Source of the DNA: Chytriomyces cf. hyalinus JEL632
Taxonomy: Eukaryota > Chytridiomycota > Chytridiomycetes > Chytridiales > Chytriomycetaceae
Length of the DNA stretch: 64,000 bases
Direction of reading: 5' to 3'
Assembly (NCBI GenBank): GCA_025435555.1
Contig: JAIWWG010000025.1
Span: forward strand, 186,001-250,000
Shown: positions 1 to 64,000 of the stretch, one piece after another
Numbering within the stretch: the stretch's first letter is position 1
How the letters are laid out: the number at the start of each line of letters is the position of its first letter
Program-made: the position numbers and the translations under genes
The notes under the pieces: generated by a model
The model's database searches: none
Told to the model about the DNA's origin: nothing
Seen by the model: only the letters and a program-made list of their open reading frames with translations

Positions 1-2112
1 AAAATAACCAAGGGTTGTACGGAACGTTGTTATCGGGGCCGACTGGATGCGGTATGCTCATTGTTTCGCGTTCCTGAGGCATCGAACACTATTGAGCAAA
101 CTTTTGAATCACAGGGAAAACATCTCTTATTAACGAAATCAGCGCCATGTACGCGATCAAGGTTATTTTATCTCAGACTCTTGTCAAACGCTTCGAATGA
201 TTTCTCAAAGCCAATGGCCTTTTTCAGCCAACCGTCATCAGTATCTCGCGATTACTATCCATTCCTTCTGAGTACCATACCACAGAACTACGCTCCATTT
301 TTGATGTCGCTTGGAAGCAGCCGCATTGTCTCAGTTTAGACCTCACATTTTGTTGACTTATAACGCAATTTAACGCGTATATTTCCAGTTGTATTTGACA
401 AACTAGAAGTTCTGTTCCCAAAGAAATTACCCGCGTCCTCTCAATCATCCACATTGAGCGCAATATACCTTGTCCTGTTACAAGCCTTGGAGCGCATTCG
501 GGCATTTTCGCAAACTTGTCAAAACAGGATCCTGCTCATTGGAGTATCTGTATATCCTGAACGCGCAAATCTTGCATTGCTGTCGGACCTTTTTCCAGTT
601 GAGTTTGCGGGTTCTACCTGTTTTATGTGTGGTCAATACTCATTTGCCGAAATTCGCAGGAACATATTGTCTTCGACAAATATTCAGCGCAGAGCCGGTC
701 AAGCATATTGACAACCTTGCTGACATCCTCTTTATCTGAACATCCTCTCACGCGCGAATCAATGCGGACATCTGTGACTAGGGAGTCGGAGATTGCGTCT
801 GCAGTTGAATCTGATTGTGTCGGATTCGGTCTATCAGATTTTTTCGCCTTGTATGACTTTGCTCGATGTGCGGCCATGCGCGAAAAAGCAGGGACAGGAG
901 AAATGCGTATCGACATTGAACATGTGCGAAACGGAATACAAAGTGTGGCAATGCAAGTGCGCCGAAACACCAATCATTCCGTCCAAGTTGAACAACGAGC
1001 GCGTGTTGAACTCGGCGATGTGGGCGGTCTTGAGGACGTCAAGGTGCGATTCGAAGTTCATTTTTTGTGACAAGGAATAGGGGCAATGCGATTGTTGAAT
1101 GATTTGATGTTTGCAGGCTCTTTTGGTCGAAAGTCTGTTTTGGTTCCACGCTAAACCAGGCGAATTTCAAACACTTGGCATTCTGCCAACTAAAGGCGTG
1201 CTTCTATATGGACCGGTAATGGTATTTTTATCTTCTTTTTCTTGTTTGACAAGTTTTCGCAGCCTGGAACAGGGAAAACGCTTTTGGCAAGAGCCATTGC
1301 GACAGAGTCGAAATCCCAATTTCTTTCAATTTCGATATCGACCATCATCAAGGGCCATGTAAGTTTGCTCGAAAATACCAATTTTGTCATGAATATGTTT
1401 CCTCATGTTTAAAAAAGATTGGAGAATCGGAGAAGCAAATCTCACAAATCTTCAAGCAAGCAAAAGAATCGGCACCATCCATCATTTTTCTCGATGAAAT
1501 TGAGAGCATGTTTGCCGCCCGAGAGGGCAGCGGAGACTTTTCACAAAAAATTCTGGCTCAACTGGTTCAAGAAATGGACAATCTGGATGACTTCAGTACT
1601 GGCCCCGTGAAATCTGCGGGCTCGAAAGTAGTTGTTCTCGCGGCGACTAATTATCCCTCATTGATGGATGCGACACTTTTGAGACCTGGTATATCACTAA
1701 ACGTAATATTTTGAAAATGACAAACAGTCTGATAGCAATGTGTTTTCTACTGTGATTTTTACAGGCCGCATTGACCGTCTCATTGCCGTTAGAGCACCAA
1801 CTCGAACTTCCCGCAAATCCATCCTTGTTGCCGTTTCGCGAAAAATAAGCTGTTCTTCCGATGTGGATTGGGATGATTGGGCAGACAAACTCGTTGGTTG
1901 GAGCGGCGCTGCAATTGCTGAATTGTTTAGAAAGGCTCGGATCCATTCCAGTGCGATGGAATCAAATATGGTAACTCAAGTTCAAATCATATAACAAAGC
2001 CCCCATCACTCGTTACTCACGCTTGCTCAATGTTGCATCATCACAGGGACATTTGACGAATAAGAATTTTCAAAATGCGTTTGAGGAAATTGTGTTGTCT
2101 CGAGGAATGTAA
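1..2112 (+). CDS. AAA+ ATPase, CDC48/AFG2 (SPATA5-like) group, 5' partial
   Basis: Two AAA modules are visible and the 5' end lies outside the window. The first P-loop (GPTGCGKT) is rebuilt by splicing 1-51 to 115-161, then 228-327 (start of ELRSIFDVA) and 389 onward (FVFDKLEVLF, Walker B-like). The second module is stronger: DVGGLEDVK, intron 1044-1116, GVLLYGP, intron 1216-1262, PGTGKTLLARAIA, intron 1359-1417, IGESEKQ, Walker B IIFLDEIES, sensor AATN and, after intron 1689-1764, the arginine-finger region RPGRIDRL. The last exon (2047-2112) ends GHLTNKNFQNAFEEIVLSRGM and a stop. Such type II AAA proteins unfold or remodel complexes; AFG2/SPATA5 acts in 60S ribosome maturation. Walker B of the first module has D in place of the usual DE, so that module may bind but not hydrolyse ATP. 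Exon borders between about 611 and 780 are unresolved. AAA identity is firm; the subfamily is an inference. Confidence 0.8.
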
Positions 2113-2624
2113 TAGTGGGAGATGTTGAGGGAGGTCATCTTTGAACCACCTTTTGTTGTGGAACGCGATTTTTTTTATAAAGAACAGCGCCGAGACTCTG
2201 GTGACATGAACGCATAAAACGGATGGTGGCATTACATCAACAGTTGAGCAGAGCATCGCGCGTTTGGACTTAAAAAGAAAGAAGGTACGGCATAATAAAA
2301 AAGGGTTCAAAATGCGCGGAAATGTTTTTTCAAGTAAAAAGAAAAGGAAACCAAATTTGAGGAAATGCGTCTTTTTTGTCATCAAAACGATTACCTAAAA
2401 CAAATAAACTGCGAATTTTGTCAAACAGAGTTTCAGAGCCAGCTGGCATCAACCAACCACAATTTCTGCGCGGTGCGACACGAATTAAGATTTTGCTCTC
2501 GTAAAAGTTTGCTTTAAAAAGAAGACAAAAATGCGCTCATTTCGGACATCAAACAACATCCTCTCATTCATTCTCTGCATCTCTGCATCCACCACCATCA
2601 ACCCCCTTGCATACAATCCATATC
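2113..2624. other. Intergenic region
   Basis: There is no supported gene between the AAA ATPase stop and the start of the secreted repeat protein. The stretch is A/T-rich, and from about 2540 to 2620 it becomes C/T/A-rich, as expected for a fungal promoter or 5' UTR. No specific motif can be supported. Confidence 0.5.
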
Positions 2625-5486
2625 ATGCACTTCACTCAAATCTTTGCACTGGCCTTCCTGGCTTCGAACGCCATGGCTACCTGTAAGCAACACACCGTCT
2701 AGTCACTGATCCCACAAAAGCAACTAAGCAAATCCATTTACAAAAAAACAGACCAACGTGGGAAGGGATGCACACTGCGCGGCAACTTCAACATTAAGGA
2801 AGACGACGTTGTTGTCCTGGCCAAGAAACACAACTTGGACTCTTCCCTCTGCGGAAACATCATTTCGGACATTGCCGATATCGACAACGACGACTTTGTG
2901 ACTGGCTGCAAAAAGATTGTGGCTAAACGTGGATGCCAGCTCAAGGACGTTTACGAAGTTGCCGGGTCGTGCAGAGACCGGTTCTTTGGCGCAAAGTCAC
3001 ACCCCCTCAACAAAGTCTACAGCACCATCTTCGACTTGGGTGTGAAGGGCCAGCTCTCAATCAACGTATCTGGCGGCCTCGGTGTTTCTATCGGTGGCGG
3101 TGTTTCTATCGGAGGCGGTGTTTCCATTGGAGGCGGCGTTTCTGGAGGGGTCACTGTGGGTGCCGGTGGCTACAGCGGTCTGGTTCTTCAAGCCGGAGGA
3201 ATCTTTGACAGCGGTGTCCGAATCATCGAAGACGACTGGTTCACCACTGTCATCAGTCAGTACAAGTTTGGAATCGACCTCAACACATCCAAGTCAATTG
3301 TCGCCGAGATTTCTGTTCTGAACGGAGACTTTTTGACTGGATGCAAAACGATTGCTACCAAGTTCAACTGCTCAGTTGAAACAGTCATTACAATCGGAAG
3401 CGAATGCAGCAAAAAGTGGTTTCTCCAGGGAAGCAAGTTCTACAACGTTTTCAACAGTGTGGCCACACTCAGCACTCAAGTGGGAATCAACATTGGCGGG
3501 TCTGTTGGAGTTAGCATTGGGGGCTCATCCGGCGGTGTCGTGACTGGTGGTGTCGTGACTGGCGGTAGCGTCGGTCTGACCATCGGCGCCGTGGTCATTC
3601 CAGACACCTTCTTCACCACAATCATTCGCACCAACGGCTGGAAATTCTCCCTTGACGTTGGCAAGCAGATCGTGGTTGATATTTCCGCCCTGACAGGCAA
3701 CTGGATTGATGGCTGCAAGAGCATTGCGACAAAGTACAGCGTCTCTTTGGATATCGTTATCGCCATTGGTTCCGCGTGTACCAAGCAATACTTTGTGCAG
3801 GGCACACCTCTCTTCAACGTTTTCAACAGTGTTGCCACAATCAATACGCAAGGCACGATTGGAGGCGGAGTTAGCATTGGTGGTGGAGTAAGCATTGGAG
3901 GTGGCATCGGAGGTTCAGTCGGCCTGAGCATCGGAAACGGAGGTATCTTTGACGGCTCCAGCATTCTTATTGGAGACGACTGGTTCGACGGAATCATCCC
4001 ACAGTTCAAACTCGACGTGGACCGCAACCGTTGCAAAAATATTGTGACCGACATTTCCGTCATCAAGGGAAACTGGCTTTCCGAGTGCCAAAGACTCGCA
4101 GTCAAGCACAACTGCAAACTGAGCACAATCATTACTCTGGGTTCAGAATGCAGCAAGAGATGGTTCGTGCAAGGCAACAAGTTCTACAGCATCTTCAACA
4201 GCGTAGCAACTGTCAACACACAAGTCGGAGTCTCGGTTGGAGGCGGCATTACGTACGGGAACGGCATCGTCTTTGGAAACGGAGGAATCTTTTACAATGG
4301 CAACATTTTCATCCAAGACAGCTGGATCGACGGCATCGTCAACCAGTACCGTCTCGGACTCTCGCGTGACAGTTGCAAGAAAATCATTGTCGACATTTCT
4401 GGCTTGAAGGGAAACTGGCAAAGCGCAGCCCAGAGTCTTTCGATTAAGTACAACTGCCGTCTGGATCAGATTATCACAATCGGAACTCAGTGCGGAACCA
4501 AGTGGTTCACTCAAGGGCACGAATTTTACGGCCCCTTCAACCAAATCTCGACACTGAACGTTCAGACGGGCGGTCAAATTACAATTGGAGGAAGCAGTTC
4601 CAATGCATGCGTCTTCAAGAGTGGACAGATTTACGTTGGTGGACAAGTTGTCGTGGATGGAAGCTGGATTAGCTCCAACGCGGGCGGCTATGGCTTGAGC
4701 GTTGACCAATTCGGAACTCTCATCTATGACCTGACGCAGCTTCCTCGTGGTGACACTTACCACGAACAGTGCAGAAGACTGGCAGCGAACTACAAGGTGT
4801 GTTCTTGTAAATATTGAATCTTTTTATTTTCAAATGACTGAGATATATCCTTTACTCAGATCCAAGCCATCAAAGTGGTGCAGTTGACCGGCTCATGCAA
4901 GAGCCGTTTCACAAAGTTTGTGGATTACTACAGAACATTTGACGTGATTTCGGGATACGACAGTTACTTTGGCGTTTCTGCGGCTGCTTCAATCTCAATC
5001 AACGCCGCCGTCTCCGTGAAATTGGAGACTATTGGCCAATTGTTTGGTATCAACAGCAAGCAGTGCTTCACCAACATTTTCGGACGTCTCAAGATTGGTG
5101 GTGGACTCAGCTACCGTGTGGCACTGGATGAAACTCAAAACTCAGTTGCCGACGTTTTTGCACGCATTGCTGACGCTGCAAACAGCACAGAGCCAGTTGA
5201 CCCTACCAACACAATCATGCGAATTGCCAGTGAAGCAGATGTCCCGCCTGGACTTGTGGCCGAAGTCTCTTCATCGATTCTGGATTCAATGATTAGTGAA
5301 AACAGCACGGATGTTTCTAGCTTCAAGAATATTGACTCGTTGGCTGCGGTTGTTCTCAACACGACTGTTTCCGCGGACGCGCAATTGCCCGCTGAGGATG
5401 AATCGCAGGCAAACCAGGCGATTTCTGGGGCCAGAGGCGTCACGGTTGCTGTTGCGATAATGCTTCTGAGTTCGTTGCTTGTGTGA
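2625..5486 (+). CDS. Secreted GPI-anchored protein with six Cys repeats and Gly-rich linkers
   Basis: Three exons (2625-2682, 2752-4796, 4860-5486) give about 909 residues. The ATG at 2625 opens a clear signal peptide (MHFTQIFALAFLASNAMA). The body holds six related modules of about 90-100 residues. Their core is C..IA.K.nC....i.iGs.C...wF.QG..fY..FNsvAT, with four recurring cysteines, and they are joined by linkers made of short G-V-S-I-G-G-G repeats. The C-terminus is a hydrophobic stretch (VTVAVAIMLLSSLLV) after small residues, which fits a GPI signal. I do not recognise the repeat family. Secretion, anchoring and low-complexity spacers suggest a cell-wall or adhesin-like surface protein, but that is inference. 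An AATAAA lies at 5525, 39 bp after the stop. Confidence 0.85.
2764..4960 (+). repeat. Six tandem protein modules encoded in the surface protein gene
   Basis: Approximate module positions are 2764-3060, 3199-3490, 3595-3860, 3945-4230, 4288-4575 and 4606-4960, the last split by intron 4797-4859. Modules 2-5 align best and share FNSVAT or FNQIST near their ends. Modules 1 and 6 are more diverged. The linkers at 3070-3175, 3480-3590, 3855-3945 and 4215-4285 carry GGC/GGA-rich units coding GVSIGGG-type repeats. Confidence 0.8.
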
Positions 5487-5812
5487 TGATGCTCTTGACT
5501 GAATTCGTTGTACATTTTCCATCCAATAAAAATAACTGCTCGTTCGAGTTTGGACCCAAATTTCTGCCTCCTACTAAAGATACATGGTAACCATGAAAGA
5601 ATATGCGCGATCGATGAAGCGGGCGTCACAGGTCGTTGTGCATCGGTATCGTCCCTGCTGTTGCGCTTGCGCACATGTCACTCCTCCGGCCTTTATACTG
5701 TCTGCACGAAGCATTCCCCTCGTGTCAATGCCTGCGTGTATTTTTAAGGCAACGGTTTCAAGAACACGACAAAGCATAAAAAAATTGCGTCGCCCCACAC
5801 TCGCGAAAAAAA
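5487..5812. other. Intergenic region with poly(A) signal
   Basis: This is the 3' region of the surface protein (AATAAA at 5525) and the promoter of the RING gene. Open frames on both strands overlap here without domain content. No other feature is seen. Confidence 0.5.
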
Positions 5813-6466
5813 ATGGGCGATCGCTACTGGCAAGCAGTTGACCCAGGCGTGCTGGACGAGAATCTATCATGCATCATCTGTCATGAAGTTTTGCACGAGC
5901 CACGCATGCTCTCAACCTGCCGCCACATGTACTGCCACACTTGCATCAGGCAGTGGGTGGCACAGAAAGGCACCTGCCCGATATGCCGACAAGCTGCCCA
6001 GATGGACCAACTATCTGCCCAGAAGGTCGAGCCATACATTGGCGACGCGGCTAACTGGATCACTCGGCTGGATGGAACCCGTTTTCAGACCCGCCAAGAG
6101 CTGCTACAGGTCGTGATTGCATGCAGCTACCCCGGCTGTGGCTTCGTAGGAAGAATGATGGATCACGAGTGTCCACAATACGAATGCTGCTTCAGCTTGA
6201 ACGGTTGCCCGATAAAGTCTATGGATCGAGACTCTGCTGCGGATCATGCGAGAATGTGCCGTTACACTGTCGCACCTGTTCGAAATGATTCAGAAGATTC
6301 CAGCTGGGTTCCTGTTATTATCGCGGGTACAGTGATTGCTGGTTGCTTCTTGTTTCTTCCTTTGCGGGCGGCTATCACGGTGGTCAGTGTTGGCGTCGGG
6401 ATCGTCGCTGTTATGAGTGAGCAAGAAATGCGCGAGAAAAGATCCAACAAATCGCTTGCGATTTGA
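5813..6466 (+). CDS. RING-finger protein with TRAF-like Cys/His region and C-terminal membrane helix
   Basis: Single exon, 217 residues, ATG at 5813. Residues about 20-60 form a C3HC4 RING (CIIC ... C.HMYCHTC ... CPIC), the fold of E3 ubiquitin ligases. A second Cys/His-rich block follows at about 100-150 (CSYPGCGF, DHECPQYECC, C, DHARMC), arranged like a TRAF-type zinc finger. Near the C-terminus is a hydrophobic stretch of about 40 residues (from VPVIIAGTVIAG to VGVGIVAV), then a short basic tail (REKRSNKS). By family logic it would pass ubiquitin to substrates at a membrane. The substrate is not evident. The RING-TRAF order resembles animal RNF41/TRAF proteins, but the TM tail is unlike them. 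Confidence 0.85.
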   Translation: MGDRYWQAVDPGVLDENLSCIICHEVLHEPRMLSTCRHMYCHTCIRQWVAQKGTCPICRQAAQMDQLSAQKVEPYIGDAANWITRLDGTRFQTRQELLQVVIACSYPGCGFVGRMMDHECPQYECCFSLNGCPIKSMDRDSAADHARMCRYTVAPVRNDSEDSSWVPVIIAGTVIAGCFLFLPLRAAITVVSVGVGIVAVMSEQEMREKRSNKSLAI

Positions 6467-6696
6467 ATCTCTGGATTTATGAAGCTCCTTCGCAACAAGG
6501 ACCAAGACTCTCTGTCTGCGGATTTGCTCAGCGGATAAGGTCGTCTCCATGCTTTAACAAATATCAATAAACTTGCAAGTGTATACCGAAAGAAGAAGCA
6601 GAGCAACTGCGAAGTTTAGAATGAGAATAACAGCGGAATAACTGATTTGTTTGATGGTGCTGATTACAATGGCTGAAAGAAAATTTGAGGGGAAAC

Positions 6697-8247
6697 ATGC
6701 ACATCACCCGCCGCTTGTTCGCAAGCACGGCCACGCCCTTCCAAGCAGCCAAACTCTCCGCAAAGGAGCCAAAAGTCCTTCCAGAACTGCGGCAGCGCTC
6801 GCTTCTCACATCCAAGTTGTGGGTTCACCGCGTCGAGGACCGCATCTCAAAACTGACCAATCAGGGACGAAGTGCTTTCCAGCAGCTCCCTTCAGACGCA
6901 TCGACTGGTGCTAAGGAAGGTGGCGTGAAGCTGGACACATCCTTGCGCAAAATGGCCGACTCTTTTGTGCAAGTATTTCTTCCCTTCCGAAGCGACTCAC
7001 ATCTGAAGGAGGAGTACATGAGCCCGTACGGACGAATAAGAATTGGCAAAGTGCTGGAGGACCTTGATGCACTCGCGGGGTCGATTGCGTACTTGCATTG
7101 CGCTGACGCTGAAAGGGAACTGACCATTGTGACAGGTGCACTGATTTGATATGATCAAAAACCCTTTGCTCATATCTTCCAATACTTTACAGCTAGCGTT
7201 GATCGCATTGATTTGATGCGCGAAATCCCGGTGGACCAAGACATATCAATTTTTGGTTACGTCACGTTTGTTGGAAAGTCATCAATGGAGGTCTCGATCC
7301 ACATGGAGACTATCCTTCCAGACAGTGGCATCAGCGCAGAAGATATGGATGACAAGTACATGCGCTCAAAGCTTCCGCAAGATAAACTGTCTGGAGAGTC
7401 CATTCTGGATGCCAAGTTTATTATGGTAAGTGTTTATGAAAGTTGATTACGCATTCTTACAAAACTTGAACAAAGGTCGCTCGCGACCCGTCCACCGGAA
7501 AAGCCGCAAAAGTCCCTCAACTCAAACTCGACACAAACCAAGAACGCAAACTTTTCTTGCAAGGAACAGAGCATAAAGCCCGCAAGCAGTTTGCAAACGA
7601 AACCGCGTTATCTATCCGTCCGCCCTCAACCGAAGAAATGTCCCTCGTACACAGCCTTTACTTGAATTATCGCCAGTACGCTGAGCAGAAGGGCCGCGAA
7701 AACAGCGTGGATTCAGCTACACCGCTTATTCCGAAACCCACACATATTGAATGGATGCGAGACACGCGTTTACAGAATATTCATTTGACCTTCCCGCAGG
7801 ATCGCAATCTTCATCAAAAGATTTTTGGAGGTCATTTAATGAGGCTGGCCTATGAACTGGTGCCCGTATGAAAATTACGAGTTGTGTCCTTTTTCCTAAT
7901 AGTGTTGCGTTTGATTTTAGGGATACGCTGTAGGAACCATGTTTGCCCAAACGCCACTCAAGTTCATGTCGCTTGACGACATATCCTTCCGCAGACCCGT
8001 CGAAATTGGCGCAATCCTCGATTTGTCCGGACAAGTTGTATTCACCCGTGACAGGGATATGGTTGTCAAGGTAGTTGCGAACGTTGTGGAACCAGTGTCG
8101 AACAGACGCGAAATGAGCAACGAATTTTGGTTCACGTTTAAAAGCGTGCCAAAGCGGGACAGTGAGAGCCTGCCACGACAGATTATGCCGAAATCTTACA
8201 ACGATTGTATGCTTTACTTGGAGGGAAAGCGGCGATTTGAAAACTAG
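6697..8247 (+). CDS. Acyl-CoA thioesterase, ACOT9-like, double hotdog, mitochondrial
   Basis: Four exons (6697-7135, 7193-7425, 7476-7865, 7921-8247) code 462 residues. The ATG at 6697 starts a basic, Ser/Thr-rich leader without acidic residues (MHITRRLFASTATPF), typical of mitochondrial import; the open frame extends upstream only through non-ATG codons. Two hotdog halves are visible. The first includes SPYGRIRIGKVLEDLDALAGSIAY; the second includes HQKIFGGHLMRLAYELV and the run FMSLDDISFRRPVEIGAILDL. The spacing matches ACOT9 and its fungal homologues, which hydrolyse acyl-CoA to free acid and CoA in mitochondria. Intron 3 uses donor gtatga. An AATAAA lies at about 8274, after the stop. Confidence 0.88.
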
Positions 8248-8386
8248 CGGTTGTCAGCTCTTATATGTTCACAAAATAAAACATTCTCAGCTTTTATTGA
8301 GATGGGACTTGGGAGAATACTTGCAGCAATATACCACGACGGCGTTCAGCAGTTGATTCCATGTCCGTCCATGTTGCGAAGATTAA

Positions 8387-9929
8387 ATGAGCAAATTGGA
8401 AATGACCCCACCAACAACGCCCACACGGCCAACCCCAGTGCGCAACCAGAGCCGCAACTGGTTTGGTGCGAGCAGCGACGACATGCTCTGGAGAAGCAGC
8501 AGCCGTGGAGACAGCGCTCTCGATCGTGACCACACCCGCTCAGTCTCGCCCCAGTCCACCGTCCCCTCCCACTCACACCAGGTCCATGAAATTCAGAATA
8601 ATTCGGGCTCGCACTGGGATGATCGTGAGTATATGCTTGTCTTTATCAGCTTCTTTTTTGTCTGCCTTGGCTCATCCGTCCGAACAGTCCTGCGCTTCCA
8701 TCAATCGGTTATCCCCCGCATCTTCCTCTACCTGACTGCCATAACACTCTGGGCATCTCTAGTCGCTGTTTTTGCCCTCACTCAGAGCGACTTTGCTTTC
8801 CTGAACAAGCTCCCCGTGTCCACCATCTTTGTTGTTACCACCGGTGTGGTGCTGTCGCTATTGCTGTCATTCCGACTCTCGACTGCTTAGTGAGTACATA
8901 AGTTTAGATATGGAGGGATCAATGCTGCCATGGAGTATTTACATGTTTGTGACACCTGCCAGCGATCGCTACTGGGAAGGCCGTAAATTCTGGTCAACAA
9001 TCCGCTTCCAGACTATAAACATTGCGCGCCATATTCAAATCAACATACGGGCAAAATCCGACTCTGAAAAGACCCAAAAAGGTCACGCACTGAGCTTGCT
9101 TACGGGGTTTTCGGTCGCCGTAAAGCACTGGCTGCGAAAAGAATTCCTTCCCATCTATGATGATCTTGCACCTCATATCGATTCAATGACTTTTCTTCTT
9201 GCGAATCCGGCACCTATCTCATCTCCGAAAGACTCAAAACTCGCATCTTCCAGTCCGCAAGCTTTGCCAATAACTTGCATCATCCCTTTAGACGCCCTCA
9301 ACCACTTGTTTTCTTATATCCTGTCCACTAATCAATCCACGTTCCAAATGCTTGCTGCCTTCTCTTCTCTCGAAGATGCATTCACCCAACTTGAACGCAT
9401 TGGTGGAACACCCATCCCAGCAACCTATGCAATCACGCTCGACCAAGTTCTCGTCCTGTATCTCCTGGCATTACCCTTCCAACTAGTCACTGTATTGGGA
9501 TGGTCGAGCATACCTGCGACGACTCTTGCTGCTCTTATTATGGTTGGACTGGCGGAGATTTCTCAAAACATTGAGAACCCGTTTGTTGAGACTTTCCACA
9601 ACTTGCCGCTGGACTCGTACTGTGAGCATGTTGACGTATGCATGGAATATCTTGGTTCTATGGATTTTGACGGTGAAACAGAACTGCGGTGGGGTGAGGC
9701 GGATGAGATTTTAGATGAGGATGAGCAAGTGCGGTATGGAGGAGGTTTGGCGAAGAATGTCACGCAAGTCCGGGTAGAAAAGAAGGCAGAAACTGTCGCG
9801 TTGAATGGAACAGGCATTGTTGTGGCTGATGGAGGTGCTATCGTTACGGATCCTGTACCTGTCGTTATCGTGGGGGATCACGATGAGGTCCACAAGAAAA
9901 GTTCAAGAGAGGTTCGGATGACTGCTTGA
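8387..9929 (+). CDS. Bestrophin-like (UPF0187/RFP-TM) anion channel
   Basis: Three exons (8387-8624, 8688-8889, 8963-9929) code 468 residues. The first intron is a multiple of three, so the frame reads through it. Removing it restores the family's LLRFHQSVIPRI, which matches the bacterial and fungal 'l..f.GSVlpRI' signature. Further signatures are YDRYWEGRKFW (after intron 2), HAL...AVKHWLR and ENPFVETFHNLPLD, the last matching the conserved 'iEnPFg.d.nDLpl' block near the pore. There are four hydrophobic stretches. The N-terminus is Ser/Pro/Thr-rich and probably cytosolic. Members are chloride or other anion channels in the plasma membrane or organelles; location is not shown here. An AATAAA is at about 9978. 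Confidence 0.85.
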
Positions 9930-10321
9930 TTCAGGGAGTCGTTGTCTTTCTTTTGAGTTGGGTTAGAGTGAGGGCACAATAAAGAACGAATTTATGTTAT
10001 GGCCCCAGCCAAAAGGACCAGTTGTGTGATTTCTGCTGCGCATGAAGAATAACGAAACAGGTTAAGGTGTACCGGATATTTTATCCAGGGAGTGGCCCTC
10101 TCAACATGTCGCGTCAGGGCATTGTTGAAGGGGGTTTTCAGACATGAAACACGGACATCGAAAATTTATTTTTGTCCAAATCTGTCCACAAATACTTCTC
10201 AGTGTTGAACGGGAACCAAGCAAGCAAAGAAGGACGAGAAACAAGAGCTGGCACAGCGAGAAAAGACGCAGAGAACGATCTAAAGGGAGAAGAAGTGCTG
10301 ACACGAACGAGGGACGGCACG
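9930..10321. other. Intergenic region
   Basis: This spans the 3' end of the bestrophin gene and the upstream region of the coiled-coil gene. The frame of the next gene is open upstream to about 10172 but holds no ATG before 10322, so an upstream start or exon cannot be excluded. Nothing else is recognised. Confidence 0.45.
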
Positions 10322-13300
10322 ATGATGGGTCTGGGACACAGTGAACTCGCGCAGCTTATAAGGACCATGATATCCGAGAGCCGGAAGGAGAGAGAGGCAG
10401 AGGCAGAGAATGGGCACGACGATGAAGCGACATGTGGAGAACGGATGGATCTGCAGACAGCTGAGCCCCATCTGCCCATTGCGCTCGTGACCCGTCTTGT
10501 GGAACGCGCATTCGCTACGAACCTCATTCACAGCATTCTGGCTCCAAATACTTCTCCTTCAAGAAGACATGTTAAACGCACGTTGGCGCACGTGGCATTT
10601 TTTCAGAATCAGGTCGGTTTGCTGATGGTTGCAAACATTTACTTCCTTTATTTACATCATGAATTCTTCTCCTTCCTCTTTTTTGTTGTGACCACGCTCA
10701 TACAGTTCATGACGTGTAATCCGCTGGCCACGCTATCCGTCGATGAATGTCACCAACTTTTGGCATCCGCCATCGAGGCAACTATTCAGTCACCCACCTC
10801 GATCTCACCAGCGCCTGCGATTTTATCTGATTCCACATCACATTCACCCGATTCATCTCTTCACTCCGCTGCATTACCCTCTTCGCGCATTCCGCGTCCA
10901 GTCTCTTCGAATCTTACTGGAACTCAACCTGCACACAATTCAAGGTCCTCAAGCCCTCCGTTAAAGAACTTGATCTCATCACCGTCGAAAGTACGTGTCT
11001 GTCAAATATTCTTATTCTACCTGTTCTTGGGGTTGGAAACTTAAGTTCAAAATCCCGCCCCCCAAAAAAACAACCTTCAGACTGCGGATACTCTTTGGAA
11101 CAGCAGTCCTCCGCGATCATTTTTCCGCCCAGAAGTTGCTTCTGACGCCGATGATTTGCATCAGCATACCCCTTTCGGTGGGCTTGTCGGCTACCACACA
11201 AGTTCCAAAACGAACCCGTTTTCGGGTGATCGCTCGATCTCGGAACCAATTCCACCTCACTTCCAGCAACCATCAGCAAGATCAGTCTCAGTTCCTGAAA
11301 CGCCGTATTCTCAACTGAACGATCAACATCAACATCCGTCCGATACATGGTACACTCCGCCGGGCCGAACACAGTTGTTTTTTGAGTCTCAGTCTGTCCA
11401 CAAGCATCTGCAATATTCCGGCAACAATAATCAGCTTTCTGAAGGAGACCGTTCATCTCCTGCATTGTTCGATAAACACAATTTGCATGCACCATCTGAT
11501 CTCGTCGGAGAACAATCGCGGCAGCAACAACCGGACGTGTTCTACACTCCTGTCGGAACTCCGTCAACAGCTGTAGTAGGTACACCTGCTGGGGGCACAA
11601 CGAATGCATATCCATTATTTGCATCGGGCGGCGTTCCTCGCGGAATGGCAGCTGCATCTCCCGCATTAAAACTGAAAATGTCTGCGGCTGCGCAAAGAAT
11701 ATCGGGTGTATCTGGGCCACCTATGAAAAGCCCAAGCTCGCGCGGGCCGAAAATGAGACAACAGCAGCAAGCGGCTACCCGGTCTAGTCAGTTATTCCAC
11801 TCGTTACTGAATGAAACCGCACCTCCGAGCATGCTTCTTGAAGACGATGATGACGATGCGGCTGTTGAATCTTCAAGCAGATCTCCTCTTGCAGGGATGG
11901 GGAGCAAAAATCCATTCCAACAGCGGCAAGATTCCATTCAGGAAAATTGCGAAGAATATGAGGAAGACACTGAAGATTCAAGACTTCTGTGTGCTGAAGA
12001 CATGCCGCTTTATTTGGAGCAGCTTAGTAGCCCCATTACTGGCGCACAATCGCTTCATGGTGATGAAGATGCCGGTGAAGTCCATGAAGCTGAAGGAACT
12101 GAAAATGACATCAATGGGTCTGTAGACTGCACTGGTTTTGTGCTGTTGGAAGAATCGGAGGGCAGACAAAACTCTGGCAGCTTGGGCTTGCGCAGCAGCA
12201 CGGGTTTCTTCCAACAACGGGCAAGTTCGGCAGCATGTAGCATTGACGACAAATCGCAGTTTGATGGCGAATTGCTTGTGGCGAGGAGAAGCCAAAGTAG
12301 CCAGAATAATGGGAGTGTAATGAAACATATGACCCTCGCACAAGAGATGGAGCATCAGAGTAGGAATGCGGAAGCTTGGGAAGGGAATGGGGTAGGTCTT
12401 GGTGGTGTGTTCGGTGCCAATGAAGTCATGACCAAAGAGGTGAGCTGGAGGACATTTGAACCAATTCTGCGGATTTTTGACTGTCTCTCTCTTTTAAGGA
12501 ATTTGATCTCAACACCATTATTACGAATCTTCGTCGTCAACTGCACACTATGGGTAAAAAGTACGAAACACTGAAGCAAGAGAACGAATCGCGGATTGAA
12601 CAGTTGACGGGCGATGTGAAATCACTTCGCAATGCGAAGAGAAATATGAGCCATAGGCAAGGAAGTCTTGAGAGTGGGATGTCTATGTCGGAATCAGAGA
12701 ATGGCGGCGGCTGTGGTAGTCTGAAACTGGGAGGAAGCACATCGAGTGCATCTGGCACATCTCTGGGAGTCGCTTTGAGGAAGCCTCATGCTGAAGATCT
12801 TGACTATGTAAGCCGATACACTTTTATGTGCTGAGTTAAGATGTGCTGACACGTGCTGTGAACTATTTCAGCTGGAAAGCGAAGTGCATCGTTTGAACAA
12901 GGAATTGACCTCTTCCCGACAACTGAACAAAAAAGTTCGCTCGCAATTGGATAACCGAAACGATGAGCTTCGAAAACAATCGGATGAAATGGATGAAAAA
13001 GATACTTTTATCCGCAATTTGGAATTTCGCCTTGAAGTGTTCGACAAGGAAGTTAAAAAGGTGTGTCATCTTTTGCTGTTTGAGCTGTTTTTTTCTTCTT
13101 TGACTCATTCTTTGAACATTCTTTTCACGCACTAGAAAACCGATGAAAGTTCTTCTCTAGTGCAACTCGTCCATCAATTACAAAATGACTTGGTTCTCAG
13201 CGCAACGGCTGTGGCAAATCTGACGGATGACAACAAACGGCTTTCGGGAGAAAACTTGAGCCTTAAAAAAAATATGAAGGAAATTATGACGAGTTTGAAC

Positions 13301-15673
13301 GTCGAGGAAGATGAAGATTCCCCAGCCTTGAACGCCATAGTATGTTATCCTGGAGATGTAAGTGTCAAAAGTAAATGATAGCCCGAGATTCGCTCCCTTG
13401 TTAATGACTTTCCCCATAAAATCCAGAGTTTGCTGCACGAACTTGAAAATAGCGGTCATCCAAACACTAGCACGCTCGATTCTTCAAGCTCTTTCCTCGC
13501 ATCTAAGCAAGGCGTCATCACACGCGAAGAAGGGATGCAAACCGAACCTCCTAAAACCTGCACAATGGGCAGTCAGCATAAAGTGGAAGAGTGGACAAAG
13601 TCTCAAGGAACTCAGGGCTCATCTGCCATTCTGACTGTTGATACGGGAATTCAAGCGGAAGAAAAAATGCGTGTGGCCGTCATCCAGACAAGCCCGGTTG
13701 ATGTGGTTCATGTGGCTGTAGGCGCCAAAATAGTGGAAACGAGTCGCGAAATTAGTGTCCAAACTGAAAATCTTGCATTCTTGGAGGAGAGCGAGCACGT
13801 TTGTGTGCTTGATTTCCAGCCCGTGATCACTTCGGTGTATGGCGTTCAAACAGACAGCCACGAGGCTGCTACAAAAGAGGTTCAGACAGAAAATGTGCGT
13901 ACTGAGGGTTCAGATGTAGGAACCGACGTTTGCGATTTGATTTGCGGTGACACTGTCTCTGTCCAGACAGAAATGTTTGAGACCGTGGACTTGGGAAGCC
14001 AGACCGTCTGGGAATATGAATCGTGTGGAGTCCAAGTTGGAGTCGAATCTGTGTCGTGCGAAGTGCAGACGGTTGTGAATGAGATGACATCTTCTGTGTC
14101 TCAAACAGAAGTGTTTAGCTTTAAGAGCATCTGGGCGCAGACCGACGGAACAGAAATTACCTCGACTAAAGTTCAAACTGAAACGGGACCACCTGCGGCA
14201 GTGTCCGTGCAAACTGAAACTGTTGAGGTTATCCAAATGGAGTGTCAAACCGATGCACGGATCGAAATCAGCAGTTTTTCTCAAACCGACGAGCCAAAGC
14301 GCAATTCGCAGCTGCTTCAGACAGATGCGCCATGTTTAATCGAGACCCCTGTTCAAACCAATGGTGCGCCGCCAGTAGTGGTCGCGTCTATGCAAACAGA
14401 TTCAGGGCATGCTGCTATTTCATGCGGTGTCCAGGTTGGAAGCGTTGTTGACGTGGAGCAGGAAGGTCGTGGTGTTCAAACGGAGTCTGTTGCCTGTGTG
14501 ACAAAAGCGTTTGGAATCCTTACGCGTGGGTGGGGTGTGCAGACAAAGTTGCGGTACGAGGATCTGGATCTGTTGGAATCCGACGTTGACCGCTTTGAAG
14601 CGCGCTGTTTGGAACTTGAAGATCAGTTAAAGGCTTTGGACGGCGAAGGTAAAATTTTCAATTGTCCATCTGCCTTGATTGAGACTTATCAACTTCTTGG
14701 ATGATTTCCAGGTGAACAAATCACTCATTTGAAAGAAGAGTTGGTCGCACTTGAAGGCACTTGTGTAAGGCGTTTTTCATTGCCTTTCTTATCCTGATTC
14801 GTCTGACCGTCGTATCTTCTTTTTACAAAGTTTGAACTGCGCGCTCAACTTGCTTCCGCCGAAGAAAGCGTTTCCGATGTCCAACGGCAATTCAAACTTC
14901 GAAAGCATTTTGACTCCGAACGTGACCGATGGATTCAAAAGCTTAAAACGCAGGTTCAAGATTACGAAACTGTGCTGGGTGATGCTCGAAAAGGTGAGTC
15001 TTCATTAATTTGGATTTACTTTTGTTCTAAAAGTTCTGTGAAATCTTCAGTGGTTGAGGATCGGATGGCGGTCGAAAGCACGTTGTTGACTCGACTTCAA
15101 AAACTCGAATCTATGTGGAAGGAAGCATGCGAACAGCTTAAACATTCGGAGCAGGCTCGTCATGCCGCAGAAGAGGTTTTAAAAAATCCGAAAATCTTTC
15201 GATGAATTTTCCTAAGAAACCGTCCCTTTAGAAACTGGCCATGCAAAATATGCTGGACGTCTCATTAGCCACGTTGAACTCTCAAGTCATCAACGGTAAA
15301 CATTGCAGAAAAGCAAGATATTACTCCATACTGATACATGTTTACTCTCACAGATATACCTGGCGGTATTGAAGATTGGACAGATGACGAATTCAGTCGG
15401 CAATTAGTTCCTGACTCAAAATCTGTCCGAAAATGCGTTTCTTATTCGAGATCCGTTCTTGGTTACGCTGTTCCTGCCTATGCCGTGGTTGCACTCCTCG
15501 CGATTGCTTTATGGAGCCAGTATTCATTCAAGGCACTTCCCTGCACCGACAGTGTGATTCTATCAGACAGAAGGGATGTCGGGTTTATTGAGCGGATTCT
15601 TGATCCAGTTGTGCAACTGGAAGTATTTTTAAGGAATCCGAATTTGGACGGAAGAGATGTGATGCCGCAATGA
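10322..15673 (+). CDS. Tail-anchored coiled-coil protein with LC8-like VQT(E/D) motif array
   Basis: Twelve exons give about 1533 residues (10322-10612, 10706-10990, 11081-12439, 12499-12807, 12872-13060, 13136-13357, 13427-14648, 14712-14764, 14831-14993, 15051-15175, 15232-15295, 15354-15673). The parts in order are an unrecognised N-terminus, a long Ser/Pro/Gln-rich low-complexity region, coiled coil (12.5-13.3 kb), an array of about 21 QT motifs (13.5-14.55 kb), more coiled coil, one membrane helix (AVPAYAVVALLAIALW) and a tail of about 55 residues. The QT motifs (GVQTD, SVQTE, GVQVG) look like LC8/DYNLL dynein light-chain binding sites. I infer a membrane-anchored, LC8-stiffened scaffold at the nuclear envelope, basal body or an organelle. 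Two calls are uncertain: intron 10613-10705 (93 nt, in frame, donor gtcggt) and the donor at 13340 or 13358. I recognise no orthologue. Confidence 0.75.
13532..14548 (+). repeat. Array of ~21 LC8-like QT motifs, mostly 12-residue period
   Basis: Within one exon, 19 QT dipeptides and two QV variants (GVQVG) occur in about 339 residues, from GMQTE (13532) to GVQTK (14534). Between 13841 and about 14401 the distance from one Q to the next is usually exactly 12 residues (36 bp), occasionally 11 or 13. The preferred context is V-Q-T-(E/D). The residues between motifs are not conserved, so only the motif and its spacing are kept. That pattern points to selection for evenly spaced binding sites rather than recent DNA duplication. 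Confidence 0.85.
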
Positions 15674-15877
15674 TCTCCAAGCTTCTATTTTATACTTCTT
15701 TAATACTTGTGTTTCCTTTTCTTTTACTTTTTTGTTGCGGTTCTGTAGTATTATTTTTCTTAGAGGTATTTATCGTGCTTGTATTGATTTGCGAAGATTT
15801 GATCGAATGCCATTAAGCTTATGATGAACTGCTACTTCATTCTTCATGAAAACGGGACATGGTCCGATGGGAAGGGG

Positions 15878-16795
15878 TCATTCTTCGTCGTCGCTGCTGC
15901 TGTCAGCCGGCCTCCACCGATCCTCCTCAGCCACTTCATCGCTGTCATCCTCCGTCTCCATTCCATAATCGTCATACCTGACAAGCGCATGACTGATGAG
16001 CACTTTCATCCGTTTGTTTTTTGCCAGCTTGCCCTTGACATCCTTCATAGTCAGTCGCGTCTTCCCAAGAAGCAAGTCTTCTAAAATTCGCAGATTTGAA
16101 AGTTCCTGCGGTAAAGGTCCTACAAGATCATTTGCGGCCAAATCCAGCATCAGGAGTTTCGTGAGACGTCCGATTGATTTTGGTACAAGTCCGGACAATT
16201 TGTTGTTGTCGAGCGACAAGGTTTCAAGCGAGATCAAGCCGCCAATTTGTTCTGGGATCGGTCCAACGAGCCGATTATGACTTAAAATGAGCTCGCGTAA
16301 ACATACTAGATTGCCAATTTCGACTGGCAAAGGCCCTTCGATCGAGTTATGCGCGAGGTTGAGCACAGCCAAATTTGTAAGCTGCCCCATCTCCGAAGGG
16401 ATACATCCGCCAATGTGATTATCAGCCAGAATGACAATTCGAAGAGGCAGTTTCCCAATTGCCTTTGGAATTTGACCCGTAAGGGGAGGATCCGGCGACC
16501 ATTCAAGCTCCTCAATGACACCCAAGCCAAACGCCAAAAACGCGTTCTGGAAACTGACGGGCCAACTAAACCACAACCGATCGAATGCGCTCACAGAGTG
16601 GTGCTCGGTGCGCATGCTTTGGGTGATGGCGCGGTTTAGGCATTGTCGTGCAAAGTCGGGGTGTCGAAGACACTCATCGATGCGCTTGCAAAGTCGTCGG
16701 TATCGAAGCACCTGGTCAGGACCTATCCAACTGAATAATGCGCACAGGACTTCGGTTGGGAGTTTGTTTTGCAGAATTGGTGCGGTGTCGTTCAT
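15878..16795 (-). CDS. F-box-like protein with plant-type leucine-rich repeats
   Basis: Single exon, 305 residues. The first ATG is at 16795; the frame extends two non-ATG codons further. The N-terminus (LPTEVLCALFSWIGPDQVLR) fits an F-box, the Skp1-binding motif of SCF ubiquitin ligases. Residues about 105-255 carry six or so repeats of the L..L.L..N.l.G.iP..ig.L type, best known from plant receptor kinases (for example NNKLSGLVPKSIGRLTKL). The C-terminus is acidic and Ser/Asp-rich. No membrane helix or kinase is present. The likely role is substrate capture for ubiquitination, as an inference from domain order. The F-box call is less certain than the LRR. Confidence 0.75.
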   Translation of the reverse strand: MNDTAPILQNKLPTEVLCALFSWIGPDQVLRYRRLCKRIDECLRHPDFARQCLNRAITQSMRTEHHSVSAFDRLWFSWPVSFQNAFLAFGLGVIEELEWSPDPPLTGQIPKAIGKLPLRIVILADNHIGGCIPSEMGQLTNLAVLNLAHNSIEGPLPVEIGNLVCLRELILSHNRLVGPIPEQIGGLISLETLSLDNNKLSGLVPKSIGRLTKLLMLDLAANDLVGPLPQELSNLRILEDLLLGKTRLTMKDVKGKLAKNKRMKVLISHALVRYDDYGMETEDDSDEVAEEDRWRPADSSSDDEE

Positions 16796-16811
16796 CAACA
16801 ATTTTTACGTG

Positions 16812-16836
<25 letters not shown>
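16812..16836. repeat. 25-nt homopolymeric T tract
   Basis: A run of 25 T lies in the 90-bp gap between the LRR gene start (16795) and the stop of the G alpha gene (16886). Read on the minus strand, it is poly(A) just upstream of the LRR start. It may act as a nucleosome-depleting poly(dA:dT) promoter element. Its exact length could be affected by sequencing error. Confidence 0.7.
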
Positions 16837-16842
<6 letters not shown>

Positions 16843-16885
16843 TCACTGAAAGTTGTTTTCTTCTCTTTTTAAAACACATACAGTA

Positions 16886-18476
16886 TCATAGACCTGCTTT
16901 GGTTAAGTTTCCTCTGTCAATCCAATTCAAAAGTGAGAAAGAGTCGCGTTTAGTTTCCATGTTTGAAGAGTGCACGATCAACAGAAGAAAACGCACCTCA
17001 AAATGCTGTGATTTACGATGGCTAATACAGCCTTAATCTGCTTTGTATCTGTCGCCCATGTGAAATGGAGGTAAATACTTTTTTCCGGAAACAGATTCAG
17101 CGCAATAAAACGTGATGCAAAATATTCGGAGCCAGCCTCATATGAGTTTGGTCCTGGATGGCGTAAGTTAGTATGCCACGTTGCTGCCATGGGTAAAATT
17201 GCTGTATAAGACGCTCACCTTGGTATGCTGGAAAATACTGCGAGATTGGAGTTTTCTCCAGCTTTTCTTTGAAGAGGTCAATTTTGTTCATGAATACGAT
17301 CATCTCCGTCATTTTGAACAACGGATGGTTGCAGATGGAATCAAAAAGATTCATAGATTCAACCACTGGCGAACTTCATGAGTAACAGAATACTGCACGC
17401 AAGTTGAGGGCAACTCACTTCGATTCGTGGAGCTATCCTCGAGACAGACTTGATCATATGAGCTTATAGCAACGAGATAGATGATTGCGTCCACATCATC
17501 AAAGTACGGAGCCCATTTCTTCCGCTCTCCTCGCTGCCCTCCGACATCGAAGATCCGAAAGAGTTTCTTCTCCACTAAAATCTTTGTTTCTGTCACGGTC
17601 GTGGTCATTTGACGTGTATTCAGAATATCCTGCTCGGTGGGGTTATAGTCCGGCTGGCAAACCTCTTTTGCGCGATTAAGAAAGCTGCATTTTATACATC
17701 AGTTCGATCAGCAGTTGGAAGCGTCCAAAGTAGAATGAAGATACTTACTAAGCACAGCAATCCACCAGCTGAAACTCATTGGCTCGTGCGTAGCAGTACT
17801 GAATGCCGCTATCCTTCCAGACAACCTCAACAGCATCGACGATTTCGTTAGGAAGAGTCTCGCCGGGGGAAATTCCGAAACTCATATCGAATCCTTTCAC
17901 AATTGCGGACGCTTCAGGACCCGGCCCAGTTTGTTTATATCGTCCCCCAACTTTCCTATACATTTTAGCTGCATACTTGGCGAGTGGATTTTCAATCTTG
18001 GGTATCTCGCTTTCTATTAGCGCATTTCTGTCCGAGAACTTGCGACTCTGCTCAGGTTCGTACTCAGACTCGTTTTCGCAGACTTCTTCTGCGGACCCAC
18101 GCTCATCCCGCACTTTGTCGTCATCTCCAAGCGCGTTGTCATCATCGTCAAACTCCTCTGCTGCAGGGAGGGGGAGGTTTGGGTCGAAGCCAAACGGGAT
18201 TCTGAGCATGTCCATCGCGTTGATGAGACTCAGTGTGCAAGTCATGACGTTCGTTAGAATAGTCGTCCGGAAGGCAGTCTTTTCGTTCTGCGTGTACCCG
18301 TCTCCGTAAATCAGCTTGAACTGTTTGAGTACGGTGGATTTGCCCGTTTCACCGGGCCCCAGTAACAGCAGCTTTATGTTTTGCTGACTGTTTTTCTGTT
18401 CAGCTTTCAGCTGATTATCAATCTCTTTGCTTGCCGCCACTGCTGCTGCAGATTCTGCCGATCCACAGTTGCCCAT
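16886..18476 (-). CDS. Heterotrimeric G-protein alpha subunit, copy 1
   Basis: Five exons (18476-17749, 17684-17419, 17365-17219, 17153-16997, 16913-16886) give 441 residues. MGNCGS carries the N-myristoylation glycine and a palmitoylatable Cys. The P-loop is GPGETGKST. Switch I keeps the catalytic Arg and Mg-binding Thr (NTRQMTTTVTE), switch II is DVGGQRGERKKW with the catalytic Gln, and the base motif is FMNKIDL. The usual TCAT motif reads TWAT. A tiny last exon gives the receptor-contacting tail GNLTKAGL. The helical domain has an insertion of about 70 residues, very rich in Asp/Glu. The protein should couple GPCRs to effectors such as cyclase. It is divergent to copy 2, and their shared introns show a duplication. 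Confidence 0.93.
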
Positions 18477-18992
18477 CTAATTCCCGGCTGTTCTTGACGG
18501 TTCCTCTTGTTTTCTTTTTTTGAGGCGGTGGGTTAGTTCGCGTTCTTTGAGAATGGCTCTGGGTGAGATTACGAAAGAGGGGCGATGGCTCTCTGCTGGT
18601 GCTGCTGCGAGGGAGGGAGAGGGAAGATGTCGCGGCGGAGTGAGTGTGTCTTTGGAGATAGAAAAACTGGTTGCGGAAGGTGGAAGTGGAACAATCAATT
18701 TTTTTTTTTTTTTTATGCTCCCTTGTTCCAAAAACAGAAGTTTTGGAAGCCTCAGAAAAAAAAAAGGAAGTGTGGCCCCGTTCGAGACAATATCAAATCT
18801 CGTCGAACTAGCACAAAAGAGATTCACACAGCGCACCAACACACCCAACGCACCCACACACCCGCGCAAACGCGTATATCTCGTCTACAACGGAGAAGCA
18901 ACTTCCCGCCGCAACCTTCCCCACGCCGCCGCTGCGAATAGAGAAACCGGCTTTGAAACCTGTACGCGTTTGCTGATCTCGAGTCATAGAAG
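18477..18992. promoter_or_regulatory. Shared 516-bp divergent promoter region of two G alpha genes
   Basis: The region lies between the two oppositely oriented G alpha start codons (18476 on minus, 18993 on plus). It contains a poly-T run (about 18699-18714), a purine-rich block near 18753-18770 and a CA-rich stretch (18830-18862). No specific factor site can be named. The arrangement implies possible co-regulation of both genes. Confidence 0.6.
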
Positions 18993-20787
18993 ATGGGGAA
19001 CTGTGCCTCAGGAAACTCGAAAGAAGATGTCGCGGCTGCTGTCCAGGCCGTCCAGCAGAGCAAGGACATTGACAAACAATTGAAGAAAGAGGAGGAGGCG
19101 AACTTGGATACCGCAAAGCTACTACTGCTAGGTAACAGTATGATCAGAGGCTGAAGCATCTCTAAACAAAATCTTCCCGGCTCAATAAACAATAGGGACC
19201 GGTGAAACGGGAAAGTCAACGATTCTGAAGCAAATGAGGCTGATCCACGGCGTCATATTTACTGAAGATGAACACATCGGATTCAGATCAGCCATCTTTA
19301 TGAACGTTATAACCTGCGCGAAAAGCCTGATACACGCCATGGACACTCTCAAGATTCCGTACGGCTTTATACCTCTTCCGGCTCCTCCGCATCAGGAGGT
19401 TTCCGACCCCACAGACTCGGATGGCGAAAAAAGGGCAACACAAACGGGAGAAACATCTGCAAGTGGTTCTGATTCAGAAAGGAAAAACTCTAAAGATACA
19501 CCTGCCGACGAACTGGCCATATCAAATCCAGCAGACGACGACGATGACACACCCAAAACTGTCCTGAAAAATGATCCTTCAGCAGTGGCCGCCAGGGACG
19601 CCTACGCAAATATCAATCCAGAAACTGGTCAAGTGGGGCCCGTTCCTGATGCTGCAGCAGTGATACGCGGAGTGAATATTAGATTTGGTTTTGTGAAGGG
19701 CGAAACTCTACCGTCGCACATTATTGACGCTGTTAAGGTCATCTGGAAAGACTCGGGCGTTCAATACTGCTATACCAGAGCAAACGAGTACCAGTTGATT
19801 GATTGCTGTTCTTAGTGAGTCTTTTTTTTACCAAAAACTTCGCTTTATTTTTTATATTCAGCGCGCAATGTTGACCGTGACTAACTCCTCCTACTATACG
19901 CAGTTTTTTGAATGATATCGACCGTGTTTGCCATCCGGACTACATGCCCACTGAGCAAGACATATTAAATGCACGCATGATGACGACAGCGATCACAGAG
20001 ACAAAGTTTGAGGTACAAGGGGTCACGTTCAGAGTGTTTGATGTCGGAGGTCAGCGAAGCCAGCGGAAAAAATGGGCGCCATACTTTGACGATGTCCGGG
20101 CAATCATTTATTTGGTGGCAATGAACTCATATGACCAAGTATGTTTCGAGGACAGTTCTGCAAACAGGAGTAAGTCTTATCTTTCTTCATGCTTTTATCT
20201 TCCGGCCCTGCCCGATGGGAACTCTGAACTGATCGCCGTGTCTTTTTCTCCACAGTGACCGAGTCTCTGAACGTCTTCAAATCAATGTGTAATCACCCCA
20301 TGTTTAAGACAACAGCCGTCATTCTGTTCATGAACAAAATCGACCTCTTTCGATCTAAACTGGAGCACGCCATGATTGAAGATTATTTCCCAGAGTTTCA
20401 AGGTGAGTTCGTAAAACCATTTTCCGCCCCTTGTCCCCATTGCCACCCTGCCGCAAATATTCCCATCTTGTTGACGCGTAATTTCGTGGTCCATCTGCCT
20501 TTTTTTTTTCCTAGGCCCGAATACCTACGAGCGAGGCTCGGAATTCTTTGCCCGCCAATTCCTATCACTGAATAAAAACCCGGAAAAGAAAATCTACGTA
20601 CATTTCACATGGGCAACGGACACGAAACAAATCAAGAAGATTCTAACAATGGTCAACGAAATCATTCTCAGGTAAAAAAAAAAAAAATACTCATCCCTCA
20701 TCCTGCCCCTCTTCTAACCGAAAATATCAAACAAACTACCAAAAACCACAACCCAGTGCAAATATGGCCTCAATCGGGTTAATGTGA
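18993..20787 (+). CDS. Heterotrimeric G-protein alpha subunit, copy 2
   Basis: Six exons (18993-19131, 19196-19814, 19904-20169, 20256-20402, 20515-20671, 20757-20787) give 452 residues. MGNCAS again carries lipidation sites. The P-loop TGETGKST is split by an intron that copy 1 lacks. Switch I is NARMMTTAITE, switch II DVGGQRSQRKKW, the base motif FMNKIDL, and the TCAT position reads TWAT. The tail ANMASIGLM is coded by a 31-nt last exon. The helical domain carries a Ser/Asp-rich insertion of about 75 residues. The remaining introns sit at the same codons as in copy 1, so the pair is a gene duplication with sequence divergence at the receptor-facing tail. It should bind GTP and signal from GPCRs. 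Confidence 0.93.
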
Positions 20788-21333
20788 TGCCAACAAAGTA
20801 TCTGGGGGGGATTCTATGGAAGCTGGGGAGGTGTTGGGGCATCGGGAGGGGGTGGGCGTGGTTAGGCATGGTTTGCTTTGAATTGAGAGTTTCCACTTTT
20901 TCAACTTGACAATTGCTGTGGGAGTTGCAATTCAAATTTTTGAACTTTTCTGTAATTACAGAGCAATGAAGAAAACTTAACTATTTAAATATCCCGCGCG
21001 CGTTTTCATTTTGGGAATGTATCTTCTTTTTTTGTTTTTTTCTTTCTTCTAATTCTCATGTGCGCGTTGCTTCGTCAGAAAATGCACTTCACACCCTTGT
21101 CCTTGTGTTCACAGTAACGCATCTTGGCATTCGACAAGTCATATTGATAACATCCACATTTTTACTGAACCGCACACACAATCCAAAAAAATGTCGGTAA
21201 ACCTCTAAAAAAACGGCCATAGAAAGCAAAAAGATGGGCGATATATCTGTGTATCAAAAAAAAAATGAGAAAAGCAAAACAATAAAACAACACGGGGGGT
21301 AAGTGCTATGCGAGTTTGGGATGGGGGGAAAAC
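20788..21333. other. Intergenic region between convergent genes
   Basis: The G alpha copy 2 and anoctamin genes converge here. The region has T-rich and A-rich tracts (for example around 21025-21045 and 21258-21267) and AATAAA-like sites, consistent with two 3' UTRs. No gene is seen. Confidence 0.5.
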
Positions 21334-24300
21334 TCATTTGGCCACATAAGTTGACCGTTTCGATGGAGACGAGTGCACATGGAAGGCGGCATCGTTTGCC
21401 TCATCCTCCTCATCTTCAATCTCAACAATATCGCCGTTCGCAACGCGGTTCAGGTATTTCTCGCGTTCCACGGCGTAACGAATGTTTTTGGGTTCAACGG
21501 CGGTTGTCCATTCAACAATACCCTACCAAGCATGACGAAAACGAATGAGCCTCGGCAGGATGACAAAAAAAAAAACAATTCAGAAACTCACCGTAACCAT
21601 CAAAACCACATGCTCAAAGATGAGAATGAACGCCAACTGGACTCCAAGTTTGGCAACCGGATCATTATCATACCGCACCAAAAACGTGTCATGAAAGTAT
21701 CCACTCGAAAATGCAATGATGAACGCGTTCACCAAAATCCCTGTGAACGAGACAGCTTCCATCACAACCTTCCAAGCACCAATGTCTTGTGCACGCATCG
21801 CAAACGGTCGCTTACACTCGACAACAAGTCTGTACGCAGCAAATCGGACTTCCAACACGCTGCCAATCAGCGCCAAGAAGGGTGCCAATGGGAAAGCAAG
21901 ACTGAACAGCACCACGAAGCCGTATTCAATGACTTTGGCGGTAAACTCGTTTCTTCGCACCCACACGTTCAACACGTCGTCAAGAATGTATTGTGGCGCG
22001 ATTCGGCGAGCGGCTTGTCGGCGCGTCATGATTTTTTGTCCAGCCTCCAGTTTCTTTCTCAGAGCACGCATGCGAATCCATTCTTCGACAAAGGGCTGGA
22101 CGATCGCTTGAGCTTGACAAAACGTTTGGACACCGAGGAATGTGATGGCCATGGAAAGCATGAGTTCGGACGTGCAGCTGTCAGGAACGCCGTAAATGGC
22201 TCTGCAACTTTCATTCTTGAACCCGACAAATTGCAGGCTATTTCCAGTGAATACTTTGAAAACTCCAACGTAAAACAAATAACTGTAATTTTGAATTGCG
22301 CTCATGAGGAATCCTTTCGCCAGGAGAGCATCTGCAAGTCGACTCTTGTTAGCTGTGTTTCAAAATTGTACACAGAGACATGTCACGTACTCTCGAACCC
22401 AAGGTGTGTTTTGTGGTTTTCAGAACGCGTCAAGCGCATAGCAATCCACAGATATACCTGAACATTGCACCCCAGTTCAGTAAACATATTCGAAACACAA
22501 AATGTTAAAGCTCACCGGTGTCAAAACCACAATGTTGACCAACGACAGGAGCGATGAGACGGTGGTGCTGATCCAGATCGAGTCACGTTTGAATTGGGCA
22601 TGCAGAAGGATAATCAGAAACTCGAAAGCAACCATGAACATAATCTGAGTGAAGCAGAGGAAAATAAGGCATCAGCAAAAAAAAATGCAGACATCTCGCA
22701 CAAAATGGACAGTACCGCAATCAAGACACAAAGCCACGATGAGAATCTGAGTTTCATCACAGCAAACGAGGGCATGAAAGGGACAACCTTTCCAGTGATT
22801 GGATCCTTGCGAAGCTTTGTTCCATAATATTCAGGTCTGCGAGCCTCGTTGCGGTCCATATCTCTTAAATCCCAACCAGTGCTCAATGCAATGCTTCTTC
22901 GGCCCCAAAAACGAAGGAAAAGAGTTCCCCAGATGGACATGAACAGCGAGAACGGAATCATGAGCACATTATCAAAGTATGTCGTTGAGTTTTCAGTGAG
23001 TCCTTTGACAACTGAGAAAATGAAGACGAAAAGACCAAGAAGGGCTGGAGCAATGAGCCAGACGGTATAAAAGCCGAGCCACGCGAAATAAAAGGCCACA
23101 TATTCTCCAAAATAGTCTCTGATTTGTTTCAGTGGTTGAACGGGAACCAATTTGCTGCTGGACAGTTCGAATCTCGCCCAGTTAAAGTAGAGCCAAGAAC
23201 GATCATTATGTATCATGACGTGCTTTTTCTGACTGTGATCTGCAAATGCACCGTCGTGTATGGGGTAGTAGTCGACGTAGGCTTGCTGCAAAATCATATC
23301 ATTGATACCGACAGGCCGAGGCTCTTGAGGAACGCGCACTTGGCATCTTTGAACAACAACGTTGGTCTGAATCATGCGTCAGACGTATAAAATGTCACAC
23401 GTAAATGTTGTGCTGAGACTTACAATCATGTTTCGGTGGCTGGTTGAAAAGAAGGACAGTTGAACTTGCTCCGGTGGTCCGTTCCCACCAACAAACTCGT
23501 GGAGCAGTTTATCGTCGAATGGATGCGACTTGACCTCAACAGGTGTTGGGACAAGCACGAAAGCAAACTGCAGAAAGCTTCTGAGCGTTGCTTCTGTTGT
23601 CTCCACCGCATCTCTGATTGCAATCACTTTGTTTTTGACCTCCTGCACGGCTGCCTCCCCAGTTGAAATGACAAGCCCCGCAATATCTTCCGTATCAACT
23701 ACTTCCGCATCATCGATTGCATGCGCCTGCGCATGGGCTGCAATAGCTCTTCTGTGGGCCTCTGAAGGACGGAAGTGACCCATTTGTTTCACTTCAAACT
23801 TTTCGCTGATTTTGTTGTACAAGTGTTGCTCCTTGTTCTGTGGAGAAAGTGTCAAATTCAATATAGAAAATGTGGTAAATAAATGGCCCAACTCACGGTC
23901 ATTTCAAGTCTCAGTTTGAGTCTCTCGGCTTCTTTACAAAGCTGCTCAAACGAAATGATAATCTTGATGTAATGCGATCCCAGTTCCTCCCCTTTAACGG
24001 GCTTCTGTTGCACCGTTGTTTTCCCCGTACGCAACACCTTCATCTCCACGGGTCCTCTCTCACGAACGAGAATCAGTCTGTTTCTAAGGAGCTCTCTCTC
24101 AAAGCATGCACGCATAAAGACCCGCTCCTTCTCCTCCTCATCGTCCCGCAACGGTGTTTCGATGATGGCGTCCCAGTGAGTGTCAATATCGCTGTACACA
24201 ACCTTGCAAATGACATCGCAATTTTCGCGGTTAACTGGTTTTATGCAACGAGGAGAAAGGCGGAGTCAGCAAACAAAGAGGCCCCAAGAAAAGAAACACA

Positions 24301-24701
24301 TGTTGTTGCTTACGAAAGTGTCCCAGTGCCTGCACCAGACGCATCTCCGGGTTCTTCTTTTTGAATGCGACAACTTCTTCAAAGAGATCGACATCCTCCT
24401 GGTACATAAAGTGCACGAGTTGGTTGCCAAGCGCACGAGTGAGAATGGCGCCATCCTGCTCGACGGTCTTGAAGTAAGCATCGTCAAGAGCGCCGTATGC
24501 CTCCGCCTCGAGGGCCTTGGCTTCTTCAGCATCGGCCTCCACTGAATGCGGGTGGAGGTGGAGGGTGTCCATCATGAAGCTGACGACAGTGTCCCTCTTG
24601 TGCGTGCTGTTGTTGGAGTTGTTGTGCAGGACACTGGTATCCACACCGACCCTTCGATTCAGGAGGGAGGGTGTTTTCCGGACATTGGCGGACTCAGCCA
24701 T
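21334..24701 (-). CDS. Anoctamin/TMEM16 family lipid scramblase or ion channel
   Basis: Eight exons (24701-24314, 24234-23897, 23837-23424, 23366-22716, 22644-22516, 22457-22391, 22352-21592, 21522-21334) code 978 residues. A long cytosolic N-terminus, partly coiled and basic/acidic, precedes the TMEM16 core. The core opens at PLKQIRDYFGEYVAFYFAWLG, the typical entry to TM1. The conserved RLTRSENHKTHLGFE and the acidic FVEEWIRMR/ILDDVLNVWVRRNEF region follow, then several more hydrophobic segments. The C-terminus is acidic (EIEDEEDEAND). Fungal members (Ist2, afTMEM16) scramble phospholipids or tether ER to the plasma membrane. Ca2+ dependence is not provable by eye, but acidic residues are present in the later helices. 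The start ATG is at 24701. Confidence 0.9.
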
Positions 24702-25145
24702 TGTGGATGGATGGATGGATGGGTGTGTGTGTGTGTGTGTTTGAGAGAAGAGATTTGATTGGTTGAAATGAGTTTGATTTGTGACACCTTCTTGTGCAAA
24801 TTTTACTCATTTGAACAAATTGAACAATTTGAGGCTGGTCTTTAATCCGTTGTTATTCTGACAAACGCTTCTTCTTTCTCTGCTCTGCCACGCCATCCCC
24901 ATCCCCATCCCATCCACACGCAATACATACATACACATACACCCTACCCACACATACTGCAAGGATACTCGCTCCTGCCGCTATCGCCCTCTCTCCCCCC
25001 CTTCGTCATCCTCTTCTTCCTCTTCTGGAATGTATGACCACCCGTTCCCATCCTCATGTACAAACACTGAATCACTTGGCACGCCTGCCCAGCAAAAGTG
25101 AAATCACTTTTAGACACAAACAATCAAGCAATGAAAAAAAAAGGG
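24702..25145. other. Intergenic region upstream of anoctamin
   Basis: This is the promoter side of the anoctamin gene and the 3' side of the RhoGEF-PH-FYVE gene. It is rich in C/T and CA microsatellite-like sequence (about 24890-25020: repeated CCATCCC, ACATACA). No gene or named motif is supported. Confidence 0.5.
24705..24741. repeat. Microsatellites (GGAT)4 then (GT)9-10
   Basis: Four GGAT units are followed within two bases by a GT dinucleotide run, placed immediately upstream (5' UTR side) of the anoctamin start codon. It is likely to vary in length between strains. Confidence 0.8.
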
Positions 25146-27678
25146 TCACAACAAACCGCGGACACACGCGTCGCACACGTCGCCAGACTCAAGGCCACGC
25201 GAACATGAAATGCACACAGGTCGATGACACGCTTTACATGTCCTTTTCCAATTCGAAAGGCTAAACACGTCCAAGCAGAGTCCGCACTTCTCAACAGCAC
25301 ATCCCATTCCACCACTGCCAACACCACCCAATGCCGCAATCGAAAGAACACTCGAGAAACTGCTTGTCCGTCTCTGCATCTCCATCCCTGTCATGATCGA
25401 CCTGCCTGATATACTTCGCCCGCTCGCAATCGCGTCCGACAGAGCGGAAGTACTCATAACTGACCGCATCGAGCCGTCTCGTTTCATGCGGAACGATCCG
25501 CCGTCCGAAGTCGCAAACGATCGAACAGAACCGCGACCCCGTCCACTCAGTGTTCCAGAACTGGCACGGCGCCGCATTTCGACTCCCGCGTTGCCCGTGT
25601 AATGTTTAGTCGTGAGAGAATCGTCGCAATAGTCATCGATTGGTTCAACTGGAAGCGAAGGTAAAGCTTGAAGCATTGAACCGCAAGACGAAGAAGAAGC
25701 ACCGCAGCCAAACATGTATGCGCCGCTTGTCGAGCACATGTCACACGCACGAGCTAACGTGTCTGGTTTACTCTTGATACCGGGAATTAAAAACGTGTTT
25801 TGTGAACATGCGTTGCAAACAATGTTTCCGCATTTTCGGCAGTGATGCTATCCCAAAAATAACATGATACTATCAGCGGACCAATGAAAATAAAGGCAAT
25901 CCATTTTTTCACCTTTCGACTTAATAATGTGAAGGTTGACTGACAAATCATGCACGCTTGCGCGAATTTGTTTGGGAGCTGCAAAAAACAATAATAAAAA
26001 TAAGGAAATAGCATTCGTATCGTCACCCCATATAAAGTGACTTCTTACCCATACAGGAGCATTGAAATGAATCGAATCGGGCTCTGCGAATCACAATGAT
26101 AAAGAACCAAGTTGATGTACTGGCAAAAAAAAAAGACGCTCCTCACCAATCTGCAGACTTTTTCTCGCCTTTTTCCGAGCTTCAATCGCCGCACTTATTT
26201 TAGAAACGCAGTCTTGGGTTTGTTCCATGGAACCTAATGGAGAGACGAAGAATAACAATCACGGCTTGAAATAAAATATGAAGCGGATCTCGCTCACTGG
26301 TGTATGCAGCAAACGACTTTTCGGGGCTTATAACTTGAAACGCAAACTTGACCGCTTTTTATCATTGACGCTGTTCAGATTTTTGACTTCGATGGCAAAG
26401 AAATTCACTCAACTGGAAGAATCATTGACAAACCGCACCGAGCAGTGCTCCAGATCAATTTTACGGTGAAAGACAAATGTTTCTTCAGACGACCATATTT
26501 TCGTGGCGGGCCTGCATCAAGTGGCAGAAGAGTTGGAGGAAAAGTAAAAACTTTCGGTTCTTTTTGCTTACATTGTATACACGAGAATGTCCGAAAACAG
26601 AAACAAATGCCGGACTTGGTCATTGCGTCGACATACTTTTGTAACTTTTGCTGAGTGGATCAGGCTTCGGCCAGGCACAAGGAGGACCTTGCAGAACACG
26701 TTGAGGTTTAGCTCCAAAAAAAAAAACGCAGAGGAGTTCAGCGCAATCAAAGTAAAAGGGGAAAACAACCTCATTGAATCCAGAAATGGATCTCTGTACA
26801 ATCAACATTTCTTGGAAACGCTCATGTTGATGTATCCGTTCATTTATGAACGAAGCTACTTGCGATGTTAGAAACTTGGCATGTTCCACATTTTTGTAGT
26901 CGGGATGGGTTGGAGGAGTGGACTCAAGCAGTCTCTGTCGCGTTATATCAGACAAACCAGAAAACAGAAGGACAAGAGGAAAGTGGCTCACATCTAATAG
27001 AAGCGTATATCGAGGAATACGCTGGATAGGCAGAATAAGAAAAGAGTCGAATCGATGTGTCCCCAGACAGTCTGGGGTGGAGCTCTCCTTCAGAACGCGT
27101 TCAAAGGCAGGATTGGAGGACATGAGCAGAGAGACAGTCTCCAGAGCAAGCGAAAAGTTGGAGCAATACTCCGAATACAGTTTAAGGAAAGGTGCCTGAC
27201 GATTATGCAAAAAACGAGCGGAGTTTGAATGTGATTAATAAAAAAATTTAACAACACGACAGTTGGCGACGCGACACGTACCAAGTGCACCAGCACAGCA
27301 CCGACAATGAGCGGGGCGTCCTCAGTCCAGGCAGCGAGGACGTCCGAGAGGTCCCGTTCGAGGCACGCGCTGACACGGGCAATGGAGGCGCAGTTGGCAA
27401 ACAGTCGAGTGTGCTGCTCCGCGGGCATCTCTGGCTTGAGGCGGCTCGAGAGGACCTTTGGCGCACACGCAGACATACACAAACAGACGCAGATGGTTGA
27501 GTTTGTTGTGTGATCCAAGAACGGGTTATTTTTCATCGAAGGGGCACAGTACCTCAACGACGCCCAGTGACCTGAGGTACCGCGTCTCACTGTCGAGAAG
27601 CTCGCTGGCAATGCGCATGCGCCTCATCTCAACCGTCAAATCGAGAGCGTAGTCTGACGGGTTCTGCGTGTTCCACAT
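25146..27678 (-). CDS. RhoGEF (DH)-PH-FYVE protein, FGD-like
   Basis: Eleven exons, all fitting in frame, give 609 residues. The ATG at 27678 leads directly into the DH domain (RMRIASELLDSETRYLRSLG; RFDSFLILPIQRIPRYTLLL; STPPTHPDY). A PH domain follows (VPGRSLIHSAKVTKV, LFLFSDILVYT, FAFQVISPEKSFAAY), then a FYVE finger (APVWLPNKFAQACMIC, RKHHCRKCGNIVCNACS). After a Ser/Arg-rich linker comes a second Cys-rich half-finger (CGLC ... CKACHRPVCISC ... CDAC). FGD proteins load GTP on Cdc42/Rho at PI3P-rich endosomal or plasma membranes. The internal intron after the PH strand has a GTTGAG donor. The target GTPase cannot be told from the sequence. Confidence 0.9.
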
Positions 27679-28133
27679 GTTCTTTTTTGGGTTTGGTGTC
27701 GTGGTTTTGTTGCTGCTTGGTCGGGTTTTTTGTTCGAGCCTTTTCTTACAATTTTTGTCACGAGGTACCCAAAGTTTTTATGAAAGTATAACACGATGCT
27801 GGAGTGAGAAGAAAAGAATGCGACGTTCTTGAACTCGAGAGCAGCAGACAAGAGCGTGTGAATGGGAAACTACAATGAGAAGAGAGCCAGCAGCATATTG
27901 GACTTTGATTTATAGACGCACGCATCTCGCTACGTATCATATCGTTTATGATGGCTGGGCATAGGATAAATTCTCTACTGTTTTTGTTTGCTAGTTTGCT
28001 TGCTTGTTTGTTCGTTTTTTTTTGTTTTGTTTTTTGTTTTTTTTTGGATAAACAGCCGTTTACTACCACTGATATGCGTACGAAAATAATGGTACAATTA
28101 TTAAGAGAGGAATTATGCAAGAAATAAAATGAA
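27679..28133. other. Intergenic region
   Basis: This is the promoter side of the RhoGEF-PH-FYVE gene and the 3' side of the CCC1 fusion gene (both minus). Long T-rich stretches at about 28005-28045 match A-rich downstream sequence of the CCC1 gene read on minus. No gene is supported. Confidence 0.5.
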
Positions 28134-29819
28134 TTATTGTGTTAAGGACGGAAGCAGCTTCGCTACTCCAAATGCTATGCCACCGGCAGCAGCACCAACA
28201 AAGAACAGTTCGACTGTGGAAACAAAACATCAAAAACTTAACTATCCAAGCAAAAAGGATTCAAAACTCACATGCAGACTGGATAGAGCTACCAACCCCT
28301 ATCACTCTTGCCTTAACGAGCCCAAACAGAAACAGCACAACCAACGTGGCAGCAATAGAAATGATTTGCGCGGTATTTGTGTTGGGAACAAAAGTGTACG
28401 GAATAAGTGGTACAAGACCGCCCATAAAGTAGGAGCCTCCGGTTGCCAGTGCGGTGATCCACAATCGCCTTTTATCGGGTTTTTGGATTCCTAGATTGTG
28501 GACCATCATGAACTCGACCCAAAGCTCGGGATCTTGACGCAGTTTTCGGAGCAACGGTTCCATGTATTCGCGGCTCAGGCCGTATGGCTGTGGTGAAAGG
28601 AAATTATTTTAGAGACGGGCGTCAAACTTTCGCAAAAACTCAACTGTGAAAATATCGACAATCTGCTGCTCTTCTGCATCGGGGGCGTTCATCACGTCTT
28701 GCCACTCGCGGGATTCTCGTTCAATATAAACCTCAACCTCATCCCTGCCTGTCAGATAACCACCTATACCCATTGAAATTGAACCAGCAACGAGCTCCAA
28801 TATTCCGGCAATGACCACAAATCTGCTGTTTCCAGTCGATGCTAGACCTGCCGTGAGTGCGAATGGCACAATTAAACCGGCAGATAGACCAGTCAAGATA
28901 TGCTGTCCGACGGTAACAATTGTCAGCCAGGCAGCTTAAATACCAAATGCAGAGGTATTTTCACCTTGTTAATCTCGGCATCAGATTTCGGTTCCTTGCG
29001 AGGTACAGAATCCGTCGAACCCCCATTTTCCTGGTTATCCAAATCAACAAACTTGCCGTCTGCCCCCCGCGCTACTCGCTTGGCTCCTTGGTTCCTCAAA
29101 CATAGAAACGCTGCCGCCACCATGCCACCGATAACCAGAACCCCCAACACAATCCCAGCAATCATAAACTTTTTAAACACGGGATCATTTGCCCGCAACC
29201 GATCCTCAGTCTGCAACATGGAGCACAGCGGATCGGAGGCTTCCCTGCGACAATGTTCCTCCCCATCTTTCAGAAGTGGGAATCCGGCCTGTGTGGCCTC
29301 CAACCGCACGACAGGGATACAGTTGGCAGTGGGGAACTGCGCACAATTCTTGTCGTAGGTTGCAAGCGTGGTCTGCCTTGACGCCAAAATTGTTGGATTT
29401 GCGTTGGTGTTGCATGATTTTGGGTTTGCAAAGATGGCGGCGAGTGCTTCTCTCGCCATTTTACAAGTGCTCTGACACACGAAGCGGTTGACACCCGTCA
29501 TGGTTGTTGTGCATGGCGCCACACTTTTACTGTTTTGCGCCAGGAAGGTGAGCAAGCCTTGGTAATACGACATGTGGAAGCGTTGGCCGGACCCGTTCCA
29601 GTTCGGACAGTCATACGCGGCCTTGAAGTTGACAATGTATTCCGTGTCGTTGTCCATTTGGGTAAAGATGTATGCATCGAGGGTCGTTGTGTCACGGACA
29701 TTGTTGTTGGGGTCTTTGAACATTGGATAGCCGATGAAGTCTTTCATTGTTATGGTAGTGCGGTCGATTGTGTAGCAGTTGGATGAGACACCCGAGGTGC
29801 TGGGGGTACTGATGCTCAT
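28134..29819 (-). CDS. Cys-rich ectodomain-TM protein fused to a CCC1/VIT1-type metal transporter domain
   Basis: Four exons (29819-28965, 28902-28645, 28587-28272, 28213-28134) give 502 residues. The first exon codes a Cys-rich domain (about ten Cys), one membrane helix (AGIVLGVLVIGGMVAAAFLC) and an acidic linker. The second starts inside the CCC1 core, HILTGLSAGLIVPFALTAGL, with no Met in that frame, so a fused protein is the simplest model. CCC1/VIT1 proteins move Fe2+ or Mn2+ into vacuoles. Two signature residues differ: GLSDG reads GLSAG, and the FMM..E site reads FMMVHN. Metal transport may therefore be altered. No signal peptide precedes the Cys domain; a missed 5' exon is possible. 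Intron 28588-28644 has a GTTGAG donor. Confidence 0.75.
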
Positions 29820-30591
29820 GTCTCTGTGCTGCCCTAGAATGCGAGCCGTATGCAGATGCGGTAGTTGGTGTGTAGGTGAGCCGTAATGAAGTTAATGTTG
29901 CAAGGTTTTGCGGAACTCATCATGAAACAAGACGTGTGAATGAAATTTTTATCCGTCCAATGCTGACAACTGTCAGCAGGTACCCAATTCTGCTGCAAAA
30001 TCACTCGCGACCCAGCTCTATTCGACGGTAAAACTGCTTCATCGCTAGGACGGAAAGACGCTGGGAGCGAGCGTATGCCCTCAATTTCATCGAAGTAAGA
30101 TGCATGCGGGAGATTCCAAGAATACGCAAACAGCAACCTCGGCAAAAGGATCAACTGGATGTGTGTTTTGATGCATGTACTTAATATTGTCGTTGCGAAT
30201 AAATTGCTTTCTTCCTTATTCTCTTGACAAGTGCAGATATTTTTTAGGCTCAAGCGGCGCTGCCGGAATGCACCAGAGAGTCATAAAATACTTTTCTGAT
30301 AGTTCACTAGCAACTGGTGGTTTTTCTCTGATTTCACTGTTGCTTGTCGGGAGTTTGAGGTGAGCGTGGTTGCGTATTGGAAAATTCCAAACTTAGAAGG
30401 CAAAGTTACTTCGTTCGTTGTTAAACCCGCTTTGGGGGCCCGTGTTTTATTAATGCACTTTTTAAAGGCAGCGCACAGAAGTGGCGGTCAAAAAGAAGAG
30501 TAAATGAATCAACATGCAAGAGTTGAAAAAAAAAAAAAAAACATATGGAGGCAGATGGAGAGATTCCTGACGAAGCTTGAGGATTCACAAT
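29820..30591. other. Intergenic region
   Basis: This 772-bp gap lies upstream of the CCC1 fusion gene and downstream of the alternative oxidase gene. It includes a poly(A) run at about 30526-30541. One minus-strand frame (29834-30253) has no domain or signal peptide and starts without clear context. A 5' exon of the CCC1 fusion could hide here: an AG lies just upstream of its ATG. Confidence 0.45.
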
Positions 30592-31652
30592 TTATTTCGC
30601 AAACGGGTTGGGTTCGTCCACTTTCAATGAGGCCAAGATATGGTTCGTGTCTCTGTGATCGGCTTCATCTGCTCTGACGGCGGCCACGACGTCTTTGACT
30701 GTGGCATGCTCGCCGAGACGCCAGTAGAATTTCGCAATATCTGGGGCAGCTTGGGTACCCCAGTGCTTGATACGTCCGTGCTCAATATCATTCAGACATA
30801 GTGTGTAAGTGTGGACGGCACTTTCTTCCAAGTAACCAACGAAGCGGTGGCATGTCATTGGCGACAGCAAGTAGCAGAGGAAGTATGCATTGAAAAAGAC
30901 GCCCTGAGTGAACAAGACTGTGAGCCTGAACAAAGCGCCAGGATTCTTCAGTTTCATGAATGTGAGCAGGTGCATCCTTTCGTTTTCAGCTTCTTCGAGG
31001 AGGGTGTGGATCCACCCGTAGTCACGCTTCAGGAGTCTAAGGGAACGCATATGCCGGGTCATGCCTAGTGGAAAACAGGATCCGAGATTTAAGGCGTTGG
31101 TGTGGAAGGCCGGAGAAGGAAAATTTTATACCTGCAACCATCCCTGGGACTCCGGCGACAGTTTCGAGAAAGACAATGCGATTGAGCCATTGCCTCTCAG
31201 TCATGATTCCGACCTTGTCCGTATAACCAGTGCTGTAGTCGAATCCTATAAATAGAACCGTCAGTCACTGCAGAGGTTTAAAATAGAACAAACGCGAGGG
31301 GGGGAGGTCATGTCATCTTACCAAATCGCATGAGGCGCACAAGACTGTAGGCGATGGAGTCCCTGACTCCTGTCACTGATCTGTGTGTGTAAGAGGTAGC
31401 AGCCAGCTCCTCGGGCGTGTAGACTGGGTGAAACAGAACGTAGTCCGCGTTCTTGAGGTCTTTCATCTGAGCTTGATCAGAGACAGTGAGGGCGTCCTTG
31501 ACAGCCTTTGGATGGTTTGGGACCAGCGTGGCGGCCTTGGCGGCGTCGGCAAGGGTCGACTGCAGACGACGGAAGGACTGCAGACCGACTGCGTGGTGGA
31601 AGGCGGGCCTCGAGGCGAGGGCACGAGCGCGTGTAGTGAGGTGCAGGAGCAT
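30592..31652 (-). CDS. AOX: Alternative oxidase, mitochondrial
   Basis: Three exons (31652-31322, 31245-31132, 31064-30592) code 305 residues. The ATG at 31652 starts a basic presequence without acidic residues ([20 protein letters not shown]), typical of mitochondrial import. All di-iron ligands are visible: Glu in [13 protein letters not shown], Glu/His in [11 protein letters not shown], Glu in [10 protein letters not shown] and Glu/His in [11 protein letters not shown]. The enzyme oxidises ubiquinol with O2 to water on the matrix face of the inner membrane, bypassing complexes III and IV without proton pumping. It is common in fungi and plants as a stress or cyanide-resistant pathway. It is complete and of usual fungal length. 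Confidence 0.96.
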
Positions 31653-31857
31653 AGTTGGAAGAGATCGTTTAAGGGTAGAAGGAGTGCTTCGCTTGAACTG
31701 TCGTTGTTTTTGAAAGAGATATTTGTGAGCTGAAGAAGCTTTTGCGTCTGCCGTTTTAGTACCAATTTTTTATGATTACGTTTTGTCGGGCGGGAAATTG
31801 CGAAAATGTGAAAATGAGTGTCGGCGAAATACGGGTCCTTTTTATTCGATTTAACTC

Positions 31858-31905
31858 GATTCGATTTGTTTTTATTTATTTTGATTCGATTTGTTTTTAT
31901 TTATT
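31858..31905. repeat. 23-bp direct repeat, T/A-rich
   Basis: The unit gattcgatttgtttttatt plus 'tatt' occurs at 31858-31880 and again at 31883-31905. It lies downstream of the BBS4-like stop (read on minus) and upstream of the alternative oxidase start. The function is unknown. It could mark the BBS4 polyadenylation zone or an AOX upstream element. Confidence 0.75.
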
Positions 31906-31933
31906 TATTTCGAATCTGCTGAAGAGGGCATGC

Positions 31934-33314
31934 CTATTTGTCATCTTTCAACAACAGCTTTGCCGCTGTAAACTGGACGCGTTCCAGGATTTCAACGTTG
32001 CGTGGATTCAAACTTGCAGCCAAACTGAAGCAAACAAACGCACTGACAAGTTGGCCTACATTCAAATACGCGACAGCTAGATTGAACGATGCCGTCCAGT
32101 TCAAGGGCCCGAGAGTAACCGCGTGTTTCAGGCTGGATATCGATGCAAGTGACGGTTTTCCTGGCGTCTTAAGCTGCAAACACCTCCCAATGTTGTTCCA
32201 CACTTCTGAGCTTTGCGCGTCCGAGGAAAGTAACGTTTGATAGATTCGGAGCGAGTTGTTGATGCTGCTGCCTTCGTTTTCGCCCGTCACGTCCTGGTAA
32301 ATATCTGCGAGCGATGTCTGCACCTGAAAAAGCACTCCTGTCAATGAGAAATCTGGCGTTTTCAAAGATCCCAGCCACCCACTTCGTTGCTTATAAACTC
32401 GTTGTTTAGTACGCTGTCGGCGTACTTTAGCGCACTCTCAAAATCTCCGACTCGTACGTGCAGTAAACCAAGTGCAACAATAAGATTGAAGTTGTTTGGA
32501 AAATGCCTGCAGTTTGCGTCAATCAGACGGGTCATCTACGCAGATTTCGGCTCAAGCGGAATCTCTTGCCTTAACGCCGTCTCGTACAGATCCTTTGCTG
32601 CCTCAAACTTGTTCTCCATAATGTAGATTTTCCCCAACTCAATCATACTGATTTCATTGCACTGGAACTTTAATGCCTCAAGCAGAGAGACGGAAGCCTG
32701 GAAATATAAAACCTGACGTCAAGGTCTACTCGGCAAAGAAAAATACAAATGGGGGCAACCAACGTTCGGAAGGTCGTCCAATGCTTTGAAGCTGAGCGCT
32801 TTTTTGTGATGAAGGTCCTGTGTGTGTAGTTTTGTTGAATTTTTTGTGTGTCATCCCTTCACTGGAAGGATTTGTACCCAGTCAGAGTTGGAATAGTTGA
32901 GCGCCTCGTTGTATATCTCGATCGCAGACGCATGATCTCCCAACAGCGCAGTTGACCTGGAGACGCAGAAACAGTTAACGCTTCACAGTATGTTTGAAAA
33001 GAACGGTAAAAAACCTTGCCAGCTGCTTCATGGCATTCACATTGAACGGGTCTCTGGATAAAATGTCCTTGAAAATGGATACAGATGAAGCAACGCGTCC
33101 CTGATGCCTGTTTAAGAGCCCTTTTTTGCCACGTGGATGTGTTGAGCACGAGGCGGGTGTTTGCAGGATAGTTTGTTGACACACCACTCGCAAACAGGAC
33201 TGCATCACGCGCCTCTGGCGTACATGATCCATCGTCCGATAGAAGCCGGTTGATCAGATTGGAGCATTCCGTATATCTGTGGCTGGCCAATAGGTTGTTG
33301 ACAATTGCAATCAT
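31934..33314 (-). CDS. BBS4: BBS4-like TPR protein (BBSome subunit)
   Basis: Seven exons (33314-33181, 33107-33015, 32956-32878, 32817-32764, 32697-32570, 32506-32383, 32323-31934) give 333 residues. The protein is almost entirely TPR helices. Segments track human BBS4 closely: NAMKQLAR plus STALLGDHASAIEIYNEAL, HFPNNFNLIVALGLLHVRVG, and SSEVWNNIGRCLQ followed by a Leu/Asn-rich repeat. BBS4 is part of the BBSome coat that moves membrane proteins in and out of cilia with IFT. Its presence fits a zoosporic fungus. It is shorter than animal BBS4 (about 520 residues), lacking N- and C-terminal extensions. The start codon lies only 103 bp past the desaturase stop. One intron is GC-AG. Confidence 0.75.
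32507..32569 (-). other. GC-AG intron in the BBS4-like gene
   Basis: This 63-nt segment begins GCAAGA and ends CTGCAG on the minus strand. If it were kept as exon, an in-frame TAG would stop the protein. Removing it joins YETALR to HFPNNFN and restores the TPR pattern. No GT donor in this stretch keeps the frame. GC-AG introns are a rare but valid class spliced by the major spliceosome. Confidence 0.75.
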
Positions 33315-33417
33315 GTTCTGTTTTATTTTTGTCAACCAGAACTTAAAGCACGAGCAAACCGCATGGGTAAGGAATTGATTTAAAAGATTTATGAAAAGAA
33401 ACATTGGTGCGTGCAAA

Positions 33418-35131
33418 TCAGCGCTTGTAGAACAACACGTTGCCTGCAGAATTTGGACGCGTAAACGGCACTTCAAAAACACAAAAAAAAAAAAAAAGAG
33501 AGAGATACTACCTTCATCTTCCACAAACCGGCAGGCCCTGTAACTTCGCCACAACGACAAGAAAATGGGGCTATCGTCGTGCAAGTAATATTTGCCCAAC
33601 TTTGCAGAAATGGCCTGCGTGGCTCTCTGCGCATTGTAAAAGGGCATGCTGCTGAACAAATGGTGCGCTACATGTGTGTCGGTAATGTGATGGAAAAACA
33701 GGTTCAACAATCCAAAGTCTCGATCCACTGTGCTCAGTGCACCACGCAAGAAGTTCCACTCATCCCCACGATAGTGTGGAACCCGAACATCGGTGTGCTG
33801 GAGAAACGTGATCATGACAAGCCAATGGTTTACCCAGAGGTAAGGAGCCACGTACAACTTAAATACGGTTAAAAAGCCGTACGTGTAACTGAAGTAGGCA
33901 AGCAGGGAAAGTGTGAGTCCAACCCCAATATCAGAGAGAACAACCTCAGTTGCCTGACTTTGAGAAAATATTGGAGAAGTCGTGTGAAAATGGGACGCCC
34001 AAGAAAAATATCTTTGTCCCGAGGCTGGGGGCGCTTTTTTGGTGAGAAAAAAGGTGGGGTGCAAGGCACTTGAACAAAAACGTAATCCTACCATTTCCAA
34101 GGATATATGCATGCCATCCAAACAACTGCTGACGACACAAACGGTACAAATCCACAATTGGAGCATTCTCAAACAAGTCTCCCTCAATCTCTTCCTTTAA
34201 GCCGTGTTCCTCGATTTCACTATGATGCGAATCACGCATGCGTGCTGGAAAGTCAGATCTCAGACGCGGAACAAACACTTGGTCCTTGTCCATGTGCGCG
34301 CATCCTTTGTGATGTTTTGAGTGGGAAATCTTCCATGAAAAGTACGGAACTAAAAGCGCCGAATGAAGGATCCATCCGACAATGTTGTTCAGTAAAGGAG
34401 ACGCAGAGAATCCTCCGTGGCCGCATTCTGCAAATTAAAAAGTGCTTCTAGCTGATTTGTTGTGTGAACAGAAAAATCTGTAATCGTTCTTTACCATGTG
34501 CCAAGACCCAGATACCAGTGCAGACTACGCCTTGCGCAACTGAATACACGGCCCACAGTGCAGTACTGACAAGCGGAGCTGTGTCTCCAAACACCTGATC
34601 AATGTACAAACTTGCAAGCGTAAACAGACCACCGGCCATGGCCAAATCCGTGACGACATAAACAAGCGACTTTGTTGTGCTGTGTATGAAGCAGTCGGAC
34701 GGAACGGCATCACGCAGCTCTTTGATTGTAAACGGCGGTTTTTCAAAGGCAATTGCATGTAGCGAGGAAGTTGTGAGCGGATGACGTAGCGATTGGAATG
34801 GCGCCAAGATATCTCGTTTCGCCGATTTTGTACGCGTTCTGTGGAGAAATAGTGAAAAAAAAAAAGGTGCGAGTTCAACTATTTTTTTGAAAATGTGCAC
34901 AGAACCTTGAAAGAAAAGAAGAACACACCCTCGTTTGGTCAACTTGGGAGTAGCATTGGCTGCAGCTTGTGGCTTGTTCAGAGCAGCGTTGTTCATGAGG
35001 CTGGCATCGCCGCGTTTTGAGGGGCTACGGCTTCTCACTCGGCTTGTACGTCTTGGGGTACCGCTGCGCCGCTCTTGAGGCGGTCCGTTTTCGGTACTCG
35101 CGGACACTGTTCGCCTTCTCGTGGACGTCAT
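33418..35131 (-). CDS. Delta-12-type (Fad2-like) membrane fatty acid desaturase
   Basis: Five exons (35131-34929, 34838-34495, 34427-34092, 34033-33512, 33443-33418) code 476 residues. The three di-iron histidine boxes are complete: HECGHGG (rebuilt across the 34428-34494 intron), HSKHHKGCAH and THVAHHLFS. Also typical are ASGQRYFSWASHF and the end FVEDEGNVLFYKR. Such ER enzymes turn oleate (18:1) into linoleate (18:2) with cytochrome b5 electrons. Delta-15 activity cannot be separated by eye. The first ATG is at 35131; upstream codons in frame are non-ATG. The N-terminus is unusually Arg/Ser-rich (about 60 residues, RSRSPSKRG). The last exon is only 26 nt. Confidence 0.92.
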
Positions 35132-35293
35132 TGTTGAAAGATTTTCGAGAGTTACTTTCTTTACTTCGCTACTAAACAAAGGAAAGAAAAAAACCCTACT
35201 ACAAGGACAAAATGAGGAGAAAAAGTGGCAAGAAAAAAAAAACAGAAAAAGGAAAAACTAAGACAGCTAACAACAAAATTCGCTGAGACTCGC

Positions 35294-38200
35294 TCACTGT
35301 TTCAGTTGAATCATCCACACACCGGGTTGCCCACCATCTCGCGACACGTACATGACATTTTTCTCAACCAGAACGTGCAAGAGTTTCACGTTTTCAGCAA
35401 CTATACTTTGCACTAAATCCCCGCTCAACGAGTCAAAGACATCAATAATGTAGTCGCTGATGGCAATAATGTATGGCGCAAAGTATACGAATTTCGTCGG
35501 TCGCAGACCTCGCCAGTTGAATTCAGGAAGACCAAGAAGGAGTTTTCCATTCTTGTTGACGTAAAATGCTTCGTCTGTGACCAGAAATAGAAAAAAAACA
35601 ATTTTAGTTTACACAGATAAAAAACCGTGACAAGCATAATACCTTGAAAACAGAGCAAGAAGTTGGTTTCACGAGTACGGAACATGGCGCAAGGTTTCAA
35701 GTCTTCCCGACCCAAGATTCCCTTCCGTCTCAAGTTTGGGTCCAAATTGTCCAGAAGCGGCGAGTTTGCATCGGCCCCTGTTTTGTTTTTGTTTTTGTTG
35801 TCAGGTTAGTACATTGGCGCAAACTCCGAGTGACTGCAAAACCAGAAACGAAATCCCATAAAATATCTATATGCAGCTACTCACCAACACGAGTCATATG
35901 AACCATTTCAAAACCGCGACTGGTTCCAATCACAACACGAAGCTTCAAAAAGTCAATAGAGGTAACCGCCGTGGGAATAAAAATGTCCTAATCATAAAAA
36001 AACAAAATCTGATAAGAATGAACAATGGATCAGAAGAAACGAAACCGCTCTCCGAACCTTGTGTAGGTGCATCTTGGCAGCCATTCCAAAGAAGCTGGCT
36101 TTCATGAGAGCTGGGTTGGGGTCGAATAGTTTCATTTGCCATCTAAGCCCGGTGTCTCCAACAGCACAGATCAACAGCTTATCGTCACAAACACCAATCT
36201 TGAAAAAAGAGACTGGTTTTGCGATTTTTCGCTGGTTGTAGTGGTGCTTGCCCTTATTGCGTTGTAAAACGGCACTCAGGCAAAATTCGTACAATGTCGT
36301 TCCTGTTCGAAATCATGCAAGAAGTCAGAGAGATATTGAGAAACTTCAAGAACCATTAAAAAAACTACCTGCTAATACGATAAGCAAATCGTACTTTTCT
36401 ACAACATCAATCTGAGTGATCGGTTCAGTATCGTTTAGTCCCAGAGCATCATTCTGCATCAAGTGAGTAAATCTAAACGCGCTCTCTTTCATCCCCATAT
36501 ACACGGCATGCTGATCTGCAACAAGCATGCGGTCGCTCGCGATCGTGATACTGGAAAGATGAGGGACGGGAGGCATCAAATTGATGAGCCCCAACGGCGA
36601 GACGGCGGCGCGCTTCTTTTGCTGAGTGTCAATCTTTTTCTGCCAAGCTTCACGGATACTTTCAACCGCGCCACGCAAATGATACACAACGTGAGAGGTT
36701 CCAGTCACGTCCGTCTCGGTGTTGGCCATGTCTTTGATGTAAAAAGACAGGTTGTCGTTGGCGGTAGGAGTTCCACCGTGTCCCATGATTTCTCCGCCGC
36801 GATTGTTTGAAGGACGGATCAAAGAAACGCGCACGTTGTCAATATGAATGGGCTTAAGAAATATCATTCGCCAAATTCAATTATTTTTCAGACATGGGGA
36901 GAAAGTAAAAATAGACAAGACTCACCTTTCTGAAAACGGCTTTCATGTACTTTTTCACCGAAGAAACCGGATGAATGATTGGGGTACCGCCAAGATGGTC
37001 CTGGTTCACAACTTCGTCATCCGGGTTTTCAGAACCGATTCGAATGATCATAAACAAGTAGTTGTCGAGCAAATGCAGTTCAATTTTTTGTCCGCGATTT
37101 TTCCTGGTGACGAATTCGACTGGTGTTTGGTAAATGTGTTCACGCTTGGGATCTTTAAGCTTGAGAACGAGAGACTGAAAAATAGGAGAGTTATAATGTA
37201 GAAGAACGTGACACTGCGGAACCGCAGCCAATAAAACGTAAATTAAAAAAAGAAGTACTCACGCTCGCATTGGGCTCCAATGTGGAGCTGATGTAATCCA
37301 ACTTGCGCTGATCCCCCAGTTTCTTCGCATTTTCATTCATTTCGGTCGCAAGCCTGGCAATGGCTGCAATGGCTTCTTTCATCTCAATCCTATCCATATT
37401 ATGGTCTGCTGTCTTTTCAAGCACCTTCTCCAGATTGACCTTGTAGTCACTAAACCGCTTCAGAATCGCAGTCAGGGAATCTGTCAGACTTCTCGCCTTT
37501 GGAGCTTTCAGTTGTTCCTGACCGTTTCAAATCGATATTTCGGATTAGAAAGGTGCAAAAAAAACAAAAAAAACCAGCATACCTCATGAAAGGCTTTGAA
37601 GCGAGGGTTTCTCTGCAATTCTGTCCTGATGAGTGCCTGCATATCCTCAGTACTAGATGAGTAGAAGAGAAACGATCCAAAATTCTGAAGATGCTTGCTG
37701 AAAATTCTTCCAACGTCAAACTTGTCGGCCAGTCCAATGAGGAGATCTTGCCCATCTTGCCCCTCGTAGAAACTACTTTCTATAGTCGCTGTGATTGCAA
37801 GTTGAGTTCCTTTGAGGTCTTCGAGCAAGCGCGTTGCCACTTCAATCAGATCAGGAAGCGGGCCAAACACACTCCACAGAAAGTTGTCTCGCAAATCTTC
37901 CTCAAGAATACGGCTGGCAGGATTGGAAAGGGGCAGAAGGTACATCTAAAATAAATTGAGCGGTGTCAGGAACTGTCCGACGTAAAGTTGGAGTTGAGTT
38001 TGTTTCCGTTGAACCCGAACAACCAGCACGACCGACTCCATTTGGGCCAGCTTTTACAAAGACGCAAACGACATTCCAAGCCAGCGATCGCCAATGGAAA
38101 TCAGCATGCGAGTACGAATCAAGTTCGGCCCCTCCACTTTGATCGGTGGCATTCCAGGACTCACTTCCCCATTCCCACGCACACGCACACCCACATGCAT

Positions 38201-38421
38201 TCGGGTAGTTTGAATGTTACCTGTTCAGTTTCCCTCAACTCTGCCACAAAGTTCGTCTGGTTGTTGATGATTTCGTCGATGTGATACATCCTCTTATTTG
38301 GGAGACTGTTGAGGAAGGTCTTCCACAGCTCAGCATGTTTCGCTTCTTCGGATGCGGCATCGTAAGCGTCTCGGAACTGCGGCGTAGCAGTCGCTTGCGG
38401 TTGAGCTGTTTCGGAAAGCAT
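35294..38421 (-). CDS. Rho GEF with DH, PH and CNH domains (Rom1/Rom2-like)
   Basis: ATG at 38421, stop at 35294, with about ten introns. The parts in order are a DH domain (HIDEIINNQTNFVAELRETE; ILKRFSDYKVNLEKVLEKT), a PH-like region (SLVLKLKDPKREHIYQTP, LHLLDNYLFMIIR) and a C-terminal citron-homology (CNH) beta-propeller. CNH segments include ISDYIIDVFDSLSGDLVQSI and VYHLRGAVESIREAW, and the protein ends WMIQLKQ. Fungal Rom2-type GEFs activate Rho1 in the cell-wall integrity pathway, upstream of glucan synthase and Pkc1. The long N-terminal region and DEP domain of yeast Rom2 are absent. The DH core is diverged, so GEF activity is probable but not shown. It is separate from the FGD-like GEF at 25-27 kb. 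Confidence 0.82.
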
Positions 38422-38799
38422 TTTTTTTGGGCGGCAACTGTTCAACTGCCAGTTTTCAAAATCAGATTTGCTTTTCTTCAGGGTTGCGCACGTTGCTCAA
38501 CACTTGTTCGGTTGGGCATGGTACTGAAGCTGGGGCTCATCCAGCTGAGGAGGGGGGAAGGAGGGGAGGTGGGTAGTTATCCTTGGGCAAGAGGTCTCCA
38601 TTGGACAGGCAGCCACACACAGGAGACGTCAAGAAAGTTTAAAAACAAGAGGAGGGCAATCTCCGTTGCGACAGGGAAAAGATCGGGCAGCGCGTATTGA
38701 AAGGTGAGAAGTAAATAAAGGAAAATGGGATTGCTGAACGCCTCATCATGCACGGCAAATGTGATTTTTCTTGCAGGAATCAACAACAGCAAAAACAAA
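38422..38799. other. Divergent promoter region
   Basis: The region lies between the Rho GEF start (38421, minus) and the cupredoxin start (38800, plus). It contains a GA-rich block at 38545-38570. An AG at about 38775 could be the acceptor of a 5' UTR intron for the cupredoxin gene. No named site is supported. Confidence 0.45.
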
Positions 38800-39676
38800 A
38801 TGTTCAAAACGACTCTCACTCTGGCCCTGCTTCAAAGCGTGTTGCTCGCTCATGCCGCACAGACAGTCACAATTGACATTGGTGGCGGGTCCAGCGGAAC
38901 AACCGTCTCCTCAAGCTCCATCGACATCGAAGTGGGGGACACGGTTGTGTGGAACAACGTCGGAGGTAGCCGTTTACTCTCTATCTCTCCTTTTTTGCTC
39001 CGAGACCGCCCCTCTCTCTGGGTCCCTCTTCTCTCTCTGCCAAAGCTCTAAACGGCTCCTTGTCTCACAGTGTCAATCAAGACAGTGGGTCAGCAGGCAG
39101 AATCTCATCAATGCACGCCCATCAAGGGATCCATATTTTCGTCAGGGCAACTGTTTCCTCAGTCCTCATACCAGTTTACTTTCAACCGGCCGTCAGTCTA
39201 CTACTTTTATGTTGACGTGAGTTCTCGCCAATGTTCAAACCCGCCAAAAAAGTTTTTCATACTCACGACAATAATCCAAAAATTAGTCAACACTGAAAGA
39301 CTGCACCAGCGGCGGTGCCGAGGGCGTCATCAATGTGAAAGCCCTCCCATCCCCCGAACCCAAAGCGACAGGAACTGCAGTGGCGACAAGCGGTGGCGCC
39401 GATCGAAGCGGAACCGCGGCTGGAAGACCAACTGCAACAACTGGAGGTTCAAACTCAAACGGCAGTCGAACTTCTTCTGGCGTGGTTGCTGAGGGATCCA
39501 ATGGAAATCAACCAACTGGGGTTATGACTGGAAACGGAGTGGGAAATGGATTGCAGAGTGGAAGCCCGGTTCCAAAAGCGCCTCTCAGTGGAGGGGGATC
39601 TCTTGTGATGCGCGACATTGGAGCGCGGGCCTGGGAAGTTGCACTTGTCGCTGCGATGGCATACTTGCTTCTGTAG
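38800..39676 (+). CDS. GPI-anchored cupredoxin-fold protein lacking copper ligands
   Basis: Three exons (38800-38965, 39071-39216, 39287-39676) code 233 residues. A signal peptide (MFKTTLTLALLQSVLLAHA) precedes a cupredoxin-like domain: IDIEVGDTVVWNNVG, SIFSSGQLFPQSSYQFTF and FYVDSTLKDC..GAEGVINV. A Gly/Ser/Thr-rich stalk and a C-terminal hydrophobic GPI signal follow. Fungal secreted cupredoxins bind type-1 copper by two His, one Cys and often Met (W.N..HNV, C....H...M). Here the first His position is in VSIKTVG without His, the Cys position reads V in FYVD, the second His reads D and the Met reads A. The fold is therefore probably structural or binds another ligand. It is likely at the cell surface. 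Confidence 0.75.
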
Positions 39677-40509
39677 CATGTTTTATTAGTTTGATAGCTT
39701 AATTAAGTGCAAAATACAATAGCTAATTTACACCCCAACGATGAACGCTGCTCTCCGGAAGGGACAGGGTGACTGCAAGTCTTTTGCTGGAAAAGCTTGC
39801 CCAATCTCAAATAGTTTGAAATGAAAATTTCGTAGTAATTTGGGGAGGGAATGAGATCAATTTGGAGTGGCCGTGCGGAGTCCGTGCGGAGTCCCTGGGA
39901 TGCGCTATTGGCTACTTTCGCGCAACGCTGCGCCCTTCCGTCTTGTTCGGAACCACAGGACCACTACAGAGGCTTACAACAGTATCGCTTTGTCGCATCA
40001 TAAGTTGCAGAAAATGGATGATCTGTGAAACTGGAGGCTCGCATGAATACGACAAGAAGATGGACAGCACTGCTAGCAGTGAGGCCGTCAAAAATCCAAC
40101 AACGCGAGTTTCCGCATGAGGCAGGGAAAGTCTTTGCAAAATGTTTGGCACATGACAATTGAATTGTTCATGATGTGCGTCGAGACGGACGCGCCAGGGA
40201 CCCAGCAGATAGGTGGGCTTACACGCGCGAGTCCGAATAAATGCGGGAATTGAGGCATTGAGCTTGTGACACGGTAGGCCGCACGTGTGGGGGGATAGAT
40301 ATGCGCCGAACGATGCTTCCGACGCTGAGTCAGCAGACAAATTTGCCTGACTCAAACAACGGCGCACCAACCTAAACGATTGATTGGCTGCGAAGGAGCA
40401 ATTTTGAATACAGTTGGATGGACCTGATCCCATGTGATCAATCATTCCCAAAGTGGGTTTCACGAAAAACAAAAAACTTGGGACTGAAATCCTACACAAC
40501 AAAAGCGAA
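39677..40509. other. Intergenic region, 833 bp
   Basis: This is the 3' end of the cupredoxin gene and the promoter of OPI1. A 196-codon minus frame (39912-40502) has no ATG at its 5' end, no recognised domain and odd composition, so I do not call it a gene. A short tandem duplication (gtgcggagtcc) lies at about 39874-39895. Confidence 0.45.
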
Positions 40510-43154
40510 ATGGAAGGCGATGAATCCTACTTTGCCTTTGCCTCTCCTCGGCAGTTCCGGGTCGTCAACAGCGATAGAGCAGAGCTGGTCGAAAGGGACG
40601 CCCCAGTAGAGAGGGACCGGGAGAGGGCTGGCGGAATGCCCATTGCCCAGCTGATGGACTCAACCCCAACTGCCGCACCCACCCCCTCCGGTCTCAACCT
40701 ATCCGGACTTACTGCCTCCATTGGCCACTACTTCTCCTCGTCAGTGGTACCTGCTGCACCAGTCACCGTTCCTGCCATCCATGGCGGCGAGGAGTCCTCA
40801 ACCCCCACAATAGACTCAAAGAAGAGGGAGCGAACGCTTGACGACGACTCTGACCACGTATTCAGGCGCAGATCTATTCTGAACCACAATCCGGATGAGC
40901 AACTTGTTGCCGAGACACTAGCTTCTCTGCGTGAGTGTGACCTCCCCTAAATTTGGGTAGCCCCATGTGACAGCAAAGTTTATCCATCCACGCCTGAATG
41001 CACACACCACACCGCTCCACCGATGCTTACAATATTTCGCATACAGCAACCGCAGTACCGGTGCAGGCTCATTCCATTCAGGCTGCGCAGGAACTCCCGA
41101 ATTCGCACCCGCAGCACTTCATTGATCGGCTATCGAATATCCCACTCGTGCGAGGCGGTCTCACAACCTTCTCATCAGCATACGAAGCAACTAAGAATGC
41201 CTCATTAGTCATGAAGGTGACTGTCGCTTTATACTCGTTCGGAAATTTATTTTTTGTGGGGGGGCTCAACTCGTGGGAGGCTTTGCTTTTGATTCATTCC
41301 CCCATGAGCATCGACACATTTCTTTCTTTTTTTCATCCTGCTCTGCGTGCACATCGATACTCATACCATCTGTAGTATTCTGCAGAAACTGTCGAGAACG
41401 GAATCCTTAACATTTCAAAAACCTTGGAACCTGCATTGGCGCCTCTTGACCGGTTCGCTTGCAACCAGCTGGACAAGGTATGCCAACGAATCCTACTGCA
41501 CTTGCGCACATGTACTTACTCATCATGCTTTCAGCTCGAGCACAACTTTCCAAACATGATAAACACTCAACTCAACGCTCCTTCAGCATCTCACTCGGAT
41601 GTGATGGACGACTCACGTTCGGATACGTCGCATCCAACAACTGCTTCCAATCATAATCGGGAGGACTCCATTCGAAGTGTCGACGGCGATGGCTTAAGCA
41701 ATCACCAGGACAACACTTCCGTTTACAGCCAAAATCCAAATTACCCCAAAACGTACAATCAACTCAGCAGCAATGTCAATAACAATGCGAACCTCCATTA
41801 CGAAATGCCACAACATCTGCCGCAGCCGGGAAAAGTTGCCGAGCCAACTCAGTTTAGCTCATTATACCCCTCTTTTCATCGCCAGCGCTCGAGCAGTGTG
41901 TCCAGTAATGTTTCTAGCGTGAGTTCATCAAGCAGCGTGTCAACAGTGGGTTATGAATCATTCACATCGGGATATACTCAGTATGGGCCACAAGAATATC
42001 AGCAAGCAGTGTCGTATTTGAGTGCAGCACCATCCCGAGGTGAACCTGCCGCAGATGCTATGGACGAAAGTCATCAGTCTTCTGTTATCTCCCCTGTATC
42101 TGCGACAGCTCCAGCGGCTCCCGGTGCGAATGGATCGAATCTTTCGACTGCCCCGATGATTGCACGAAAACCACGGGGTATGTGGGGGTCGGTTGTACAA
42201 GGTGTGCAATCAAATTTGGGTGCCATGGTTATCAGTGAAGATGCCGTTCGGGCGCTTAAGTGGTGTTTGAAAATACTTCAGGTTTGTGGAAATTGCCAAT
42301 CAAATCCTTCTTGCTCTGTGCCTGACCAACTTACGCTGTGTTTTCACATATGACAGGAAGCAGCACGAAATATCGAGGTGCAAGTAGACCTGTTGCGCCG
42401 GTATTTAGCCTCTTATCTGGCAAACTTCAACCTTCCTGCCGTCATTGGCGACGCAACACCCTCAACAACAAGCTCAAGTGCCTCTGCTGCCTCGAATTCC
42501 AATACATCTACCCCTCCCATCAGCCCGCAAGACGCCGCTGCCAATCAAAACGCCCATGCCGACGCCATGAACAATGATCTCAACACAGCCATTAGTAGCG
42601 TCACCCGTGAAGTTGTTGGCACCCTGAAACTTGTCGTGGAAATGCTCGTAAAGCATGCGAGCTCTCGGCTCCCCCCACCAGCACGGCGGCGTGTTCGTGA
42701 GTTTATCTTACGTCTTCCGAATCGATGGAGCAGTCTCGCAAATGACTTGCAAACTGCTGCTGCAAGCGCACCCGCGTCCAGTACAACCAGCCCTCAAAAT
42801 GGACGGGTACCAACAACAGGCGGAGCACATGAAACGTCGTCTGCTACTAGCAGCGGTACTGGTGTAAACAGTCCACTTCCGACTGAAGCACAGCGTGTGC
42901 TGACCCTGGCAGCTGAATCGAGCGCAATGCTCAAAAATGTCATGAACGTCTTTTCGCAGACAGTTTCTGGTGCTGAAGCGGTCCTTGGAAGGACTGTGGA
43001 TGATGACGTTTCATTGCCAAGTATGGAGAGTCTGCGAATCAGCAAGGAAGATGCGGTTGCAGCAGCCCAACACCAGCAACAACAACAGGTACGGAGTCCC
43101 GTCGATGTTGTTGCGACAGAAAGCGGAAGTTCGATGGATCTTGATTTGGATTAG
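40510..43154 (+). CDS. OPI1: Opi1-family transcriptional repressor of phospholipid genes
   Basis: Five exons (40510-40930, 41047-41216, 41376-41477, 41535-42281, 42357-43154) code 745 residues. The first ATG is at 40510. The Opi1 domain is pieced over three exons: IDRLSNIPLVRGGLTTF, AYEATKNASLVMKYSAETVE and PLDRFACNQLDKLEHNF. A second conserved block is VISEDAVRALKWCLKILQ. A basic patch (SKKRERTLDDDSDHVFRRR) could be an NLS, and the middle and C-terminal parts are Ser/Asn/Gln-rich. In yeast Opi1 binds phosphatidic acid at the ER and represses INO1 and other UASINO genes when inositol is high. The equivalent here is inferred from the domain. No clear FFAT motif or leucine zipper is seen. Confidence 0.85.
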
Positions 43155-43491
43155 AAAGTATTGTCATCTTTTTGTGTGATTTTTTGTGGATTAACTATTT
43201 TTTAAAACGTTTATCTTTTTGTTTTTCTGTTCAAGTTGTTGTTGTTGTTGTTCTTGTTGTTGTGTATGGTACGCGCTGAGAGGGTCTCTTTTTTGTTTGT
43301 GATTTTGCATTGATTGGTTTCCAACGTGTCCTTCCTTCCTTCTTTTTTTATTATATTTTCCTCGCTGTTTTTTCCCCTTTGCGCCAACCCCACTTGTTGA
43401 ATAAATAGTACGTTTGAAAAGGAACAAACAGAAACAAAACAAAGGAGGTCCGTTCAAAACAGCGTTTCGCAAGTACAAAAAGGAGCGCGCG
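43155..43491. other. Intergenic region between convergent genes
   Basis: This is the 3' end of OPI1 and of the HEAT-repeat gene. It is T-rich, with a GTT trinucleotide run (about 43234-43261). A 117-codon minus frame (43191-43544) is low complexity (Asn/Gln/Lys) and is not a credible gene. Confidence 0.5.
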
Positions 43492-46400
43492 TCATCGCTG
43501 CGAAAATCGCCACGTGAGCAAGTCTTGCAGTCCCTCCTTCTCAAGGTACTCCGGATTGCTCAGTAAACCTGCGAGCTCTGTCATGAGAGCAGGTCTAGCC
43601 TCTACAATAATGGACTCCCCGTTTAGAAACATAGCGGAATCAATAACCAAAAAAAAATGCAACAAACCTTCGCCACCCCGAAAACATTCCATAACTTGAT
43701 GAATCCCCATCTCGCCAAGCAAGCGTACCATTTTTATGGACATGATTCGTACTTCATTGTCTGGGTCCCGCCAGAATCTGACGAGCAGATGCAGCACTTT
43801 GAGGACCACGAAGGCGTCATTGGACACGTGAGTGAGAAGTTGTGCCGTCAGACTAATGTAGTCTGCTTTCTGTTGTTTTCGTACATCGCGTCAGCCGGGA
43901 AAAAGAACAAAGAGAAAAGGAGAATGCACATACTCGACGGTAAATCTCAGTTCCTTCCGTCAACTTGTCCAAAAACAATGTAACAGTGTCTTGGATTTTC
44001 CTCAGCAGATCCGGCCGCCGTTGCTGTGTTAATTGCAGTGCGGGTTGTTGTTGGGTTCCCATCGCTCCAGGTACTGCTGCCGGCGGCGGTGTTAAAGATG
44101 TGGAAGTCGTGTTCTCGAGTTGGATTTTCGAAAGCGTGAGGAACGCTTCTACGGCTGTGATGCGGATTCCGCGGTGTTCGTTTTGGAGCATGTCTGCCAG
44201 GAATTGGAGGGCTGCTATCAAGTTTGCTTCCGTGCATTCTGAAGCGGTGGTGGGAGAGGTTAGGTTTTTTTTAGCTTTGGGAACGCCGGGAGTCTTTTTT
44301 TTTTTTTTTGGGTTATTCTTATTCTTACCGGTTGAGAGTGCATAATAAATTCCAAAACCGGAAGTCGCATGGAGAGCAAGAATCGTGATTCTTCTGAGCG
44401 ATTCGCTCTTTTTTTGGCCGATTTAGAAAACGGATTCTGCGAGGGGTGAGGAAATAAAACTGCCGAACCTTGCTTTCAAGCATTTCATCCATTTCCACTT
44501 TCTTCACATCCAGCGCCGACAGGCGGTCAGTGGTTCCTGATTTAACTGCTTCCAGTGTGGCTTTTTGGTTTTCTGCCTTGAGCGCTTCCAGAGCCTCATA
44601 TCTGGATGGGGTGAGCGGTTGAGACGGTGGAAAAAAAAAAGGAATCAGACGAAAATGTATAACGGATGAACCACTCAACTGCTCATCAGAAACAATGGGG
44701 ACATCCACAAACTCATTGAAAAAGTAAAAAGTACTCTCAAGCTCGGAATAGAGCTTCTCACGAATGGTCATGGCCTTTTCATTGCACGTGTTGATAAACT
44801 CTTCCAACCGCCGCGCGTATCCTTCGGTAGCTTCCATATTGATCCCGTCATAGGCAATCAGCAGGTTCGAAAACACGTCCAAAATGTGAATCTCGTTTTC
44901 AACATCGGGCGCAGCTTCCTCGACAGAGTCATTCAGATCGTCGTCATCCGTGGCGTGCTTGATGCCCATAAGAAGTTCTGTCTGAGCCAGATGCATAAGA
45001 ATGACCTGTTCTGCAACTTCGGGGTACTGCTTCATGCATTCGTGCAGAAGGGTCGTGTTATCCATGTTGAGCATCTAGTTTAAGAAAAGCTGTAAGATCT
45101 TTACACTAGCTTCCCCTGTCATAATTTCAAACGCGTACCCATTGGTACTTTGACAGAATTTGAGCACTGGGTTGATGAAAAGCAGAAGTGCTCTCCTCCA
45201 CAGTTTCCAGAATGGATGGCGTCACGGGTGAGGAATTCCGTGCGAATTTGGCTTCGTCGAGTCCATATCGGGTCGTAAACTTTTTTCTCCTATCAGATGC
45301 ATAGTATTTGGTGTTGAATGGATCTTTATCAGGTAGCGGCACTGAAAGTTCATTCTGTGTGTAAAGAATTGTGGTTGCTAAGTTGGTGATGGTCACAAAA
45401 GGGCCAGTCATTGGACTTACCGAATTTTCTGTCGTTGAAGCGGCTGTCACGCCAATTTTGGATATGGACGGTAGTTTGCAAGTTTCAAGCAGTCTGCCAC
45501 GCTGAGTACCAGCAAATGATTTGGCATTTTTCAAGGATGCAGATGCGAAATCGAGCATTCCGGAAAGGACGAGGACTTGCTTGGATTTACTCCGAACCTA
45601 CAAAAACGAACAGATTGAATAAATACGGACTGAAGTGGATTGGTTCAGAACGTACCTCCGCGTTGGAGTCCGCGAGGAAAGTGCATCCAAAATTCATTGC
45701 CTCATCTAAACGGTGGTTTGTTTGTTATTTTGACAGTTAGGCGGCTGTCTCGCGCACAAACTCACCTGGAGACAGGTACTTGATGAAAATTTGAAAGATT
45801 TGAAGACTCTTTAGCCGTAGCTGCACATCTTTCGATTTGATATACTACAAGAACAAACCCAAATCAGCCACATGAAAAACATGTCATTTAGAACCGGAAA
45901 AACAGGGCCAAAAACCTTTCTACATTTTCCAAGCATCGTCCGGAATATAGTGTGCTTCGGGCCAACTACACCGAGCAGCTTACTGATGGATCCATGTATC
46001 CTTTCAACAACATCATCCTCTGTGCAAGTCTCAATGAACCCTTGCAGTGCATCCAAGACTCGCATGATGTCATCTTGACCGACCATCAAAGACAACTCGA
46101 CTGCCGCCAAAAAATAATAATTCAAAATCAGCCAACGCAAGATTTGAAATCGTTACTGCAAAGTAACACGAACCACAAACGTAGATAGAGTACAGCCGCT
46201 TATTCAACGAAAATCGATGGCTCGTTATAATCGGGGTATACTTCCTTAACAGCTCAGGCGCTTTGTTGGCAGAAAAATCTCGAATCGCATCAATTCGGTA
46301 AAAGAGGTTAAACAGTTCTCCTTCGTTGGGGACGGCAGCACTTGTAACTTTTGTCAACATTTGTTTGAAAGCTGGTGGCGAGAATTCTGTAAAGGTTGAG

Positions 46401-49400
46401 GGAACATGTTTACAAATCCGTTTCTTACAGAAAAGGCTGGGCTGGAGTTTTTCGTACCGCTAATATTCTTTAGACCCAATGCTGCGGCTTGAATAAAGTG
46501 CGTCTTGTCAGCAGACAAGTCATGAGCCAGGGATGAAACAAGAATATCAAGGCTCTCTGTCACGATACTCTCATAAGAGCAGCAAAATTCAGACAACACC
46601 AAAAGCGCGTATCCCTGGCAAAACAAACAAACAGAGTTGAAAAAGGAACGCAAACTCGAAATTGCTTTTTTCCTCAAACCTGCATATGTTTACTTGATTG
46701 CATTGCCATGAGATGGTAGACAACTTGACTTATATTCATTGAGGGCAACATGGTCGTGTACGTTTTCGCAATTTCTTTCATTCGAGTCATGAGTTTTTGC
46801 GAGATTCGAGGCAGATTGAATCCATCATCTTCCGTAGGCTATTGAGGCAGCGTTAGCATCAGACTGTGGGTATTCAAAGGGAGCCCCCTTACACACCAGT
46901 TGATCCGTCACATCCGGATTCGTAGAGTTTAATTCCCCAAGATCGGCAATTACATCGCTCAGTAGCTTCATGTTTGTGTGAATTGAAACACCGTCCAACA
47001 AGAGCTCTTCCCACGTCCTATACATGAGCGAAGATTCTGTTTTTCAATTCACGAAATCCATGACTAACATTCCAAGAAAATGCTTACACATTATTCATGA
47101 TAAAAGAATCATCTGTATGCGGCGAAATGACTCTCAACATGATCTCGAGTTTGGACGGCAGCTTTCTCAAAAACTTTGCAAAAGCCACGCGAATTGGTTT
47201 ATACGGGTCTGCGTACAGAGGTAACAGGATCCACATGATGGTTGCAGTTTCGATAGAGTCTAGGTGCTGGATTTGGTTTCTGATTGAAACAAAGGCGGCG
47301 TAACGAACGTCGTGACTTTCTGAAGTGAGATGTTTCAAAAGTTCTTGAACAATTGCGTAGGCAATGGATGCAACTGGAAACGAGCCCAGTGATAATATGC
47401 TGCAAACGGCGACCCCTTTTTTAACCAATTTCGCAGTTATAAAGTCTGTTGTGCGAAAGCAACCAAAGTAAGGATTCACATACGACTCAGCTCATCGCTC
47501 GATAACGCAGACAGCAGAGGATCACTCGCCAACTCCGCTCCGCCCTTCTTTATAAGGTTAATCTCGCTCGAAACATACTCATGAAAGTCTTTTGCATTGT
47601 TTGCGGACACGCAATGAAACACGAGCGGGTAAATTCGACAAGCTGCGCGACTGACTTCAGGCTCTTCATTCGTAAGTAACGTGCGAAGAACGTCTCGAAT
47701 ATCGGGAAGTTTTGCCGAGACTCCGTTTGGAAATACCAAGAGAAACGTTTCAATAAGTTCCATTGCGCCAATTTTGACGGCATGGCTTGGGGAGTTGAAG
47801 GCAACATCCAAAGCCATATCCAGGAATTGGATCAAAATAGCAGGACTTAATCCTGTTAGCTTCACGCGAACGAGAAGAGTGAGAATGTCCAGGCCAGACC
47901 TTTGATTTCAAACACGAGTTGGTCAGTTTTCATGATCACGCCTGAGCTAAAATTACAATCAAATCTTACAGCTGGTACGCCCACATTTTATGATTAAGCA
48001 TTTGGGTGCTCACAAACTCTAGGAGTCCTCGCAGAATCCCTGGATGAGCGACATTCTGCCGAAATCCTGTAAATACAGCCGCAACACATGCGGCGCTATC
48101 ATACGAAAAGAAAAAAACCAAATAAAAAGTGGAAATAAAAAAAGTGTTAGAAACATTTGATACATTCTGTGCATTCAATACGTACTGTCGAAAGATTGGG
48201 TCAGGCATTCCGCAGGTGGGCAGAAGACAAAGCATGAAGCCACAAATGAATCGACGCTTATTTGCGGGGGTAGTGGGCATCACATCGCGGCTGTCGCTCT
48301 CAGATTCCTGGTTATTTAGGCTTTTTAAATAAAATAGAATCCAAGTGGTGATATGAATCAGGTTTCACGAACGGTGACGGGAGGAGGTGTCATTGAAAGC
48401 TTCGTCAACACAATCGAGATCCAAAAAGGCGCATGAATAAAGTTTCTCGTGTAATCGTAATCGTCGGGTCGAACGAGCTGGCTGTCTATGTTATGGCTTG
48501 AGAACCTGCAGTCCAAAAGATGCAGCGCATGGAATTAAAAGAATCACCAGTCACTCCCTCCAAATAGAATCCCCAGAAAGCGTCCGCATTTGTTTCCAGT
48601 GTCATACTTTCAATCAAGTCCGTCAACTTTGATTTGTCCTTCAGAATGGCGTTTGCCAAATCGTCGTACGCTTTGATGGTGTGTACTACTGATTTACTCA
48701 GGCTATCTTTCACAAGTCCCAAAGGAATCAGCAGCTCCTTCATTGCTGCAACCTTTTCAATTTGATTGCAGATGTGAGAAATGACTTTGCGGGCGCTATT
48801 TTTCGAAGGGCAACACGTAACTCAGCCATGACCACAGCCACGGGAATATGAAAAAATTTCCACCATACCAGCTAATATTCTGGTCGCCAATCGCCGAAAA
48901 CAGCATCCCGATCGCAGCGCCCCAAAGTCCACTTGAACGCCAGAAATCGCCAGACGATCCAATAATATCGTAAACTTGCAGCCTCACTTCGAAATTAGGA
49001 TGGAAGATGATTTTCAACAGACTGTTCAACAGCTGCGAGGTGTTTCGAAAGTAATTAGTTTCGCAAAAGGAAAGTGTGACCAAATCCAACCTCCTCTTTT
49101 GTGTCGTCGCCAAGTCGATCAAGTGGGAAATCTCGAATGAGGCCTAGTATTGAGCATAAAAGTGGCTGGAAAACGTGTTTGTTTTTGGTGTTGAAATATT
49201 TTGGGGAAACTGAAATCACTCAACTGCACTAGTCTTTGTCTGCATCAGATTTTGCAAGAAAGACCAAGCATAGTTGATATCGGCAGAGTTTGAAGCGTTC
49301 AATCTTGGAATAAGCGCCTTGACAACTCTCACGGTAGATAGTTGAATATCCTCGTCTTGGCAGCTTAGAAGGGGCAGGAGCGCTTGCATCAAGTTGGCAT

Positions 49401-51527
49401 CCAGCTATGAAAGAACAGTTGGTGCCATTCGGTTTCAAAAAAACAAGTTGCAAACAACACTAACCTTCTCACTCTTTGCCCCCCACAGCCGCACAATGTC
49501 CAGCTGCCTCAGCTTCAAAGTCTTCGGCAAATATTCGAATGAATTAACAAGTTTCTGCAGCAATTTCGGCGCAATCGGTGGTGCCATCAACGCCGCCGCG
49601 TCGAGCACGTCTCGCAGTTTCGCGTCGTCCGCGAAACTCTCGCCAGAAACACGCGACGCGACGCGGTCTGCATCGAAAAAAAGCGAGTCGTACGTGACCG
49701 CGTCGGCGTCCAAAGTGCGGCGCAGCTTCGAAATCAGTTCCTTGACTTTTGTTTTGACTGGTGTTTGTGCGCCACCTGTGCAAATGCTTTCGAGAATTGT
49801 CAGATACAGAAACGCTGCCAAAGGATCCGTGTCAAGACACCCAGTCAGAATAAACGTGAGCAGCGATGGTTGAAGTTCCACCAGTCGTGGGTGCTGGAGC
49901 AGACTTGTGTGTAAAGCTGCGCTTGCTCCGTACCGCACAAGCGGCGGAGACGCGCGGAAATGATTGCTGAGGCTTTTGACAAATTCTTCGAGGGCTTCGA
50001 ACTGCTCCGAAGCTCCGGCGATCGGAATTGATTTTGTCTTATTGGCGGGAATGGAGTAGTACATGATGTTTGTGAATGTTTCGAGAGTCCACGGCAGCAA
50101 GTCATACGATGACTCATTGGTCGGAGTAAGCAGGTTGAGGAAGAAATTGAACCCCGTTCCTGAAAATGAATGCCGCGTTAAGAACCAGAAAGAATTGGGA
50201 TTGTTGTTATTCACCGTAGGCGTGCAAGTCGTGGGGCCCTGGAGTTTTTTGCTCCAGTTCTGGGATTCGTTCAACCAGTTGCTTTACCGTTGCTTTAATT
50301 TCCTCCGTTTCAAGGACCGTCTGTTCGCGCATTTCTTTAGTTGACGACTCTCAACCAGAACAAATTTTAAGCAGTCACCTTGGCATCCAGATTTAAAAGA
50401 GTGCTGATGATTCCATACGTCAGGGAAGAATCAAAAGCTGCATAGATGGGAGCCAGCAAACCCAATCCCTGAGTGCGAAAAACATGAAAAACCTCGCGTA
50501 ACAATCAGAAACAAAACGCGAAACCTTGATCAACACAATCCTGTCTGGAAACACTTTTGTGATGCTTGCAATGGATCCGAACGAAAAGTAAAGATTCCAA
50601 ACAGCAGCCAAATGGTCCTCCTCCAAAAATATTTTCCCGTTTTCAAAGACAACGCGTGTCAAAGCGGTGATGCAAATTCCGCGTATATTCGGATCCAGGC
50701 ATGTGAAGAAGGCTTCGAGACCAGCAACGAGAGGGATGGCCATGGGAGCCAAACTCGGGCCAATCATTTTAAACAGTTCGTGAACAGAATTGTAAAGCTC
50801 TGTCCAATGTGTCAACGGAGTGCTGGCCAGTCAAAGTGACGCGAAGTAGCGACAACAAACTCACCTCGATCATCTAACATGATTCCCAGTAATATGACGC
50901 CGACTCTAGAATCATCGCGCATTGCTTGAGCCTGTGCCGGTCCTAGTCTTGCTGCCAGAATGGACGCAAGCTGGACTAAAAGCAACACAGCCCCAGACCG
51001 AACCACGTCCTCCGTGTTTGCAAGCACGGCAACCAGTCGCACAGCTTCGTGTACCGCCCGTGCTTCGACAGCATTGTCTTCGCGCATTGCCGCTGTAGTC
51101 GAGGAAGTGTCAGGATTTGCGCCGTTCGCGTCTGTTGTTTTTTTTTGTTGCCCGTGCCGTGGATGTTGTCGATTGAGAAACAACGAGAGAGAAAAACATG
51201 CGTCAAGTTTTCGTCCGATTCCAGTCTCTGCCGTGACTCATTCCACTTACCTTTCGTCATTGCCTCGATCCCGGCGGCAGCATACAGCATCCCACTCCCA
51301 CCTCCCTCAGTGCTGAATGCGTATGACAGGCTTTCGACAGCCTGCGTGTGGGAGGAAAAGAATCCTCCCGTGTCGCGTAGCCAGGCAGCAATGAGTGGCT
51401 TCTCGGGTGCCATGATGCTGAATTGCGCTTGGTTTGAAAGCGAAAGTGCTGTTGCATTGCTCGGTGCTGCTGATGTTGCGCGTCGTAAGGCAGGCCCCGT
51501 AGGTGCTTGCAGTCCTGCTGCGGCCAT
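43492..51527 (-). CDS. Giant HEAT/armadillo-repeat protein, function not recognised
   Basis: A continuous exon chain runs from the ATG at 51527 to the stop at 43492, likely more than 2000 residues over about 20 exons. I checked the 45061-45132 region: the frame before it (ILSKYQW) splices to MLNMDNTTLLHEC, so this is one gene, not two. The protein is nearly all paired helices of HEAT type, for example ITAVEAFLTLSKIQLEN, LQLKSLQIFQ-like stretches and SHAVKIGAMELIETFLLVF. A Pro/Gln-rich loop (PPPAAVPGAMG) occurs near the end and an acidic loop (TDDDDLNDS) in the middle. There is no catalytic motif or membrane helix. HEAT giants serve as scaffolds (transport, TOR, ribosome, focadhesin/RST1, ciliary). 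I cannot place it. Exact exon borders are not listed. Confidence 0.6.
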
Positions 51528-51925
51528 TTTGAGCGTGTTTTCTTGGTTAATTTTTTTTTCTTTTGTTTGGACTTTTTTGACAAGCCTTTTTTTTTTTTTG
51601 ATGAGGAAAACAACAAGGCTTCATTTTACAACAAAAAACATCCGAAGAAAAAAGATACGGTATACCTTCAGTCACCTCTCGTGGAAAAAAAAGAAAACAA
51701 AAGGAAACGAAACAAAACTAATCCTGTCCCCGCAAATGGAAAAAAAAGTGTCCGCGCAAAGAGGGATCACAATGGGAAAAATAAACAATAAATGTGGAAG
51801 ATGTGGTAATAATATTATAATTGAAAGGGAGTGGAGCACATCACAAAAACGTGCGGTGCATAAAAAAGTTCAGAAACAAGAAAAAGGTCGCGTCAAAAGA
51901 ACGGAGGACACCGGAAGACATCTGA
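51528..51925. other. Intergenic region
   Basis: This lies upstream of the HEAT gene and downstream of the cyclase gene (both minus). Homopolymer T (51586-51599 and nearby) and A-rich tracts fill it. No gene is supported. Confidence 0.5.
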
Positions 51926-54590
51926 TCAGTCCCTGGGAATGATGCTCAAAACTTGATAAATCATGACCTGCATTTCATAATTCATTGAGTATCAAAGAAG
52001 CAACAGACAAGACAGAGTTAACGTAACAAACCTCATTCTTCTTTCCTTTAAACCGTCTCGGTCCAACGGGTTCTACGGTCACCCAGTCTTTCACAGCCAA
52101 ATACGTGTCCTCGGAAATCAAAACTTGGTTACTCTGGGCAGCATCACACATGCGGGATGCGGTATTCACGGCGTCCCCAATGCACGTGTACTCAAGCCTC
52201 TGAGCGCACCCAATGAATCCCGCCAGTAGATTTCCTTCAATACAAAAAGAGATGAGAAGGAAGAAACGAAAACTCACGGAAAAATAAATTTGGTTTGTTT
52301 TTTGCTCACCCGTATTGACTCCCACTCCAACCCGAATCGGCTCTTTTCCGCGCCGCTCACGCTCTTCATTCATTTCACGCATTGTTTCAATGTATTCCAT
52401 GGCAGTCGCAACGCTACGATACTCTGAATCGACTTCCTCATCCAAAGTCCCAAACACGGCCATCAGTGCGTCACCAATGTACTTGTCCACAATCCCTTCA
52501 TACTTGAAGACAACGCGCACAAGCTGAAAATTAAAGAAAATGAAACGGTAGGGTTGGTAAGCAAGGGCAAACAAAGGGGTAACTAATAAACTTAGAAAAA
52601 TGCTTCCTCACTCGCTCAAAATAGTCATTCAGCATGTTCACGACCTCGCCCGGACTCAGACTTTCACTTAGATTGGTAAACCCGCGAATATCGACAAAGA
52701 CAATTGTGCCAACCATCTCTTTACCACTGCGCTGAATAAGTCCACCTCGATCCGCCATTTTCTCTACAACGTGGGGAGGCAAGAAACGAGACAGTTGTTC
52801 AGTGATTCGCGCCTTTGTTTCCACTTCTTGCATGAGGATCATATTTTCAATGGCCATCGCCGTTTGATTCGAAATGGCCTTCACAAGACTGAGATCTTTA
52901 GAGCTGAAGGAGGAATTGAGTTTGTCTCGAGAATCGAGATGAAGGATACCGTGAACCTTTTGCAAAACGAAGATAAAAAAAGTGACAGGAAAGGAAGGTT
53001 ACAATTGAAAAACGAACACTGAAAAAAAAACAAAATCTAACCTGGGCATGCGCAATCAGGGGCACACAAATCACACTTCGAATCTGACCGTACCGCACAC
53101 TTGCGGCCATCCCCAAACTCGGATCTTCCGTCGCATCCCTAGAGATTAAACTGATTCTCGTGTCAAACACGCGCCTCAGAATCGTACTACTGAGTAGAAT
53201 CTCCTTCCCCTCCTGCGCACTCCCTGGACGCACTTTGACGTAATGTGTGACAAGGTTTCCCGTCGTTTCATCCACTAGCAACACCACCCCGCGGTCAATC
53301 GGCAAAATCTCAAACATCAAGTCCAGCGATTTCGCCAAAAGCGGTGTGATATCGTTCGTTAAGCTCATTTTACTGAGCTCATACGCAAGCCGCAACTTTT
53401 CATAGTCTTCCTTCATCGTATTTCCGTCCGTCACTTCACTGAGGGGTCTAAAGTCAATGTCTTCATCCTGAATTTCGGCGCTGATGGTGACCGTTTCTTC
53501 ATATTTACTTTCACTGGGAAGAATGGTGACGAGCTTCACATTGTCTTCGGCTTCTTTTGTTAGATACATGCTTTGGTGACGGCTCGCGCGATTGAGAGAT
53601 GGCATAGTGTCGTACCAGCTGGCGCGAGTGGGGGGTCCAGATGGTCCAGCACTTGCAGGAGTCACATCCCCAGCCATATGCTCGTCAATAAAAGTGAGGA
53701 CAATAATGCCAAGGGCAACTTTGTCCCCATCTTGGAGACGGTGCAAAGTATCAGGAATAATATTGATGGCATTCACCCGAACGCCGTTTGCTGAATTCTT
53801 GTCTTTGATATAATAAGCATGACGGTCGCTGGGGAATAGGTGATCATAGATTTAAAACAGATGGGCAGAGACACAAGGGGGTGGAGATAGAAAATACCCA
53901 TCAATCTGCTTTTTGATGACGCAGGCATGGTACTTTGATATTTTTGGGTCGTTGAGGACTATGTGGTTGTTGTTGTTTCTGCCGATCGTGGTTTCGTCCC
54001 TCATGAGAGTGAAATGGTTTTTGCCACCAAAGGAGGTGTAATTAAAGAACTCTGCCGGTTGCAAGACACTTTTTGCTGTAACTGAGGATCTACAGCGAGA
54101 GGGAATGAACACAAGTAAGGAGATGAGAATGCGTGCAATATATATACGGGCAAGAATACCTGCGTGGCGTCATGTGCATGACAATCTTTGACTGGTGCTT
54201 GTTCAGGGCGACGGCAGATGACGCCATCGTGGGTGGCTCTCTCTCAAGTCCCTCGGCCGCTGAAGAAGCCGTCGAAGGTCTCCGTGCGTCCCGTTCCCTT
54301 GTGTTGTCCTTGTTGTTGTATCCATTGTTGAGCTCCCTACCCCCAGCGCGGACGCCCAAGTCGCGCCTGTCCCCCCTGTCCCCCCTGTCTCCTCTGTCCC
54401 TGTCAATCCTGTCTCTCTCCCGTTCTCTGTCTCTGTACTCCGACGTCGGGTACTGTGGCGGTGTGGCTGCCCCGCCGTACGGATCGCGGTCTCTGTCCCT
54501 GTCCCGTTCCCGCTCACGATCGCGGTCTCTGTCTCGTTCGCGGGTTGTTCGGACGCTGATGTTGTCGTTGCTGGCGCGTCTCGCTTCCAT
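51926..54590 (-). CDS. FHA-GAF class III adenylate cyclase
   Basis: Seven exons (54590-54160, 54089-53898, 53828-53042, 52956-52612, 52523-52310, 52234-52032, 51967-51926) give 737 residues. The N-terminal 100 residues are dominated by RD/RE repeats. An FHA domain follows (TTIGRNNNNHIVLNDPKISK, YYIKDKNSANGVRVN), then a GAF domain (PIDRGVVLLVDETTGNLV; GILHLDSRD), then a class III cyclase. Catalytic features are VFVDIRGFT and YIGDALMAVFG (the two metal Asp), Lys in VDKYIGD, Thr in LEYTCIGD and N/R in AVNTASRM. The Lys/Thr pair indicates ATP, so it should make cAMP. No membrane helix is present, so it is soluble. FHA reads phospho-Thr and GAF may bind a small ligand. This order is known in some bacteria and flagellates but is not the usual fungal Cyr1 form. 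Confidence 0.9.
54350..54545 (-). repeat. Arg-Asp/Arg-Glu coding repeat at the cyclase N-terminus
   Basis: On the minus strand this part of exon 1 codes alternating R and D/E (for example RDRDRERERDRDRDRDP, later RDRGDRGDRGDRRD). The plus strand shows repeated gtctctgtccctgtc-like units. Mixed-charge RD/RE tracts tend to bind RNA or phase separate. Repeat number may vary between strains. Confidence 0.8.
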
Positions 54591-55108
54591 CGTTTGAAAC
54601 CAACAAGTTCCAATTATTTTATAAATCTTGAAGAAAAGCCGGTCATGATTGGAAAGCTGAATATTCTTCAGTCCCAAAATCACGCTCACAGTGCACAGCA
54701 AACGATCGACGGTTCGTTAGATTGATTCTAGGCGGAGGTTTGCCTTCAGCCGTCAGTCGGCGTGAGCGTGCTAGGTTTACTCGTAAAACAGTTTCGCGCT
54801 CATTTGAAATCATTTCGAATTCAGTCCTACTGTGCGACCAGCACAATCACGCTGCGTTTGAGCAGAAGATCCCGTTATATTTTACTGGGGGTGGTTGTGA
54901 GTGTGCGTACTATCGTATGCATAATAAACACAGAATCCAACACGAGATGAGATGGGGAGATGACGCTCTGCTGTCACTGATGCCGTAGTAGTGCCAGCCA
55001 TGCCAGGCATTCATCGACCGTGGGCACCTTGTGTTGAAGGATTCATGTGTCCCAAACAAGGCTGAACAGAAAATCTGTTTCACTTTGCCTGAACAAAATC
55101 ATCAATCA
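54591..55108. other. Divergent promoter region
   Basis: The region lies between the cyclase start (54590, minus) and the mannanase start (55109, plus). Small open frames here have no support. No named site is recognised. Confidence 0.45.
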
Positions 55109-56887
55109 ATGCACGTTGCCATTGCAGCATTCACCGCTGCCCTGCTCGCAGCACCATCGTTGGCCCAGGTCTCCCCTCCCGTGCGCATTCTTGGTTCCAA
55201 TGGCCTTCCTTTGGACAAGTGTGCCTACAACCCTGCCAGCGGACTTGCCCGCCTGGAGCCACCGCTGACCAACCAGATGATGTTGGGTATGTCGCTTGAC
55301 TGGAGCTATGAAACCCCCATCAAGAGTAGAACAAAGACCCGCGGATACGCCGCTGCTGTGTAGTGAGTCACGGCTGCGCTCGTTCCTTGTTTTTTGCAGC
55401 CTGCTGATCCGACGTCACCCCCCACCACCACCCCTTCTTCCTTACCAGTAACGCATGGCTTGATTTGGTGCCAAACACATTCGACGGTGTCGGTTTCGAC
55501 AACAGCAGTTTCAACTGGTGCGCAATGGACTGTGACGCTCGTGTAACTTTAGGCTCACTCAAAACTCAATTTGAGCACGCAGGTTCGGATCTGAAGCCGG
55601 CCGTGTTGGTGCCATGCTCGAGCTGACGCTGAACCCGCCCAAGGATGCGAGGACCTTCGATCTCAAGGACTTGACTCCGAAGATGTACGATGACATTGGG
55701 AAAATGTGTCAGATCGTGAACCAGCAATACGGCGTGCCCATCTTTTTACGTTGGTATGTGGACCCCTTGCAAGCCCTTGACTCAACACCACATCCTTGGC
55801 TTGGTCCATCTTACACTCTCTCTTCTATGCGGAAATCGTTTATGAAGGGCTCACGAAATGAATGGTGACTGGTATGGTTGGGGAAACGAACCCCGTGCCT
55901 TTATCGAATCATGGAAGCTCATGACCGACGCTGTTCGCAAGCACACAAACATGACTGCAATGGTGTGGGCACCCAACATTGGTATGACTTACCCCTTCGT
56001 TGGCGGTGGCGCGCGCGAGAGTCCAGCTCGTGGTGGTCTCGACTTTGATGTGCTCGATTCCAACAGCGATGGAAAGATTAACGAATGCGACAACCCATAC
56101 ATGCCGTTTTGGTAAGTTTTCCATGGCAAATTTTTTTTTATATATTCTTCATTGAACTAAATCAACTCCCATTTCCTTGTGCAGGCCTGGTGATGAATAC
56201 GTTGACTGGGTTGGACTTTCCCTCTACTACTACCCTCGCCAGAACTGCCACAACAACTGTCTCACCCCTGCCGATGCCTTTGTGTCCCAACTCACCGGAG
56301 TCAACAGCCCGGACACCCCCCCTGCCTCCATGTGTCCAACCGACCTATGGATTCAAACACACGACTTTTACCAGCAATTCGCCGCCTCAAAAAACAAGCC
56401 CTTCATGCTCCCTGAAACCGGAGCCCCTTGGGTGCCAACCTTCGCAAACCGCACTGGTGCCGTGAGTGAGGTTGCAATCAAGGACGCATGGTACAAGCAA
56501 ATTTTCTCCACCGAAACATTGGCACGTTTCCCCAAACTTAAGCTTGCTGTCAACTTTGAGGAAATTAAGGATCTTGCGCTCGATAAGGAACCCGCCACTC
56601 AAGACTGGAGAGTGACCAACAACTCAGAAACAGTGAAATGGTGGAACGGATTAATCAACGATTTTAAGGACAATTTGAGAGACCCTACGCAGCTTGTCTA
56701 CCACTGCGATGGAAGCATTACGTTTGGAGACAAGTTTGCACAGACACCTGCAACTGGTGGGAATACAGGTGGAAACGGTGGAAACAGTGGTACTACAAGC
56801 CCGTCAAAGAGTGGTGGTGTTGCGATGGTTGCTTCTATGTCGCTTGGACTTGCTGTTTTATCTGTTTCCTTGCTGTTGAACCTGTAA
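55109..56887 (+). CDS. GPI-anchored GH26-like beta-mannanase
   Basis: Five exons (55109-55362, 55449-55517, 55583-55753, 55848-56111, 56185-56887) code 486 residues. The start at 55109 gives a signal peptide (MHVAIAAFTAALLAAPSLA). Joining exons 3 and 4 restores RWAHEMNGDWYGWG, with the GH26 acid/base Glu. Later come WVGLSLYYYP and the second Glu in LPETGAPW, the probable nucleophile. The tail is Gly/Ser/Thr-rich with a final hydrophobic GPI signal (VAMVASMSLGLAVLSVSLLL). GH26 enzymes cut beta-1,4-mannan or related glucans by a retaining mechanism; a wall-anchored form could act on host plant or algal walls, or on the fungus's own wall. Subfamily and exact substrate are not settled. Cys-rich inserts are present. 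Confidence 0.85.
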
Positions 56888-57174
56888 GTTGGGTGTGGGT
56901 CTGGGGGGAGTGACAGGAACAGAGATGAAACAGCGGCAGCGTAATTCGTTGTTCTATTTTATTACCTCCTATCCAATTCTTATTTCCTGGGCTAGTTCAG
57001 CTTCTCTTAACGTCACTTGTCAAGTCTTTTAACTCAGTTTAGAAAAAAAAAAGTTACAATCAAATTTTACGTTAGTTGATTGTGCACAGTTCGCGTGTTT
57101 CTCCAATCGCCTCATTGTACAAAACTACTTCGCAAGTTTATTAACTAATTTGGTGTCAAAGCCAACTCCACCCT

Positions 57175-59239
57175 TCAACCGGAACAACAACATCCTGCCC
57201 CACTTTCACCCAACGCAGATCCGAGGGAACTGGGATATTCGCCATCCGACAAACAGCTGCCATCCCCACCAGCAAGGCCACCAGGAGACACGCAACTACA
57301 ACCACATCCGCACCCTGCCATTCCAGCACTGCCTTCATACTCATCTTCCAACAGCCCATTTAACTCCTCTTGATCAACAACACTCAATGAGGAGCCTCCT
57401 CCTCTTCCTCCCCCGCAGCAACCCCCACCGCTATCCCCAACCTCAACTTCATACCGCCGCGATGTCGCCTCAAAAAAATCGTCCGACTTTGTTAGTCCCA
57501 GAAGCGCCTGCGCAATCAACGCTTCGTCTCCGTCTTTCCGCTTCGGAGCCACCACATTGTTTCCCCCACAACAGGAGCTTCTAGCGTCGCTAGATTCTAT
57601 TACTTGTTGTCCTGCATGCAATGTATTTGAGTTTTCGAAAGTGGGCATTGACGTGGCGTTGTTTAATTGTGTAGAGGATGGCGAGCGTAATGGCGCAAGG
57701 GTGAGTCCATGCGATGGCTGCATCATCGAGACCATATTTAATGACGGAATGGATGAGTTTGGTGCCGCAGACGTGGATCCCGGTTGGTTCAACGGCGCTG
57801 CTGAGGCGTTCGAAGGGGTGGGCAAGATTGATCGGAATGCTGGTAAGGTTGGGCGATGAGAAACGGTTGGTGACTGATTCGGTGGCGGTAATGTCAGTAT
57901 CGGGCTATTGCGGCTCTGCATGTGATGCGTTGACGGCTGTTGTGAATGCTGAAGATATGGATGTTGGCTCAATGGAGCTGAGCCAATTAATGAATTTGAC
58001 ATTTGATGCGGCGGTTGATGTTGCTGCTGTCGGTGGGAATGTGATGGAACCATATTGGGAGTGTAGGTCATGGGTATTACTTTCTGGACGGGTTGCGAGT
58101 ATCCCGCCGCTTTTGTCTTTTTGAGACTTAAATCCCCGCAAATGCACGCTCCTCCAAATGCGCACGAGCAGGGGTTGACTGGTTAAAAAGAAAATGTTTC
58201 GATTATGTTAAAATTCTTATCGATCCAAATCACAGGAAAATTCCAAGAAATTGGAACAACACCCACCGAACGTTACACTCAAAGGCTCGGGGGAGGAAAC
58301 TTTCATTGAATCAAACAAAATGGTCAGCGTTTCTGTTTCAACAAACGTTTTGGCACGGTTTGATGGAGTGGGGTCCATGGAGGGTGAGGCGTTCACTTTA
58401 TCGATCGGTGGCGCCGAATTCAACGGCGAGCTGATAGAAGGAGATGGTGATGGGGAGGCATTTGTCTGCACCAGATCTCCGAGGGATGATGAGGACGTAG
58501 AGGCTTTTGCTGATTTCGACGCTGCTTTCCCAGTCTGCTGTATTTGAATGGTGGAAGTCTTCCCAGCCTCGAGAGCAGCTTGGATTGACACATGATCTGT
58601 TGATACGAATGAGAGTGTCACTGCTGTACGACCTTTATGTGAATCTGAGTAGAATTTCGCTGGTGTTTTGGAAAAGTTGTGAACAACCGAATGAAACCAA
58701 CATGGCGATTTGATCAGTTGAGAGTATTGGATTCCACAGATGGATAAAGCGAACCTTCAACCGTGCGTTTCGCCCGAGCTGCGGCCTCAATGCCACACAA
58801 GCATTTATGGTGCGAGTGACCGGCACGGCTTTTTTTCGATTCGGATAATGGTGGGTGCATGGATGACGAGGCCATGGTTGAAGATGTTGCGAAGGTGTTG
58901 GTTGGTGTAGAGTCCGATCCGTTGTCGGCGCCAGCTCTCCGGGTACGGCAGTGTGAGCACTGGGAGACTGGGCTGTTAAGGGGAGACGATAGAGAAGTGT
59001 GCGTAAGCAAGATGTCGAAAAGAAAAAAGGGTAGGATCAGACAAGAATTGAGGGCAGGATTTCAAGTGTGAAACCAATCACCCATCTGGTAACACTCACC
59101 GCCCCTTGCCCTTCACTTCAACCAGGAGACGTTCCCAGTGTGCACATCCATTGCTACGGTGCCCTTTGAGACAGGGTCCGCAAGCAAACGAGATGGTATT
59201 GTTGACGCCGCTCTTGCTGGTCCAAGTCCATACGATCAT
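57175..59239 (-). CDS. Copper-fist transcription factor
   Basis: Four exons (59239-59100, 58972-58755, 58644-58234, 58178-57175) give 590 residues. The first two exons together form the copper-fist DNA-binding domain: ISFACGPCLKGHRSNGCAHW, KGKGRPVSQCSHCRTRR and HHKCLCG, including the conserved GRP motif. A later CCSN..PCSCAFGGACICG block, rebuilt across intron 58179-58233, resembles the Cys regulatory (C1/REP) motifs of Ace1/Mac1-type factors. The C-terminus has a further CGCGCSC run. Ace1, Cuf1 and Mac1 sense copper and control metallothionein, copper transport or iron genes. Activator or repressor role cannot be told. Met at 59239 is followed by VWTWTSKSG, so the fist lies a few residues inside. 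The donor of exon 2 (gttcgc) is less certain. Confidence 0.88.
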
Positions 59240-59394
59240 AGTCTGAAGGTTGTGCTTTTTGTCACACTTTTAAAGTGGGCTGGGTTAAACTTAAAACGCA
59301 ACAGATAAATTTGACAAATCGTGAACCCCCCTGGTCTCGTCCGCCCGAAGAACGCACAGCAAAACCTGCAAGAGAACACGCGTCTTCCGCTTAA

Positions 59395-62276
59395 ATGGAT
59401 CTCCCGGCCACTTGTCCGTCGCGTGATAGTCAAAGCCTAAGTTCTGTGGCTCTCGATGCCAGCGATCCTGCCTTGGCCGCTTTAACCGTCAAAGACAAGG
59501 ATACCTTCATTGCGACGCTGGAGAATCGACTCGAAGACTTGCAGGCGCAGCACAAGGTTCTTGCCACTCAACTTGGTTGACGCGATTTCCTAACCTGCGT
59601 CAAAACATACAACCCATTTTCAGGCAGCCACGGAAGAAGCCGCAGCCGATCTAGCAAAGAAAAACGCGCTTATTGATAAAATGAGAATCAAACTGAACCG
59701 CTATGAGTTTGCTCTGAAGGAAGCTGTCTTGTTTCTGTCAAAGCCAATGCACACATACGATGCCTGGCTGAATAACAAAAACTCGGAAGCGAACAATACG
59801 TTGGTGGTCACGGCTATCCAAGGAGCGATCAATTCCGCCAATACGGTGGTGTATGGAGGCCATGCGCCTTCAAATTCCGCGTCTTCAACCTCCGCAGTTG
59901 CAGTTGTCTCAGTTCCGCTGCAGGAACATTCTCCCAACAGCCATGGCAACGGCGCCAACTCCCCAAACTTGAGCCATCCGAACAACAATTCATCACGCTC
60001 CCGAAATGGTTCCAATATTCCACCCAGCAGCAGCACGAAAGGAAAGCAACAAGTTCCTGCAATTGTTGCGAATCAAACGTCCAACACCAGCCTTGCTTCT
60101 TTAGCCATCAACACGGATATCTATGGAACTTCACAACCTTCATCACCTCAAATTCCGTCCCACCATCAAGTGAAAGGTCCTACAAATTTGGAGATTCACT
60201 GCCTTGAGTGCATGCGGCTTTCTTTAAACTATCTCAAGAATGCTCAGGCGTCGATAGATTCCATTGAAAACGATGATGAGATCTCTCTCCCACCAGCGGA
60301 GCCGCTGTTTACAGATCCTTTCCGTATTCTGGACATCAGACCACTGGATGAAGCACTGAGAAATCTTGAATCTTCCCTCAACCCGACCGCTTCATCTCCC
60401 GTAGGCGCAGGACCACCTTGTAAGTTGATAAAATCCAGCTTCATTTTCTTCTGTTTCTGCAATGTCTGACACTCAAAACACTGTTTCAGCAATCAGTTCG
60501 TCCTTAGCACCCAACAAAAGAGCCGACCCCCACAGCCGACAAGGATCCATATCATCCACAGCTTCATCCTCCAACCCACTTGTATCCAGTGCCGTAGCTA
60601 AATCTCGTGCTCTGGCTTTTGCTCGTCTCAACAGCCCTGAACGCCGACACAGCCATCACATTACAACCACAGCCCTCTTTCGCGCTGCCACTCTTCAAAG
60701 CCCAACCTCACACACTATGGACGACCCAAACAATCCTCTATTTGACGACGGCGACATATCCAACACACCCGCCATCAGCAATTCAAACGTCAGCTCTAAT
60801 CAAGGCAAGCACAGTAACAGCGCAAGCAACCAAAAGTCGGACCAAAATGATTCAAACAACACAAATACTGTTGCACCAGTAAAGCGGCCGTGTCCGAATT
60901 GCCGCGACTATATGCTCCAACTTAACCACGCAGGCGACACCATCGAAACGCTTCGAATCGATATTAAAACTCTGGCAAACCAGCTTGAGGAAGAACATGC
61001 AATGCGAGACCGCACTCAACTCGCAAAAGACATTCTGGATCAAGAGCTTGAAGAACTGACTGCACAATTGTTTGACCAAGCTAACAAGATGGTGATTGAG
61101 GAAGCACGGATGCGGGATGCGCTAGAGTGCAGTAACCGGGACCTAAAGGGCGAGTTGAAAGCGCTGGTATCAAGGTGCGAAGGGCGGGAGGATGAGTTGA
61201 AGGATTTAAAGAGAAGCTTGAAGGCATTAGAGAAGGCGAAGACACGGAGTTCTGTGTTATCGCTGGTTGGTCACAGCAGTACTGGCGGAGCTATTTCCAG
61301 GCATGGGTCATTGTCCGCAGTGAACATTCCTGGGAACTTGTTACCAAAAAGCGGATTCACTTCGCACACATACTATGGCATCATGGGAATTAACCCATCA
61401 AACAAGCAATCCTGGCTTATTCCTGTAGACGGAATTCTCCTCTCAGAATTTCAGGATCACATTCGACAGGTGACTCACCCAGTTCGATCAACTTGTTTGT
61501 AATGATTCTGTTTCGTGCGCCAGGTCACGTCGACGATCGTTTCTCAGACGAACCCAAACCCTGCTCCTGCGACCACTGCTTACGAAACCCTTTTCTTCAA
61601 ACGCTGTGTCGCGGAAGATATCGAGCCATGCTTGTTCGCAGCGTATCCCGCACTCATTCCAGGAAGCGGTGGAATCTTTTCAACTGCGAAACTTTCAAAA
61701 GGCGGCATCAACGGAATGGTTCCGATGAAAAAACGAATTCTTGACTGCATCCTCAAATCTCAGATTGAGAGTTTTTCCATTGCCGAGAATCCCGCCTCCC
61801 CTGCGTCAATTGGTGGGGCGCAATCGCCGACAACATCTCTTTCAGGCTTGACAGCTACATCAACCTCCCCAACATCTCCTATTCTCATCCCGAAAACCAA
61901 ATGCATTTCATGTACGTTAACGAGGGAGTGCGAATACCGACTGCGTTTCACGGACAAGAATCCGGCAGAATTTTTCCAAGTGTGCAGTTTTTGCCATGAC
62001 CGAGTTGCGTGCGTCCTGGACTTTTACGCGTTTATGGGACATTTGCGACAAGGAATTGTCGGAGTTGGAGGCGGTGCTTCAGGGAACTGGGCCGGCAAAC
62101 AGATGCAGCAACAAGGCGTTTCTCTTGTTGGACTGTTTCGGCACGCGCTGTGGCTGAAGAGGAGGATGGCTGTCGCCCGAGTTGGTAATTGCGGACTGTT
62201 TGAGCCAGAGATGATGAGTGCGGTGGATCGAAAGGCGGACGGGGAATGGGAAAAGCTGATGCATATTGTGCAGTGA
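59395..62276 (+). CDS. SEC2: Sec2/Rabin8-type Rab GEF
   Basis: Four exons (59395-59556, 59624-60419, 60490-61469, 61524-62276) give 896 residues. The Sec2 coiled-coil domain is clear: LANQLEEEHAMRDRTQLAKD and ELEELTAQLFDQANKMVIEE, the segment that opens the Rab nucleotide pocket. A Cys-containing C-terminal domain follows (LFFKRCVAEDIEPCLF; CISCTLTRECEYRL; VCSFCHDRV), as in animal Rabin8/RAB3IL1. Long Ser/Asn-rich linkers join them, and the N-terminus adds a coiled coil. Sec2 activates Sec4 for exocytosis in yeast; Rabin8 activates Rab8 at cilia with BBSome help. A BBS4-like gene lies in the same window. The donor at 59557 is GTTCTT. Confidence 0.88.
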
Positions 62277-62383
62277 TACGGACTCTTTTTTCCTTTCGCT
62301 CGTTTCCCTTTTTCAACTATTTATGAACTAAACTTCTTGGAAAACCCATTCATTTTTATCTTTCGGACAAGTCACTTTTTTAC

Positions 62384-64000
62384 TTAGAACTGATTCTTTT
62401 TGGCAGCTTGCTTGAGCTTCGCGCCTTTCTTCACTGCTGCCATTGCCATCAGTTTCTGGTACGCGGTGGGAGCAGGCTCATGGCTGACAGCTGTCAGAGC
62501 CTGCTCTAGCCGCACTTTTGTGTCTGCTAATTTGTCGCTGGATTCCGCCTGCTGCGCACTCCTTTGCGGCGCTTGTTTAAGCCCCACTCCGCGCTGCACC
62601 GAATCCAGCCTTGTCATGAGCTGCATTCGCTCCTCGCACTCCATTTTGATGGTTTCTTTCAAGAAGGCAATCTCCGCATCGCGACGTGATATCTCAGAAG
62701 CCAATTTCCCTGCTTGCAGTTCATTCGGCGCAGTTTCGGGGACGTGTTGCGGCTCTGCAGCCTTGAGCTCTAATGCTACTATCCTGGTCTAGTTCTTGTG
62801 AGTATAAACGTGCAAAAATTAATGGAAGCGCATCAAGAACCTTAAGTTGATCATTCTCGCTTTTTAACTTGTCCAGCTTTAGTTGGGATTCTTCTTCCAG
62901 GTTACAAATCTTTCTTTTGGAGTCTGAAACGGCGTGGTCCCGCGCAATGCGGGCAGCGTCAATCTGAGACTGCAGTTTGAATTGGAGCTCGCTAAGTTGC
63001 TGTTGGTGATGTAAGTTTATTTTCTTTACAGTATCAAGTGGCGAGCCTCACCTTTTGGAAATTGGCCTTTTGCACTGTTAAAAGCTCGATTTTTTCTGCT
63101 TCGAACCTGGATTTCAGCTCCATCTGGAAGGCATTGCTCTTGACATCTTTCTCCTTCAAATGCGGAATCAATGAATAAAAAAAAAAAAAAAAGGGTGACA
63201 AAACTGGTTTAAAAATGCACCTTTGTATCGACAGCGTCTTTCAGCATTTCTTGATATTTATCCTGCAATTGCTTGACGCGACTTTGATGGGCTTCGATCG
63301 TGAGTCCTCGCTCCTCCTTCATTTTCTCGATACTTGATTTCAGTTCGGTTACGGTTCCGTTTAATTTGTGGATTTCAACCTGAGAAGCATAAGTGAGTCA
63401 GCAGACGCAAAATCAGCAACAAATCATCGGTGCGCTCACATCTTTTTGTGCAAGAGCACGGTTGACTTTTCCCACGGCCGTGTTTCCCCCTTGTTCCATG
63501 GCTTTTCGTTCGTTTTCAAACGACGCATTTAATGCACGAAATTCAGACTATTGAGCAATATAAATAAGGAAGGACTGGTAAACATATCCGCTAGGGAAGC
63601 AGTCACCTCCTTTTCTTGAATTACGCATTTCATGCTTGCAATTGTGCTCAAGCTGACGGTCTTTTCATGGTTTAGCGCATGCTCCAGTTCGAGTTTCTGC
63701 GATCGCAAGCATTCAATGCTGTGCTCCAAGTCCTGATATGTTAATTAGAATGGCGTAAAGAATGTCAAATGCCGTACCTGAATGGTCGATTTTAAGATTT
63801 TGGTCTCCTCTTCCACACGAGCACAGCTGCTTTCTGACTCGGCTGAACAAATACAGGACTAAGTATGAGTAGGCGTTGAATCGAAGGAATGAATGGATGA
63901 TGCGAACTTTTTTGAGAGCTAAGGCACTCATCAAACTGGCGTGTGGCTTCCATCATTTGCTCACTCAGTAGAGCACATTGCCTGTTGCTGTTGAAATTTG
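62384..64000 (-). CDS. Coiled-coil protein, 5' end outside window
   Basis: The stop is at 62384; exons run to the window edge (5' partial). Short introns separate exons that all code heptad-rich coiled coil, for example KSSIEKMKEERGLTIEAH, ELKSRFEAEKIELLTVQ and EIAFLKETIKMECEERM. The C-terminus is a basic Lys/Ala tail (KKGAKLKQAAKKNQF) with Ser/Gln before it. It may be a centriolar, basal-body or vesicle tether protein. I do not recognise the family and there is no catalytic domain in view. A 17-base poly(A) run lies in an intron at about 63177-63194. Confidence 0.7.

Follow-up and report, generated by a model that had tools for sequence, protein, structure and literature searches.

A gene encoding a long and regular array of putative LC8-binding motifs was identified in the window, the whole stretch of 64,000 nucleotides of the Chytriomyces cf. 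hyalinus JEL632 genome analysed here. The motifs lie on a lattice of 12-residue steps that is conserved among relatives, the protein has a predicted architecture of long helices on both sides of a disordered array, and the same genome contains an LC8 gene. With a probability of about 0.7, the protein is read here as a membrane-anchored coiled-coil scaffold, occurring in four genera of the Chytriomycetaceae, whose disordered lattice would dock LC8 and organise it into an LC8 ladder.

The motif array and its lattice

Translation of positions 13532-14548 gave 339 residues free of stop codons with 19 QT and 2 QV dipeptides, exactly as counted in the sequence-only reading that was followed up here. 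In 100,000 shuffles of the array residues the number of QT never exceeded 13, and none reached 19. The distances from one Q to the next (n = 20) were, in order, 49, 25, 29, 12, 27, 12, 11, 11, eight times 12, 13, 13, 15 and 21 residues. Exactly 12 residues separated 10 of the 20 pairs, and 14 of the 20 gaps were of 11-13 residues. When 21 sites were placed at random in 335 residues, the highest number of 11-13-residue gaps in 200,000 trials was 9, and 14 was not reached. The spacing had been described as nearly always 12; this holds from approximately 13847 to 14393, except for one 27-residue gap that harbours a degenerate copy of the motif, VGTD.

Degenerate lattice positions were located by a scan with a matrix derived from the array's own 21 sites, for which reason matrix scores within the Chytriomyces arrays are circular. 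The degenerate positions SQH, TQG and IQA fill the 49-residue gap from intact site 917 to intact site 966 in steps of 12, 13, 13 and 11 residues, and at least 25 positions of the lattice are recognisable when intact (n = 21) and degenerate ones are taken together. Since the degenerate copies are in phase, the underlying lattice seems to be longer than the 21 intact sites.

No tandem repeat was detected at the array on the DNA level by Tandem Repeats Finder (minimum score 50). Both Gln codons are used at the 21 sites, and all four Thr codons are found among the 19 QT. The varied codons and the lack of a DNA repeat make the array unlike a recent DNA repeat, and its regularity is probably old. 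A protein search of the genome (37.8 Mb in 242 contigs) with exon 7, which scored four candidates and addressed similar sequences only, matched exon 7 itself alone and revealed no second array.

Gene model and predicted architecture

The features of the gene are listed in Table 1. An alternative splice donor, GTAAGT at 13359 instead of GTATGT at 13340, would give a protein of 1,533 aa, which is six residues longer. This is the donor implied by the annotated C. hyalinus relative P0001, and the array is unaffected by the choice. Both candidate donors follow the coding region of the first coiled coil and precede that of the array. Apart from the junction of exons 6 and 7 and some small indels, the splice model matched P0001 and P0002, two annotated proteins of C. 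hyalinus.

Table 1. Coordinates in the window of the array gene and of the features of its product.
Feature	Position	Strand	Basis or remark
Whole gene, 12 exons, 1,527 aa	10322..15673	+	Hand-built from donor and acceptor sites
Exon 1, initial part of the N-terminal domain	10322..10612	+	Weakly conserved in Obelidium; absent from P0005 as annotated
Exons 4-6, predicted first coiled coil, rich in heptads at residues 638-708 and 743-880	12499..13339	+	Simple heptad scan
Exon 7, holding the entire array	13427..14648	+	Disorder predicted up to residue 376 of 407
Array of 19 QT and 2 QV LC8-type motifs	13532..14548	+	Q at protein residues 917-1251
Degenerate lattice positions SQH 929, TQG 942, IQA 955	13574..13657	+	Matrix scan
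Degenerate lattice position VGTD, residue 1044, within the 27-residue gap	13916..13927	+	Matrix scan
Densest block, 14 sites Q1059-Q1215, 13 consecutive gaps of 11-13 residues	13964..14437	+	Site and gap lists
End of exon 7 to exon 11, predicted second coiled coil, rich in heptads at residues 1253-1419	14549..15295	+	Heptad scan
Single hydrophobic transmembrane-like helix VLGYAVPAYAVVALLAIAL, residues 1456-1474	15455..15511	+	Kyte-Doolittle
53-residue C-terminal tail, presumed lumenal	15512..15670	+	Charge counts, alignment

From the N-terminus onwards, the predicted order of the protein is an N-terminal domain, a disordered part, a long coiled coil, the disordered array, a second coiled coil, a transmembrane-like helix and the tail. 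No Pfam match was found in the N-terminal region encoded by exon 1. A 28-residue stretch inside the array (residues 1085-1112) also passed the heptad scan.

AlphaFold2 modelling of exon 7 (4 sequences) gave a pLDDT below 50 for residues 1-376, with values of 22-33 across the first 370 residues, and displayed neither strand nor solenoid. In the model of the Rhizoclosmatium protein P0005 (5 sequences), helices 220-277, 288-417 and 764-916 flank a disordered QT region. The first two correspond to the first coiled coil of the window protein, the third is one predicted helix of 153 residues at the position of the second coiled coil, and a predicted helix of low pLDDT (residues 963-986) sits at the transmembrane position. 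Both models were built on shallow alignments (5 and 4 sequences) and are of low confidence overall (mean pLDDT 45.8 for P0005 and 29.6 for exon 7), and were used for the layout of helices and disorder alone. On this basis, the array is predicted to be disordered and to lie between long helices.

Other features were observed elsewhere in the window. Just upstream of the array gene, an open frame at 8805-9929 (+) matched Pfam PF25539, the family of bacterial/fungal bestrophins, with E 3e-38, and convergent with the array gene, 15878-16804 (-) encodes a protein of leucine-rich repeats whose start is F-box-like at a score below that family's cut-off. A 704-residue open frame at 2703-4817 (+) contained several Cys/Trp-containing repeats of approximately 115 residues joined by Gly-rich GVSIGG linkers, with 18-bp DNA repeats at 3080 and 3858; no Pfam match was obtained for it at E up to 0.01. 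An open frame at 60432-61502 (+) harboured a Sec2p GDP/GTP exchange factor domain (E 4e-16), and at 52898-53851 (-) an FHA domain was matched over the cut-off (E 8e-5) together with GAF-like matches below it.

Relatives and conservation of the array

Residues 660-1527 of the window protein were 96% and 90% identical to P0001 and P0002, respectively, which points to a Chytriomyces-like chytrid as the source. Beyond these two C. hyalinus proteins, one relative each was identified in Obelidium (P0003), Siphonaria (P0004, a partial record that its source flags as UNVERIFIED_CONTAM) and Rhizoclosmatium (P0005), and all four genera belong to the Chytriomycetaceae. The searches for relatives were word-limited, two of them scoring the 7,986 and 7,991 candidates with most shared words. 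When residues 1322-1450 of P0001 served as the query for homologues, the two C. hyalinus proteins alone were returned. The Obelidium, Siphonaria and Rhizoclosmatium relatives all had a QT region between two coils, followed by a hydrophobic helix. Alignment of the N-terminal domain was weak in Obelidium and partial in Siphonaria, and P0005 in its annotated form lacks this domain.

The window protein, P0001 and P0002 contained 19 QT and 2 QV apiece, and their arrays were aligned with zero gap columns. P0002 retained 20 of the 21 window sites, one QV being replaced by QA, and had one additional QV off the lattice. Among the three Chytriomyces proteins, residues at positions 0 (the Q) and +1 were variable in 1/42 cases, compared to 49/306 in the rest of the array (hypergeometric P 0.009). 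The wider core from -1 to +2 was less sharply conserved (7/84 variable, P 0.047), with mostly conservative changes, and relative to P0001 alone it was no more conserved than the spacers (4/84 variable in the core and 10/180 in the spacers).

The corresponding region contained 8 QT and 1 QV in Obelidium, 10 QT in Siphonaria, and 8 QT and 1 QV in Rhizoclosmatium. Five QT pairs were invariant in the alignment of P0001-P0005, in which the aligner tends to stack such pairs. In the other genera the QT sites were frequently two lattice steps apart, and half-step sequences were found midway between QT 24-25 residues apart: VETD in Obelidium (787) and Rhizoclosmatium (659), and SQS in Siphonaria (697). 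By the array-derived matrix the top lag was 12 in P0003 and P0005 and 21 in P0004. When plain residue identity was used instead, P0003, P0004 and P0005 had their strongest lags at 24, 28 and 39, respectively, and lag 12 ranked third, outside the top five and second in the same order; by this measure lag 12 came first in the three Chytriomyces proteins alone. In Obelidium P0003, residues 799-871 approximately, we noticed a longer unit (VDLFVGVERV or similar) repeated around the QT sites, which suggests that a larger segment was duplicated locally.

Agreement with LC8 motifs and the LC8 gene

Positions -4, -2, -1 and +2 are those named for LC8 motifs (PMC6607443, PMC3078936). The residues flanking the 21 sites played no part in finding these and were compared with shuffles of the non-QT residues; seven rules were tried, and the P values are uncorrected. 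Position -1 was T, V or I at 13/21 sites (expected 5.8, P 0.0008) and position +2 was D, E or P at 14/21 (expected 4.4, reached in 0/20,000 shuffles). Small residues (G/A/S) were found at -2 in 11/21 sites (expected 5.2, P 0.005) and D or S at -4 in 9/21 (expected 3.5, P 0.003). As a population, although not at every site, the motifs conform to the LC8 anchor type [T/V/I]-Q-[T/V]-[D/E] with a polar residue at -4 and a small one at -2. K/R at -3 was not enriched in the shuffle test (2/21 versus 1.4 expected), and a small residue occupied this position in 9/21 sites. K/R or a large residue at -3 is described as a preference and not a requirement among the LC8 preferences around the anchor (PMC6607443). 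The anchors were mostly VQT, with V at -1 in 12/21 sites and T in none, whereas the commonest LC8 anchor is TQT. In Obelidium the rules for -1, +2 and -2 reached P 0.05; in Siphonaria and Rhizoclosmatium only that for -2 did, with +2 at 0.057 and 0.052. One edge site each was omitted from these tests in Obelidium and Siphonaria.

The quality of the individual sites was assessed by rules hand-coded from section 9 of PMC6607443, in which a hydrophobic residue at +2, an aromatic one at -2, a large hydrophobic one at -4 and an internal proline count as unfavourable. None of these four features was present in 13/21 sites, and 8/21 had one (hydrophobic +2, n = 2; aromatic -2, n = 2; large hydrophobic -4, n = 3; internal proline, n = 1). 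With a small residue at -3 included, 9/21 sites were clean, 7 had one and 5 had two unfavourable features. The figure of about 21 LC8 sites in the sequence-only reading is therefore correct as a count of motifs and an upper estimate as a count of sites, the clean ones being 13/21 or 9/21 by the coded rules. Many anchor-containing peptides in Table 1 of PMC6607443 do not bind LC8, so not all 21 need to bind alone, and rescue of weak sites by their neighbours is suggested in PMC6607443 and PMC12057147. LC8 motifs have been reported in disordered regions, often near coiled coils or long helices (PMC3078936). The array block is strongly acidic, with a net charge of -33 across 356 residues, which counts against the docking-lattice reading.

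A canonical LC8 is encoded in the same genome (G000:C221, L001). It was identical in 85/89 residues, with 4 differing, to the solved dynein light chain 2 of 1pwj, a mammalian protein. Owing to this near-identity, the motif rules established for animal LC8 should carry over, and an LC8 able to bind such motifs would be present in the organism. A second, divergent exon match of the LC8 family (L002, G000:C199:533183-533332) contained one TAG inside the matched stretch; it is possibly a flagellar light chain, with the TAG perhaps in an intron. The dynein intermediate-chain control PF11540 was uninformative, as it gave no match here or in 14 control genomes. The assignment of the motifs to the LC8 type is well supported by the flanking preferences, the conservation at 0 and +1, the predicted disorder and the canonical LC8 of the genome; we infer binding and judge the protein to be a real multivalent LC8 client.

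The C-terminal helix and family matches

In Kyte-Doolittle averages over 19 residues, the hydrophobic helix ranked first in the protein, at 2.25. The 15 residues before it contained 4 Lys/Arg and 1 Asp/Glu, and those after it 1 and 1. The basic residues before the helix suggest a cytosolic position for the array and a lumenal one for the tail; the nuclear envelope, the ER and the Golgi are each possible as the membrane. An aligned Glu-Arg in the tail was common to the window protein and its Obelidium relative.

KASH/LINC proteins and golgins have long coiled coils followed by a C-terminal transmembrane helix, and the predicted layout of the chytrid protein resembles theirs in both respects. 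KASH peptides have a proline-rich end, unlike the tail of the window protein, which ends in DVMPQ. No KASH or golgin Pfam match was found in P0001-P0003 (E up to 5) or in the window protein (E up to 1). SUN-domain exons were present in the same genome.

Two other identities were considered and rejected. ATG16 was matched in Pfam below the cut-off, with E 4e-5 for the window protein, approximately 1e-5 for P0001 and P0002 and none in P0003, and the spectrin repeats of nesprin-1 were likewise matched below the cut-off, with E 0.008 for the window protein, 0.29-0.7 for P0001 and P0002 and none in P0003. In our judgement, both are likely to be cross-matches between coiled coils. A sequence search of the PDB returned nothing for exon 7 (E up to 10) or for P0001 or P0003 (E up to 0.1).

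Proposed mechanism and alternative explanations

From these features we infer LC8 binding, an in-register parallel pairing of chains and a rod, together with the membrane topology, cellular location and role of the protein, which may be depicted as follows: Two parallel chains would be joined by the coiled coils flanking the disordered array, and LC8 dimers would clamp the paired strands at successive sites 12 residues apart. The flexible stretch of 340 residues would thereby be turned into a ladder of rungs and rails with up to 21 LC8 dimers, of which approximately 14 rungs would be contiguous and span approximately 55 nm. Such a ladder could determine how far, and how rigidly, the distal N-terminal part is held from the membrane end, and could be tuned by the supply or phosphorylation of LC8.

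An extended residue measures 0.33 nm, and 12 of them would cover approximately 4 nm. As this is close to the diameter of an LC8 bead in EM, approximately 4 nm (PMC5963919), adjacent dimers would nearly touch. The 12-residue period leaves linkers of 4 residues between the 8-residue motifs. For ASCIZ, a 3-residue linker was reported to give heterogeneous complexes and linkers of 6-9 residues homogeneous ones (PMC10046861), and the chytrid linker falls between the two. A stiff LC8-stacked rod is plausible, and the interpretation given in the sequence-only reading is on the whole partly supported. The further proposal that this is the longest LC8 ladder, with about 14 contiguous and up to 21 dimers in a stiff membrane-tether rod of 50-100 nm, and with a rung number tuned between genera by gain and loss of Q-T on a fixed 12-residue lattice, is put forward tentatively, at somewhat less than even odds. 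The other genera, with their 9-10 QT/QV, indicate that a long close-packed rod would be unneeded for the basic role of the family. If the proposal is true, LC8 would act as a length-setting structural polymer rather than as a dimerisation clip.

LC8 might instead bind as a fluctuating, partly occupied ensemble, with the array serving as a sink or sensor for LC8, or as a platform for avidity, and with weak sites rescued by their neighbours. ASCIZ offers a precedent, as its 7-11 sites are mostly at low occupancy and 2-4 beads are seen in EM (PMC5963919), and the mixed quality of the chytrid sites (8/21 with one of the four unfavourable features, 12/21 with at least one when small -3 is included) and the uneven gaps of 15-49 residues at both ends of the array are in line with it. 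However, the central 14 sites are spaced near-constantly and carry zero indels in the three Chytriomyces proteins, whereas the homologues of ASCIZ keep a mixed long and short spacing (PMC10046861). A membrane anchor and flanking coiled coils would, moreover, be more tether-like than regulator-like. An ensemble of this kind is considered unlikely, with a chance that is still appreciable.

A 12-residue repeat could also fold upon itself or bind another protein. Beta-solenoids with 12-residue coils exist, and the composition of the array is beta-prone (0.43 V/I/T/S/Y/F) besides having the fitting period. AlphaFold2 gave no strand, although its pLDDT of 22-33 with 4 sequences makes this a weak argument; the gaps of 11, 13, 15, 21 and 25-29 residues would break the register of a solenoid, and D/E at +2 and a polar -4 suit LC8, so that self-folding or another partner appears very improbable. 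The slightest chance is given to the array being a functionless byproduct of an old tandem duplication. The strong difference in array length among genera would be expected from it, but positions 0 and +1 are nearly invariant while other array residues vary, five QT pairs are aligned in P0001-P0005 (which the aligner may favour), and the varied codons, with no DNA repeat reported, already disfavour it. The membrane-anchored scaffold with an LC8 docking lattice is therefore preferred.

Comparison with known LC8 systems

The closest described counterpart of a stiff LC8 rod is that of yeast Nup159, in which five LC8 (Dyn2) dimers are stacked (PMC12017986, PMC5963919). Its LC8 motifs also lie in a disordered segment adjoining a coiled coil, but are five in number compared to the approximately 21 predicted in the chytrid protein. 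By description, Nup159 is an FG-repeat nucleoporin, whereas the chytrid protein has predicted coiled coils on both sides of the array and a C-terminal transmembrane-like helix. Chica, Bassoon, 53BP1 and LCA5 share the presence of several LC8 motifs, with 2-4 sites each, far below the chytrid number, and a 12-residue lattice is not among the features given in the available descriptions of them.

Human ASCIZ/ATMIN, which likewise has many LC8 motifs, was in 2018 stated to have the most by far, with 11 verified sites (PMC5963919), and 16 are predicted in it by LC8Pred (PMC10046861). The description of the chytrid array as unusually long thus stands, given its approximately 21 predicted sites, and no array larger than that of ASCIZ was seen in the open-licence literature, which was represented chiefly by titles and the beginnings of abstracts. 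ASCIZ belongs to the zinc-finger transcription factors, its sites are unevenly spaced, both short and long, and sparsely occupied, and its complex with LC8 is described as a heterogeneous ensemble (PMC5963919), in contrast to the chytrid protein, whose array is regular in its core and which is predicted to be membrane-anchored.

The chytrid scaffold would point to LC8 serving a structural function at a membrane of zoosporic fungi. Its relatives with 9-10 QT/QV constitute a ready-made evolutionary series, and one of these genera, Rhizoclosmatium, is under development as a system for centriole/MTOC remodelling (PMC12659703). With approximately twice the number of sites of ASCIZ predicted at a near-constant spacing, the array would allow a direct test of the effect of spacing, and of whether LC8 forms a rod, as in Nup159, or an ensemble, as in ASCIZ.
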